In this document: piece by piece, positions 1 through 64,000 of the stretch
Layout: each line of letters opens with the position of its first letter
Numbering within the stretch: position 1 is the first letter of the stretch
DNA from: Phaffia rhodozyma
Lineage: Eukaryota; Basidiomycota; Tremellomycetes; Cystofilobasidiales; Mrakiaceae
Direction: 5' to 3'
Length of the DNA stretch: 64,000 nt
Assembly (NCBI GenBank): GCA_014706385.1
Contig: JACGZH010000001.1
Coordinates: 930,001 to 994,000 of the forward strand
Notes under the pieces: model-generated
Told to the model about the DNA's origin: nothing
What the model saw: only the letters and a program-made list of their open reading frames with translations
The model's database searches: none
Program-made: the position numbers and the translations under genes

Positions 1-1484
1 CCGAAAATCGATCGACCTCGTACCAGCACCCGAACTGACGATCGACATCTTCGTCACAAACTATGGACCGGTTTCCGAAAAATCCATCTTGTTCCCCAAC
101 GATGGCGACGCCCACGTCGACGCTGAGCTGGCACCTCCTCGGCCGATGTTTGCTAAAGGCATTCGTAGCCGGTCCAACTCGCAAGACTCGATCGCGTCCG
201 CTCTAAGTATTGACTCGAACGCTGATCTCGGTTACCTCTCTGGCTCATCAGCAGCTGCAGGCAGAGGGGGAAGCGGCCTATCAGATTTCTCGCCTGGTAT
301 GTCGGGAGACCATCGACCAGACTCAGTGTTGGAGTTGACAAATTATGACGAAAGCCAAGACGAGGAAGACAACGAACGGACTGCGGCGGAACGACACCTC
401 TCTCTTCGTGTTAAGAAGGAAGGTAGGATTCGAAGGGCCCGGTCCAGGAAACGTGCCAAGTCGGGTAAACCGTCAGGATTTGGACTTGGGTCTGGGCTCG
501 CCGCTCCGCCGCCCTTGCCTGTTGGACCGTCAGCTGGAAGCATAGGCTCTGGTCTCTCAGAGTATAATCATCATCACTACCAACAACAACATGCTCCGAT
601 GGCCGATCCTGTAGTGACTCTGCCGGCTCAATCATATCTGCCCTTCCCTCAGCACCATCAGCAGGATCACCAACAGTCGTTGGTCCTCGACCAGGATACC
701 GGGGTAGGGACTGGATCCAAACCGTACCGGAACAAACGAGAGTCGTTCGCAAGTATCAACACCACAGATGATGTCTTTCGGTCGGAAGGAGCTCGAACTC
801 CTGGAGCAGAGACGTTCACCGATGTTTCCTACATCGGTGCTGGATCTGGGTCGGAAAGTACCCGACGGCTTGTCGGTGGCACATGGGATGAACAAAGGCA
901 GAGCTTCGTCCGGGTCGAGAAGGAAGGAGAGGATAAAGATCAATTTTTGGATGAAGGTGATGAAGACGATCTGAACGTCGTAGCAGAGATGGCTAGACCG
1001 GGAAGACCAAAGTTGGAAAAGATCATTCAGGAGGAGGTTGATTGCGCAGAAGGCACCGTCGTCATTGCTTGTCAGTCTACTCCGCTTCTTCTCCTTTCCT
1101 CTCTTTCTCTTCTGTGATCCCGTGTCTTGATTTCGTTTGACTGACATCTGACTGTGGAACCGTGATTTGTTTGATTCACAAAGCTTGTGGACCGTCATCT
1201 CTGAATAGTGTCGTCCGAAATGTACGTATCTGCTATCGTTATGATTGATCGCACATCTTGACCTCTCATTCAACGGGCGGTTTTCTTGTGTCTCTTCCCT
1301 CAACAGATCTCGTCGAATTTAATGAACCCTAAGAGAGCGCACAAGCGACTAGGTCATATCGCCGAAATCTACAGTGAGTCTTTCTGCACATGCCCTCTCT
1401 CTCTTGTGTCGCTTCCGTCGTTGAACTGATCGAGTGGTTTATCTTTGATTGTGCGGGATTCTAGCCGAGGAATATGGATATTGA
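1..1484 (+). CDS. Ferric reductase-like protein, C-terminal part (partial at 5' end)
   Basis: The reading frame is open from base 2, so the gene begins outside the window. Exons seen are <1-1070, 1184-1221, 1307-1373 and 1465-1484 (stop), giving about 397 residues. The start carries LTIDIFVTNYG and the spliced end carries TVVIASCGPSSLNSVV followed by a terminal TEEYGY. This is the usual layout of the NAD(P)-binding half of fungal FRE/NOX-type ferric-chelate reductases, where a CGP motif precedes a short aromatic C-terminus. Between the two lies a roughly 300-residue low-complexity insert rich in Ser, Gln, His and acidic residues, unusually long for the family. The family moves electrons from NADPH across a membrane to reduce Fe(III); the heme-binding membrane domain would lie upstream and is not visible. 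Another ferric-reductase-fold oxidoreductase is possible. Confidence 0.62.
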
Positions 1485-2241
1485 TTGACCTTTGAATATT
1501 TACTCTCAGAATCATTGTCATACTAGTTCCCATTCTCTGGTTTTCTTCTGCCCTCCCTTTTCTTGTGTCTTGCACCCACTTCCTCTTTTTCCTCTATGGA
1601 TCCCTCTTTTATGCTTTCTTGTACCGAAATGTACTCTTGGAATCATTTATTGCTTCTCATGTCCTGACGATAACACATGAGCCGCTTCATCTGTTGTTTA
1701 CGGCTATTCTTTGACGCTCCTTTTCTGGATCCTCCTCTCCCATCTCATCTGTCAAACTACGTTTGATGACTCAACACGTTCCTCTTGCTTGTCCTCTGAG
1801 CGGACTTGTCTTTGTTCTTTTATATCCCATCCGTGTGCTCTCCCTTCTATGCCTCTGTCGACCACGCTTTCTCACCGTTGTCTAGTCGCGTCTTTGTTCT
1901 CTGGTACGAACGGTGCTTAGAAAACTCGTATCTTTATCTTATGCTTATTGTTGAGTCTTATGATGGATGTTCATTTGGGATCAACTTGGACTTGGGGTAC
2001 GAACCCGAATGGTTCAAAGACAAAGAATTCTGTGCCCAGCTGGTCACATCGGAACCGCGTCATCTTCCTCGTTTTCCCTTGTATTGATTTTCCTCCATCC
2101 ACTTTTGATTTCTTTCGGTCTTTTGTTTTTCTCTCGTCCTGGTGAAAACAGATTGGCTCACATTCCCTGGTCCAGCAGCCTTTTCACTTCATTTGACAGA
2201 GTCGTTCGATCATACATCAAGGCAGGGCTCTTCTTGGATCC
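1485..2241. other. Intergenic, pyrimidine-rich, no gene seen
   Basis: Holds the 3' flank of the ferric reductase-like gene and the leader of the glycosyltransferase gene. T/C-rich runs dominate the plus strand. Small open frames exist but lack splice-consistent continuation or recognisable motifs. Confidence 0.6.
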
Positions 2242-3998
2242 ATGCTTAGTCGACTGGGTTCTTACTTCCCGTCCTTCTCGTCCACCGAATCATCTTCTTC
2301 CGGTTACGGCCACGACCGCATTTACGATCACGATCACGACCATGACGAGTACGACATCAGAGACCCTCACGGGTCATCGACCGCCTCAAGTTCTGTCCCT
2401 CCCAATTCCTTCTTCAGAAGGCTAGCAGCGATTCCTGGCTCAAGATCGGTCTCGCCTACGCTTCATCCTTACCGAGGGACACTCAGTCGGAAATCAAAGA
2501 AAAGTCGAGGAAGCTGGAGGTCCGCCCTGTTTGCTGGTTGGGGTCCTAACCGATTGACCGCCCTCCGGTTGACGGTCTTGCTTGGGATGGCCGTTTGGTA
2601 CGTCTTTCGATACAGATGGGAAATACAAGTCGAGTTTTCGATGTACAACAAACCATGGATCGAATCTGAGATCCTCTCTCTCGAGAACCCGCCGACGGCA
2701 GATCTGGCAGAGACCTGTTTCTCACCCTCGGCGTTAGATGCCCAAGCGAATCTAAGACCGACCGTCCAACCCTCTACTTGGAATTATTCCTCCATCTACT
2801 CGCATACCCCCTCGGTCATTCAACTTCAGTCGACCTTGGCACTGACTCATCCAGATGATTGTTTCGATTACGCTTCACTCATTCAACCTTCTCTACTGGC
2901 AAAGAGGAAACATCTGACGTATCATACCTATTGGAGAGGGGATCTCCTACCATTTGGGGAGCGACAGGAATGGACAATCAAATCTTTCCTGGCAACCCAG
3001 CCGCTAGATCGAAGCACGTTCATCCTTTGGTCGAATGTCGACCTAGTAGAACTCAATCCGAGGGTAGCACAGTTGGCGAAACTGTACGGGAAGAATTTGA
3101 AGGTGAAGAAGATTGACATCAAGCAAATGGCGAAGGGTACGATGTTGGAAGGTAGAATGGATCTCCTCGGTGGCGCCATAAAAGATCAGAGAGCTTGGGT
3201 CGATGGAGATTTAGTCAGGTTGTTGGTCTTGTGGACACACGGAGGTGTCTGGGCAGACATGGATATGATCTTTTTGAGAGATCTACATGTGTTGACGGAA
3301 GACGAATGGGTCACTCAATGGGATTGCTATAGTCAGTCCATTCTCTTCTTTGAGCGCGCAAGCCTATTCTCACCGTCGTATCGCTCTGTTCTGATCATTC
3401 ATCATTCGATTTGAACCAAAAAAAAAAACCATATACATAGATAAACCATATAGGTCCCTTAACGGCGCCCTCCTCCATTTCCATCGACAGTCTCCCTTCC
3501 TCTGCTCATTATTTCACATCATGGCTCGATCTCCTCCACCAAGACCCAAGTCAACCGACTGGGGATCTCATCTATACCTGAAAGCCCATCGGAGGTTACT
3601 CAGTCAAGGGATCGTTCCTTTTCAGGTCTTGCCTTGGTGTTTTGCAGACCCAAGAAATTGTAGAGAAGACAAGAGGGTGCCAGATCCGTTCAAAAAGGAT
3701 CCTGGTTGGTACGCCGGACTCATGTGGAACAAAGGTGGGAAGGAAAAACTCAAGGTAAGTCTTTCTTTTGGTCGTCCTCGTCCTCGTCTTCGACTTCAGA
3801 GCTGACCTTCTTGCTTGCCACGTTTAATCTGGGGAACTAAAACAGAAACATCTCGATTGGTCCAAAGACAAAGGTGTCTTTGTCCTTCACCTTCACAACC
3901 AATGGCAAAAAGACTTTCCCCCGAATGGCTGGGTTCGACAACTCTTACTTGAACCGATGGACAAACGTCTTAAAGATCGGATATCGGAGAGTCGTTGA
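2242..3998 (+). CDS. Glycosyltransferase family 32 protein (DXD type)
   Basis: Exons 2242-3331, 3441-3754 and 3846-3998 give 518 residues. After a Ser-rich cytosolic start there is one hydrophobic segment (about residues 107-122, LTALRLTVLLGMAVWYV), as in a type II Golgi membrane protein. The catalytic region contains GGVWADMDMIFLRDL, the DXD sugar-nucleotide/metal site of GT32 enzymes (Och1/Sur1-like). The spliced continuation NKPYRSLNGALLHF confirms the second exon. The first intron uses donor GTCAGT and the acceptor ACATAG just before 3441; the AG at the later TATAG would break the frame. Basidiomycete GT32 proteins act in glycan or glycolipid synthesis; donor sugar and acceptor cannot be read from the sequence. 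The end lies 214 bp from the convergent Vps3-like gene. Confidence 0.86.
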
Positions 3999-4212
3999 TG
4001 TTCTCTTCGATCGGGCTAGGCAGGGTAGCATAGTCCTGCGTCACAGGAGAAGGAGAAGAGATAAAACTATGTATGATAATGTAATTCTCAATGTACAAGT
4101 CACCTCTATCTATCCTACGATCCATTATTTTCAACAAAAGAACGACAATCCTGACAAGTAGCATATCATATGCGGGTATATTACAAGACACCAATGCTTC
4201 TAACAAAACCTA

Positions 4213-7200
4213 TCAGGCCAGTCCTTCTTCCACTTCCTCCACGTCCACATATCTCTTCCTCCGATCGACCTCAACCCGCTTTTCTTTCTCCCTCACTGTG
4301 GCATCTCGCTCATCCAAAGCATGGCCGACGATCTTTTCAGCAATCGTTGCCCCCTCTTCATAAGCTGATCCTCTCTTTTCGCCCTTCTCGTCTACGTCCC
4401 CTCCATCTCCAGAAGACGGAGAGTCAAGAGAGGTCTCAACAATAGGTGGATAGGAAGCAAACGCTTCGAGTGCTTTGTCCATCGTCTGGAAATTAAGGGA
4501 CGTCGCCAGCGCCCTCAGAACTTTTTGTATTTTGTTTTGTGATTATAGGCGGAAGTCTGATTGTCAGCTTGGAAGAGAACGTAGGATCAAGTATTGAGAG
4601 AAGAAGAGCGTACTTTGACCTTCAGCTTGATCATGTAACGTTCGACGGATGGACCGTGTCAAGAAGGAAGTAATAGGCTGAAGCTCCCAAGGCTCAGGTA
4701 TGAGCTCCAGAATCTATTGAGTTTACCCAAGACAAAAAGGAAAGGCCGCAGATGTCAACAGCTATCCGTGCTAGATAGCTCGTCAAAAAGCCGGAAAGGA
4801 TGAAGAAACAGATCATAGAAAAAGACCCACGTCTACTATATCAAGATTCATGGCTTGGTCGTTCAAAAGATGAGCTGTTTTCAAGGCTGTAGATTCGGAA
4901 CTGATCGTGTAATTAACAAGATGTGTTCATTAGTTTTTAATTCCCACGCACTGGAGGGGAACACAGAAGAGCGAATGAACAAAAACAAGACGCACTCGTT
5001 GCCATCGCTCATATAGATCTTGACTAAAGCCATCAGAAGCTCCCTCTTCCTATTCTCTTCCGATGCTCCAATTGAGCCGATATCATGGCTACTCAAATCC
5101 ATCCATTCGTCCAAGTGGAACCGGCGAGCGAGGTTTAACCCGACAGAACAAGGAATGACTTTCTCTCCTTGAATACAGTATATCTCGGCTGTCAATGTAT
5201 CTCTCAAAACGCGTGCCAAGATGTCGAGCGCTGCGTCATGCATTCGAAGCTGATCGGGTATTTGTGAAGGTAAAGGAGATGAGGATGAGGGATATGAGCA
5301 AATCGAGAACAGGGTAGAAAGAAATACGAGAAAATGCACACGTAGATGCTTACCTTTCCATACACAATGGCCTTCTCCAACCAGTATCCTTCAAATCCAT
5401 CTAAAACATCCCTGACCGTCTCGAGGTCGTATAATTCTGAGTTTTGAAGGAATAATATCGTCTTGAATTTAAGCTGCTTCGCAGGTGATTCCGGAAGAAA
5501 TGAGGCCAAATGCTGAATAAGGGATATTTTCGAATCTGACAACTTATGATATTCGATCACTACGCATAAGAGAGCGTATGGCATTGTATCGGTCAGAAAA
5601 TCAAGACGCGTGACGATCAATATGTTGGACGAAGGACTCACATGCGTTATCGAAGAACTTCTTGGTTTGCCCATTCTCAAGCTCTTGACGAGTTCGCTCC
5701 AAATAACGGGATGCCAGTGATGTATGCAAATTCTTATCCTGTCACGGTGTTAGACCGGACAGGTGAGGAACGATATGCAAAAAGTAAGTCAAAGGCAAAG
5801 TAAGAAAGCAATTCGGTCATCAGAATTCAGGATTAGAGCCAAAGGATGGTTATGAACAAACCAAGCTGTTTCGATTGATCACCACATGCTGCAAATACTT
5901 GTCTCCAGCTTCTGGTTGTAATTGCCGAAGTTCGTCCACCAAGTCTGAGTGATCAAAGTTTAACCCTGAATGAATGAATAGCTACAGAACAGGACAGAAC
6001 AGACTTCATAGTTAACAAGAAATTCAAATGGAAAGTGACAAAGGAAGGAAGTCTGAAACAGAAGGGCAGGGAAGAAAAAGAAACGTACCGAGAGACCTCG
6101 TTCGGGATCTCTAGCAACAACCCACAGGCCCCATTTTCGAACTAGCGGAATGTCTTCACTTTGAGCCAGCAACGAGAGGATCTCGTTCATCGGGTCTCGA
6201 GGACAGTCTTCATCAACCTTTGTACCTTCCACCAACCTATCAGGTTCTCCCGGGACGTTCCAGTTAATTCATCAGTGCAACGTTCATACATGGGATGATT
6301 ATGATGAAGAAAGGTTAGATGACGTACGCAGCGAACATCTCTAAGGAGCTTTCAACAGATGTTGGACTACATCTGCCAAGTGCAAACCAGCGAGAATGCA
6401 TCTCCAAACTCGAACGAACAAGATCCATCGAGGCCGAATGAGGCCGATCAAGAATATCAAGGATAGAAGATGTTGAGCCTATTCGTGAGAGTAGGATCAA
6501 CAACGACGTATCCACAATCTGTGAGAAGAAGGAGTTGAAGAGAAGATAGGGAAAGCGCGAGATTAGTGTTTTCTCCTGAAGGAATAGATCATAAAGGATT
6601 GACCGACACGGACCCTGTTCAACGCATCATCCTCGCCGTTACGTTCCTCATCCCTGACTCCCATCTGCTTACGCCCTGTATGTCGACGAGACCTTCCTTC
6701 CCGTTCTCTTTCCAGAATTAACCGCAGCATATGTCGAGCCTGGTTGAGTAGGATCTTGTGGAGCTCAAGAGTTGATGGAGAGCTTGCTACGTTCGGATGT
6801 ATGTGAGGGTCATATATCCTCTTTAGGTGAGTTTGAACTTAAGTACGTGTGAGAGTGACCATAGTGAGTAAAGGATGTTGTTAGCAATGGGGCCCAAGGC
6901 AGATGAGATCAAAATCTAAAGAAGAACGCACTGATTTCTTCGATATCCCAGAGTTTTTCCCACTCTTCAACCAGACCGTCCTCCACCCAGACATCCCCAA
7001 TGTTCTCTCTCTCCAAAACCCTTCTGAGATCTGCAAAGAGCCTGATGATCAATCGGACGTCTCCCCCTCCAAACAGCCACATCTCTGCTTGTTCCCCTTC
7101 TCCTTCTCCATCTTTGGCGACGTCCACTTTAGGTCGGTTCTCTGGTTGTGACTGATCATCATCTGCCTCTGCATCCCCAGTTGGGTCCTCCTTGATCTTT

Positions 7201-9425
7201 GCATCGCTCTCTCCAACTCTTCCAAATCTAGCTTCCCTCAAGCCTTTGAGAAACACTTTATGGTGTATGAACTGGACTGCCTCTATGTCTTGTTGACCTC
7301 CTTCTCTAAAAGAAGCGTCCATTAACAGTGGCGTCAGCGCTTCTGTCAGCCCTCCACCTGACTTTCTTATATCGCCAGATCCAACGATAGCAGATGAAGT
7401 CAGCGTATCTAGAGCTGCTAAAAGTGGCGGTGTTGGTGTGAGAGCGTATATCGATGTAGAGGACAGTACAAAGACGTTGGATAGCTGAGGCGTGCTAGAT
7501 AGTCCAGGATTGTAATACGAGGAAACAGATGAACGAGTAGAGTGTTGGAAAGATGATCGACCGGCTGGCTGAGCAGGGGGAGAGGACGGAGGAGTTAGAC
7601 CTGATCCGGAAGGAGGATCAAAGTGATTGATCTCTGTCGGAAACACATTGGAATCTGTTTCTTTGTCATCCTCTTCTACGTCATCGTTGGCACCAGCATC
7701 GGAAGAGGATTTGTTGGAAGAAGCTTTCGTCAAATTGCTCGGAGGTCCTGATTGAAGAAGAGGAATAGGCATCTTCCGAAGAAGTGTATCCCGCTCGGTC
7801 GATGGCACGTTGAAGCCCTGAGGAGATTTGGTGAGAACACGGGCATCCATGTTGGGCGGTAAAGGGATCGTTTGGATGAGTTCAAGAGAGATCAAAGAGT
7901 GTACTTGAATCGTACGATTACGAAGCAAGGAAATAACATAAGGTGGGTTGACGACTGATGATTGTTATTATTGGATAAGAAGAGTAGGGATTGGTATGAG
8001 TCATGCATCTCTCGTTCGAGGGACTCAACCATAGAAAAGAAAAGATAGATCATGATGTCTAAGAACGAGGAGAAGGAAAATACGGACCTAAGCTTCTCGG
8101 ACTTCCATCCCACTCAATCGCGCCTCTCACTGGATCCCCGTTGCCATTGACAAACAATCCGATCGTGGCACCAAGATTATTTGAGTTGATGAGACTCGTC
8201 ATGAGGAATTCATCCTCCTGTACAATTGCAATGTTGGGCTTTGGCTTGAACGCAAGACCTTCTGCAGATGCTTGGCAGAGTGGTAAGATGGGAAGAGAGG
8301 TACTCTCATTGATAGAGACGAGTGAATAGTTGGTTGAATCGGCTTGACAAAGTGTTGGAGAATAGTATCGGGTGAGGACGGCGGGTTCTGGTATAGGTAT
8401 TTCCTGACAAGACCATTATGCAGATGGCCATTTAGCACCAGAGATACTCATGACGAAACAACTAGACATATCAAAGTATGCGGGCTCACTTTGACATGGA
8501 ACAACCTGGTTCCCAGTCTCAAAACCGAGATCACTTTCCGCTTGACCACACAAAGCCCTACCTCGTCCACTCCATCGGCCGAGTAATACTCATGGCCTTC
8601 ATCCACGGATACGGCCACGACTCCTCTGATGGGTTGAATAAGAGCTGGAAGGACTGGTTCCAAGCTCGGAAGCGTAACGAAGTGTAGTGTTGATTCTACA
8701 GGTCAAGTGGATCAGTGTTCGATCTGAAGTGTACGTAGAGGTCGCGAGTTAAAGCATACCAGACAGTATGAGCGCCTTAGATATGGACGGCAAGAGATAG
8801 ATCCTATCTATTGGCCGGCGAGGAAAGATAGAATGCTTATGGCGAAGGGTATAAGGATCCTGAAGGACACGAACAATACATAGTCAGATGGCTGAGCTTT
8901 GAACTCAAGACACTTGAACGTTGCTTACGATGGAAGTTTCGGTTGTCGAGTAGGTATACCAAAGGACTTGTCCGTCCGATGTACCGATGTAAAGATTGTT
9001 GTCTTGAACAAATAAGGATTAGAAAGGGAAAGAGTAAAACATAATGAGAACAGACCAAAGACCAGTCGATCCACTGGCACGGCATACGGGTCAAGATCGT
9101 TGAACTCACTGTACCCTTCGACCCATTTGCACTTGACCTTCTTGACTCTGTCTCCGTCTATTGATCCACTGGGTTCTGATTGGCTTGGACCGTTCTTTGG
9201 CGATGAAGACAAAGGAGGAGTGACCTTTCCACCTGGCAGCAGATTGAAGATCGAGTTACCCGCGCGTGCGTTTGAGAGAAAGGCCGCTGCAGACGAAGCC
9301 GGGTGAAGCAAGTTGGAAGCCGGTGGATTTGGCCGAGAGGTCTGTTCAGGAGAAGAAAGCCATGGCTCAAGATCTGGAAGGAGAGGAGTCAAGTAAAGGT
9401 TTGAGGGAGGACTCTCGGGATCCAT
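4213..9425 (-). CDS. VPS3: Vps3/TGFBRAP1-like CORVET tethering subunit
   Basis: Sixteen exons on the minus strand: 9056-9425, 8929-9002, 8760-8859, 8490-8695, 8088-8403, 6932-7954, 6614-6837, 6328-6518, 6089-6236, 5862-5981, 5642-5732, 5354-5559, 4996-5249, 4831-4900, 4614-4713, 4213-4520; 1266 residues. The N-terminal part is a CNH (citron homology) beta-propeller, with NNLYIGTSDGQVLWY and later GDPVRGAIEW and TIQVHSL motifs. A disordered insert follows, then the helical repeat part with QHVVINRNSL, GYWLEKAIVYGKL and an ILELIPEPWELQPITSFL end typical of the Vps39/Vps3 family. The family tethers endosomes (CORVET) or vacuoles (HOPS) through Rab GTPases. The GDPVRG motif favours Vps3/TGFBRAP1 over Vps39, and there is no C-terminal zinc-binding ring. 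Several introns use GTCCGT, GTTTGT or GTGCGT donors. Start chosen at the first ATG after an in-frame stop. Confidence 0.85.
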
Positions 9426-10654
9426 ATTGAGGTTTATGATCCCCACTTTCAGAGCTTCAGCTTTACTAGGCTAATGGATGGGACGAGATGACGATGAAAC
9501 TCGAGAATTGACCAGTAGAATGGAATCTGTCGAGATGGAAGAACTCGGCTGCCTGTGTGTCGTCAGGGGACGCGAGAGGGACGACACAGCAGTATGATAT
9601 GTCACTGGCCACGTGGCTGTAACCAAATCGCATAACCAATCCCTGCCGAAAGATATCTCAAATCAAACATTTGTCCGAAGCCAGGTTTCAGAATAATGAA
9701 AAGGAAGGAAATAGCAGAGGAAAATAACAACAAAAAACTAAACGCACGACGTGATATACACATCATGTTTATAAGGATCATGCTGCCTCCTCACTTCCTT
9801 CGGATAAGAACGATCGAGCGCGCATGGGTGTCCAGCACAACAACCATGAGTCAGATATGCACAACTCAAAAGATTGAAGGCGAATCAATAAAGATACAGC
9901 AAAAGAGAGCATACGAGTCAAGGCAAGGCAAGACCGGCATCCAACAAACTCTCGCACAGGCACAGTCAAGAGTTCGTCACCCCCCTTAAAGATGACTGAG
10001 CGGCGCTATCTTGGTTACGCGGCATTCCTGTGCACATCGAACAAACACGCCCTTCCGCCTTTCTTTTGCTTTCCCTTCCCTTCCCTTCGCTTTCTTTCTC
10101 ATCCTCCCTTCCTTCTCTCCTTTCTTTCTCTCACATACACACACACTCTCTCTTTCTTGTTGTTCCTGGCGTGAGTCCCTCTCTGTTTCCTTTTCTATCT
10201 CTTCTCCTCTTTGTCTTCACATCATCTTCAACATAGGCCAAGAGAGAATACAAGGAGAGACCAGCAGAACAGACTCGGTGGCTCAGTTATCGTCAGAAAT
10301 CAAAACAGATCTCTCCAGGAACACATCTGTCTGCTCACCCGGCTACTTTTCTCGACCTCGACAAATCTTTGGGCTTTCGACATCTAAACTTGATTCTGAC
10401 ATCTCTGCTGTTTTTCACTCTCGTTTTCTCCCTTCCCTGGCCGTTGTGATATGCTTCGAATTGGCCGTTGGTTATCGGGAAACGAATTTCAGCTCATACA
10501 GACTCTCGGAATTCTTCACCTTTGATTTCAAGCACCTCGTCTGCTTTCATCGCTTTTGCTCTTTCTCTTATCCTTGAACACCCCTCTTCAGACACAGCAT
10601 TACCCGTTCTTTTCCGCTTTCCATTACCCCTCTAATCTTTACCCCTCTGCTCTA
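9426..10654. promoter_or_regulatory. Divergent promoter region VPS3-like / GFA1 with long pyrimidine tract
   Basis: A 1.2-kb stretch between the divergent starts. From about 10047 to 10215 the plus strand is almost pure T/C with CCCTT and TTTCT repeats and a short ACACAC run, close upstream of the GFA1 start; such tracts are common near transcription starts in these fungi. No protein gene supported. Confidence 0.55.
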
Positions 10655-13991
<3,337 letters not shown>

Positions 13992-14415
13992 ACTCATCAC
14001 AATTTGCATACATCTTGATTCTTTCTTTGTTTTCTTTACACGTGGCCTTTTCTATTCCTCTTCTTTCTTCTCTCGCAGCTCTCGCTTGCTTCTGTTTCTG
14101 TAGTAGAATCTGTCTGTTTTCATTCTTTCTCTTTTTGGGCCAGATTTCCTGTCTCTCGCTTTCCCTCTGTTTTTTCTTTATACATAATCGTTAGCGTTAC
14201 CAATATCATTTCTGCCAGGACAATTTCACTGTTTCAGACTTTGTTCTCTTCCTATTCTCTCTCTTCATCCTTAAATTTCAAAGACCAAGCAATACACGTC
14301 GAACAAAAGGGAGTTATCAATCGGAGGACTAGGGCAAAGATGAAGACATGGAACAGAGCTACAGTAGTTTCAACCGACAAGGGAATAGAAATTCAACCAA
14401 ATAAAAAACAGTCGT
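13992..14415. other. Convergent 3' flanks of GFA1 and SDR gene
   Basis: T-rich plus strand after the GFA1 stop, then mixed sequence up to the stop of the minus-strand dehydrogenase. No further gene seen. Confidence 0.55.
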
Positions 14416-16265
14416 CTACGACGGGCAGAGCATTCCACCATTCACGTGAAGAACTAAGAATGTATAAGACGAAGAGGTAAATGTTCAATTGCGTATTCAA
14501 TTTAATAGTCTGAAGGAGAGAAGAAAGTTTGACTAACCTTGACCGGTCACGTCTAAATATTCGAGATAGCACATATAGCAGGAGAAGAGGCAAGAAGGAA
14601 AGAGGCAGAGAAAGATCAGCTATTCATCCTAGTGTACATCCTGTCATTAAGTGGAGTGTCAAGAAGGGGGCCACGTACAGTTAGCATCAGCGGAAGCCAA
14701 GTAGACATAAGTCGGTCCGCACTCTGCCGGTTGACCGGCTCGGCTGTGTAGTGGGACAGCGCCTGCACCAAATCCGTCGATCTCATCGCCCGGTCGGGCT
14801 GCTGGTTGGAGAGGAGTGTATATCGGGCCAGGGGCCTGTCAATCAGAAGTCAAAGTATGCAAGCAAGCGTTAGGAACTGGGAAACGGATATGATAGACAA
14901 TGACGATGAACGAAGAAGAAAAGGCATACAACGGCGTTGGCTCGGATACCCTTAGGGGAAAGCTGAACGGATAGAGATCGAGTGAAGGCAACGATGGCAC
15001 CCTTTGTAGCGGCGTCTGGAAATAAGACGACAGAAGTAATGTCACATATCAGTAGATGGTTGGTGTATAAGGGTGATACAAAAAGACATACAATCCATGA
15101 AACCTCCAGATCCTTTGTAGGCGGTGACGGAGGTGGTGTTGATGATGGCCGATCCTCGCTTCATAAGAGGAAGAGCGGCTTTAGTGATGGCGAACATGGC
15201 GATGATGTTGATCCTGAATTCCGAATATCAGGAAACGGGTGAGATGATGGATTAGAGAATTAAACTGACGACCAAATCATTGAGAATAAGAACGGAAGAC
15301 ACGCACTGGAATGTTCTCTCGACGACGTCCATGTCGATTTTTGTCAAATCCTTCTGTGTGACTTGTTGAGCAGCGTTGTTCACAAGTACGTCCAACCGTT
15401 GACCATACACAGCAGTGTGCTCTTCAAGGATTCGTTTGGCTTCTCCGTCCCCTTTCTTGGACAAATCGGCGTAGATGATGTTCACCTTGGATTGAGGAGA
15501 ATACTTGCTGCCTTCGATCATAGCTTTGACCTCCTCAGCACTAAATTAATCAAGTAAGAGAAAGTTGGAGGAGTAGATGAGTAAGCGCTTGGCGCACAAA
15601 TTTAGAAAAAACCTCTCTCTTAGGGAACGCACTCTTTTTTCTCTTCAGAAAGGGCAACGATAGAAATTGAGGCCCCCTCTCGAGCAAGCATGATAGCAGC
15701 AGATCGGCCGATACCCTAATATGGTGTCCCCAAAGATGTATCATTTGCGTCAGTAGTCAATCGTCGTATCACTTCAAATGATGTGTGACTACTTACAGAA
15801 TCCGCTCCAGTCAATAAGGCAATCTTTCCTTTCAGTTTACCAGCACCCTCATACTCCTTCAAGTAGGGTTTTCCGTTCTCATCCCAAGCCTCGAGCTTCG
15901 TGTGCTCTGCCAAAACTGGCATCTCCGAGTCGAGACCAGCTCCATCCTGCTCGAATGCTTTGGTAGGCAAATTGGCCTCATAGGCGGTGATAACTTCAAC
16001 GTCGTCGTAAGAGGGCACTGGTTTGGGTAGATTTTTCAATCATGCACACAGAGAAAGGTGAGATTAGTGAAAATATTTCTGCCAGAAAATTGTGAGATGG
16101 AAACGAGGTGGACATAAGCGAGCTCATACTTTTGAGTGGAGGAGAGGAATTGAAAAGTTTAGTGATGATGGGTCTAGGGAAAGGCTGAATAATTTTTTTT
16201 GTGACCTGAGATAGGCAAAGGGTTCGAGGGAAGAAAGAGAGTTTTCGTACGATGTTAGGAAGCAT
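14416..16265 (-). CDS. Short-chain dehydrogenase/reductase, YghA/GspB39-like
   Basis: Nine exons: 16130-16265, 15797-16017, 15633-15715, 15307-15540, 15092-15213, 14930-15015, 14679-14835, 14538-14552, 14416-14453; 363 residues. A classic Rossmann-fold SDR: TGADSGIGR nucleotide-binding motif, VLVNNAAQQ, INTTSVTAYKG, catalytic YAATK, and NAVAPGPIYTPL. The long N-terminal extension before the TG motif (LPTKAFEQDGAGLDSEMPV) is typical of the bacterial YghA / general stress protein 39 group, which act on sugars or aldehydes. The first 45 residues (MLPNIVRKLSFFPRTLCLS start) are basic and hydroxylated, as in a mitochondrial targeting sequence. A 15-nt exon encodes the YVTGQ motif; the last exon supplies VLHVNGGMLCPS. 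Substrate unknown. Confidence 0.9.
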
Positions 16266-16536
16266 CAATCTTTATAAGAACATCGAAGACCACGAAAAAA
16301 AAGAGATGGAAACCTCCAGAGAAGGAAGAGGTTGAGTAGATTCGAATAGGATATGAGTAGGAGCCCCAGAGGGGCAATGACGTATACAACCACAGCTTAC
16401 GTCATCTATAAATTCTAGATCTTTAGGGTTACAACAGTATTGCCGATCGCTTTATTTTGATCAGATCGATAACAGCAGACTTCAAAATGTAGATCACATT
16501 AGAAAAATGAATCGACAAAAGTTAAAGTACAAAGGC

Positions 16537-19424
16537 TCATGAATCTTCAGATAACACACTACAGCAATGAAGAGATAAGAGGAGAACATTGCAGGTAAGG
16601 ATCCCATCGTCTTCACTAGGCCACAAAGCACAAGAAGACCAAGGAACAACACGTACCTTCTCTCCGAGCGCTGCGTAGACGGATAGTAAGTTGACCATTC
16701 AAATGAGTTTCCAATGAAGCTGCCTGGGTTGAATACATGGCATCCCTCATATGTCAACTCATATCGTTCGTATTTGTCTGCCAATATAAGCTGCGCAACC
16801 AAACAGATATGATGAAGGTACACGTCCAATTTGACCGGGTAAGGTATATCAGCACAAACGATTATCCCTTTGGGTATCAATACAGATGAAAAGACGGACA
16901 CTAGTAGGCATTGGGTATAAACGTAAGGCGTGGTCAAAGTCCCATAATGTTGGTCGGACCGAGAGAGGCAGAGGTGAGAGATGACACTGGTCTAGAATCG
17001 TTTGTACAAGCTGATTCAATGAAAAGAAGATGAGCGAGAGATGATATGTAAAAAGTACGACCAGAAAAGAAAGAGCGCACATATTTCTTCATATCCGCCC
17101 CTTCCTTGACACCTTCCTTGACACCCTCTAGATTTCTCAACATCCGGCCCATTAGATCCTCTCTACAGATAACGATCTCCTGGTCAAAGTATTTGATCCT
17201 GCACGGGTTGCTCATAAATTGCGCCTTTGGCAGCCGGGCCTTGACACGAGCGACGAACGTATCAGGAATAGGCGGACGAGGTAATGTAGTAGACCCCCAG
17301 GGATCGAGTGGGCCGGGTACGAAAATAAAGTGAGAAGTTTGAGCGAGATCCGGGAACGAAGACAATAAGTTGGCTAGCTGATTGAAGTTTTCTGAAGAAG
17401 TACAGATCAAGATGATTTAGAACAATGTTCTGAAAGCTTATGATCAAGAGGATCGAGATCAAAACCAACCAGTGTATTTTGCTAGTCCACTCGCCCCACC
17501 GACGATACAACTCGAACTCGAGAAATTTCCACAAAATATAAATGCCAACGGTCGGAATGTCGACCCTGCGTAAACTTCAAACATCCGGCGCAGGTTAGAA
17601 AACGTCTTGGGATGGTCGAGCCACAGGTCTGACACGATCACGAATGAGATATGTGAGTTGGCAGCGATGAGTGGAGCAAATCGATCCTGTGTGTGTATGT
17701 ATAGATGGACCAGTGAGCATATAAGATGTAATTCGAACAGTCAGGCTGTGAAAAGGGAAAAAATCATAACGCGATAGAGACAAGTGGTACGTACCTCGTC
17801 TTTCTGAGAGGTAGCTCCTACCCCTAAGAAATCTACATGACCGTACAAAGATCTGATGGCAGTAAAATGCAGATTTGAGCGAGAGACACAGAATTTATAT
17901 CTGAATCAGAGATGAATCAACGAAAGGGAGTGGCAAATGAGGGATTACGCACCTAGCGACCGCCCGTTTTTCACTTGGAGGATGCCCCATTTCAATTACC
18001 CTCATCCTCTCTTCGTCCGTGTATTCGCCTTCGACCAGAACAACACAGCCCTCGGTGAACAGTCCTTCTCCTGGTGTCTATACATGTTTTCGAACAAAAC
18101 AGTATGAATGACGACAGCCTCCGCAATTCTGATCAGATATATGCGCACAAGAATAATCTGATGTCAAGCATGCGTATCCTTACAGCTTCATCCATATCTA
18201 AGGTCACTTTTCCGTCTCCATCTTCTAAGCAGAGCTCTCCCTCAATTGTACGACCAAGGATGCCCAGAAGGAGGAACCTCTGATTCGGCCGACCTAGTAG
18301 GTTTTTTATTGAGTTCAACTATTTGTTGCCCAGCGTTGATGCATGTCTATAGTTAGCGCCTCCTCTAAACTTCCGAAGTAGTTTGAATCACTAACTTTCA
18401 TGTATTCATCCTTGTCTCTTCCTCCTAGTACTGGTGGGGTGAAGTGTTCGGAACGAAGAACAATCTGATGTCCTCACCGAGTTGTGTCAACTCTACTCTT
18501 TTTGATACTCACAAGGAACTCACAACAAATGACGAAAAATAGCGAACCTGTCGGATTAAAGCGCATCTTTCCCTCAAGAACGATGCCTTTGAAAGTGGCG
18601 GAGCCGCTATACTGGGTTTATGGGGAGCTCTGAGAAGACCAAATTCAGAAAACTAGTTGAACTAGCTGGAAACGAGAGGAAGTACTCGATAAACAAGCAA
18701 AAGAAAGCGTATGTACTCACACCGACCAAACACCTCGGTTGCTATCAAAACGTAGACCTGGCATCTTGTATGAATCGATAACTTTGAAGTGATTCTCCAC
18801 ATTTACTTCGTCCGTCGATTCTGCTAGGCTGAGGAAGAGGAACGAGAGGAGCAATTTGAAATCTGAGATCCATATAGTCCCCGTCTAGTACCCAGATGAT
18901 AAAGTTGAGGGTATATCTGAACGTACGGATCATTCTCTTCATTGATGTCCGTCTATGACAGGTTCAATCCACCAAGGGAGTCATTAACTACTTGAACCAT
19001 CGAGCCCGATCAGAGCAGGTGAAAGAGAACAAACCTTGAGCTGAAGTGCCTGGTAGGCCTGCTCGATCCCCTTCAAAGTGACCAGAGGCGACGGGTCTAA
19101 ATGGAACCGATGGCATAAGATTCTATATCTTTTCTACAACATCAAAATTCTCTTCGAACATAAACTTCACACTTACCCTCTCCCCTCATATACTCTCTTG
19201 CCAGATGATCACATGAATCTGCCCACATATCTCGTTCGACCTCATGCTCGATTAGAATCTTTTCAACAAAGCCGAGTACCTGGGATGGTAGCGTCAGAGA
19301 GTGCTTTGTTGTAAAGATCTAGATGAGGCCATGGCAATCCAATTGTCAGCATTATATCCTAGACGCTTGATCACTAAGCATGTGCGCAAATGAAGATTCT
19401 TACTTTGAAGATTGTGCTCTGCAT
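16537..19424 (-). CDS. DPB2: DNA polymerase epsilon subunit B (Dpb2)
   Basis: Fifteen exons: 19404-19424, 19177-19318, 19035-19096, 18927-18952, 18721-18828, 18513-18606, 18396-18464, 18184-18318, 17953-18077, 17795-17852, 17470-17686, 17081-17391, 16900-17010, 16657-16790, 16537-16558; 544 residues. Dpb2 is the essential non-catalytic subunit of the leading-strand polymerase and links it to GINS/CMG helicase. Visible family marks are the N-terminal [20 protein letters not shown], the OB-fold region [14 protein letters not shown] and [15 protein letters not shown], and the inactive phosphatase fold with [44 protein letters not shown] and [16 protein letters not shown]. The first exon is only 21 nt. 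The last 22-nt exon is the least certain; a nearer acceptor exists, but the 22-nt choice gives a normal intron length and closes the frame. The acceptor of the 18513-18606 exon is also a choice between two AGs. Confidence 0.93.
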
Positions 19425-19599
19425 ACTTAGTATATATGTGTGGGTACTGTATGATGGTTCCAAGATGTTTGACGCGTGTCATTAAGCAAGCGATGAACGC
19501 GTCGCGACGCGGTAATTACATAATCAAGACCCTGGACTCCTATTTAATTGATGACACATTAATGATCAACTCTGATATAAGATCATCAGTCTTACTAGG
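19425..19599. promoter_or_regulatory. Short divergent promoter DPB2 / MYND-SET gene
   Basis: Only 175 bp separate the two start codons, and it contains a GACGCGTGTC element near 19470 and an ACGCGTCGCGACGCG-like stretch near 19497-19511. ACGCGT is the MluI cell-cycle box (MBF site) known to drive DNA-replication genes such as polymerase subunits in yeasts; that role here is inference. Confidence 0.5.
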
Positions 19600-21244
19600 A
19601 TGGATGCTATCAAGCTGGTCGACTCTTCCCATGCTCGATCAAAATGTATCACATCCCGGTCTTTGCCTAATCCTGGAGCAAGTCTTCTCATAGCCGGTCC
19701 ACCGACTGTGACTGTGCTACTCGACTCGTTTAAAAGAGTTCGTTGTGACGAATGTCTTCAGGTGCTTGGTACTCGTCCGATAGAATGTAGAATGTGTAGA
19801 GAGGATGTGTACTGTGACTCTTCATGTAAGTTTCAGCCCCTTTCTCTGCTCACTTTCTACCTTTGAATCATCTGGAATGCTGAGTCGAGATTGATGTGAT
19901 GGCCCTCTCAACCAGGCCAACAGAAAGCTTGGTTGAATCATCATAAGATACTTTGCAAGGTCCTTCCACGAATTCGACATGCACTTCTATCGGTCCAAAT
20001 GAACGAGTCAGAGCGAACGGATGGTCTCTTGTTGTGCAAGCTAGCAGTTCAGTACTTCAGCAACATCAACGAAGCTTCCTTGCCGAATCTGACGAAGGCA
20101 CATGCTAGTTCTCTATCGTCTTCGCCGTCAGAAACGTTCCTCTCTCTACTATCAACACCTACACCTTCTTCATCCCTTCTACCAGAGCTTCTCCCTCCTT
20201 TTCTACCTTCCCACCTTACTCCTGATATTTTATCGAGTCTACTTTCCCGCTTTCAACGAAACAATCATGTGTTGTCGACCCCGGACATGAAGTTGGAACC
20301 CTTTGCTCATGCCGTACTAGCTCCGATCAGCAGAGCGGTGAATCATTCATGCGCGCCCAGTGCTGCTGTCAGCTGCTCATGGGGAGCTGATGGTCTGATA
20401 GTCGGATTGAGAACGTTGAGAGCGTTGAAAGAAGGAGAAGAGGTTCGTTGCTTACTTCGCTGATGGCTTCCTGTTTCGAATCGAGCTTCTTTCCGGATCT
20501 ACAAATCATCTAGCTTACCTTCATTATGGGTATACTTTGTGTCATCATTGGAAAGGTCACTATTAGCTATCTAGACCCATTGACGTCTCTCAAAACCCGA
20601 CGAGAAACTCTCAAAACAATCTACTACTTTGACTGCGTATGCTCGCTATGCTGCTCATCTGCTGATCCTCCTGCCTCAAGTCCTTTACCTCCGCCAGTAG
20701 TGATTCCCTCGAACCCGGCCCTTCCTCGTGCGTCCGCTAAACCTACAGCATATCCGGACATCCCTCGACCTGAAGGCCAATTTATAGGAAGAATACCAGA
20801 GAAGGAGATTGCAAATTTGACAAAAAGGTTCGAAGACGCACATCATGAAGGCAGATGGAGTGAGGCTGAGAAATTGGGCGAAGCAGTTCTAAAGGTTTAT
20901 TGGCTTGGCTATGGACCCTTTTGGCCATTGATTGGTGGGTCTTGCAGTCGTGATGTTCTACTCTGTGTCGCTGGACGTATCCTGAACTGTTTTTATATCT
21001 TTCTTCTTCGTAAGGCACTCACTTGCTGTCTCAGGCCTCGATCTCTCTCAATCTATCTATCCTTCTTCCTGTGAGAGATCCGACTGGACTGAGGCATCTT
21101 GCTCGAGCTTACATGTTTTTGAGCTGGGCAAACGTTGTGCTGGGCGTATGTTGGGGAGAAGGCTCGGAGAGGCAGGCGGCTATCGAGCCGGTGAAGAGCG
21201 CACTCTGGGGAGAACTGAAAGAGATTGGGATCATCCCCCCATAA
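19600..21244 (+). CDS. MYND-finger SET-domain protein (SMYD-like lysine methyltransferase)
   Basis: Exons 19600-19825, 19916-20442, 20556-20934 and 21015-21244; 453 residues. A complete MYND zinc finger lies at about residues 48-90: CDEC, CRMC, YCDSSC and a final H...C pair. The SET core shows RAVNHSCAPSAAV (the NHSC cofactor motif) and EEVTISYLDP, followed by a Cys-rich post-SET CVCSLCC. The C-terminal third is helical (WANVVLGVCWGEG), like the TPR-type tail of SMYD proteins. These enzymes methylate lysines of histones or other proteins using S-adenosylmethionine. Intron 3 uses a TCGTAAG acceptor at 21014; the nearer CTCAG would break phase. Target unknown. Confidence 0.87.
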
Positions 21245-21715
21245 CATGTTGCCCTTTGTCACACTTGATGCTATCGACACAAAGAACAGACAAAGCGAAT
21301 AAAGAAAACAAGAACAAAAGCGGACTGGCCCGAATATATCACGTGACATAGATGTTGAATCATTGACCACCTTCGAGGCGAGTGACAAACAAGTTCGAAT
21401 AGCACATCATATAAGATTGGGCAGACAAAAGCAAGCAGCTGCTTGACAAGGACGGCTAGAGCCAAAAGGTCTTCTTGCACCACTCCGTTTTGAACAGCTT
21501 CAAAGAGGTTTTCCCGAACAAGGCGCCAGGCTTGACAGTCAAGTACCATAAGAAGCCTCTCACTGAAAGGCCGTCATTCGTGGGTGTGTATCCCCGACCC
21601 TTCCGTCTGATAGGATTTCTCGTTGACTCCATCTGTACCTGATGTCGCGTTGAACATAGTTTGTTATACTCGGCGTTCTATCTCACTTACTCTTTAGATT
21701 ACTACCTTATCGATC
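21245..21715. other. Intergenic, no gene seen
   Basis: 3' flank of the SET gene and leader of the next plus-strand gene. No coherent coding signal on either strand. Confidence 0.55.
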
Positions 21716-24700
21716 ATGACGGAAGATCTGGCCTGGCTGGGTTCTTGGTTAGCGGCTGAAAGTGTGAACGGACGTGTCGATGTCGGCAGGCTGCCAGACA
21801 ATAATCAGGTTGGTGGACAAAACCAGACCCGTCCGGTCGTTTCTGGACAATTTCCGATATCTTCTGACGTCGATATGTAAGTCCATCGAAGTCGCATATC
21901 ACATAGAGAAAACAATTGGAAAACAATTGAACGTAGTGGACGGTGTTTGTTGGCACACAGCCAACTAGCTCGGTCGGTTGGTCAGGTGGAAAGGAATTAA
22001 CGGACGATGTATGCTGGTACAGGGATGCATACACGTTACCTTACCTTCCCTCTCCTCACTCTTCCATCCCTCTCAAACTTTATCCTCATCTTTATACCTT
22101 CTTGTCATTCAATATCCATCGTATCGTTCTCAGTCTTCCTCTTGTCTCGTTCACTGACTGCTCCTTCCTTCTATTTGTGCTCCGTTGATCCAGATCATTG
22201 GGCCCTAACATAATATCAGCCCCTCTCAAGCCCTCTCAGTCAAGCAACATATCTGAAGCTTCGGTTCTGAATCAGGCATCGGGTCAAGTATCCTCATCTC
22301 CTCAAGTCTCCTCGCCTTCCTCTTCAATGAATACTTCTATCAGGCCTCGGCCTCACTCTCACATTGTCGCCTCTTCACCATCGACCACTAACACTGCGCG
22401 TTTCGGGCTGTCGTCCATTGAGACGTCCATGCATATCTCTCGATCGGCTTCCCTAGATACTGCGATGTCGCTCACCCCTATTGGAGGACACTCTTCCTCC
22501 GATGAACTAAGCCCTAGACATGGTCATTCGAATGCAAACTCCTCGTTCTTCTCCGCGTGGAAAAAACCATCTGTTTCTGGGACACCAGATTTTTCCAACA
22601 CCCGAATAAAATCATCCACTTCTCAAGATCTTCAGCCGCCAATTCAGCATCAACGTCCTGAAGCCGCTCATGACAGATCATCTTCTCACCGGATGGGCAC
22701 GACAAATGCTAAAATCAACCCAGATACACTTCAACGAAGGCGAACATTAGCTAGACAACTTCTCGGCCCTAGCAGTTCTACACAAGTTCGGTCTGGCGAC
22801 TACATAGGATCTCAGGATGTGTCCGGTAGACGTTCGGTATGTTCCTCGGCCTCGGCCTCATCCTATCAAAACAACCCGTCGAGAGAGTCACCCAACTCAG
22901 AACGGTACAGCTGGTTAGGGACTAGATCCGCTCAAGAGGTGGCTGTCAGTCCATCTTTGAAGGCACCTTCCGTTCCGTCAGAAGGATCACACGGAGCCTC
23001 TAGAGTGCAGCAACAGACTGTTTCTTCGTCAGAAAGAAGGCCAATCTCCAGATCGTTCAGCGAATCTGCGCCGGCGGGCTCGAGCGAACGAGGCCCATCA
23101 TACAGCGGAAGAGATATTGATGGTCATTATTTATCCTTCTTGGAAAAAGGGTTTAAAGAGGGTGAGATGAGGAGAAGGGTCATCATAGATGGTAGACTGT
23201 TCGAGTTCGAAAAAAACGGAAGATCACTGAAGATAGTGGAGAACGAAATGCAAGAACGTAAGTTTCATTTGTCTGCTTATATCCCTGTGTCGATGAAGTC
23301 CACTTAGGCTTAGATGTCTTCAATTAACACTTCTGCCTACACAACGGAACATCATCTTCTCAGGAGGCATCATTTACGGCTCGCCCGAATCTCATGGATC
23401 TTCATCATCTTCACCCCTCACCTTGAACACGCATATCTATCCTCCAGCTGATCAGGCACTGTCACCTCTCTTGCCTGTATCAGCATCGTCCTACTACGGA
23501 GATGTTTATAGTATCCGAGGGTCTATCGCGAGCAGCATTTTGGGTGATGTGCCGGATGCGGTATCCCCAGTTATAGATCCTGGACAGAAGTCCTTGTGCA
23601 CCCAACGATCAACAGAACAGGATGTTGCTAACAAAAGCAACATCATAGAAGAAACAAGAAGGCCGTTTGAAAAGGAGGCCACAGGGTTGTTTGTCGAAGA
23701 CTCTTCTGGATCGCTTTCTTCACCCAGTGGACCTGCTAACCAACCGTCACCGAGGGGTCCAAATCAGTCCCAGGTCACTATCCATCCTGAGGGATCGTTT
23801 GAAGACTTCAACTCCTTTACGCCGCAGAAAGCGCAAGCCGAAAAAAATCACACGGTCCTCTCTGAAAATCCTGAAAATCCGTCTGAGACCAACCCGTCAG
23901 GCTCTCCGCACTCGACTGTTTCCTCTAGCCTTCCTACGCCGCCGATGCTGGAAGATTCCACCTTACCTGAGACGAAGGGTTATAACCTTTTGATGAGTCC
24001 TGATCAACTCTCCCCTTCACCTTCACGGTCGATTGTGCGACCTCAACATCAGCATATGTCCTCGACTCACTCATCAAACAGCTGGTTGTCTAAACAGCCA
24101 CCACCCAAGTTGATGATTCCCACAAAAGATATATCGAGTTCGCAACCAGCCGATGATTTGAAAAAGAGGATGAGTGACGAAAGAGTTCGGGCTAACTTCG
24201 ATCCAACGATACACAGCGAGAAGGGGAGAGAAAGGGGAGTTGTGGTCGAAGAGCTATATGACAGTGATGAGGACGATGAATCGCTAGCACCTCAAGCTCA
24301 ATCCCGACAGCAACAGCAATACCAACATCAACTAACTCAACAACAGCAGTCACCGCAACATCAACATCAGCATCAGCATCGGCGACAACCTCAGCGCGAG
24401 AAATCAAAGGATTTGCCTCAGCCACCCCCGACTTCTTCACTTATCTTCTCTGGCCATCAGTCAAATGAAGAACCGAAATACGCATCCACTCATGTTCGAA
24501 ACGAACCCGCCCCGGCCGATCCTTATGAGGTCCTGTCTCGACCGATGCCGAAAGAATACAACACTCAGGATATCTGGAAAAAAGGCGTGAAGAAGCTAGG
24601 CGTCATCGGGGCTTTAGGAAAGGCGGCTACACGGAAAGGGGTTCGTTGATTCGTTCTTTGCTTGATGTTCTCTTATCTTTTTCTTTGCTCACAAGTCTGT

Positions 24701-25248
24701 CTCTCTGAACTTGCTAACTATCGTCATGATTTTATTTGGTTAGACAAAGCAAGACCGACCGCCTCCTACCGGCGCCCTGCGTAACTTCACGCCTACCACT
24801 CCTGTCTATCCGAAGCCTTCACCTGGTCACACCCACTTTTCATCAACCCATAGAGGGGGTCATGAACTTTCTAGTGCTGGTGTGGCTAATACGAACGATC
24901 CATCTGGCTCATCTCCTCTTCCAGTTCATCTGGATCATCAGCGTCGAATCCACCAAGAGCCACTCAGGGAAGCAGTTAGTCCAATAGTCCACACAGGTGG
25001 ACAGATCGCTGCTAGAGCGAATGCAATCGAGAACGAGGTAAGAGATTCCTCCTCTTCTTCTTCTTCAATACAGAGTCAGTAGTTGATTTGTGTATGAGGA
25101 ATGTACGCGCTGGAATATTATATAGGAAGAACGCAAGCTCGCAGGTACGTCTTAGTCTATTTCGTCTACCATATGTGCTTTCTTGTATTCAAGATGACAA
25201 ACTGATTTGTTCATTCTGACGCTTTTCACAGAAAACATGTTTATGTAA
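21716..25248 (+). CDS. Large disordered protein of unknown function
   Basis: Exons 21716-21876, 22194-23257, 23364-24640, 24744-25037, 25126-25144 and 25232-25248; 943 residues. I do not recognise a named family. Most of the protein is Ser/Pro/Thr-rich and predicted disordered. Two short stretches look folded or conserved: the N-terminus TEDLAWLGSWLAAESVNG, and about residues 360-405 with LSFLEKGFKEGEMRRRV and IDGRLFEFEKNGRSLKI, then RGIIYGSPES. A Gln/His tract (QQQQYQHQ and QHQHQHQH) sits near residue 760-785. A third short block, DIWKKGVKKLGVIGALGKAA, lies near the end. The first intron, 317 nt, is much longer than the roughly 90-nt norm; the exon 1 assignment is therefore less certain than the rest. 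The last two exons (19 and 17 nt) end in ENMFM. Confidence 0.75.
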
Positions 25249-27353
25249 AATCTCTCTGTCATCTTATCGTTTTGGACAAGCATATGTTTGTATCTTCATC
25301 ACGTTCCGCATCTACAGCCAGTGCTATCACATACTCTTTCATTACTCCACCAGTCTGTATTTCTCTATTCTCCTCATGAATACACGTGTACTTATACTGC
25401 GTGACATCTTAATTCGTTGGCGTTCTTTTAATACTTAATTGGTCGAGACATATCACATCATCATCTTCATACTCTTTTGATTAACACATCATCATGTCAA
25501 TATCAATGTAAACTCGCGACGCCCTACATCCTCTTTCTGTTCATCTTTTCTAGAACGCGGCGATCTTTAACTCCAGGTTTCAATTCTTTTTTCTTTCTAT
25601 TTTTTTCCCGATTCACCATTTATATGCATATAGATGTAAAATCTGGGATGATCATAAGCAGATGCTGATTGGTAATGAGAATAACAAGGATTCTCACATT
25701 TTATCAAGGTTATGTATCATAGATCAAACAAAATGTTCTCAGAAGAGGAACAAACAGATAGAAGATCGATCTTGGAATAAGCATACAGCAGTGAGCAGGT
25801 ATTTCAAGATGAAGCTAGATATCTCAAAGATGACGCATGGAAAAGAATGATTTATCCGATTGAGGATGACTCCACCAACTATAACCCGGGCCTTACGATT
25901 GGAAGTATATAGAGCTAAGCACTGTGAAGAAAGGATTAACTCCAAACCGGGCGATACATGAATGTGGAGACCGAACAAATCTCATTGTCTGCGTCCTGGT
26001 AGATATTGACAGAAACAACATTCCCCCCCCCCTCCCTCTAATTCGTGTAATGCAAGCTGTCGATCGATAGATAATAGAGAGCGCGGTATTCATTCCAAAA
26101 GTCAGTCTCAAATATAGGTGAATTCGATGAGACATAGATTATAAACAGAACGGATATGAAAAGACGATGTCAATAGTCATCAAATGAGAGACTCATGTAT
26201 TACAATAGGTCGGTCAGATTTGAAACAATCTTTTTAATGATAATAAGACCGGGTCCTCGGAATGTATGAAACAGGAAAGTGTACGTCTTGAGGTGCAGCC
26301 AGCAGTGTCGGCAGTAGCATCTTGTTATGTGGATTCCAGGGATTACATAGCATCTGATGACGATGAATACTGGGGCAAAAGTCAAAACCTGATAAGTAGA
26401 TGATGAGAGAGATAAAAACGTCAATATCTTGTTGCGCTATCCACCACAAGCAGAGTCCCATTCGGTCGTCAAGGTCAAGAAGAGCCTACCAACTCAATCA
26501 CATAATTTGATGAACCCTTCAGACGGGATTTTATGCATCAAGGATCTACACCGAGATCTGATTGCTTGACACAGATGAAGAGCTGAGTGAGATGTTAAGC
26601 GCGCGTGCACGATAGAGTCAATATGCGCTCATAATATTGATACAAAGCCCAATTTGACTTACTGCTGTGGAGTCGATACAAGACAGTGATGGTTCTCGCT
26701 GACGACATAAGTATATTCTAGTCATAGTTCGCATCTGTAGTGTTATTCACGGTTGAAAATGAGCATCAATCCCGGACACATTTGAACAAAGCCGAGGAAA
26801 AATAGAAACGAAACCTACACTAAACTTGACCGGAGCATATGCAGATCAAGCGAACGATATTGTTGAGTCATCGGTGGCAGATGTGTTGTCTAGAGTGAGA
26901 GATTTTGCTGAACGATCGATGTAAAGAAGATATTATTCCGGTCAGAAGGAGACGTGTTTCTCATTTTGCTTTCTTTTTCTTGACACAAATTTATTCTTCC
27001 AATCCAGGTTAGCGAGTGTAGAGTAGAAGGGTTGGAAGATGGCTAGTAGAGAGGGTGAGGCGGACCTACAAATCGAAGAATTTAGCGAGTGAGCGACGGA
27101 GCGCCAGGGTTGGTGAAGTCTCTGTGCGCAAACAATAACGGAGAGAAGTTCAGACGTTAAGGCTCCTCCGCCCAAAGATCATAATCTCCGAAAACAATCT
27201 TGTTGTATCTTTTGTACATTCAGCTCCTTTCTCTCTGAGACACATAACACCGTTTGAATCATTCACATCACCATGCTAACGATCGAAAGAGGAGAAGATA
27301 TTTGAAAGGAAGTATGTATCTTTCTATAGAAGAAGCAAACTATTTAAAGATGC
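25249..27353. other. 2.1-kb gene-less stretch
   Basis: The longest empty stretch in the window, between two convergent genes. A/T-rich, stop-dense in all six frames, no phase-consistent exon chains and no tRNA-like cloverleaf that I could find. A run of ten C occurs at 26023-26032. It could hold untranslated RNA, but the sequence alone does not show one. Confidence 0.5.
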
Positions 27354-29505
27354 TTAGGCAGTAGCAGCGATTTCGTTGGCTTTGAAAAGAAGACCACCGG
27401 TCTGAGAAATCTCTTTTTGGATGGCCGTGATTTCTTGCCTGGGTACCGTAGAAAACCATCAATTTACATATATGAGTCTATATTTTGCCATCCACAGATT
27501 GGAGTAGAGGGAAGAAAACCGACTGTTTGATTTCTCCGTCTTCGGCCTCTTTCTCGAGGGGCCAAACAAGGAACTCATTGGTGTAGTTCTGCTTGAAATC
27601 ATTAGGGACGATCCCGAGTCGCTTGGCGTATCCAGTGACCTGGGAGTAAAGCCGTCGAACAGAAGAGAATCAATAAACATCGTACTCAAGGGCGAATTTG
27701 ATTAAACGTACCTTGTTCCAGTCTCGAGAAACGTTTGCAAGGTCCCTGCTCATATAGTTGAAAGACCTATCATATTGAAGCGCGTTGATTCGGGTGTTCA
27801 TAACAGGCTGGATATGAAATAAGAGTCACAAATGTGTCAGCTCACATCTCGGAGTGTTTGAAAAGAGCGTATTCGGAATCACCTTGAATTCGACATATCG
27901 CTTCCAGGCGGCAACCGGATTGGCCAACATGAAGTCTGTTCCACGCTTGATGGCCTTCATGACTGCAGCGGTTTCTTTAGGATGAGCGTCGATCCAGTTC
28001 TCATTACCAATGAGCAAGATCTGCAGAAATCAAAAAGCGAAGCAGTCAGTGTCAAAGTAAAACTTGAAAAAACCCTGTCATAGGCTGAACATACCGAGCA
28101 GAAGCAGCAGCATCCAAGAGCGGGGTTGGCAAGCTTGTCAATTCGGCTTGAATAATGAAGATAGAGCGAGTCAAAGTTAAGTCTCAGATTTCGGCAACCT
28201 CTACAAAGTGAATCTTGAGATGGAAACTTACTGCATACCGACATCGGTGATAGGTCGTCCCTGGGAGATCAACCATTGCTCTAACTGTAAAGAAGATGGA
28301 CGAAGTAGGAGAATTTTGATGAAAAGGACAATAGTGAGTACGGACGGAAGGGGGAGGGGTAGAAGACTGGCTTCCTCTAAAGCATTCTTAGCCACGCGGT
28401 CACGTGGTCAAGTTCAGGCGATGTAATCTCAGCACTCCGAGCATCAAGCCAGATTCTCAAAACACCTCACATCATTCTCAGTAAAGCGAAGAATGTGAGA
28501 TGAAAGAAGAACCGGCGGCTTCGAAGGCACTCGCTGCTTCAGGGGAATGCCCTGGGAAGAGGAGCCTACTAGTAAGATAGCGTGGTGCTACAAAGATGGG
28601 CCCGCTGACTTTTCACATGCGCGCGCGTGCAAAAAAAAACTTTTTGTGCTTCGAGGAAGAGGTGACCAGTCAAGGAGAGATATCTATCGTACCTCGACCT
28701 GCTGGACTGAGAGGTCCCCAGATAAAGATTCATTGCAAGCAAAGCAAAATGTCCAGTTAGTTGACGGCTGTGAGAATAGACCTTGATGAGTTGATTGAGG
28801 AGACAAAGGTACTGTTTTCAAGACCGACTCCGGCATCGATGTTGCCCGAAATAAGGTTCTCAGCGATGGCCATACCACATCGGACGGGGGTGTAGTCTTC
28901 AGGGCCCCATCCGTAGGCAGCGGTGATCTCATCGATTTGGATTTTTCCGAATTCTCCGACATAACCAATCCTCTTGCCCTTGAGAGTTTGGAAATCCTCA
29001 GTCAAGCCGTTTTGCTTGAAGGAAAGGAAAAGGCTTATGAGTCACAAACAAAGAGGGAGAAGAAACTTAAAGAACACACCTTGAGGTAGAGAACACCAGT
29101 GAAGGGTTCATCCATCAGCGTTCCCAATGACTTGATGGGGAAGCCTCGAGACTTTCCAGCAATAGTATGGATGAGAGCTGTGGAATAACATGTCTGGGAT
29201 CAGTTTGGTCTTGGATGAGAAAAGAAGTACATTGATAGACTGACCCTTAACGCCAAGGTTGGCGTTACCCGCTCCAATCAACTCAGTAACATCGGAAGGG
29301 TCGCTAAAGACGACGTAGAAGATTTTAATGTTTGATCAGCCTATGACAGTGTATCACAAGCACAAACGACTACTCACTTGGGCTCCAAGATGGCGACCTT
29401 GACGCCCTCATCTTTGAAGTACCCATTGGCCTGAGCCATGAAGATGGGAAGATGATAGGCGGTGGCCTTCCAGTTGAGGAGGAAAGTGACTTTATCAGTG
29501 GACAT
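27354..29505 (-). CDS. THI5: 4-amino-5-hydroxymethyl-2-methylpyrimidine phosphate synthase (Thi5/Nmt1 family)
   Basis: Eleven exons: 29378-29505, 29245-29303, 29080-29177, 28813-29014, 28693-28706, 28232-28284, 28095-28146, 27883-28020, 27712-27807, 27524-27639, 27354-27438; 346 residues, matching the usual 340 or so. This enzyme makes the pyrimidine half of thiamine from PLP and its own histidine. Family marks are [18 protein letters not shown] at the start, [31 protein letters not shown], the iron-binding GCCCFCS cluster, and [17 protein letters not shown] near the end. Exon 5 is just 14 nt (residues IQQVE) and is followed by a 408-nt intron, four times the local norm, which holds the apparent TPP riboswitch. 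That intron opens GTACGATAG, so retention stops translation after two extra codons. In yeasts and moulds this family is repressed by thiamine. Confidence 0.95.
28382..28551 (-). ncRNA. Putative TPP (thiamine pyrophosphate) riboswitch aptamer in THI5 intron 5
   Basis: Read on the minus strand inside the intron 28285-28692. P1 is formed by GGCATTC (28551-28545) and GAATGC (28387-28382). P2 pairs GCGA (28534-28531) with TCGC (28421-28418). The conserved GUGC follows P2 (28530-28527). P3 pairs CTTCGA (28526-28521) with TCGGAG (28440-28435) and carries an 80-nt variable arm, as is common in fungal TPP aptamers. Then come the invariant CTGAGA (28432-28427), ten bases, TGAACTTGA (28416-28408) as in fungal TPP aptamers, and P5 CCACG/CGTGG (28407-28403 with 28396-28392). 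All elements occur in the canonical order in a thiamine gene. Deviations: two extra bases between P3 and CTGAGA, an atypical L5 (TGACCG) and a weak P4. No covariation test was possible. Confidence 0.8.
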
Positions 29506-30451
29506 GATGAGAGATTAGATGTTGGGTTGAAAAGTGAGAACAGGAAGGTTGAAGTGAAGTTTGTGAGAGATGCGATGGGCTGAAGAACGAGTAAGAATTG
29601 GATTGCACCGGAGACAGAGCGCTTTTATAGAATGAAGAACCGAAAAATTTCAGAATCAGGAAGAAAAAACCAAGAAGACTCCCCAACGGGATAGGATGAT
29701 AATGGAATGCATCAGAGACGATCAAAAGGACACGGAGGTCCGTTATTTGTTATCCGTTCAGTCAGTTCAATTTAGGTTGGGCCGGAAACGGCTGATGAAA
29801 AGATCGGCAGCCGACTGCCCAGATCACAAATAACACTTTGCGTGTATTCGCTTCAGAAATTCTCTAAATGCGTCTGTTACAAATCAGTATAGGGTCACAT
29901 TAATGGGTTTAACAAGGTGCTCCTTAGGTTCAAGTGGAGAAAAGGGTCACCACAGAGAATCATGGCAAAGAAAATGGATGAAATGTTGACCTACAAGAAC
30001 GTGTGATCGGCCGAAGAGCGGTGCTTCGTTCATCCGGCGCCACATTCTCGAGAAGGTCATCCGGGTTCAGCAGATGTGCAACGCCGTTCGCCTACATCCA
30101 GAAAGCGCCAGAAGTCGTGTCCTTATGTTTGTCTCGAACAAGATGGTGTGGAGAGGAATCGGAACAGGAGTTGATAGAGAAATCAGAGGTTTCTCTCCTC
30201 CGGCTTGCGCGAAAGGTGGGACAATTCTGATTGTCGTATGGATGTCGTGCTCACTTGCTTCTTTTACTTGCTCTCATGACCAAAAGTTTGAGTGCATCCT
30301 TTCTTAGAAGAGACCTTTCACACTAATTCTAAAAATCTAGTTCGACTCAACGTGAATGTACCATGCATGTTTAGAACCTACAGACACACGGTGTTCAAAA
30401 AATGTCATATTCTCCCTCTCTGTTACTCCTTTCTCAAAATCAGCCGAGGCT
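29506..30451. promoter_or_regulatory. THI5 upstream region, otherwise no gene seen
   Basis: 946 bp upstream of THI5 and downstream of the PRMT3 stop. The part nearest THI5 is its leader and promoter. Overlapping open frames at 30003-30307 on the plus strand have no splice partner or recognisable motif. Confidence 0.5.
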
Positions 30452-33365
<2,914 letters not shown>

Positions 33366-33570
33366 GGCTTGATATAGTACTGATCAGAAAGGTATTCACC
33401 AAAGGCTCAATGTATCCTCTTGTGCTAATTTGAACGGCTTTCAGAATTTTTTGGTGTCAGCCTGATGGCATGCTCAGGGCTCATAGGCAATCACGTGATC
33501 TCATTGCTACACCTCTTCTATCCATGGTCTTGACTTGTACCGTCGATAGTTGATCAACCCTTGGACCACG
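33366..33570. promoter_or_regulatory. Divergent promoter PRMT3 / BOS1
   Basis: 205 bp between the two start codons; contains CACGTG-like CACGTGA near 33491. No coding sequence. Confidence 0.45.
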
Positions 33571-34857
33571 ATGAACTCACTCTATACCCATGGTCTCAAA
33601 CAATTCGCAAATCTCAACAACGATCTGGACAAACTCCAGTCCGAGCTAGATTCCTCTGCCTCCCTAAATGGTATGCATGTATACGAGGTGGTCTACTAGC
33701 CTGTCTACTCGGCTATCTTACAGATCTGATCTCTCAACCTATTTGTTGGTCACATGTGTATTGGTCGCCTCCTCTACTTGCCTTCTCGCTCTTCTCGTTC
33801 TCTTTGTGAATGTATGAATCTACAGGACAGATCACAGCCTCGATAGCGGCTCTCTCTAGAACGATCGATGATTATGAATCCATGGCCAAAAAGGAGATCA
33901 TCGCGTCTAAAAAGGATAAAGCCCTGACGTAAGATCATTTTCTTGATATGTTCGGATTTTCCGGAGCTGACTGATTCTTCAATCGTCACACCTGGACGGA
34001 ACTGATGTTCTTTCATTTTTTCTCTTTGGATACTTCTTGTGATCTCTCTGTTGAATCTCTGGATAGAACAGACGTGTAGAAAAGTTCAAGAACGATTTCA
34101 AAGCTCTCAGAGATCGATTCGCTGCGTTAAAGCTAGAAAAGGCCGCTCAGGTGAGTAAACCTCTCTTTGCTCACTAGGCTCGCTTCAACGTCGCTCACTC
34201 ATGTTTATTATCTCTCTTATGAAAAGTCTGCCTCATCTGCGCGTTCAAATCTCCTAGAGCAGAGTGCCCAGACACCCACTCCCCGGTATAGGTCAAATCA
34301 ATCTCAGCCACAACCCTCGTCCTCATCCTCATCAGCATACGATCCTCCGTCATCTCCTACAAGAGAATCGCCGTTCTCTTACAGGCCAAACAACCCTCGA
34401 CCTCATCAAATGAACTCTTCTAATGGCGCCTCGTTATACTCCGGCACGTCAAATGCGTCTGCTGCTTACGCGCTTCGAGAAGAAGGTTTCGTAAATAATG
34501 CGGAGACCCAATTGGATCTATTGATCAGTCAAGGTAGGGAAGTCTTGGGAAGTTTGGTTGAACAACGGGGATGGCTGAAAGGAACCAGAAAAAGGTTACT
34601 CGATGCTGCAAACGGGATTAAAGGAGGTAGACAAGTCGTCGGCTGGGTGGAAAGAAGAAGGTAGATCTCTTTCCGTCCTTACTAGTCATTTGATCCAGAG
34701 AGACATCCTGCCGACGAACTGATTGGCTTGTTAAACCTATCGCTTGCCCAAATGACTTGCGTGAATCATCTACAGTAAACAAGATACTATCATATTTTTT
34801 CTGGGCGCAACAGGCACACTGATCTGCTTCGCTCTGATCTGGTGGTACCTCGGTTGA
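33571..34857 (+). CDS. BOS1: ER-Golgi SNARE Bos1 (Qb-SNARE)
   Basis: Exons 33571-33670, 33826-33928, 34072-34150, 34227-34660 and 34776-34857; 265 residues. Bos1 is the Qb-SNARE for fusion of ER-derived vesicles with the Golgi. The N-terminal helical domain (LYTHGLKQFANLNNDLDKL, ASIAALSRTIDDYES) is followed by a Ser/Pro linker, then the SNARE helix NAETQLDLLISQGREVLGSL running into EQRGWLKGTRKRLLDAAN and VVGWVERRSKQD. A single C-terminal membrane anchor (IIFFLGATGTLICFALIWW) ends the protein, leaving almost no lumenal tail. The linker is longer than in ascomycete Bos1. The last intron leaves AG before 34661 and T after it, restoring Ser in ERRSKQ. Confidence 0.93.
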
Positions 34858-35163
34858 TCGTTTGACGTTTCTCTCAGACATTTTCTTTTTCTTCCACTTC
34901 CATAGCATAGAATCCGTATCTCCTCTCCTCCCATATTTCTCATCTGGCCCATCGTGCATTCAGTTTGGCTAAGTTACACATTCGATGTTTCGACAAATAA
35001 CTCTTTATAGGCAAATTCTCTACATTATTTATTGGCACATGTAGATGTTCATGTCGTCATGCGAGGTCCACACTTAGAGGTGCTCAACCAAGAGCGCTCG
35101 GGAAGGATAAGCACATATGATCATCTAAATACGAATACGAAGTTCTCCTGTTCGTTCTTTCTT
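34858..35163. other. Convergent 3' flanks of BOS1 and HGH1
   Basis: 306 bp between two stop codons; no gene seen. Confidence 0.55.
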
Positions 35164-37248
35164 TCAAACCTCGACAATTCCTTCATCCTCACTGTCAACA
35201 GTTTCCTCGTCCGGAGTGATCTCCTCGATTCGAGTGTCGGGACCTTCTTCTCGCTGAAGCAGATTTACGAGTCGGTACATCTGGTCGGCAATCTTTGAAA
35301 GGAGTCGAAAAAAAAGGACAGAGTGTGAGAGCGAGTCTAAAGAGGATGAGCAGGTGAGGAAACGAACCTTTTCGTCGGTCTCGGCCTTATGAGCGAACTT
35401 GATGACGACATACGCGCCTCGGTCTCGAAGCTGATTTCGTCCTCGAAGCGCTGTTCGTCATCCAGAAAGACGACAAAAACATAAGTTCGTTTTTCTCTCT
35501 TCGTGTGAAGAAAAAGAACATCTGAACAAGTGCTAATCCAAACTTACAAGTGCAAAGAAGCAACAAAATCTCTACACACGTCAGCCTCAAGACTCCGTCT
35601 TGCTCCCTCTGCTTGTCTTCTGGCTGGAACTGTAAAGCTGATGGCAATTTTTCCATATCGTCCAAGTCGATCTCTTCCCCACCCATCAGAGGACCGAGAA
35701 TCTTGGGTAGGACATCCACTCCTCGAATCTCAATCGATGTTGTGTCGCCCGAACGGGCAAGGGGGTTGTCCGAAAGGTGAGGCACCGCAATCAAGGAGTC
35801 TGTGATGCGGATATCGTTGGAAGCAGTGAAGACGAATGTACGTATAGACATGAGTGAATAGCTCTCGTACCCTCAATCCAAGCAAACGTCTGATGCCACG
35901 CATACATGCTTTCTGAAAAAAGATGGGGGATTTTTCCAAGACGTACCTTCCAAAGTTAGTAGGAGGGGATGAGTCTGCGCACTCATGGCAATGTGCTTGA
36001 GCGTACTGAGCACACCTCCTCGTCGAATCGTATCCTTATGCTCAGTGAAGATCAATAGCTTGCTAAGCAGAGACTCCGATCGAAGCGCTTCTGGAGTAGC
36101 AGGTAAGGTTGACTCCGGATGCTTCGGGTATTCGACGGCAGGGGACAGAAGAGCTTGTCGGATTGGAGGAAGCTAACAGATAGATCGTTGACCAGATCAG
36201 TTGACATGACTTGTTCACTTCGTTCATCTTGACTGGAAGGAAGTTGAAATTACCATAGACAAGTTTGAGAAAACTGTTGCCAGGAAATGGCAATCTCCTT
36301 TCCTCGTGCCCTTCTTTGCTTCTTCCCCCTCTTTTCCAGGCTCTCCAGCTGCCGCACCCTGGATGAAAGCCTCAACCAAGAGACTCAAACAAGGCACATA
36401 TTCGACCGTTACTTCCTGGTTGGGAAGCGCCATGTTGGGCGGAGGCAGAGCTGAAGCCGATCTGGACGAAGGAAGATAGTACGTCTGGAGGTGAGGCGGG
36501 TTGATGGTCGAGTTTGGCAAGAGAGGGATGAAGGGGATGAGAAGGGTAGAGAGTGACTTGGTGATTGCTAGGGAGGAGGTGATGTTGGAAAGGAGCATAG
36601 ATGCCAGGGAAGAGAGGACTGAGGTAGGGTTCTACATATTGACGTTGCAAGCATAGTATCATATTCGGATAAATGGAAAGAAATTAACACGTAATACGAA
36701 GCAGTTGTAGAGAAAAGCGAAAAGTGGTTTGTCAGCGAAGCTGATATGTTGCAAAGAGTTTCCTTGAATGAGCGACAAAATCCACGCACAACAATATAAG
36801 ACACCAAGAAGACCAAGAAGGCATCGTCTCCTAATTCCTTCTGGACCAGAGCCGAATCACTCAAGTTAACTAAAGCCGAAAAGGCATCGTGGGCGATCAT
36901 CGTTTGATCTCTGCAGAGAAGCTTCAAACTCCATAATGGGCTCTTTTCATTACTTGACGACGGAAGAGCTGCGTCCTTTCCTGCATCCACAACCTCTGAT
37001 GAAGCAGAAGAAGATGTGTTGCTTGGATTGCTGAGGTTCGAAGAAGGGAAGAACAAAGCTTGTCTGTACGGCGATGTCTTCACGGTTTGACCGAGAAGAT
37101 TGGAAAGAGCAAGCTGTCGGACCTGAGGGTTTGTATCCCTAAGAAAGGGAACTGTCACGAACCACAAGGATGAGACTCTCAAGCCAAAAAGAGAACACAT
37201 GGGATACTCTCACTTACTCAACTCTTGGTACTGGGAAAGCGCGGACAT
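35164..37248 (-). CDS. HGH1: Hgh1/FAM203-like ARM-repeat protein
   Basis: Seven exons: 37218-37248, 36790-37151, 36254-36631, 35947-36172, 35548-35799, 35368-35450, 35164-35292; 486 residues. The start SALSQYQELIPFLRDTNPQV and LALSNLLGQT match the first helices of Hgh1. Further marks are CHFLATVFSNLSM, IRRGGVLSTLKH, and the diagnostic PLMGGEEIDLDDMEKLPSAL with QPEDKQRE, then a short GRNQLRDRGAYVVI block and an acidic tail. Hgh1 is a cytosolic chaperone that assists folding of translation elongation factor eEF2 with TRiC. A Ser-rich and Pro-rich insert around residues 50-75 and 160-200 makes it longer than yeast Hgh1 (about 394 residues). Confidence 0.92.
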
Positions 37249-37691
37249 GATGTGTGTTGGGAGTATGTGTGAAGGGTAAGCCGCTTGATGGTTGTAATGC
37301 GTCCAAATCATCATTTGATCGATAGGGGATCAACTTTTTCCCTTGGGTTGCCATGCCAACTGAACCGGTGATTAACCTTCTAGTCGCTTCCTACAAGACT
37401 TTGCCCAGACCGCCGACAAAATCGTCAAGACATATCATGCAAAAATGTGGAACTATAGTAGAGGCCTATAGCTCTATAGGAATATCATCAAATGGGTAGC
37501 GCGTATAAGTTGGGGTATGTGAAAAAAGTGGGATTGAAGCTTAAAGACAGCGTGAGAAGATAGAGATTTAATGGGGAAAAAGTGGAGGCAAGGTATGAAT
37601 GCAATATGGTCGTTGAGTATGAGAGAAGAAAGATGATAATATTGAAATGAAAATATACATTCAAGGCGTAGTGTTCACCAAGGCTTAGAAC
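37249..37691. other. Intergenic, HGH1 promoter side
   Basis: 443 bp between the HGH1 start and the stop of the RabGAP gene, both minus strand. No gene seen. Confidence 0.5.
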
Positions 37692-40600
37692 TCATCCAGA
37701 TGTATTCTTGACGTTGCTTACACTAACACTGCGACCCATCGTCTTCCCTAAACCCCAAAAGCCGGACGTGCCAGAGGATCCGGAGGATCGTTGTCTGGAC
37801 TCGGCTGATTGATGAGACAGCTCAGCATATCTAGATCAGACCGACAGAATCCAGACTAGGGAGTCAGTATGGCTACCGATCAGAGCAAGTATTAAAACAA
37901 AAGAAGAGAACACACAGCATCTTGTACTTGACCAACTCATTCTCCATCTCTTCCCGCTCGACCTTATGAATAACGACCTGCTTGACAATCTCGCAACTGT
38001 AAGAAAGAGATGAGACAGAAGCCGTTTAGCATCCATCAAGCCAGAAGACATACAGTAGGATCAGAAGACTCACTGTTCAGTATTGAGTTGAGCCAAGCTT
38101 GCCTCTAGTTGTTTACTGTGATTTAGGAAGAGATAAGCCCCATAAGAAGGTTGTCAAAGATCTCTTCACGCTGGCGATAGGAAGTGTATAACCCCAACAC
38201 TATGAATGCAGTAGGGTCTCACACTTGTGCTGAAAGGTTTCTGTTAGCTGTTCGAAGCAGGTCGACCTCAATCGCATGTGAATCCCGAGCGCGACACTGA
38301 TCTTGCCACTCGGCCGTATAGCCATCCAATTGGAAAGGTGTTCTTAATCGAACAAAAAGATACGTTTATAGTCAGCGAGGGATTGGCATCTTTGGTCAAG
38401 AACAGACGCGAAGGACAAATTCTGGCAACTCACATTCGAACTGCAAATGAATCTTTTACAAAATCATCCGCGTTCCAGGCTTCTTCTTGTTCCTTATCAT
38501 CATCCTTGGGTGGAATCTTGAGATTTGTATTCAGAAAAGAAGTGCCGGCAGGAATTAGTACATCAGTCAAGATTGACTAATGCAAGAAGTGCAAGATCAT
38601 GATGTAACTCACTCGGTAGGTATCAAATAGCTTGCTTTGAAGATAACTCAGAATCTCTTCGAACCCAAGAGCAAGAAGCTCTTCTTCGTTCTTGAGCAGA
38701 AGCGCGATAGCAAATCTGAATACAGCCTCGATTCCCTCGGCAAACACTGTGTTCCGACAGAGGATGAATGGTCAGTCGCATCGTTCTCATTCAGTCAAAA
38801 TATGATGGACATACCCAAGTCGAGGATTCTATAGACAATAGGCAGAGGGAATCGATAACTAAACAAGGTCAAGAACCACTGCCCAGCGTACATTGAACTT
38901 TTAATGCCATTCCGGACGAAGTGGATGTGTAGCAACGGGATAAACTCTTCGATTAGTCGGTCGAATTGAAATAGTCGGAGTTGAAGTCCAGGCATTTCTG
39001 GTAAGAAAGATGTCCGAAGGCCGTACTATGTCAATTTTGGGGGGGAATAAAGATGAAGAGATCAAACAAGAATCAATAATATGTTCGCTTGGAAGAACGG
39101 CCGATGTGTCGACTACGCACAGAATGCATCAACCGGACTAGCACGCAAAAAGCTTCCTCGTCGGGCATCTAAGTAACACATCTGATCAGTCAGGCGTTAC
39201 AAAGCCAAGTGCAAGACCATCAACGACACGGCATACATACATTGAGCAACAAGGCGGCGACGATGAAAGCGCTGCCTTGAACGTATCCGACTTCTGGGTC
39301 ATATCTAGCCATGATGATGTTCAGAGATGAAGACATAAGTGATGCCCCTCGATACTCGGGGCACAGAACGGCCAAAGATCAAAAACTTACAAACTGTAAG
39401 CGCGCACAACATTATACAGCTCGTCCTGACCCCTACCTCTGTCCTCAGATGAATTTGTGCGCTCCAACATGGATGTCGGTCGTTGGAAGAATGCATGAGT
39501 AGGAAAGGTTCGAGCAAGATCTTTTTGAATTGATTTTTCATGTGTAGACGTTTGGTGAAGTAAATTTGAATACAGAGATTCGAGTTCTGAATCTTTTGAT
39601 GACGACACTGAATGTTCAACGTGTAAATTGAAGTCAATTAGATTAGTCTTGATGATGAACTCCATGAGGAAAAAAATCACTTACTGAGCTGCCACATTGA
39701 TCCTCTAATCACATCTGGGATTCCATCCTGGATAGCTTGACTAAGCCTTGCCGGATCTTCCTTAGCAACAGCTTGATAATCTGTAGATTGAGAGGCTCAA
39801 GACGAAACACTATTTAGTACCTATAGGAGATTCTCTCTTTGTAAAAAGGGGACGCACCATTCATAACCTCTCCCCAAAATGCCCAGTCAACATCTCCTCC
39901 ATTGTCGTCTTCAACTAGCGGCTCATCGAACATTTCTTCCGCCTCTCCGTCATCTTTAGCTGCCAATTCACTCGAATACAGATCGGTTCTTTCAACTTGG
40001 CCATCCAAATGAGCTCCCGTCTTTACTCTGTCCCAAAGATCTTCCTCATTTCCTCCGCCTACAAGAGGGCTTTTTCCATGTAAGCTCACCCGACTGCTGC
40101 CCCGATGATGGTATAGTTTCGGGGATCCATGACCGGTATATGACTGTCGTATCTTATCGAACTCCTCTTTAAGGAGTGCTTGACCCTCGGCCGAACTTGA
40201 TCGGGAGTGTTGTTTGGTAGTATTGGAGAGCAGAAGGGAGGTTCGATCTCCTTTCGGCTTAGAAGCAAGCGCAAAAGCGGTGTCTGTCGACAAGTGGGAA
40301 GTAGTAGGTGAAACAGGTTTGGAAGAAGGATCAGGCTCATTCAAAGAAGATGCGTTAGGGATTGTGGTTGATAAGGGCATGTCTTCTGTCGATACAGGTA
40401 GAGATGATCTCAAGGTAGAAGACGATGCAACCGAACGTTGTTCAATTTCTTCGTACGTCAAGTCTATAACGGCGTCAGATCGTTCTTCTGAAACCACTAC
40501 GTTAGGATCTTGAGACCCATAAGACGAACCAGAGCTGTGCAAATGAGCAGACATCGGCCGCTCAGTCTTCTTTGAAGAAGAGATCTTTGTGCGCATCAGA

Positions 40601-40959
40601 CCTGGTCCCTCTTGGTTCGAGTCGTCTAGCAATGCAGATTCTTCTTCTGACACCTGTACATCGTTCACCACTGTCTCTGGAGACGGCTTGACTGAATCTG
40701 GGTGAGCAGCTGTTTCGGTCAGGTCTACAGTCTCTGGCTCAGTTGCTTGAGGATCATCAGCTTTCAGCGATGTTTCGATATCGGTGTCGGACGGTAAGGT
40801 TTCTTCAGGGTCTAGAGGTAAGGTCGAGCTTTGGTCGTCGAGAGATGTAGGAGATCGAGTAGGGGAGGAAGGAGTGGACTGTTCCTGTTGCTGTTGTCGT
40901 CGTTCCTCGATCTGTTCGTGTTCAGAGGTGTGTGAGGCAGGAGACGTAGGACGAGACAT
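37692..40959 (-). CDS. TBC-domain Rab GTPase-activating protein (Gyp5/EVI5-like)
   Basis: Twelve exons: 39858-40959, 39685-39780, 39391-39607, 39241-39304, 39121-39168, 38815-39025, 38613-38746, 38434-38516, 38223-38342, 38074-38115, 37916-37996, 37692-37830; 778 residues. The first 350 residues are disordered and Ser/Glu-rich. The TBC domain begins WAFWGEVMNDYQAVA and contains IPDVIRGSMWQL, the arginine finger IQKDLARTFP, the glutamine finger GYVQGSAFI, FCVLVRLM, and a FFL-rich end ITPFQLDGYTAEWQ. A coiled coil (VKQLEASLAQLNTEH, IHKVEREEMENELVKYK) follows, as in Gyp5/EVI5 proteins that act on Ypt1/Sec4-type Rabs. Both catalytic fingers are intact, so it should be active. The Rab target is inference. 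Confidence 0.93.
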
Positions 40960-41399
40960 AGCTTAACGGATGAGCACCTGAAGAAGACGAGATGGAGAGA
41001 AGACGGAAACAGCTGACTGAATAAAAGGGGTCCAGAGGTTCATCGGGTGTTGTCTCCTGCGAGTAATCATTGAATGAGATGACTTATTTAGGCCAACGTT
41101 TAATCAAAAATGTATACGACATACTTCTGATGCATGTAGGCACATTTGTAGATTTATGAGAAACCCATATAACATCAAATTTATATATGATCCAGAAAGA
41201 CATGAAAGCAGATATAAGGCAGTCGAGAATTAAGTACAAGAGTAAGAGAATGAAGTGAACGTTGGTGAGACTGATTTGGTTCGTCTCATTCCAGCGAGTC
41301 GTACAACGTTATTTATGAGGAGTTCACAAGAGTTGGCGAAACCTTAGGCTATATATATGACCTTCTTATATGGAATTCAGGAGTTGATCATGAACTCTT
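40960..41399. other. Intergenic, RabGAP promoter side
   Basis: 440 bp, A/T-rich, between the RabGAP start and the stop of the aminotransferase gene. No gene seen. Confidence 0.5.
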
Positions 41400-43949
41400 C
41401 TAACCCTCAAGGGCGACCTCCTGGATACTATATAAGCCCAAAATGGAAGAAAGAGATGTTAGTCACATTGTGGACGTATTCGGGGCGCTATACTTGACGA
41501 AATAAATCCTCAACGTACGCTTGGGTGATAATCTTGATCGCTTTGTCCATCTCCTCCTCAGTCACGATAAGCGCAGGAATAAATCGGATAACCTAAGGTA
41601 ATGAGGTAAGAGGCGCGAAACAACAATGTTAGTCTTATATCCACATATCTTAACGAGCAAGAAACATGTAAGAAAAGAACGAACAGAGTAGATAGATGTG
41701 GTGAGCAGCATCAAACCCTGCTCGAAGCACTTCTCCTGAACTCGATTATGGATGTTGGTTGGGATCGCCTTACCGCTCTTGAGCGACAACTCGCAAATCG
41801 GGTCGTTGGGAGCATTGAACTCTAGCCCGATCATGAGCTGTACCCAATGCCACAAAACCAAAAATAAAATGAGCAATCGATTCAAGAGGGAGCGATTGTA
41901 CTATATGTCGATTACTTACACCAGAACCTCGGACTTGAGCAATTAAGTGAGACGTCTCAGGCGCAGCGGCGACCTTGTGGAGAGCATCAAACATCTGCTT
42001 GGATCGTGCGACGACGTTTCCAAGGATATCCTGCTCGTCGAACTGATAGAGAAATGGAAGAAGACAAGGTTTAGGTCAACGATACATAAAGGCTTAGCAT
42101 GTACAGGAAGAACAAAAGTAAACTTACTACATCCTGAACGGCGACAGCAGCAGCGCATGACACGGCATTTCCAGCATAAGTTCCTCCAAGAGAACCAGGA
42201 GGCATGCTACCCATGATCTCCTTGGTGGTAGCAATTCCAGAGAGAGGGAAACTGTTCCATCAGGTAAATAGGACAGACGGATTACAACTTAGCCATGGCT
42301 ACTAACTGAGAAAGAGACATCTCAAACTTCGAACAGGCCAAGTGGTACATACCCATTGGCAAGTCCCTTGGCGAAGATAAGAACATCCGGCCTGACGCCT
42401 GAATACTCAATGTTGAAGAATTTTCCGGTTCGGCCAAATCCGGACTGAGGTTCGAGAACATGGACAATAAGATTTGGATGTTGCGGAAAAAAAGATTGAG
42501 AAAAATATTGACTCAGATGACATATGAAGAGAAATGGATCAGCCTGTGTTCCATGTGACTGACCTGAACCTCATCGACAACCATCAAAATGTTGTTCTTG
42601 TCACAGATCTCTCGCACCTTGCGTAGGAACGCAGCGGGAGTCTGAATGTATCCGCTGTTGGTTAAACCAAATCAACAAAAGAAGTTAGATCCCGTTTCTA
42701 GATATATGTGATGGTAGTGAGACTTACCCCTCTCCCAAGACAGGCTCAATAAAGATGGCGGCTGAGAAGATGATTTCCATCGACAAGATCAATCGTGAGT
42801 CACTTGAAGCTAACGTCTAAATGAGACTAACAGAGGGATATACTTACCAGTATCGATTGGGCTCGACCTCTGCTTGAGCAACAATTCCAATTGGTAGACT
42901 GCCATTCTGACTAGCTCGTCCTCAGGAGTATCTGGGCTAACTCCAAGACTGTGCCAGTAGGGGAACGGACAAGTGTGCACCCCAGGCATAACACTTCCGA
43001 CTCCCTCAGAGTATATCACCTTGCTCTTGGTGAGCGCAGAAGCACCGTATGTCCGGCCGTGGTATGAACCTTGGAGGACTATGATGTTGTTCTTGCCGGT
43101 ATGCTTTCGAGTTACTTTGATCGCTGCCTCGACGGCTTCAGAGCCCGAGTTCCATAAGAAGAATTTAGAAAGAGAAGGATCGGGCATTCGCTGAAGCAAT
43201 CGTTCGACTGTATCAATAGCGAATGTTAATGATGATGAACAGCAGATATACAAGTACACGACGCGAAGAGACCTACCGAGCTGGATGTACGGTCGGTTGA
43301 ATCCGATAGCATTCTGAGCGTGAACGATCTTTGCAACCTGAGACTGGGCGGCAGCGGTGATCTTTGGGTGGCAGTGTCCAAGGTTGGTCTACAATATCAA
43401 CAGATGAAAGATACCGAGTCAGTCTCGATGGTCTCGGTGTAAGCCAAAAATCAGCGGTGGGCATTTACCACTCCGATACCCGACGTGCTGCACAGAACAG
43501 GGACAAGAGAATAGCGTAGGTCTAAATAACTCGAATCTGCATGCAAGGAGGATAGGGATGGTTGAACTCACAAATCAAGCATCTTTCGGCCATCCTACAT
43601 TTCAAAGATTCGTTGAGCAGGTTTTGAACATCAGTGAATCACACATCTTCGAACACGAAGAAACATAAGATTGAACATACTCCTAGAGTGACCTCTAAGC
43701 CCTGACCCTCCTCCATAACAACGTCCCACTTTCGACCACTGGGTTTAATACATTCATAAGAAATGGTGTCAAGATACAATTCTAGAGCACATGTACTCAC
43801 GTTGCTTGAGTAATGTGCTCTCGACCGATCGTGACCAAGGCCTCATGATTGGTAGTGGAGGGAGTGGCGAATCCCCTAGCGGAAGCCTGAGTGGCTACCG
43901 CAAATGCGCCCACACGGGAGGCAGTCGTTCGAACGGAGGTGGTAATCAT
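41400..43949 (-). CDS. UGA1: 4-aminobutyrate aminotransferase, mitochondrial (class III PLP)
   Basis: Fourteen exons: 43801-43949, 43681-43738, 43572-43594, 43469-43487, 43277-43388, 42848-43207, 42728-42761, 42564-42654, 42353-42444, 42128-42251, 41920-42042, 41685-41837, 41519-41592, 41400-41427; 479 residues. Class III transaminase marks: NLGHCHPKI, FFLWNSGSEAVEAAIK, GSYHGRTYGASALT, IFIEPVLGEGGY, VVDEVQSGFGRTG and the PLP lysine in LIFAKGLANGFPLSGI (about Lys308). The family removes the amino group of GABA onto 2-oxoglutarate. The N-terminus TTSVRTTASRVGAF is basic and hydroxylated without acids, fitting a mitochondrial presequence. The sequence resembles the prokaryote-type GABA transaminase more than yeast Uga1, so the symbol is functional only; a related omega-transaminase is possible. 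A 19-nt exon supplies TSGIGV. Confidence 0.85.
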
Positions 43950-44237
43950 TTTGAAGAGTAAGATGTTGTGCAGAAGAATATGAGAGGATCTGAACGTGGG
44001 CGAAAGAAAAAGTAGATCTAGAGGAAAGAAAGAGATTGAAAGAGACCTTTAAAGAGATAAGACGCTTAAGTGTCGCTTGAGTTATTTAGCCGACAGAATA
44101 ACCTGCCGGTTACTACCCCCATCTTGAGATAATAGGCGACTTTGCCAATCGCGCACCGCCGATTGAATTTTAGGAAGCGCTAGCGCTCGGACATTCAATC
44201 AGTGACTCGAGTTCACATTATCTGGTCAGATATCAGC
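43950..44237. promoter_or_regulatory. Divergent promoter aminotransferase / WD40 gene
   Basis: 288 bp between start codons. A/G-rich near the aminotransferase start. No coding sequence. Confidence 0.45.
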
Positions 44238-46261
44238 ATGTCTTTCGCGTTCGAGCTTCCTGGTGAGTCAGCTGGTCATCTTTGATTGTGTTTGATCTTC
44301 AGCTTGCTTATGTCCACTCGGGGTGTACAGGATTTGTCTATGATCCCATAAAGAAGAAATATTTGTTCGTTTGAGTCATTGTCATAGACACGGCTCTGTG
44401 TCGCTTTTCTATACTAGCTTATTCAACCATGCCAATCTATCGACTGCTTTGGCCCTTGTGTTGATTGTATGATGTTTCGGTCACGTCAGCCCAACACCCT
44501 CGTCCTCTTCATCTCAGGCTGGTTCCTCTCGGTCCTCTGAAAGACGTGACCAACCAACCAAGCGTCACTTTGAGAAATTACAGAAAGAGTCGAGAAAGGG
44601 AAAGGAGAGAGCATTCAATCTTCCTGGAGGAGGTGGGACGGTTGGAGCATTGTGGGAGATGAAAAGAGGAAACATAGCACTGAGAAGTTTGGACAGGTCT
44701 CGAGAGTAAGTCTTTCTTCTTATATGACTCTCGTCTCTTCTCTTTATCAGACGTGTCCTCATATAGGGGAGAAAACATCTCCTGGTTTGACGCCCGCTGG
44801 AGCAGGGATTTATCGAGAGCAGCGCTGTTAGGCTTCGTCTCGAAGGAATCCAGCTATCTACCATTATCGACCCCCGAAGCCTTCGTCACTTGTCTAGCTG
44901 TATGTAGCATTCTGTTAGCTCTGAACTTGTTCTTCTCGTACGAATCTGACTCTTTATTGGTGCCCTTCTTGAACGTTCCACAACCATGCCTCAACAGGCG
45001 AAAGATGACGTAGTCTTGGCGGGCGATTCCAAAGGATCGATCCATTCTTTGAACATGTCTTCTTCGTCTGGATGGATGTTCCGGATAAATCTGATGAACA
45101 GTCCTGTTCGTAGAATTTTAATGAAGAAAGGCTTGTTGACTGAGGACTAATGCCTGGTCTTTTCATTGTCTTACTTTCCGTAGATTACATCCATTAATAT
45201 ACATCAAGATAGATTCATAGCTACCTCCTTCGGACCGTCTCCAGGACTCTTGCATGCTCCTCTAGATCAGGAGAGTACACCAATGTTTATCATCCGACCT
45301 CAAAAGGCAACAGACGTATGGTCCAGCTTGTTCCTTCCTAGTGGAGGCATTGTGTTAGGTCTGTGCTTTCGCGCGCGTCCTATGATCAAAATCATTCAAG
45401 ACACGAGAAGAAACCTGATCGTTGTTGTTCCAAATTAATCATTTGATCATTCATGACATCCTTTTCAAGGCTGCGATTCTCAGATTTTGAGCACGCCGTC
45501 TCCAATCCATTCTCCGCATCTTCAGGTTAACGCTACCGACAAGTCATCTGTGCTCTGTATGTCTTGCCTCTCACCTTCCCCCTCGACTTTTTTGGCTGGC
45601 CTTCGTTCAGGTTCCGTCAAGCTGTTTGACACTCGGTCTAGCTGGCAAGGTGGAAGAGGCATGCATCCGCAAGGTCAACGGCAGAAACAGAATCTGGGTG
45701 AGGGCGGCGAGGTGATTCGATTGGGCACTCCCGTAGTAGGGATGGTGGATATGGGGGGAGGCCTTGTTTGTTGCGGTGGAATGAATGGAGACGTCAGTCA
45801 CGTCCGGTCTTCTCTCACCAAAGCCTAGCTGACAATTCAAGGCCGTTCTCTACCTTCAATAAACATGTTTGAAACAGTTGAACATTTATGATCTTCGATT
45901 TCTTCCTAAACCTAGCCGGTTCTCTCCATCTCCGACCTTGCCTTCTAACGTCACCAAAGCACATTCGACAATGGTTCCCTGTACTTCACCATTGATTTCT
46001 CTTCCATCGCATCAAAACACATACTCGACGGGTCTCCCTCTCCTGTATCATGCTTCATCTCGTACGATCTTAGCTTCGGGTCAGGATAGACGTATCCGAG
46101 CCTGGGACGCTCGAACAGGGGCTATAATGTGTGACAGGGAGGATCAGCGTGGGATACTCAGTGAATCCCCAAGGGACAAGGAAGTCAGAGGCTTGGTGGA
46201 GCTTCATGGAGGAAGGGAGATTGGATTAGTTGATGGTGATCGCTGGCAGGTCTTTGGATAA
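44238..46261 (+). CDS. DCAF4-like WD40-repeat protein
   Basis: Eight exons: 44238-44262, 44331-44364, 44490-44705, 44767-44899, 44998-45105, 45184-45358, 45470-45792, 45878-46261; 465 residues. The start FELPGFVYDPIKKKYFP is the conserved opening of DCAF4/WDR21 proteins, substrate receptors of CUL4-DDB1 ubiquitin ligases. WD-type blades include VLAGDSKGSIHSL, FLAGLRSGSVKLFDTRS, LNIYDLRFLPK and LASGQDRRIRAWDARTG. The FDTR, YDLR and WDAR triplets are WDXR-like motifs that family members use to contact DDB1; this role is inference. Exon 4 starts after the TATAG at 44766; the earlier ATCAG would run into a stop. Confidence 0.82.
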
Positions 46262-46922
46262 TTAGTTCTTTCTCGGAGAAAAGGCGTCACCCTTGCTTCC
46301 ACTTGGACGAATAGACAGACTTGAAAGAATGGGCATATGCGTAGTGACTTTGCTTACTTTGCCTCAAAAACACTTTGCTGCCTGATCAAATCTCTCATGT
46401 TTCCTTGCCCCTACTGATCATGAGTATAGAGACATGAATGCTGGCTCACCGGCTGCTGATCGGTTGCCTAGCTCAAACTTCATTGTGCCTCATCCCTGTA
46501 TTGTCCCTCGTAGAGGCTCTAAAAAATGACCACTCCGTTTGTTGGCTTGTTGTTTTCTTCTTCTCTAGTCTCTTCACAGATCCTGTCTCGACCCTGACCT
46601 GTTCCTGTCAATTATTCATTATAAAGATAGTCCTCGACTAGTTCCTCTTCTTTCTTTCTCTTCTCATCTTCTTTTCTTCCTCTTTTCTTTTCGTCCCGTC
46701 TATCGAGCTCATCTTCCAATCTTCCACCCGGCACATCCTTCCCTACCATCCACTTACCGTTGCTGTTACAAAACAGCCGATATCAATCTCCGGCCAACTC
46801 ATCTTCTCCATCGCATCACTCGCATATTATCCATACAACTTTGATCTTTCGCACCATCCCATTGATCCCTGTCGCCCATTACACCCCCGACCTCTTTCCG
46901 TCAAACTAACTGATTTCTGACA
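46262..46922. promoter_or_regulatory. Leader and promoter of the two-RRM gene
   Basis: 661 bp. From about 46640 to 46760 the plus strand is strongly T/C-rich (TTTCTTTCTC, CTTCTTTTC), as expected for a core promoter or 5' leader of an expressed gene. No protein gene seen. Confidence 0.5.
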
Positions 46923-49056
46923 ATGTACCCTACTCACCAGGATGCAACCGTTGCGGCTATTCCCGAAACCCAGACTCTGTCTGGACACCCTGGCCAGATT
47001 ACTCCTCAGTTTGCCATGAATGAGTTTGGCCCTCAGGGTTTGTGCCTGTTGTTCCTGTTCTGTTCTGATCTGATCAAAACACTCGCAGCGCTTCTGACCC
47101 CTCATACTTTTATCACTTTGAGTGCAGCCGGTCAGCTTTTGCAGGCTCCGACCCTTGTTCCTCCCACCCCAACTCCCACTGGTATGTGCTGCTTCAGTGA
47201 AAACATTGGTACCTCGGCTGTACCTGATGTACCTGTCATGCTTTGTGTGCACAATCAAGTGTTCCTGTCTAGGTTACCTCCCACATGCAACGAAGTTCAG
47301 TTAAGTGCTCTCGGTGCTCCATTTGGAACTGTTCGAAGTGCGAGATTTGTCGCCAAACCTGGCGAGGGAAAGTCCTTTGGATTCATCATGTTTGCTGGAA
47401 GTAAGTGTCGGATTCGTTCTTGTCTACGTAGGAGTTTAATCTGATGTTATCTGTCTCTTGCTCAGTCCCCCAAGCTGTAGCCTGTATCCAAGGTTTGTCA
47501 GAAAAGGGGTACAAAGTTGGGTATGCTAAGGTTGGTCACTCTCTTGTCTCTTCTACATGGGGTGTATGCTCATCTAGGTTGATGTCTACCTTATGCGCGA
47601 ATAGGAAACCCTCAAAGAGAAGCTAGAGAGGGTAAGCTTTTTGTATCTGCATCAATGCTTACCAGACCATGCGCTGACTTGCTTTTCTCATCACAGCTTG
47701 CAGATCCCTTCGAGACCAACCTCTATGTTAAAAAGTAAATGTCAGGTATCACTCTATCGTCTATAAGCTTTGGTGCTGATGACTTTCATGTACATCTATA
47801 GTTTGCCTGTCAACTACCCTCAGGAGGTTCGTATCCATCGTTGCTGAACATGTGTGTGTGTTTGAAGAACACTGCTGATTCTTTCTCTAAATTGTTCATA
47901 TTCAGGCTCTCGAGGTCAGCAACGCACATCTTATACCAATTCTATCTGTTTCTTAAACTCAACTGTACGATCACTTCTACCCTTATTCCAGCGGCTCTTT
48001 GTGCCCAATATCATCGTTTCGAGCAAAATGCTGGAAAGCGGCAAAGGTGGGGTCGATGGAAAGGGTGTCGTATGTATAAATCCTCCATTTTTTGTTATGC
48101 GCCGAATATTTATCTATGTTTTCATCTAAATTCGTGTCTCAGGCTCTTGTTCGGTAAGAATACTCGTTCTGTTGGGCATTCTTGGTGATGCTGAATAGTG
48201 AACCTTACTTGGTCGACATTATAGACTTCAAACCAGAGAAGAAGCTCATCTAATGATTGACAAGGTATTACAAATATAGATGCCTCGCGAGAAGTTGTTG
48301 TATATGCAGCTCACCTTCTTGATTCCCTTCTATGTCGCCTCTTCGTTCAACTTACCCCCTGAAGCTTCATGGCAAGATTTTGTCAGGCGCAAGTGCTCCT
48401 TTGGTACGTCTTGATCTGCTCTCGTATAAAAGGATGACTAAAGTTTGAATAGCTCATCTTGTCTACATTTGTCAATCTGTATAAAAGGTCGTCCGATTTG
48501 CTGATAACTCCGCTCAAAAGGGCGTGCGAGAAGATGCTGCTAAGACGAAGAAAGGCTCACCTACACAAGAGGAAGCAGTTTCCAGTCCTGAGAGTTGGAC
48601 CGGCCCTCGAACGTTGGTAGTTTCTTTTGGGATCTGACTTGGTTCTCAATCATGTTACTCATACGGTGTACCTTGTTTTTCTGACCCGAACTTCAACTTA
48701 GTCCGGCCTCGCCTCCTTTTATCACCCCTGGCTACGGCTTGAACCCTGCCTCTCTTCAATTCAACCCTTACTTCCAAAATTATGCTGCCAACGGAGCGAT
48801 CTCTTCTCAAATTCTCTCGATGGATCTGGCCCGAGCCATGTACGGAGCTAATGCAGCGCAAATGTATCGACCCGGTGGCCAAGGGCTGGCAGGCGAACTT
48901 AATATGAAGGCACAGGTTGGGTTAGGATTCGGAATGGGGGGTATGCAATCTATGTATCAACAGCAGCACCATCACCATCAACAACAGCAGCTAGGCCGGA
49001 AACAACAAGGAGCGCATGCTGGAGAGCATGATGAGTGGAACGGTAACCGATGGTAG
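46923..49056 (+). CDS. Two-RRM RNA-binding protein (RBMS/MSSP-like)
   Basis: Fourteen exons: 46923-47037, 47128-47181, 47260-47400, 47466-47530, 47605-47631, 47697-47734, 47802-47826, 47906-47914, 47992-48069, 48143-48153, 48225-48264, 48365-48403, 48488-48612, 48702-49056; 373 residues. RRM1 runs from VFLSRLPPTCNEVQ to RNP1-like KSFGFIMFA. RRM2 begins with RNP2 NLYVKNLPVNYPQEAL and ends LVVRFADNSAQKG, an ending typical of RBMS/MSSP proteins, but its RNP1 (GKGVALVRL) is degenerate. The C-terminal third is Gly/Met/Gln-rich with a HHHHQQQQ run and is probably disordered. RRM2 is built from exons of 25, 9, 78, 11, 40 and 39 nt; two are microexons. Such proteins bind A/U-rich RNA or single-stranded DNA; target unknown. 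Confidence 0.83.
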
Positions 49057-49501
49057 CTGCTGTAGCGTTTTTGCTTCTCCCATTCTTTCTTTCTCTCAAT
49101 ATCTCCTTCTTCTCTTACTATTGACTTCACGCACTTCATCCGTTGATACCCAGACTCCACTTCACTTCCTTGATATCTTTTAGTGCACATTCATTTCTGA
49201 TCGCTTTTCTCTCATATCTTATAGTGCCAACTCCTCTTTTCTTGTGTTGTTCTATTATTCTGAGCATCCTTTGCTTCATGATGGGCCGTATTTCTATAGC
49301 TGAAAATTGTTTGATAAGGTGATAGTGAGAAGTTGTATACAAAATAGCTGAATTATGTTGAACGTCAGAATCAAACTATGTAAACATTGATACAAGATAA
49401 GACTACGAGGTTATAATAGAAATCAAGATGAGGAAGACAGTTATTACAACTTGGAATATTCAAATTATACTAATCAAGCAAAGGAAAGAAGAGTGCCCTG
49501 C
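49057..49501. other. Convergent 3' flanks, no gene seen
   Basis: 445 bp between the stop codons of the RRM gene and the small membrane protein gene; A/T-rich in its second half. Confidence 0.55.
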
Positions 49502-50035
49502 CTAAGCAGATTTAGCCTTCTGCTTTATGTTACCAGCCGTCTTCTGAGCCGTTCGAGATTGAAGGACAACAAGGACCAAAGCAATAGCTCCGATAACCAA
49601 TTTGTTATCTGAAACCCCACAAAACGAATGATAATTCCGTAAACTTATCGTCAGTTACTCGTACGCTTGTAAAGATAGCATCTTATCTTTCGAGTGAAGA
49701 TAACAGAACGTACTCCACAAAAGCTCTAGCCCATCGACGAACAGCTTGGCGACGCCTTCTAATGTAGCTTCGGATACATTGAATGTCGTCTTGAGGATCC
49801 CAGTAACGATGTTCCAGACTAGGATCGTCGCATTCTCCAATACAGAGAAGATTGTGTGGCAAACGGCGTAGAACCTGATACAAGGATACACCAGATGGAT
49901 TATAATTAGAAAAACCAAGAAGAAGTCAATGAGTAATTCAAAAGGTTTGAAACAAAGATGTACTACGAACGTATCATAAACAGCCCGGAAGACAGACACA
50001 ACAGCGTCAAAGAGGGATTGCAGAGGATTGGTCAT
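49502..50035 (-). CDS. Small tail-anchored protein of unknown function
   Basis: Exons 49971-50035, 49714-49874 and 49502-49608; 110 residues. Not recognised. The N-terminal 85 residues alternate hydrophobic and polar residues like long amphipathic helices (LQSLFDAVVSVFRAVYDTF, TILVWNIVTGILKTTFNVS). Near the end KLVIGAIALVLVVLQSR is a short membrane segment followed by a basic tail QKTAGNIKQKAKSA, the shape of a tail-anchored protein of the mitochondrial outer membrane or ER. The amphipathic repeats recall perilipin-like or lipid-droplet helices, but that is only a resemblance. All three exons keep phase and the donors are GTTCGT and GTACGT. Confidence 0.72.
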
Positions 50036-50040
50036 TTTGG

Positions 50041-50066
50041 TAGATGTGGATGTGGATGTGGATGTA
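50041..50066. repeat. GATGTG hexanucleotide repeat
   Basis: About four copies of GATGTG in tandem directly upstream of the start of the small tail-anchored protein (50035). Lies in its 5' leader or promoter. May be a simple microsatellite. Confidence 0.6.
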
Positions 50067-50328
50067 CTTGTGGTATCGTCAGCAGAGATGTATTAAGGGA
50101 TGTACTTGAAGTTGAAAGGAGAGTCGTCCACAAGATCAACTAAGACATGCTTGATCACGGCTGCCCGCAAGCAGCTGTTGATGATCCTACCGTTACATAT
50201 TGTTTATGAGAGAAATGACGTCACTTTATCCTTGTTAGGGTTGCGAGAGGTAACATTCATGCAGATGCGGTCAAGTCCTGTGGGATAGCTAGTCCATGCA
50301 GTTCATATCACACAAGTTGAATCAACGT

Positions 50329-51904
50329 TCAATAATATATACTCCTCGTTCGGTGACATTCTACTAAGTTGCCTCCTTCCTTCGCCGCTTTAGCTTCCAT
50401 CTCTTTGGCTAAATCCCAGATCAGAAAATCTAACACCACACTCTCGATATCGACCCCATCTCGAAGTCGTCGAAGGGTCTTTCTGACTTCCTCGATGGCG
50501 ACGATTGAGCCAGCGCGAAGTTCCATCTCGAGCCTCGATCCATGAGGAAGATTAGCATGCGAGGAAAGGGTTTCGTATAGAGAGGGAGAGTATGTCAACA
50601 GTTTCAACGTATGTAAATGTTGAGGAACCTGATAATGATTTAAAGAGGTCCCGTCATAATCAAGTCAGAATTGTTGATTCCGCATACAAGACGGCAAAGA
50701 TATGATCAAGAAGCACGCACTCGATAGTCTGGGAACATTGTAAGTTCTCCAAGACCATTAGGGAAGATAGGATGAGGTATCGATGAATCAGAAGGATAGA
50801 ATGCAGCCCTTTCAAGATAAAATCAGGTTTTTACATCAACAATCAGCAAACTCGGGGCTAGATTGATGCGTTTGTGAAGAAACAAACATACCACGTCTCT
50901 GCAACTAAGATCTGAGCTCTCTTCCAAAAGCATACCTTCTCTCCCTTCCATAATCCCTCGTCCCTAAAACTCTCGAAGACTCTAACGACTTCTTTGACAA
51001 GATCAAGCGCTCCTCTTCTCTCATCTTTGGAGAAGAAATCTTCCAGAAATCCAGCCCAGGAACCGTTGTAGTTGTTGCTAGGCGAGCAGAGGATAGAACC
51101 GTTCTTCTGGAGAATGGAAAGCCGATCTTGAAGAAGAGGAACTTCTTCCTTTGATGGAGAAGTTGGCGCGAAAAGAGATTTGATGAGATCGGCGGAGTTA
51201 GTGGATGAATAGAATGAAGGGTCTGTGAGGGGATGTCCATTCTCTAGAGCTAGTATCGCGAAGGAAGATATCGAAGTAAAAGAATAAGTCCTTTAGATCG
51301 AGTTGCTTAGCATACGCAAATCTGGGTAAGAGTGCGTACCTGAGTTGACGACGGCTAAGAGTCCCCAATAGCCTTCCCAACGTTTCTTCTTCCCTCCTAG
51401 TCCCTTCCATCCATCCGCATACCATTCCTTTCCCCACCTCTCTCCAGAGGGCAGATCACTCCAGAACGAAAAATTCAAAGATGATACGAAAAAGATCCAG
51501 TCTAAGCAGGCCTTATCGTCCTGATTAAATTTGAGTTTCGGAAATTGGAGCGAACATTTATTGGAAGAGGGGGTTGATGCTGGTAGTAGATGGAGCGGTT
51601 GAGTTTGCCACGTGAGAGGAGAATATGTTGTCAGATAGGGAAGGAGCTGTTCGGTTGTCAAGACGAATCTGATCAGTTTCGATTGTTTGGTCTCAAGCAA
51701 GCGAGGATACTCACAGATTCAGCCGCCTGTTCGATCTGCTCGTTGCATGACAATCTGACATCTTGAGCTTGCTTTTATATATTGGAATCATGACACATAT
51801 ATATCAGTCTTCTCACCTTAACTCGATTGGGTACTGATGTATTCACATACCGAATGAATCAGATATGCCGAGTCGACGACAGGGTTAGGATTTATGGAGA
51901 TCAT
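50329..51904 (-). CDS. Queuosine-salvage protein, DUF2419/Qng1 family
   Basis: Six exons: 51851-51904, 51715-51771, 51340-51646, 50892-51249, 50721-50808, 50329-50628; 387 residues. Family marks in order: NPVVDSAYLIHS, WIFFVSSLNFSFWSD, RWEGYWGLLAVVN with ALENGHPLTDPSFYS, KVCFWKRAQILVAETW, LTMFPDYRVPQHLHTL and FLIWDLAKEME. Qng1 (C9orf64, DUF2419) frees queuine from queuosine nucleotide so that it can be placed in the tRNA wobble position; eukaryotes cannot make queuine. The start was chosen at 51904 because that exon supplies the family opening and joins in phase to a 57-nt exon; an ATG at 51762 would give a non-homologous N-terminus. Presence implies that this fungus modifies tRNA with queuine, unless used only for salvage. 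Confidence 0.87.
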
Positions 51905-52106
51905 TGGATGTTGATGAAGGTCACTGAGAGACAAAATATCGAACGGCGCGATGTTTCAGGGATCGAAGGGAATCGCCCGAATTTTGATCCGGCCATCATA
52001 ACCATCATCATCTAACTTCGTGTTAGACATAATAGCCAACCACGTCTTTCGCCCACTCTTCTCTCTTCTCTTTTAGCTCAAGCTCATTCTCTCTCTTTCT
52101 CGCACG
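51905..52106. promoter_or_regulatory. Divergent promoter Qng1-like / SDHAF3
   Basis: 202 bp between start codons; T/C-rich toward the SDHAF3 start (CTCTCTTCTCTTTTAGC). Confidence 0.45.
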
Positions 52107-53108
52107 ATGCAACGCACTCTGGCTGTCAGATATGCGGCCACCGTCATCAAAGCTCCTCGTGATGTCAGAGAAGCGAGTGTCGCCCTCCTGCCGCCGATCC
52201 CGTGAGCTTCGAACTACTTTCTCGATCCTAGAGTGGACTCATACCCATCTGGGGTAACCGTTCACTAATGAGCGAACACTAGAAATATTGACATTAATCA
52301 TGGTTATATCACTTGTCTCTTAGGTTGTTTCGACGGCTACTTCGAGCTCACCGAAAGCTTCCAATAGACATGCGTTCTTTAGGGGATACCTATGTTCGAG
52401 ACGGTATGTCATATCAGTAACCTTCATGTACCTGTCACAACGGATTATGCATTGACATACGCCTCGATTGGCATTCTTCTTGTTCGTGCTACATACCCTG
52501 CATCTCTGTTCTGATAGAGTTTAAGCGGCACAAATCGACGGACAACCCGTTACATATCATTGGATTCTTATCTCAATGGAAACATTATCTTGATTCATTG
52601 GAGAAGGGAGAGCTCGATCGAGGAAGAACATTGGATATGGAGAAATTGGAGAAGGTATGACCGTGTTCTGTTTGCGACTCGTAGTTGGCGTGTCAGGAGG
52701 TTAGACTAAATATCCAACTTTTGAAATATTCTCTTTCTGGCGATGAGTAGATGTCCAATGAGGTACGTACCTGTCATCTTGCGACCTTTTTCTCTTTTTT
52801 TTTCTTTCTGTTTTCTTATCAAAAAATGTCGTTTCTCGCTTGTTCCCTCTCAGCAAATGGGACAGCTTTATGAATTGATGCATGCTGCGAAAAACATCTG
52901 GAAAACGTGAGTCTATCTCATATTTCTTCTCTTCCCACCTGCGCTCTGATATGAAGACATATATACTAAATCCCTATGTGAATGTGATTCTCTCAGTCCA
53001 GAAGAAAACCTCGAGCAGTCAGGCCTTGGAGATTCTGAGAGCGCTGAACAGGATCTTGAACAAGCTATAGAGAAAGATATGATCTGGAAGGATGGTGGCA
53101 AGAATTAG
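52107..53108 (+). CDS. SDH7: Succinate dehydrogenase assembly factor 3 (ACN9/Sdh7, LYR protein)
   Basis: Six exons: 52107-52201, 52324-52403, 52518-52654, 52751-52762, 52854-52906, 52997-53108; 162 residues. The core [34 protein letters not shown] and [17 protein letters not shown] is the conserved Complex1_LYR domain of ACN9/SDHAF3; the LYR triplet reads LFR here. The protein matures the iron-sulfur subunit of succinate dehydrogenase in the mitochondrial matrix and protects it from oxidants. The first 30 residues ([17 protein letters not shown]) form a basic mitochondrial presequence. A 12-nt exon encodes MSNE between the LEK and [13 protein letters not shown] helices. The acidic C-terminal tail is not conserved in the family. 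Confidence 0.92.
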
Positions 53109-53459
53109 CTCATAGGCGCTATTCTCGCTTTTTATTAGATTGATGTTGTTCTAAATGTGAACTCATGTGTGTTGATCTACCTGTTGTTACAATAGACATG
53201 CTTGATGTTGTCTGGATAGACGTATACGTTTGAGTATCGAGTGTGAGGAAACATGACTAACTTCAGTTGTGATTTTATGATTTATTACCTAAGATTGATG
53301 GGGACTAACTGTGTCGGGTCGGGGGCGTTCTGATGTAGTGCAAACTCTTCAGCACCTTCCGTTCACTCCACACCGTTCACTCCCATCGTCCACACGTTTA
53401 CACCCTTCAATACTTCCTACTCTTTCTTCTTGCTTCCTCTACTTCTTCTTGTTGACAAC
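53109..53459. promoter_or_regulatory. Intergenic, leader of next gene
   Basis: 351 bp. The last 100 bp before 53460 are T/C-rich with CTTCT repeats. No gene seen. Confidence 0.5.
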
Positions 53460-54392
53460 ATGAGACCTTCCGTTTCTCGACTCTTCTTCGGATCTCCTTT
53501 TCGCTCATCAGCAGCTCCGAGGTCGAGTCCATTGAATCCGGCTTCTGCTGTCGCCTCTGAATCGACCGCTATCTCTCCAGCTCAATCTACGGGTGCGATC
53601 AGTCAATGGAGATCCAGGCTACCTGCTGCCACTGCTGAGGATTATCCACAGCCTTCTTCAAAAGTATGTCTTTTCAGTTTAGAGGTCTGAAGCTTTGGTT
53701 GACAGGCCAAGGAAGATGTCTTTGATCAGGTGTATGCCAAGTTCTTCCAGTAGCTAACGCAAACGTTGTTCCTTTCCTCTTGTGGTTGCGATCTAGGTCT
53801 TTAGCTTTGACGTTAGTGTCTTTACAAAGAGAAAACTCGCTAACTTTTTGCGTTCCTTGTGAATCTTCCTGAAAGGACAATTCTGTATGCGTTGGGTTTT
53901 GAACAATCAGAAATTGCCCCCCCCACCTCCACGAAGGAAGAAGTTCCATGCTTTCCTTAGTGAGTAACACTTCTTGATCCTCCTGTTCTTCTGTTCTTCT
54001 GCTGTATATAGCCCTGTGCCTATCTCGTCTATAGAAACTCATCAAATCGATGTTCTTAAACTGTCTGGTCTCTTTCCTAGCTTCACTCGTGACTATTGTC
54101 GGTCTAGGTCTCCCTATATGGATCATCTACTCTCAAATGTGCGTGAATGATCTTCCTTGCATCACTTCTTGGCATTCAATGTTACTTTCTCCAGGGAAAT
54201 CTTTTAGTTTCCTCACTTCACTCTCCTTTCATTCGGTTCTCTCTTTTTTCTGACCCCAACTTCACCTGAACAAACAGCATGCAGGCCAGGAACAACACTC
54301 ATCAAAAGGAGCTTGTGGACAAGATCATGGCTCTCAAGCACCCCGAATTGGTTGGAGTTTCGAAACCTACTCCCAACGATGTGAAAGTTTAG
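53460..54392 (+). CDS. Small single-pass membrane protein, probably mitochondrial, unknown function
   Basis: Exons 53460-53663, 53911-53959, 54081-54138 and 54278-54392; 141 residues. Not recognised. The N-terminus RPSVSRLFFGSPFRSSAAPR has Arg, Ser and hydrophobics but no acids, a good mitochondrial presequence. A proline run and basic patch (LPPPPPRRKKFHAFL) is followed by one membrane helix SLVTIVGLGLPIWIIYSQI and a soluble tail ending in PTPNDVKV. Size and layout resemble small respiratory-chain subunits or assembly factors. Exon 2 and the 247-nt intron before it are the least certain; a candidate 24-nt exon at 53708-53731 would add AKEDVFDQ in phase but needs a 44-nt intron. Confidence 0.62.
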
Positions 54393-55459
54393 GCTCCTTA
54401 ATAAAATAAAATAAAAACCAGCGTTGTGAAGAATGCCCATTTTACGATCTACGACGTTTCATGCTTTTTGTAAGACACCACAGGGTGTCATCAGGCTGCT
54501 CTGGGAGGGTAGGGATGTGGTCAATCTCAATTCATGCGATACCAGAAGCTGGTTTTGTAGTGTTAACTAAAGGCCTCTTCAGATTGGCCAAGTTAGAGTA
54601 TTGCGGCACATGTGCGCATTGATGTATTTCTAGGTACGTTTTTCTATTCCACTTCTGTTCTCCACGTCTGTTACTGGTGAATTGACACGCGTGTTTTATC
54701 ACCATAGTTTCCTCTAATCATAACATGAGCGTAGTCTTGACAAATTCTAAGATGTAGGCTCGTTCCGTAGCGCACACATGGTTGACCATTTGAGATCACT
54801 GACGGTGAGTATGACTTTTCATCATCAGGATCGATCTTGAGTCTTTCATGTGTAGCAGCTGACATAGAAGGCCGTGTAGTCCCTTTTCTTAGATTCAGCC
54901 ATGAATCCGTACGTTTACTGATCAGCCTTGTATGTCTTGTCTTCATCATCTGTCTCGGGTTGGAAATGAACTGTACTCATTCATTGTCTTCTTGACCCAC
55001 ACAGGTGTGCTCGAGCTTTGAGCCTGGCGCGCAAACGCAACACTTACCCATATTCTCTTCCCCTTGAGATCTTGTACTGAGAGCAAACAATTGACACGCA
55101 AGAGAACAAAAAGCTAAAGAGAGAAGGATGTTTGTGTGTTTGTAGTTGATGTTTCCTTGTTTTGTCGGATAGTCTGGTTATCTTGTGTTTGTGTGGTGTT
55201 GTGTCTACGCGTGGACGCGAATGTCAAGTTAGATTTTCGGCATTCGGAAGTAAATGGACTCTGTAATTTTTCTCTCTCCTCTACGCCCAACCGGTCCATC
55301 GTTGATGTGGCGGGAAGTGCAAATTTTCGCCCCTCCTCCTGCCCCTGCCCTTTCCAGACTCATCAGCCCTGGCAAAGCCCTCCTTCAACGCTTCAGATCT
55401 CTTCAGGAGGGCCAGTAGATATCATTCTCTACTCCCATCCATCCATTTCGTTCAACCCG
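54393..55459. promoter_or_regulatory. Long EPL1 upstream region
   Basis: 1067 bp upstream of the EPL1 start. The frame of EPL1 stays open back to 55136 but without homology, so the ATG at 55460 was preferred. A GT-rich plus-strand run lies at 55130-55205. Weak exon-like pieces near 54790-55080 do not join in one frame. Confidence 0.45.
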
Positions 55460-58400
55460 ATGCTGAAATCCCGAAGGCAGGCCAGGCTCACCAACAAGAC
55501 TCGTCTCGGGATTAACCGGGGGGAGATCGATGGAGCTGAGCCGGTCATTTTGGACGACGACAACTCGAAAACAAACCTGAATCAGGACGGAGTCGAAAAG
55601 GGAGAAGACCAAGGTGAGATCACTCTTTTCATTGCTATCGTTTTTGAAGGTTGCAACATCATTCGATCGGTCTGGAGGATGGGTTTCCCTTTGGGTGGCA
55701 AGGTGCCGTGTTCCTGTCATTTTTTCCGTGTTTTGCCACCTGTTTTTTCCCCTCATCTCGCGGCAGAGCGGCGGAAATTACGGGATGAGATGGGGATTTT
55801 CTTTCTTATTCCGTCTTTGCTCAAGCACACACGACCCACGAGACCAGGATCAGTCAACCAACAACAAACAATATACATCCACGAATTCTTGGATGATGTC
55901 TATCTTTCGACTCTTATGCATGCGCTTTATGCTCTCTCGCATATCGTTAATCTTCTCTCCTTGTCGATCCTTACGTTTTCACCGTCTTGTGATTCTGTTG
56001 ACCGCCAACCATTTTGTTATCGGTCCTATTGAGAAATGATGTATTTGCTGATCATGATGAATGCATCTTTTCTCTTTGTTGCCGATTGTCCCTTCTAGAA
56101 CATCATCTCCAGGCTGCTATTTCAGCAGCCGCCATACGAGCCTCTGCCTCTTCACGTACAGTCGCGTCTAGTTCCTCTGCTGGAGCCCGTGGCTCCCCAG
56201 ACAAGACCACACAACCCCAAGAGGCCCTCTACTCCATTCCCACACCCGATGCTACCGGAGTAATCACTAATTATACTGCTCTCTACCAGCCCCAGCGCTG
56301 GCATGATCCGGTTGGCTATGTGCGCTTTTCCGATACGGTTGAGGAAGCATGTGCCGGTCCGTCTGGCCTTGGGTTCTCTTACACATTAGATGAGACAGAT
56401 GACGAGTGGCTCAAGAAAAATAACCGTCTTGCTCGAGGGGAAATCGCCAACGGTTCTGCGCCTAACGGTCTGTCCGACCCCAATCGTGGCCTTCGGATCA
56501 AAGGAAAGGAAAAGGAGGAGCTTGTTCCATCAGTTATTTCGGAAGACGAGTTCGAGCTGGTCATGGCTTTGATGGAGAAGTGGACGGAAGAGCGCGTGCC
56601 AACACTGCATACAGTATGTACAATTTCTTCACATCTTTATAGTTAACGTCGAGTATCGTTGTATTGATATTGCTTTGCTTTCACGTGTACTTCAGGACAC
56701 TTCTCGCATACCAGCTCTCACTGATATGGAATCTTTCTTTTCCCATCCGTTACCTCTTACCTATTTCCCAACATACTCTATCAACGCCGGTGTCCCACCG
56801 CCTGGCATTCTGTGTCGCATGGCTAAAGCTATCTATCCTCACTGGAAAGAACGCAAACTTGCCAGCGGTGGCCGATACATCATTCCCCAGCTTAACGTGA
56901 GTATCCTTTCCATACGGCGGTGTTTCTTGGGGAAGGTTTGTGTGCAAGGACTTTTTTTTTGTTTCTGATCTCAAGTTCTTTTTTCCTTTCCGACTCTTCC
57001 GACATGCAGCATGACGAATCCAATGATGCCGATCCATATGTCTGCTTCCGGCGACGAGAGGTCAAGTCTGTTCGAAAGACGCGCCGAACAGATTCACAAT
57101 CAGTAGATCGTCTCGTTCTGCTCCAGAGTGAGCTTATCAAAGCTTCTCAGCTGGCATCGGACACTCTCCAAAGGGAGCGACGCAAGTCAGATCTTATTCA
57201 GTGTGAGCGAGACGCATGGGATGCTAAGCTCCGACTTATCGACATCAAGCGTAAAATTCCCTCCCAACCTCTCAGACCGGATGAAGAAGAGCTCTTGTTC
57301 CGAACAGGCATCGGTTCGGCCAACAAAAAATCGAAGACAGCCGAGTCGGTTCTCAGTTCTTTAAAGGAGGACAAAGCGTCCAAATCTTCTCGAAAACGAG
57401 AGAATGGAACGACTGGCCGGGAAAGTGGCTCTGCCACTGGAAGTCCGGCGCCTGGTATCGAAGGGAAGGAGAGAAGAGAGCCCGGAGAGCGCCATTATCC
57501 TCTCGAGGCCCTTCGAGAACGAATGGTTGCCATTGCAATGCAGATCGAGCGAGACGTGGCTCGCAAACGAGAAGGAGATTACCAATGGGAAGATCAAACC
57601 GACGTATGTCATATGCTAGTCTTTTTCATCCGATATTAGAATTATATTGATACCTGTTCTTTTCTCTTCTTCATTCAGGTCGCATATCAACCATTGCTTC
57701 CTCCTACTCCTGCACGTCATTTCCGCCCGTTGCTACCTGAAGGTTCTTCTGCCTTCCCTTCCTCCTCAGTACTATCTGCTGCAAAATCATCAACAACTTC
57801 CTCCGCTCGGCCTTCTGGCCGTTTCGCCACGTCCTTCCGACCGCGACGAGGTCGAGGAGGTATCATGCGATTTGATCGTAAATCAGAACATCATCGTCAA
57901 CAACATCCTCCTGTTGCGTCTCCTCGCACATCATCCTACTATACTCAATCATCATCAGAACCTCTTTCTGCGGAGCTCTTCCCAGACCAGTGGTCCTCCC
58001 TTCGTTCGGATTCGAGACCAACTCTGGAACAGTCTAAGGACACGTCTCAGCCGATGGATGGAATCGAAGGATTTTCCATCGCATCCCATGGACACGATCA
58101 ACGGGACTATGCTCGACGAATATCAGAACGTTGGCGATACGACTCAGAGCTTGGCGCGGTTGGTGTGGGTATGGGTACTCGAGGTCTGGAAGACGAGGAG
58201 CGTCTCGTCGTGGATGAATACGGAAAGAGGTTCGTGGTGTTTCCGTTTTTTCCGCCTGTATCGTCCTTGGAACACAACTGGTGTTCTGACTTTATCACCT
58301 TTTTGCTTCTTTCTCTAGGCACCTCAAAGTCAGACTAAGTCTGTTTGAAGAGAGTGATATCGCGCTCCTATCAACCGATTCGAGTCACCTCATGGCTGCT

Positions 58401-58820
58401 CAACGGGCAGCCGAAGAGAGTCCGGAACGTCCGCCTCCTGTGATTCTTGTCAGACCACCTGCTCCTCCTCCGCCACAGCCTCCTCAGCTCCGTCGGGTCG
58501 CGTCTTCGAACGGAGCTGGTCCCCGTCCGGCACCATCGATGAATGGTGTGTCTAGCCCATCGTTAGGTATTCCTCAGCTGCCGACATCGATGAACGGAGT
58601 CTCCCACTCGAGTCCTTTGACAGATGTAGCCCAGCTCACGAACGGAGGCACAGAGGGGTCTCCGAAGCTGCCGAAAGAGATAGTCGGTTCATTCCCTAAT
58701 GGTCAGAAGGGTCGCTTGCCGATGCATTCATCGGCCTATCCTTCGCTTCCTCATCATCCCCACCATCTACCCAATGTTCCACCGGCCAGATTTCCTCCTA
58801 GCCAATTGAGCTCATTTTAG
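55460..58820 (+). CDS. EPL1: Enhancer of polycomb-like protein (NuA4 subunit Epl1)
   Basis: Six exons: 55460-55613, 56099-56613, 56696-56896, 57010-57603, 57679-58229, 58319-58820; 838 residues. Epl1 is the platform subunit of the NuA4/piccolo histone acetyltransferase, binding Esa1 and Yng2 homologues and nucleosomes. The start LKSRRQARLTNKTRLGI and EHHLQAAISAA form the EPL-A opening; TGVITNYTALYQPQRWHDP, YTLDETDDEWLKKNN and SEDEFELVMALMEKW are core EPL-A motifs, continuing to SNDADPYVCFRRREVKSVRK. A coiled coil (LVLLQSELIKASQLASDTL, LIQCERDAWDAKLRLIDIKR) follows, then disordered Ser/Pro/Gln-rich sequence. Intron 1 is 485 nt, the longest in the window. The join E-HHLQ across that intron matches the family. 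Confidence 0.94.
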
Positions 58821-60027
58821 AATTGTTCCATCCGAACTGTCAATGTTCTTGAATTCTCCAATACACTCCTCATCATCATCATCATCAGCAGCAGCACTAC
58901 CACACAAAATCCTTTTTCCGTTCATTTTGGCCCTCACGGTTCATTATGTCTCTGCATTTTTATCATTTGCACGCACCACTCGTCTTTCACTCAACTACCC
59001 CTTCGTCTGGGCCTTTTGCTTCTTGTCCACTTTCGCATGGATCGTTCTTCACGACTACTTTTTTCTATACTTGTTCTCATCTTCTAACCTGATTCCCCTC
59101 CATCAGCTGTTTTTGCCTGGTGTTTTATACTTTTCTTTATCTTAGTTCTTATTCTTTACTTCTTCTTTTCTTGACTTTGGGGTTGTATTTGCAAGTCGAG
59201 CCCGATCATGGGTGTTTCGCTCGATGTTGCTCTTCCTTTTTCTGTCCTCAAATTCTTACCCATCCCTCTTCTCTCTGTTTCTCTCCATAATGTACATGCA
59301 TGTCCCAGCGGACGTGACAGATTGTATGAGTAGATCTTATCTCATTATTATCCTCGGCTGGTCTTGGTAATTCAAGTAGATAAATCGCATGAGTGACTTG
59401 GCGGGATCATCGATCACCAATCACTAGAGACAAGGAAACATGACGAAGCAGAACGAAATATACGGATGATATTGTGTATTGGTCAGTAAGATTTTATTTT
59501 GTTTTATTATTTCGCGCTTCGGATGATCGAATTTTTTAAGCACGCCATCTTATTTCATTTCATCATTTTGACACGCGTTTCCACCACACTCAGACAAACA
59601 TCATGCCTCACTCACGCCATCGAGACAACGGCTTTGGGTTGGTCCGAAGAGTATCTATAAACCCTCTTTCCTCAGTTTTTCCCTCTTTCTTCTCCTTCTC
59701 TTAAAAACCAAGACCACAAACAACAACGACAACCCCAGCACTCAAAGCATTATTTAGATAACATCGATAGAGAGTACATCAGGTTGGTCACTAGTTGTTT
59801 CTACTGATATTTTTACACCCTGACTGCTCCGACTGGACAGGGTCTCGTTCGAATGACTGGGCTGACCTCTTCCTGTTTCTATATCTCTTTATTATCATCT
59901 TTCTTCTCCTGTATAATCTGTTGAAAGTGTAGAAGGTTTACTTTAAAACCCAACTTCCAAGCGAACATCCTTTCCCATTCTTCACCGTCAACCCCGACAT
60001 CTAGCACGCATACATCCCTATCCAACA
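58821..60027. other. Intergenic, EPL1 3' flank and leader of next gene
   Basis: 1.2 kb. T/C-rich 3' flank to about 59320, then mixed sequence. A 33-codon open frame near 59602 lacks support. The last 300 bp may hold a non-coding leader exon of the next gene. Confidence 0.5.
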
Positions 60028-60919
60028 ATGTTTCTCGCTAGCTTTCCAGTCTCCAAGCCTGCATCCTCTGCTTCGGACAGTAGCCGTAGAAGCTTCAAGG
60101 TTGCCTCGGTAGAGGAAGTCGAGGAGGACAATGACCGAGGTCGAGGTCGATCCGATCAGAGGAAGCCACTGAGGTTTTTCTATGTATGTTTGACTTTTTT
60201 TTTCTCTTCTTGGGCCGCCCAGTCCTCGATCGAGCCAGTCCACTTATACTACCGTTTCATATTGTGAACGAATAGCCGACTGTCCGACAGCCCGTTCAGT
60301 CATCGCCTATTCAGATTGCTCAGGTATCTGCTCGATCGGCTCAGCCGCAAGGACTTGTCGACATGTCGATCCCTCCTATTCTGTCCACCTCGCCCCCATC
60401 GACGACTTATTTGGATCTTACTCGCCTGGCATCAGCTTCGCCTTCTCCTTCTCGCTCCGCAGGGTCCGACTGCGAATGTGCCGAGTGTGTAGAGCGGGAC
60501 GAGCTCTCATCAGAGAGTGAGGGGGAGAATGCGTTTGATGAGGACTATTCTGATTTCGACGAAGATGAAGGGGATCTGGCGGATGAGGACGAAGTTCCTG
60601 TGCAGGCTTGGGCGAAGAAGGGCCGATCGGCTGAGAAGACTGGGAAGTTTATCAGTGGCATTGCTGGTAAGTCTGGTCGTTGTTTCCCTTTGTCGTGTGG
60701 AACTTTGTTGCTGACGATTCGTCTCCGGCTTCTGCAGTGCCCTTCTCGAAAACGTCTATACCGACGCTTACATTTGCTCGAAACCCGCGGTCGTTCCCGA
60801 AGTCTCCTGCGTTCTCCTTCTCCTCTTCATCATCACCGTCCTCTTCGGGGGTTTCGACATTATTGTCAATGCCCCCGACAAACGCTCCGTTCCTCGTAGG
60901 AAGCCCCAGTTATCGGTAG
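60028..60919 (+). CDS. Acidic Ser-rich protein of unknown function
   Basis: Exons 60028-60183, 60276-60666 and 60738-60919; 242 residues. Not recognised. The first 55 residues are basic and Ser-rich. In the middle, SDCECAECVERDELSSE holds three close Cys residues that could bind metal, followed by an acidic run of Glu and Asp (EDYSDFDEDEGDLADEDE). The C-terminal part is Ser/Pro-rich (SFSSSSSPSSSG). It looks disordered and probably nuclear or cytosolic with no membrane segment. Splice phases agree at both introns (donors GTATGT and GTAAGT). Confidence 0.68.
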
Positions 60920-62534
60920 AGCTCTTCCTGTCTCTTTTTCTTCCTCTCGCTAACTTTACAAAACTTCGATTTTCTTTTTGTCTTTTTCTCCTTTCATCTC
61001 GATTTCTGACTTGTGTCTCCCAATCGTTTACGATCGCTCGGTTTCAACCCTTGCTGCCTTCTATGTCTGTACAAACTCTTTAACGACCTGCTCTGTCTAC
61101 ATACATTATCTTTTTATTACTCTGCATTCCCCTTTTCTGCTTACCAAACAAATAGATACACACAGTTTTTGAAGAAAAGCTTTGTTATTCCTGTAATCTA
61201 TCATAACTATACAGACACACGTAAACACATTCAATTCCCTTCACTAGAAACCATCATGCATATATATGTTGTCAGCTGCTTAACCAGCTCTCACTCACCG
61301 TCATCTCCGAATGTGATTCTGTGCCTGGCTATATCTAATTATTCACTCAATCAATCAATCATTCATCCATCCATTCAAACAAACAGTCTCGAGGTCAATA
61401 AGAGCAAAGAACACGCGCACCTGTAGAACGACCTGGCCGGACAAGATCTAGGGTCTAGATCCGCATCGGAGAATAGATGTCGAGACGAGACGACAGAAAA
61501 AAAAATTAGACTAAATCAGACGAGATCAGATCAGAGGGTCCGGACTTAACCGGCTCGAGCGGAAACCGGCAGAGGAGCGAATCGGGCGTGTTCCTCGGCA
61601 AGGGCCTTTGATAGAAAGCTATTACGTCAGTCGACCCTGTCCATCAATAGGTCCGCTCTGTTTTTGGTTTGTTTCTGTCCCTTTTAGTCATATCTAGACC
61701 ACACTCCCACCCGATGAGTGATGCCCCTCCTTCGCTCAGTCGAAGCTGTACCGGGGTGAATGTGCATATCTGATCGTTCCAAGAGAGGCCATCGGGCTTT
61801 CGGACCCTTTATCAATATGAACCCATGAGCTGGACCCTGTTATTAGACCGGTCGACTGACAAATAGTCTCATTGACTTGTGTTGCTGACTATACCTGACC
61901 GCCTGCCTTCCTGGGCTGTGAACAAGAATCCAGTGAGTGCGTGAGTGAGAGTGTGTATGTGATGATGTGAGTGAGTGAGTGAGTGGATACGTTTAAGTGC
62001 GTAAGGATGTGTACACAATAGAGTATGTGTGTGTGTGTGCGTGTGCTTGAGCTCTCTCTCTCTCTCGAGCAAAAATGATATCGATCACAAGCCCGTCGGG
62101 ATAAAGAAAGAAGTGATAGTTCAGGTGGACGCTGATTGAGTGAGTAGCCAGAAGACGAGCTGGCGACCGTGTAGGCGTTGCACCCCCAACCGACGCCTTT
62201 GCCTATCGCGCTCTCCCCTGGCGTGTGCATCTGGTTCTGTTCCTGCCAAAGACCAATCGATTATTCCATCTCTCTTTTCTATCTATCTCTCACATTCCTC
62301 TCGCTCGGTCTTCTGTCGTTTCCCTTGGTCTCGTTTGCATTCAACCTTCTCTTTGTGCACAGAACTCAGTCACCGTCTGATACATTCTCTCTCTCTATCT
62401 TTTGGGTCTCTCCAGTCTTTAACGTTGTGCCGACTGGTAAAACCCATATAGATCTGAGTCTCGTCCTTGAACGTCCGCAATCTTAATCTCAATCTCAATC
62501 CCACGCCATCACATCAGCATACACGTACATCATC
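60920..62534. promoter_or_regulatory. 1.6-kb region upstream of RRM gene, no protein gene
   Basis: Contains the 3' flank of the acidic-protein gene and a long upstream region for the next RRM gene. It includes simple repeats (61931-62066) and a T/C-rich stretch from about 62260 to 62420. Long leaders are common in front of RNA-binding regulators in fungi, but no transcription start is provable here. Confidence 0.45.
61931..62066. repeat. Microsatellite cluster GTGA / GT / CT
   Basis: Tandem GTGA and related units at about 61933-61985, a GT run at 62025-62045 and a CT run at 62052-62066. Simple sequence repeats; no unit suggests a coding origin. Confidence 0.7.
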
Positions 62535-64000
62535 ATGTTCAACGCCCGACCTCACCCCCATTTGGTTCGCTTGAGATCTCGTGTTCGCTTTTAATAAACT
62601 TGCTCGAGGTCACTAACCTCTTTCAATTACATCTTGTCTCGACTTTCTAGAAAGGAACGATCCTTCACATTTCCAATCTTCCGGCGAGCATGTCCAATGG
62701 TGAGATTGCCGAGCTCTTTCAGGATTGTCTACCGATCAGACTGAACCTTGGCAGAGAAGCGGTCGATATGTACGGGTCTATCGAAGGTGTGTCTTTTTCT
62801 TCAAAAGTGGCTTTCACATATAGCAACCTCTGTTTGTAGAGTGTTGAAGCCTGAGTTTTCTGGGTTATGGTCCTTGCCGTTCTTGATGTCGGTGTAGGAA
62901 CCGTCGAATTTAGAGATTCTGTTCGAGGTCGGTCTGCCTTTACCCAAAGCGCACACTTACATCTATACCTCACATGTTACTCACTGATCTCGGTCGATTT
63001 TTCCGTCTTTGGCTTCCTCTTCTGTAGCCGAGAAGGCTCTTACCACTCTCTCCAACCTCTTTCAACTTTCACCTTATCCCCCTCCTTTCGTTCCCCTCCC
63101 GGCTCCTGTTGATAGTGTGCCGCGAGTCATCTCTGGGTTCCCCGAAGGGACCTCACCTGGTCTTATCTGGGAAGCACTCAGGCCAGCCGCTCTACGATCT
63201 CTGATCCTGCCGCATCAAAGCGAGTTGTCTCTCCCTTTATTCTGCATGGTACCATTTCGACTGTTCCTCTCATGCATGCTTACTAACCTGGACATAAGTC
63301 GGATTTGACATATAGATTGGGACACCGGGTATTCTCCCGAAGCGCTCGTCGAGTTTTGGTATGAGGACGATGCCCGCTGGTTTGAGATAAACCCTGTAAT
63401 CATTCAAATCTTCTCGGTCCGACGGTCCAATAGATTGTCTGCTTACTCACTCTCCATCTTCATCTGCGCTGGTGATGACCACAGCCTATCATGCCCACTG
63501 GCGAAGTTCTGTAAGAACTCTTCCCTGTCATCGGATATATCGTTGCATAAAATCTCTTTCTGATCTCTTCCAAATTCACCTATCAAACCGACAGATCTAT
63601 CGTGCCTTACAATCCACGTCGCCAATTACCAATACCAATCGCTCCGCTATCCCCTAATCTTCGTTCAATGTCCAACATGTCTTCTCCTTCGAGTTACTAC
63701 TTCCGATCCCCCTTCCTCGGGTTCTCTCCACTTGCCCCTTCATTCGTTCCTAACGGTGGTGGGATGAATGGTTCTTGGAAGGCAAGCCCTCCTCTCAGTC
63801 AGATTCCGATGCCCATCATGAATGGAAGTAGTCCAAATATGTTGGGTCTGGCGAGTCCGAATCTGAACGCTGGCCACTATGGTGCGCCCACTTTTCTTTT
63901 CTGCCTTTTCTGTTTTTTTTTTTTTTGGATTTTTTTCTTGCCTGTTTTGTCAGATACCTGAGTCAAGCATCTTGACTGTCTATGTCTATCCAACAGGACC
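62535..64000 (+). CDS. RRM-type RNA-binding protein (partial at 3' end)
   Basis: Exons 62535-62564, 62651-62786, 62898-62927, 63028-63219, 63316-63395, 63485-63510, 63595-63881 and 63997->64000; about 261 residues are visible and the gene runs off the window. The first RRM-like unit is GTILHISNLPASMSNGEIAE through GTVEFRDSVRAEKAL; a second, PRVISGFPEGTSPGLIWEAL through ALVEFWYEDDARWFE, is degenerate. The rest is Ser/Pro/Asn-rich with repeated MNGS motifs. The intron 63220-63315 only keeps phase if its donor is GCGAGT (GC-AG type), giving LPHQNWDTGYSPEA. Other GT donors nearby break the frame. The family binds single-stranded RNA; function here unknown. Confidence 0.75.

Follow-up and report, generated by a model that had tools for sequence, protein, structure and literature searches.

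A TPP-type aptamer with a changed pyrophosphate pocket in a coding intron of THI5 from Phaffia rhodozyma

Does the long fifth intron of the THI5 gene of Phaffia rhodozyma (Tremellomycetes, Cystofilobasidiales) carry an aptamer of the thiamine pyrophosphate (TPP) family, and might such an aptamer control the removal of the intron in which it lies? Both had been proposed in a sequence-only reading of a 64,000-nt stretch of contig JACGZH010000001.1 (positions 930,001 to 994,000, assembly GCA_014706385.1; hereafter the window). TPP riboswitches are described as the sole riboswitch type found in eukaryotes (PMC5997356; PMC5882874).

The THI5 gene and its fifth intron

The THI5/NMT1 gene (HMP-P synthase) was modelled on the minus strand at 27354..29505, with 11 exons and 10 introns encoding 346 amino acids, including a CCCFC motif that we take to be the THI5 active-site motif. 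Its identity is based on a structure search, in which residues 1-334 of the product matched THI5 structures (best match 4h65, E 6.5e-135); an NCBIfam search of the product returned below-cut-off substrate-binding families alone. The product of the THI5 family, and hence of the present gene, is presumably HMP-P. When the whole genome (19.77 Mb, 15 contigs) was searched with the PF09084 profile, all three matches lay within this gene and no second THI5 copy was found, with 4 of 4 candidates scored.

Intron 5 (28285..28692, minus strand) is 408 nt long, while the other nine introns of the gene measure 65-106 nt. The sequence-only reading had placed it between the residues VE and LE, which is borne out, and its phase is 0. 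The authentic 5′ splice site, S1 (GAG/GTACGA, 28687..28692, intron nt 0), scores 5.1, below all 13 other donors of THI5 and THI4 (5.4-10.3), a comparison that is biased against S1 as the donor matrix was trained on those 13 introns with S1 excluded. The third intron codon is an in-frame TAG stop (28684..28686, intron nt 6-8). A candidate second 5′ splice site, S2 (AAA/GTCAGC, 28604..28609, intron nt 83), also scores 5.1, as does a GT at intron nt 227 inside the P3 arm of the aptamer described below. Either retention of intron 5 or use of S2 is predicted to yield a product that ends in ...IQQVEVR before the stop, 169 amino acids long.

This predicted N-terminal piece, with its final VR included, was used as query against protein databases, and two environmental proteins bear on the intron. 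P0241, a 169-amino-acid JGI environmental protein from a 1529-base contig, is 78% identical over the whole query and ends ...GLENIQQVEVR, exactly where the stop in intron 5 predicts; its own end is independent of the query. P0242 (201 amino acids) reads through an intron-4-like stretch and continues into ...VQQVEVRLRWSLAEHPW, with VR at the junction. The set of junctions comprised the window's own protein and the matches listed (120 of 1155 and 120 of 259), 241 in all, of which 205 were readable by script. Among these matches listed, VR was found in 2 of the 205 (P0241 and P0242 only); LE was found in 187 and LA in 13, and the others carried LG, IE or LQ. In this part of the protein, the Puccinia sequences are 88-90% identical and those of Naganishia 84-86%. 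The two proteins thus come from environmental relatives, probably basidiomycetes, which would have an intron at the position of intron 5 with a similar start, its first two codons reading VR. P0241 and P0242 are 95% identical over 160 amino acids, and because P0241 lacks the intron-4 stretch of P0242, it probably derives from a transcript in which intron 5 was kept. The alternative is that P0241 arose when gene prediction read through the intron in genomic DNA, and P0242 demonstrates that such read-through products exist in the database.

A TPP-type aptamer with a changed pocket

The aptamer occupies 28377..28542 on the minus strand (166 nt from P1 to P1′) and was delimited by an unconstrained minimum free energy fold together with a structural descriptor. 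P1 is formed by CUGAAGCA and UGCUUUAG (8 bp), with the strands CTGAAGCA at 28542-28535 and TGCTTTAG at 28384-28377. In the Rfam layout P1 adjoins P2 and P1′ starts 2 nt after P4′, and this corrected P1 fits both. The P1 given earlier (GGCATTC/GAATGC) had to be abandoned, as it overlaps P4 and leaves a 10-nt linker before P2; a piece with the corresponding ends (28382-28551) folds best into another structure, with GGCAUUC paired to GAGUGCC. The remaining parts of the proposed order are all present in sequence: P2 (GCGA/TCGC), GUGC, P3 (CTTCGA/TCGGAG), CTGAGA, TGAACTTGA and the P5 hairpin. The UGAACUUGA strand is a mark of fungal TPP aptamers.

When the isolated 166 nt were folded without constraint, the best structure (-61.6 kcal/mol) was the TPP three-way junction with P1, P2, a long P3, P4 and P5. 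The junction with Rfam spacing was obtained from this isolated piece, on which the evidence for the aptamer fold is based, and not from the fold of the whole intron. The extended P3 arm (28441..28520) separates the two six-base strands of P3 by 80 nt and contains a further copy of CUGAGA. J3/2 carries CTGAGA intact at 28427..28432, where it forms the pyrimidine-binding T-loop (UGAGA), and the equivalent of G19 lies in GTGC at 28527-28530, so that the pyrimidine pocket is complete. The P4-P5 arm, which is the pyrophosphate sensor, spans 28387..28412 (CTTG/TAAG and CACG/CGTG, with TGACCG as L5).

The letters of the motif taken as sole evidence are close to background and were set aside in that role. 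The pattern CTGAGAN{0,25}GAACTTGA occurs once in the window and also in 5 of 100 shuffles; genome-wide it was found 9 times versus 6 times for the reversed pattern, and the other genome match with the same 25-nt length (L002) had no Rfam match. The geometry is more telling. A descriptor that demands TGAGA, Rfam spacing, at least 5 bp in P1 and 4 bp each in P2, P4 and P5 matches the window once, at the intron 5 aptamer. When the window was shuffled 2016 times with its dinucleotide content kept (258 Mb in total), this geometry appeared 16 times without the UG/C letters and never with them; the descriptor was written after the element had been seen, and its spacing is that of Rfam except for one optional base after UGAGAU, which is used here. 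The resemblance to a TPP aptamer, geometry included, is not due to chance.

The covariance model fails to detect the element. RF00059 has no match in the window at its gathering score (54.3) and none at E values up to 1 in the 3025-nt piece that holds intron 5. A 601-nt scan yields 13.9 bits (E 5.7) with the 5′ half wrongly placed, a non-significant score that formally counts as a refutation on the terms of the sequence-only reading. The low score is probably explained in part by the long P3 and in part by the changed pocket and loop; RF00059 is reported to give often incomplete fungal aptamers when P3 exceeds about 60 nt (PMC11683625). The claim of a TPP-family aptamer in a THI5 coding intron thus stands on its fold, its geometry, the gene in which it lies and the further TPP aptamers of the genome, and has the RF00059 score against it.

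The pocket itself is altered. Ten highly conserved positions are named for TPP aptamers (U39, G40, A41, G42, A43, U59, G60, A80, C77 and G78; PMC3764141), and by manual mapping onto that numbering 8 of the 10 are kept in intron 5. The two others are an exact swap (C77 to G and G78 to C), so that GC stands in J5/4 (28391..28392) in place of the CG of TPP aptamers. In the pyrophosphate pocket, U59, G60 and A80 are therefore kept and C77 and G78 are changed. C77 and G78 are described as contacting the pyrophosphate and its metals (PMC3764141; PMC7824784), with one metal bound by G60, C77 and G78 and direct contact between G78 and the pyrophosphate (PMC3764141). Two Gs spaced 18 nt apart are reported as conserved in fungal aptamers (PMC5882874), whereas the THI5 element has C at the second of these. 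Owing to the swap, C28407 is predicted to be able to pair with G28392, which would lengthen P5. L5 reads UGACCG and is neither RUAAUR nor a UAAU loop of the kind that docks into P3; a fungal amino-acid transporter group is likewise described as being without RUAAUR (PMC11683625). TPP as the ligand is consequently not established, as two changes fall among the ten most conserved positions, both of them in the pyrophosphate pocket.

For comparison, CG was found in J5/4 at 79 of 80 bacterial TPP places, collected with a pattern that stops before J5/4 and demands a TAAT loop (80 places in 79 of 80 loci, from at least 119 stretches). The lone exception, on a bacterial contig (L055), has AT in J5/4 and may be an incomplete aptamer.

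The P. rhodozyma genome holds further TPP aptamers. One lies on the minus strand at L035:5889-5981 (G000:C9:1714388-1714480), on the strand of THI4 and some 860 nt before its ATG, and is perhaps located in a 5′ leader intron. It scores 42.9 bits (E 7.3e-6) and is thus also below the RF00059 cut-off of 54.3; its J5/4 is CG, its loop contains UAAU, and its P5 (CACG/CGTG) is the same as that of the THI5 element. A TATA-like box is found nearer to the THI4 ATG than the aptamer, at about L035:5170, and L035:1721-1849 gives an IRES_VEGF_A match (27.8 bits, E 0.0046) that is far below the cut-off of 160, purine-rich and was taken as chance. Another aptamer, on the minus strand at L157:1478-1590 (G000:C1 near 460115; 25.0 bits, E 0.28), precedes an open frame that matches PF00083 (Sugar_tr) and resembles the TPPsw-SUGAR group. 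Its CG and UAAU are intact, in a search whose pattern demanded TAAT and GCG; only the THI4 aptamer is therefore an independent control for CG and UAAU, and aptamers like that of THI5 elsewhere would be missed by this pattern.

The broader searches were of uneven reach. A whole-genome RF00059 search (49 of 771 candidates scored) returned nothing; because a direct scan does detect the 42.9-bit THI4 aptamer, which this search missed, the negative result was not used. A canonical core pattern (built on a consensus, with up to 3 mismatches) had no match in the whole genome, and a looser pattern (TGAGA...GAACNTGATC) had 18 matches versus 3 for the reversed pattern. On those loci a loose descriptor gave many chance-like scores of 15-16, with the THI5 element on top at 17; it gave nothing for the THI4 aptamer and is thus not sensitive. 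In viral_contigs, a search with the Naganishia THI5 protein found no related DNA, and two fungal TPP patterns had 0 and 1 matches, the single match (L034) being blank in the loose-descriptor scan.

The competing fold and the proposed switch

With short exon flanks added, the whole intron folds differently from the isolated aptamer. In its best fold (-136.9 kcal/mol) an arm in the 5′ part of the intron is paired with the 3′ half of the aptamer: 28584..28671 on the minus strand forms 59 bp with 28365-28437 (intron nt 21-108 with 255-327). Enforcing the aptamer in the whole intron costs 11.3 kcal/mol in the model. In the equilibrium ensemble, the probabilities range from 0.59 to 1.0 for ten sampled pairs of the duplex and from 0.00 to 0.001 for six sampled pairs of the aptamer, drawn from P1, P2, P4 and P5. 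The duplex energy (-66.0 kcal/mol) was reached by none of 300 shuffles in any of three tests (either arm or both shuffled) and at 2 of 1500 real window places of equal geometry; with a shorter 3′ arm, 21 of 1000 shuffles were at or below the observed energy. The arm includes GAAGCA (28647..28652), an α-like element: the same six bases also occur in the 5′ strand of P1, and in the duplex this second copy is paired to the P1′ segment.

The two folds treat the two donors differently. GUCAGC of S2 (28604-28609) pairs with the J2/4-P4 strand in the competing fold, and its modelled mean unpaired probability rises from 0.15 in the free intron to 0.40 with the aptamer enforced; that of S1 is predicted to stay nearly constant (0.30 and 0.27, respectively). 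In the duplex state, S1 is separated from the 3′ splice site by about 100 nt along unpaired ends (21 + 80), similar to the gene's other introns. The idea that removal of the intron is under control has indirect support from a modelled competing fold that masks S2 and from an environmental THI5 whose end coincides with the stop near the start of the intron.

We consider the chances slightly better than even that intron 5 is a working TPP-family riboswitch that acts on splicing and has a remodelled pyrophosphate pocket; its most likely ligand would be TPP at reduced or altered affinity. Without ligand, the 5′ arm of the intron would pair with the 3′ half of the aptamer, and this duplex would leave a path of only about 100 nt between S1 and the 3′ splice site and bury S2, so that splicing proceeds from S1 and the THI5 protein is produced. 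Ligand binding would close the aptamer and free the arm, upon which S2 could open or the intron be retained; the TAG 6 nt past S1 would then end the protein at 169 amino acids. We infer ligand binding and the use of S2, and the direction of the switch by analogy with Types I-III as described in PMC5882874. This reading is based on the junction fold, the descriptor, the 8 of 10 conserved positions, the duplex, the S1 and S2 scores, P0241 and P0242, and the THI4 aptamer. It is weakened by the swap of C77 and G78, an L5 without UAAU, the gap of 11.3 kcal/mol and the RF00059 score below cut-off, and the change in the pocket is the serious objection to a working switch.

By our estimate, 11.3 kcal/mol exceeds the binding energy that TPP affinities provide at micromolar TPP at equilibrium, and a switch would for that reason need folding during transcription. 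The same figures can be read as a sign of loss. In the main rival explanation, which we hold to be a real if lesser possibility, the aptamer is vestigial: ligand binding has been lost, and the intron is removed constitutively by way of the long hairpin with some background retention. Both changed bases are pyrophosphate contacts, the ligand-free fold is far more stable with the aptamer unformed at equilibrium, and control of the pathway would remain with the canonical THI4 aptamer of the same genome. Predicted diatom TPP aptamers that look good are reported to be unresponsive in some cases (PMC9544697), a caution for the reading as a working switch. It is nevertheless difficult to see how five helices and a 59-bp duplex would have stayed intact through long neutral decay, and the P0241 product ends at the start of the intron, although retention can also be unregulated.

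The pocket could instead have been rebuilt for another compound. The UGAGA loop and GUG are unaltered, and the differences lie in the pyrophosphate arm; a kept pyrimidine pocket with a rebuilt phosphate pocket might sense a compound that has no pyrophosphate, such as thiamine, HMP or HMP-P, the last of which THI5 makes. A separate bacterial riboswitch class for HMP-PP has been described (PMC6478431). This explanation is based on a single sequence and appears unlikely; it would make the element a eukaryotic riboswitch that has departed from TPP to sense thiamine or one of its precursors, with the scaffold kept, CG inverted to GC and THI5 gated via the anti-aptamer duplex. Very improbable, finally, is a structured long intron that resembles a TPP aptamer by chance: its case is made by the RF00059 result (13.9 bits, E 5.7) and a letter motif near the genome background, against which stand the absence of geometry plus letters from 258 Mb of shuffles, an unconstrained fold that is the TPP junction and the location of the element in a gene of TPP synthesis.

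Relation to known fungal systems

As a splicing riboswitch, the THI5 intron would share features with several fungal systems. With Neurospora crassa NMT1 (Type I, RF00059) it has the gene family, the aptamer layout, the long P3 and CUGAGA in common, and a P4-P5 strand that pairs near the donor in the ligand-free state is described for that type (PMC5882874). In contrast to NMT1, the THI5 element lies in a coding intron and not in the 5′ leader, its stop is in the main frame and not in an upstream open reading frame, and C77/G78 and L5 are changed.

Type II (N. crassa NCU01977 and urea transporters) is characterized by a long-distance α/α′ pairing (PMC5882874). The THI5 intron resembles it in that part of the 5′ strand of P1 is repeated close to the 5′ splice site and this copy is paired to the P1′ segment. 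The complementary element is thus present, but the α consensus RGCGGYRRY is absent from intron 5, the gene is THI5, the intron has 408 nt versus 650-900, and the duplex spans most of the aptamer's 3′ half.

Type III is described as an internal intron of 200-400 nt with a stop between two donors and as not yet observed experimentally (PMC5882874). Intron 5 has this layout, being internal and 408 nt long, with an in-frame stop just past S1 and, before the aptamer, S2 as the candidate second donor; it differs in its long competing duplex and changed pocket. Thiamine-dependent splicing is reported for Candida parapsilosis DUR31, in which a coding intron of 351 bp holds a TPP aptamer and a premature stop lies between the donors (PMC5997356). 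Both aptamers lie in coding introns with a premature stop, whereas DUR31 is a transporter gene of an ascomycete.

The element places an NMT1-group TPP-type aptamer within the coding region of THI5 in a basidiomycete. Among the medically relevant fungi covered by a 2024 survey, no basidiomycete is said to have the NMT1-group TPP riboswitch (PMC11683625), and a 2018 survey gives riboswitch-regulated NMT1 for only three non-ascomycete species, of which two appear in its figure on Basidiomycota (PMC5882874). The main texts of these two surveys name neither Phaffia nor Xanthophyllomyces, and among the titles retrieved on TPP riboswitches in fungi, Tremellomycetes and Phaffia/Xanthophyllomyces dendrorhous none concerns an element in a THI5 intron. 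The intron combines a well-defined predicted competing fold with a natural double change at two pyrophosphate-holding bases. A working switch would be an example of how such a pocket can be remodelled, and a non-working one would be a eukaryotic riboswitch caught during its loss.

A minor observation concerns the annotation of the gene. No protein identical to the Phaffia THI5 was present among the matches listed (120 of 1155 and 120 of 259), although the THI4 protein assembled from this genome matched thiazole synthase of P. rhodozyma with 100% identity over 359 amino acids; annotation of THI5 in this species may have been impaired or masked by the unusual intron.
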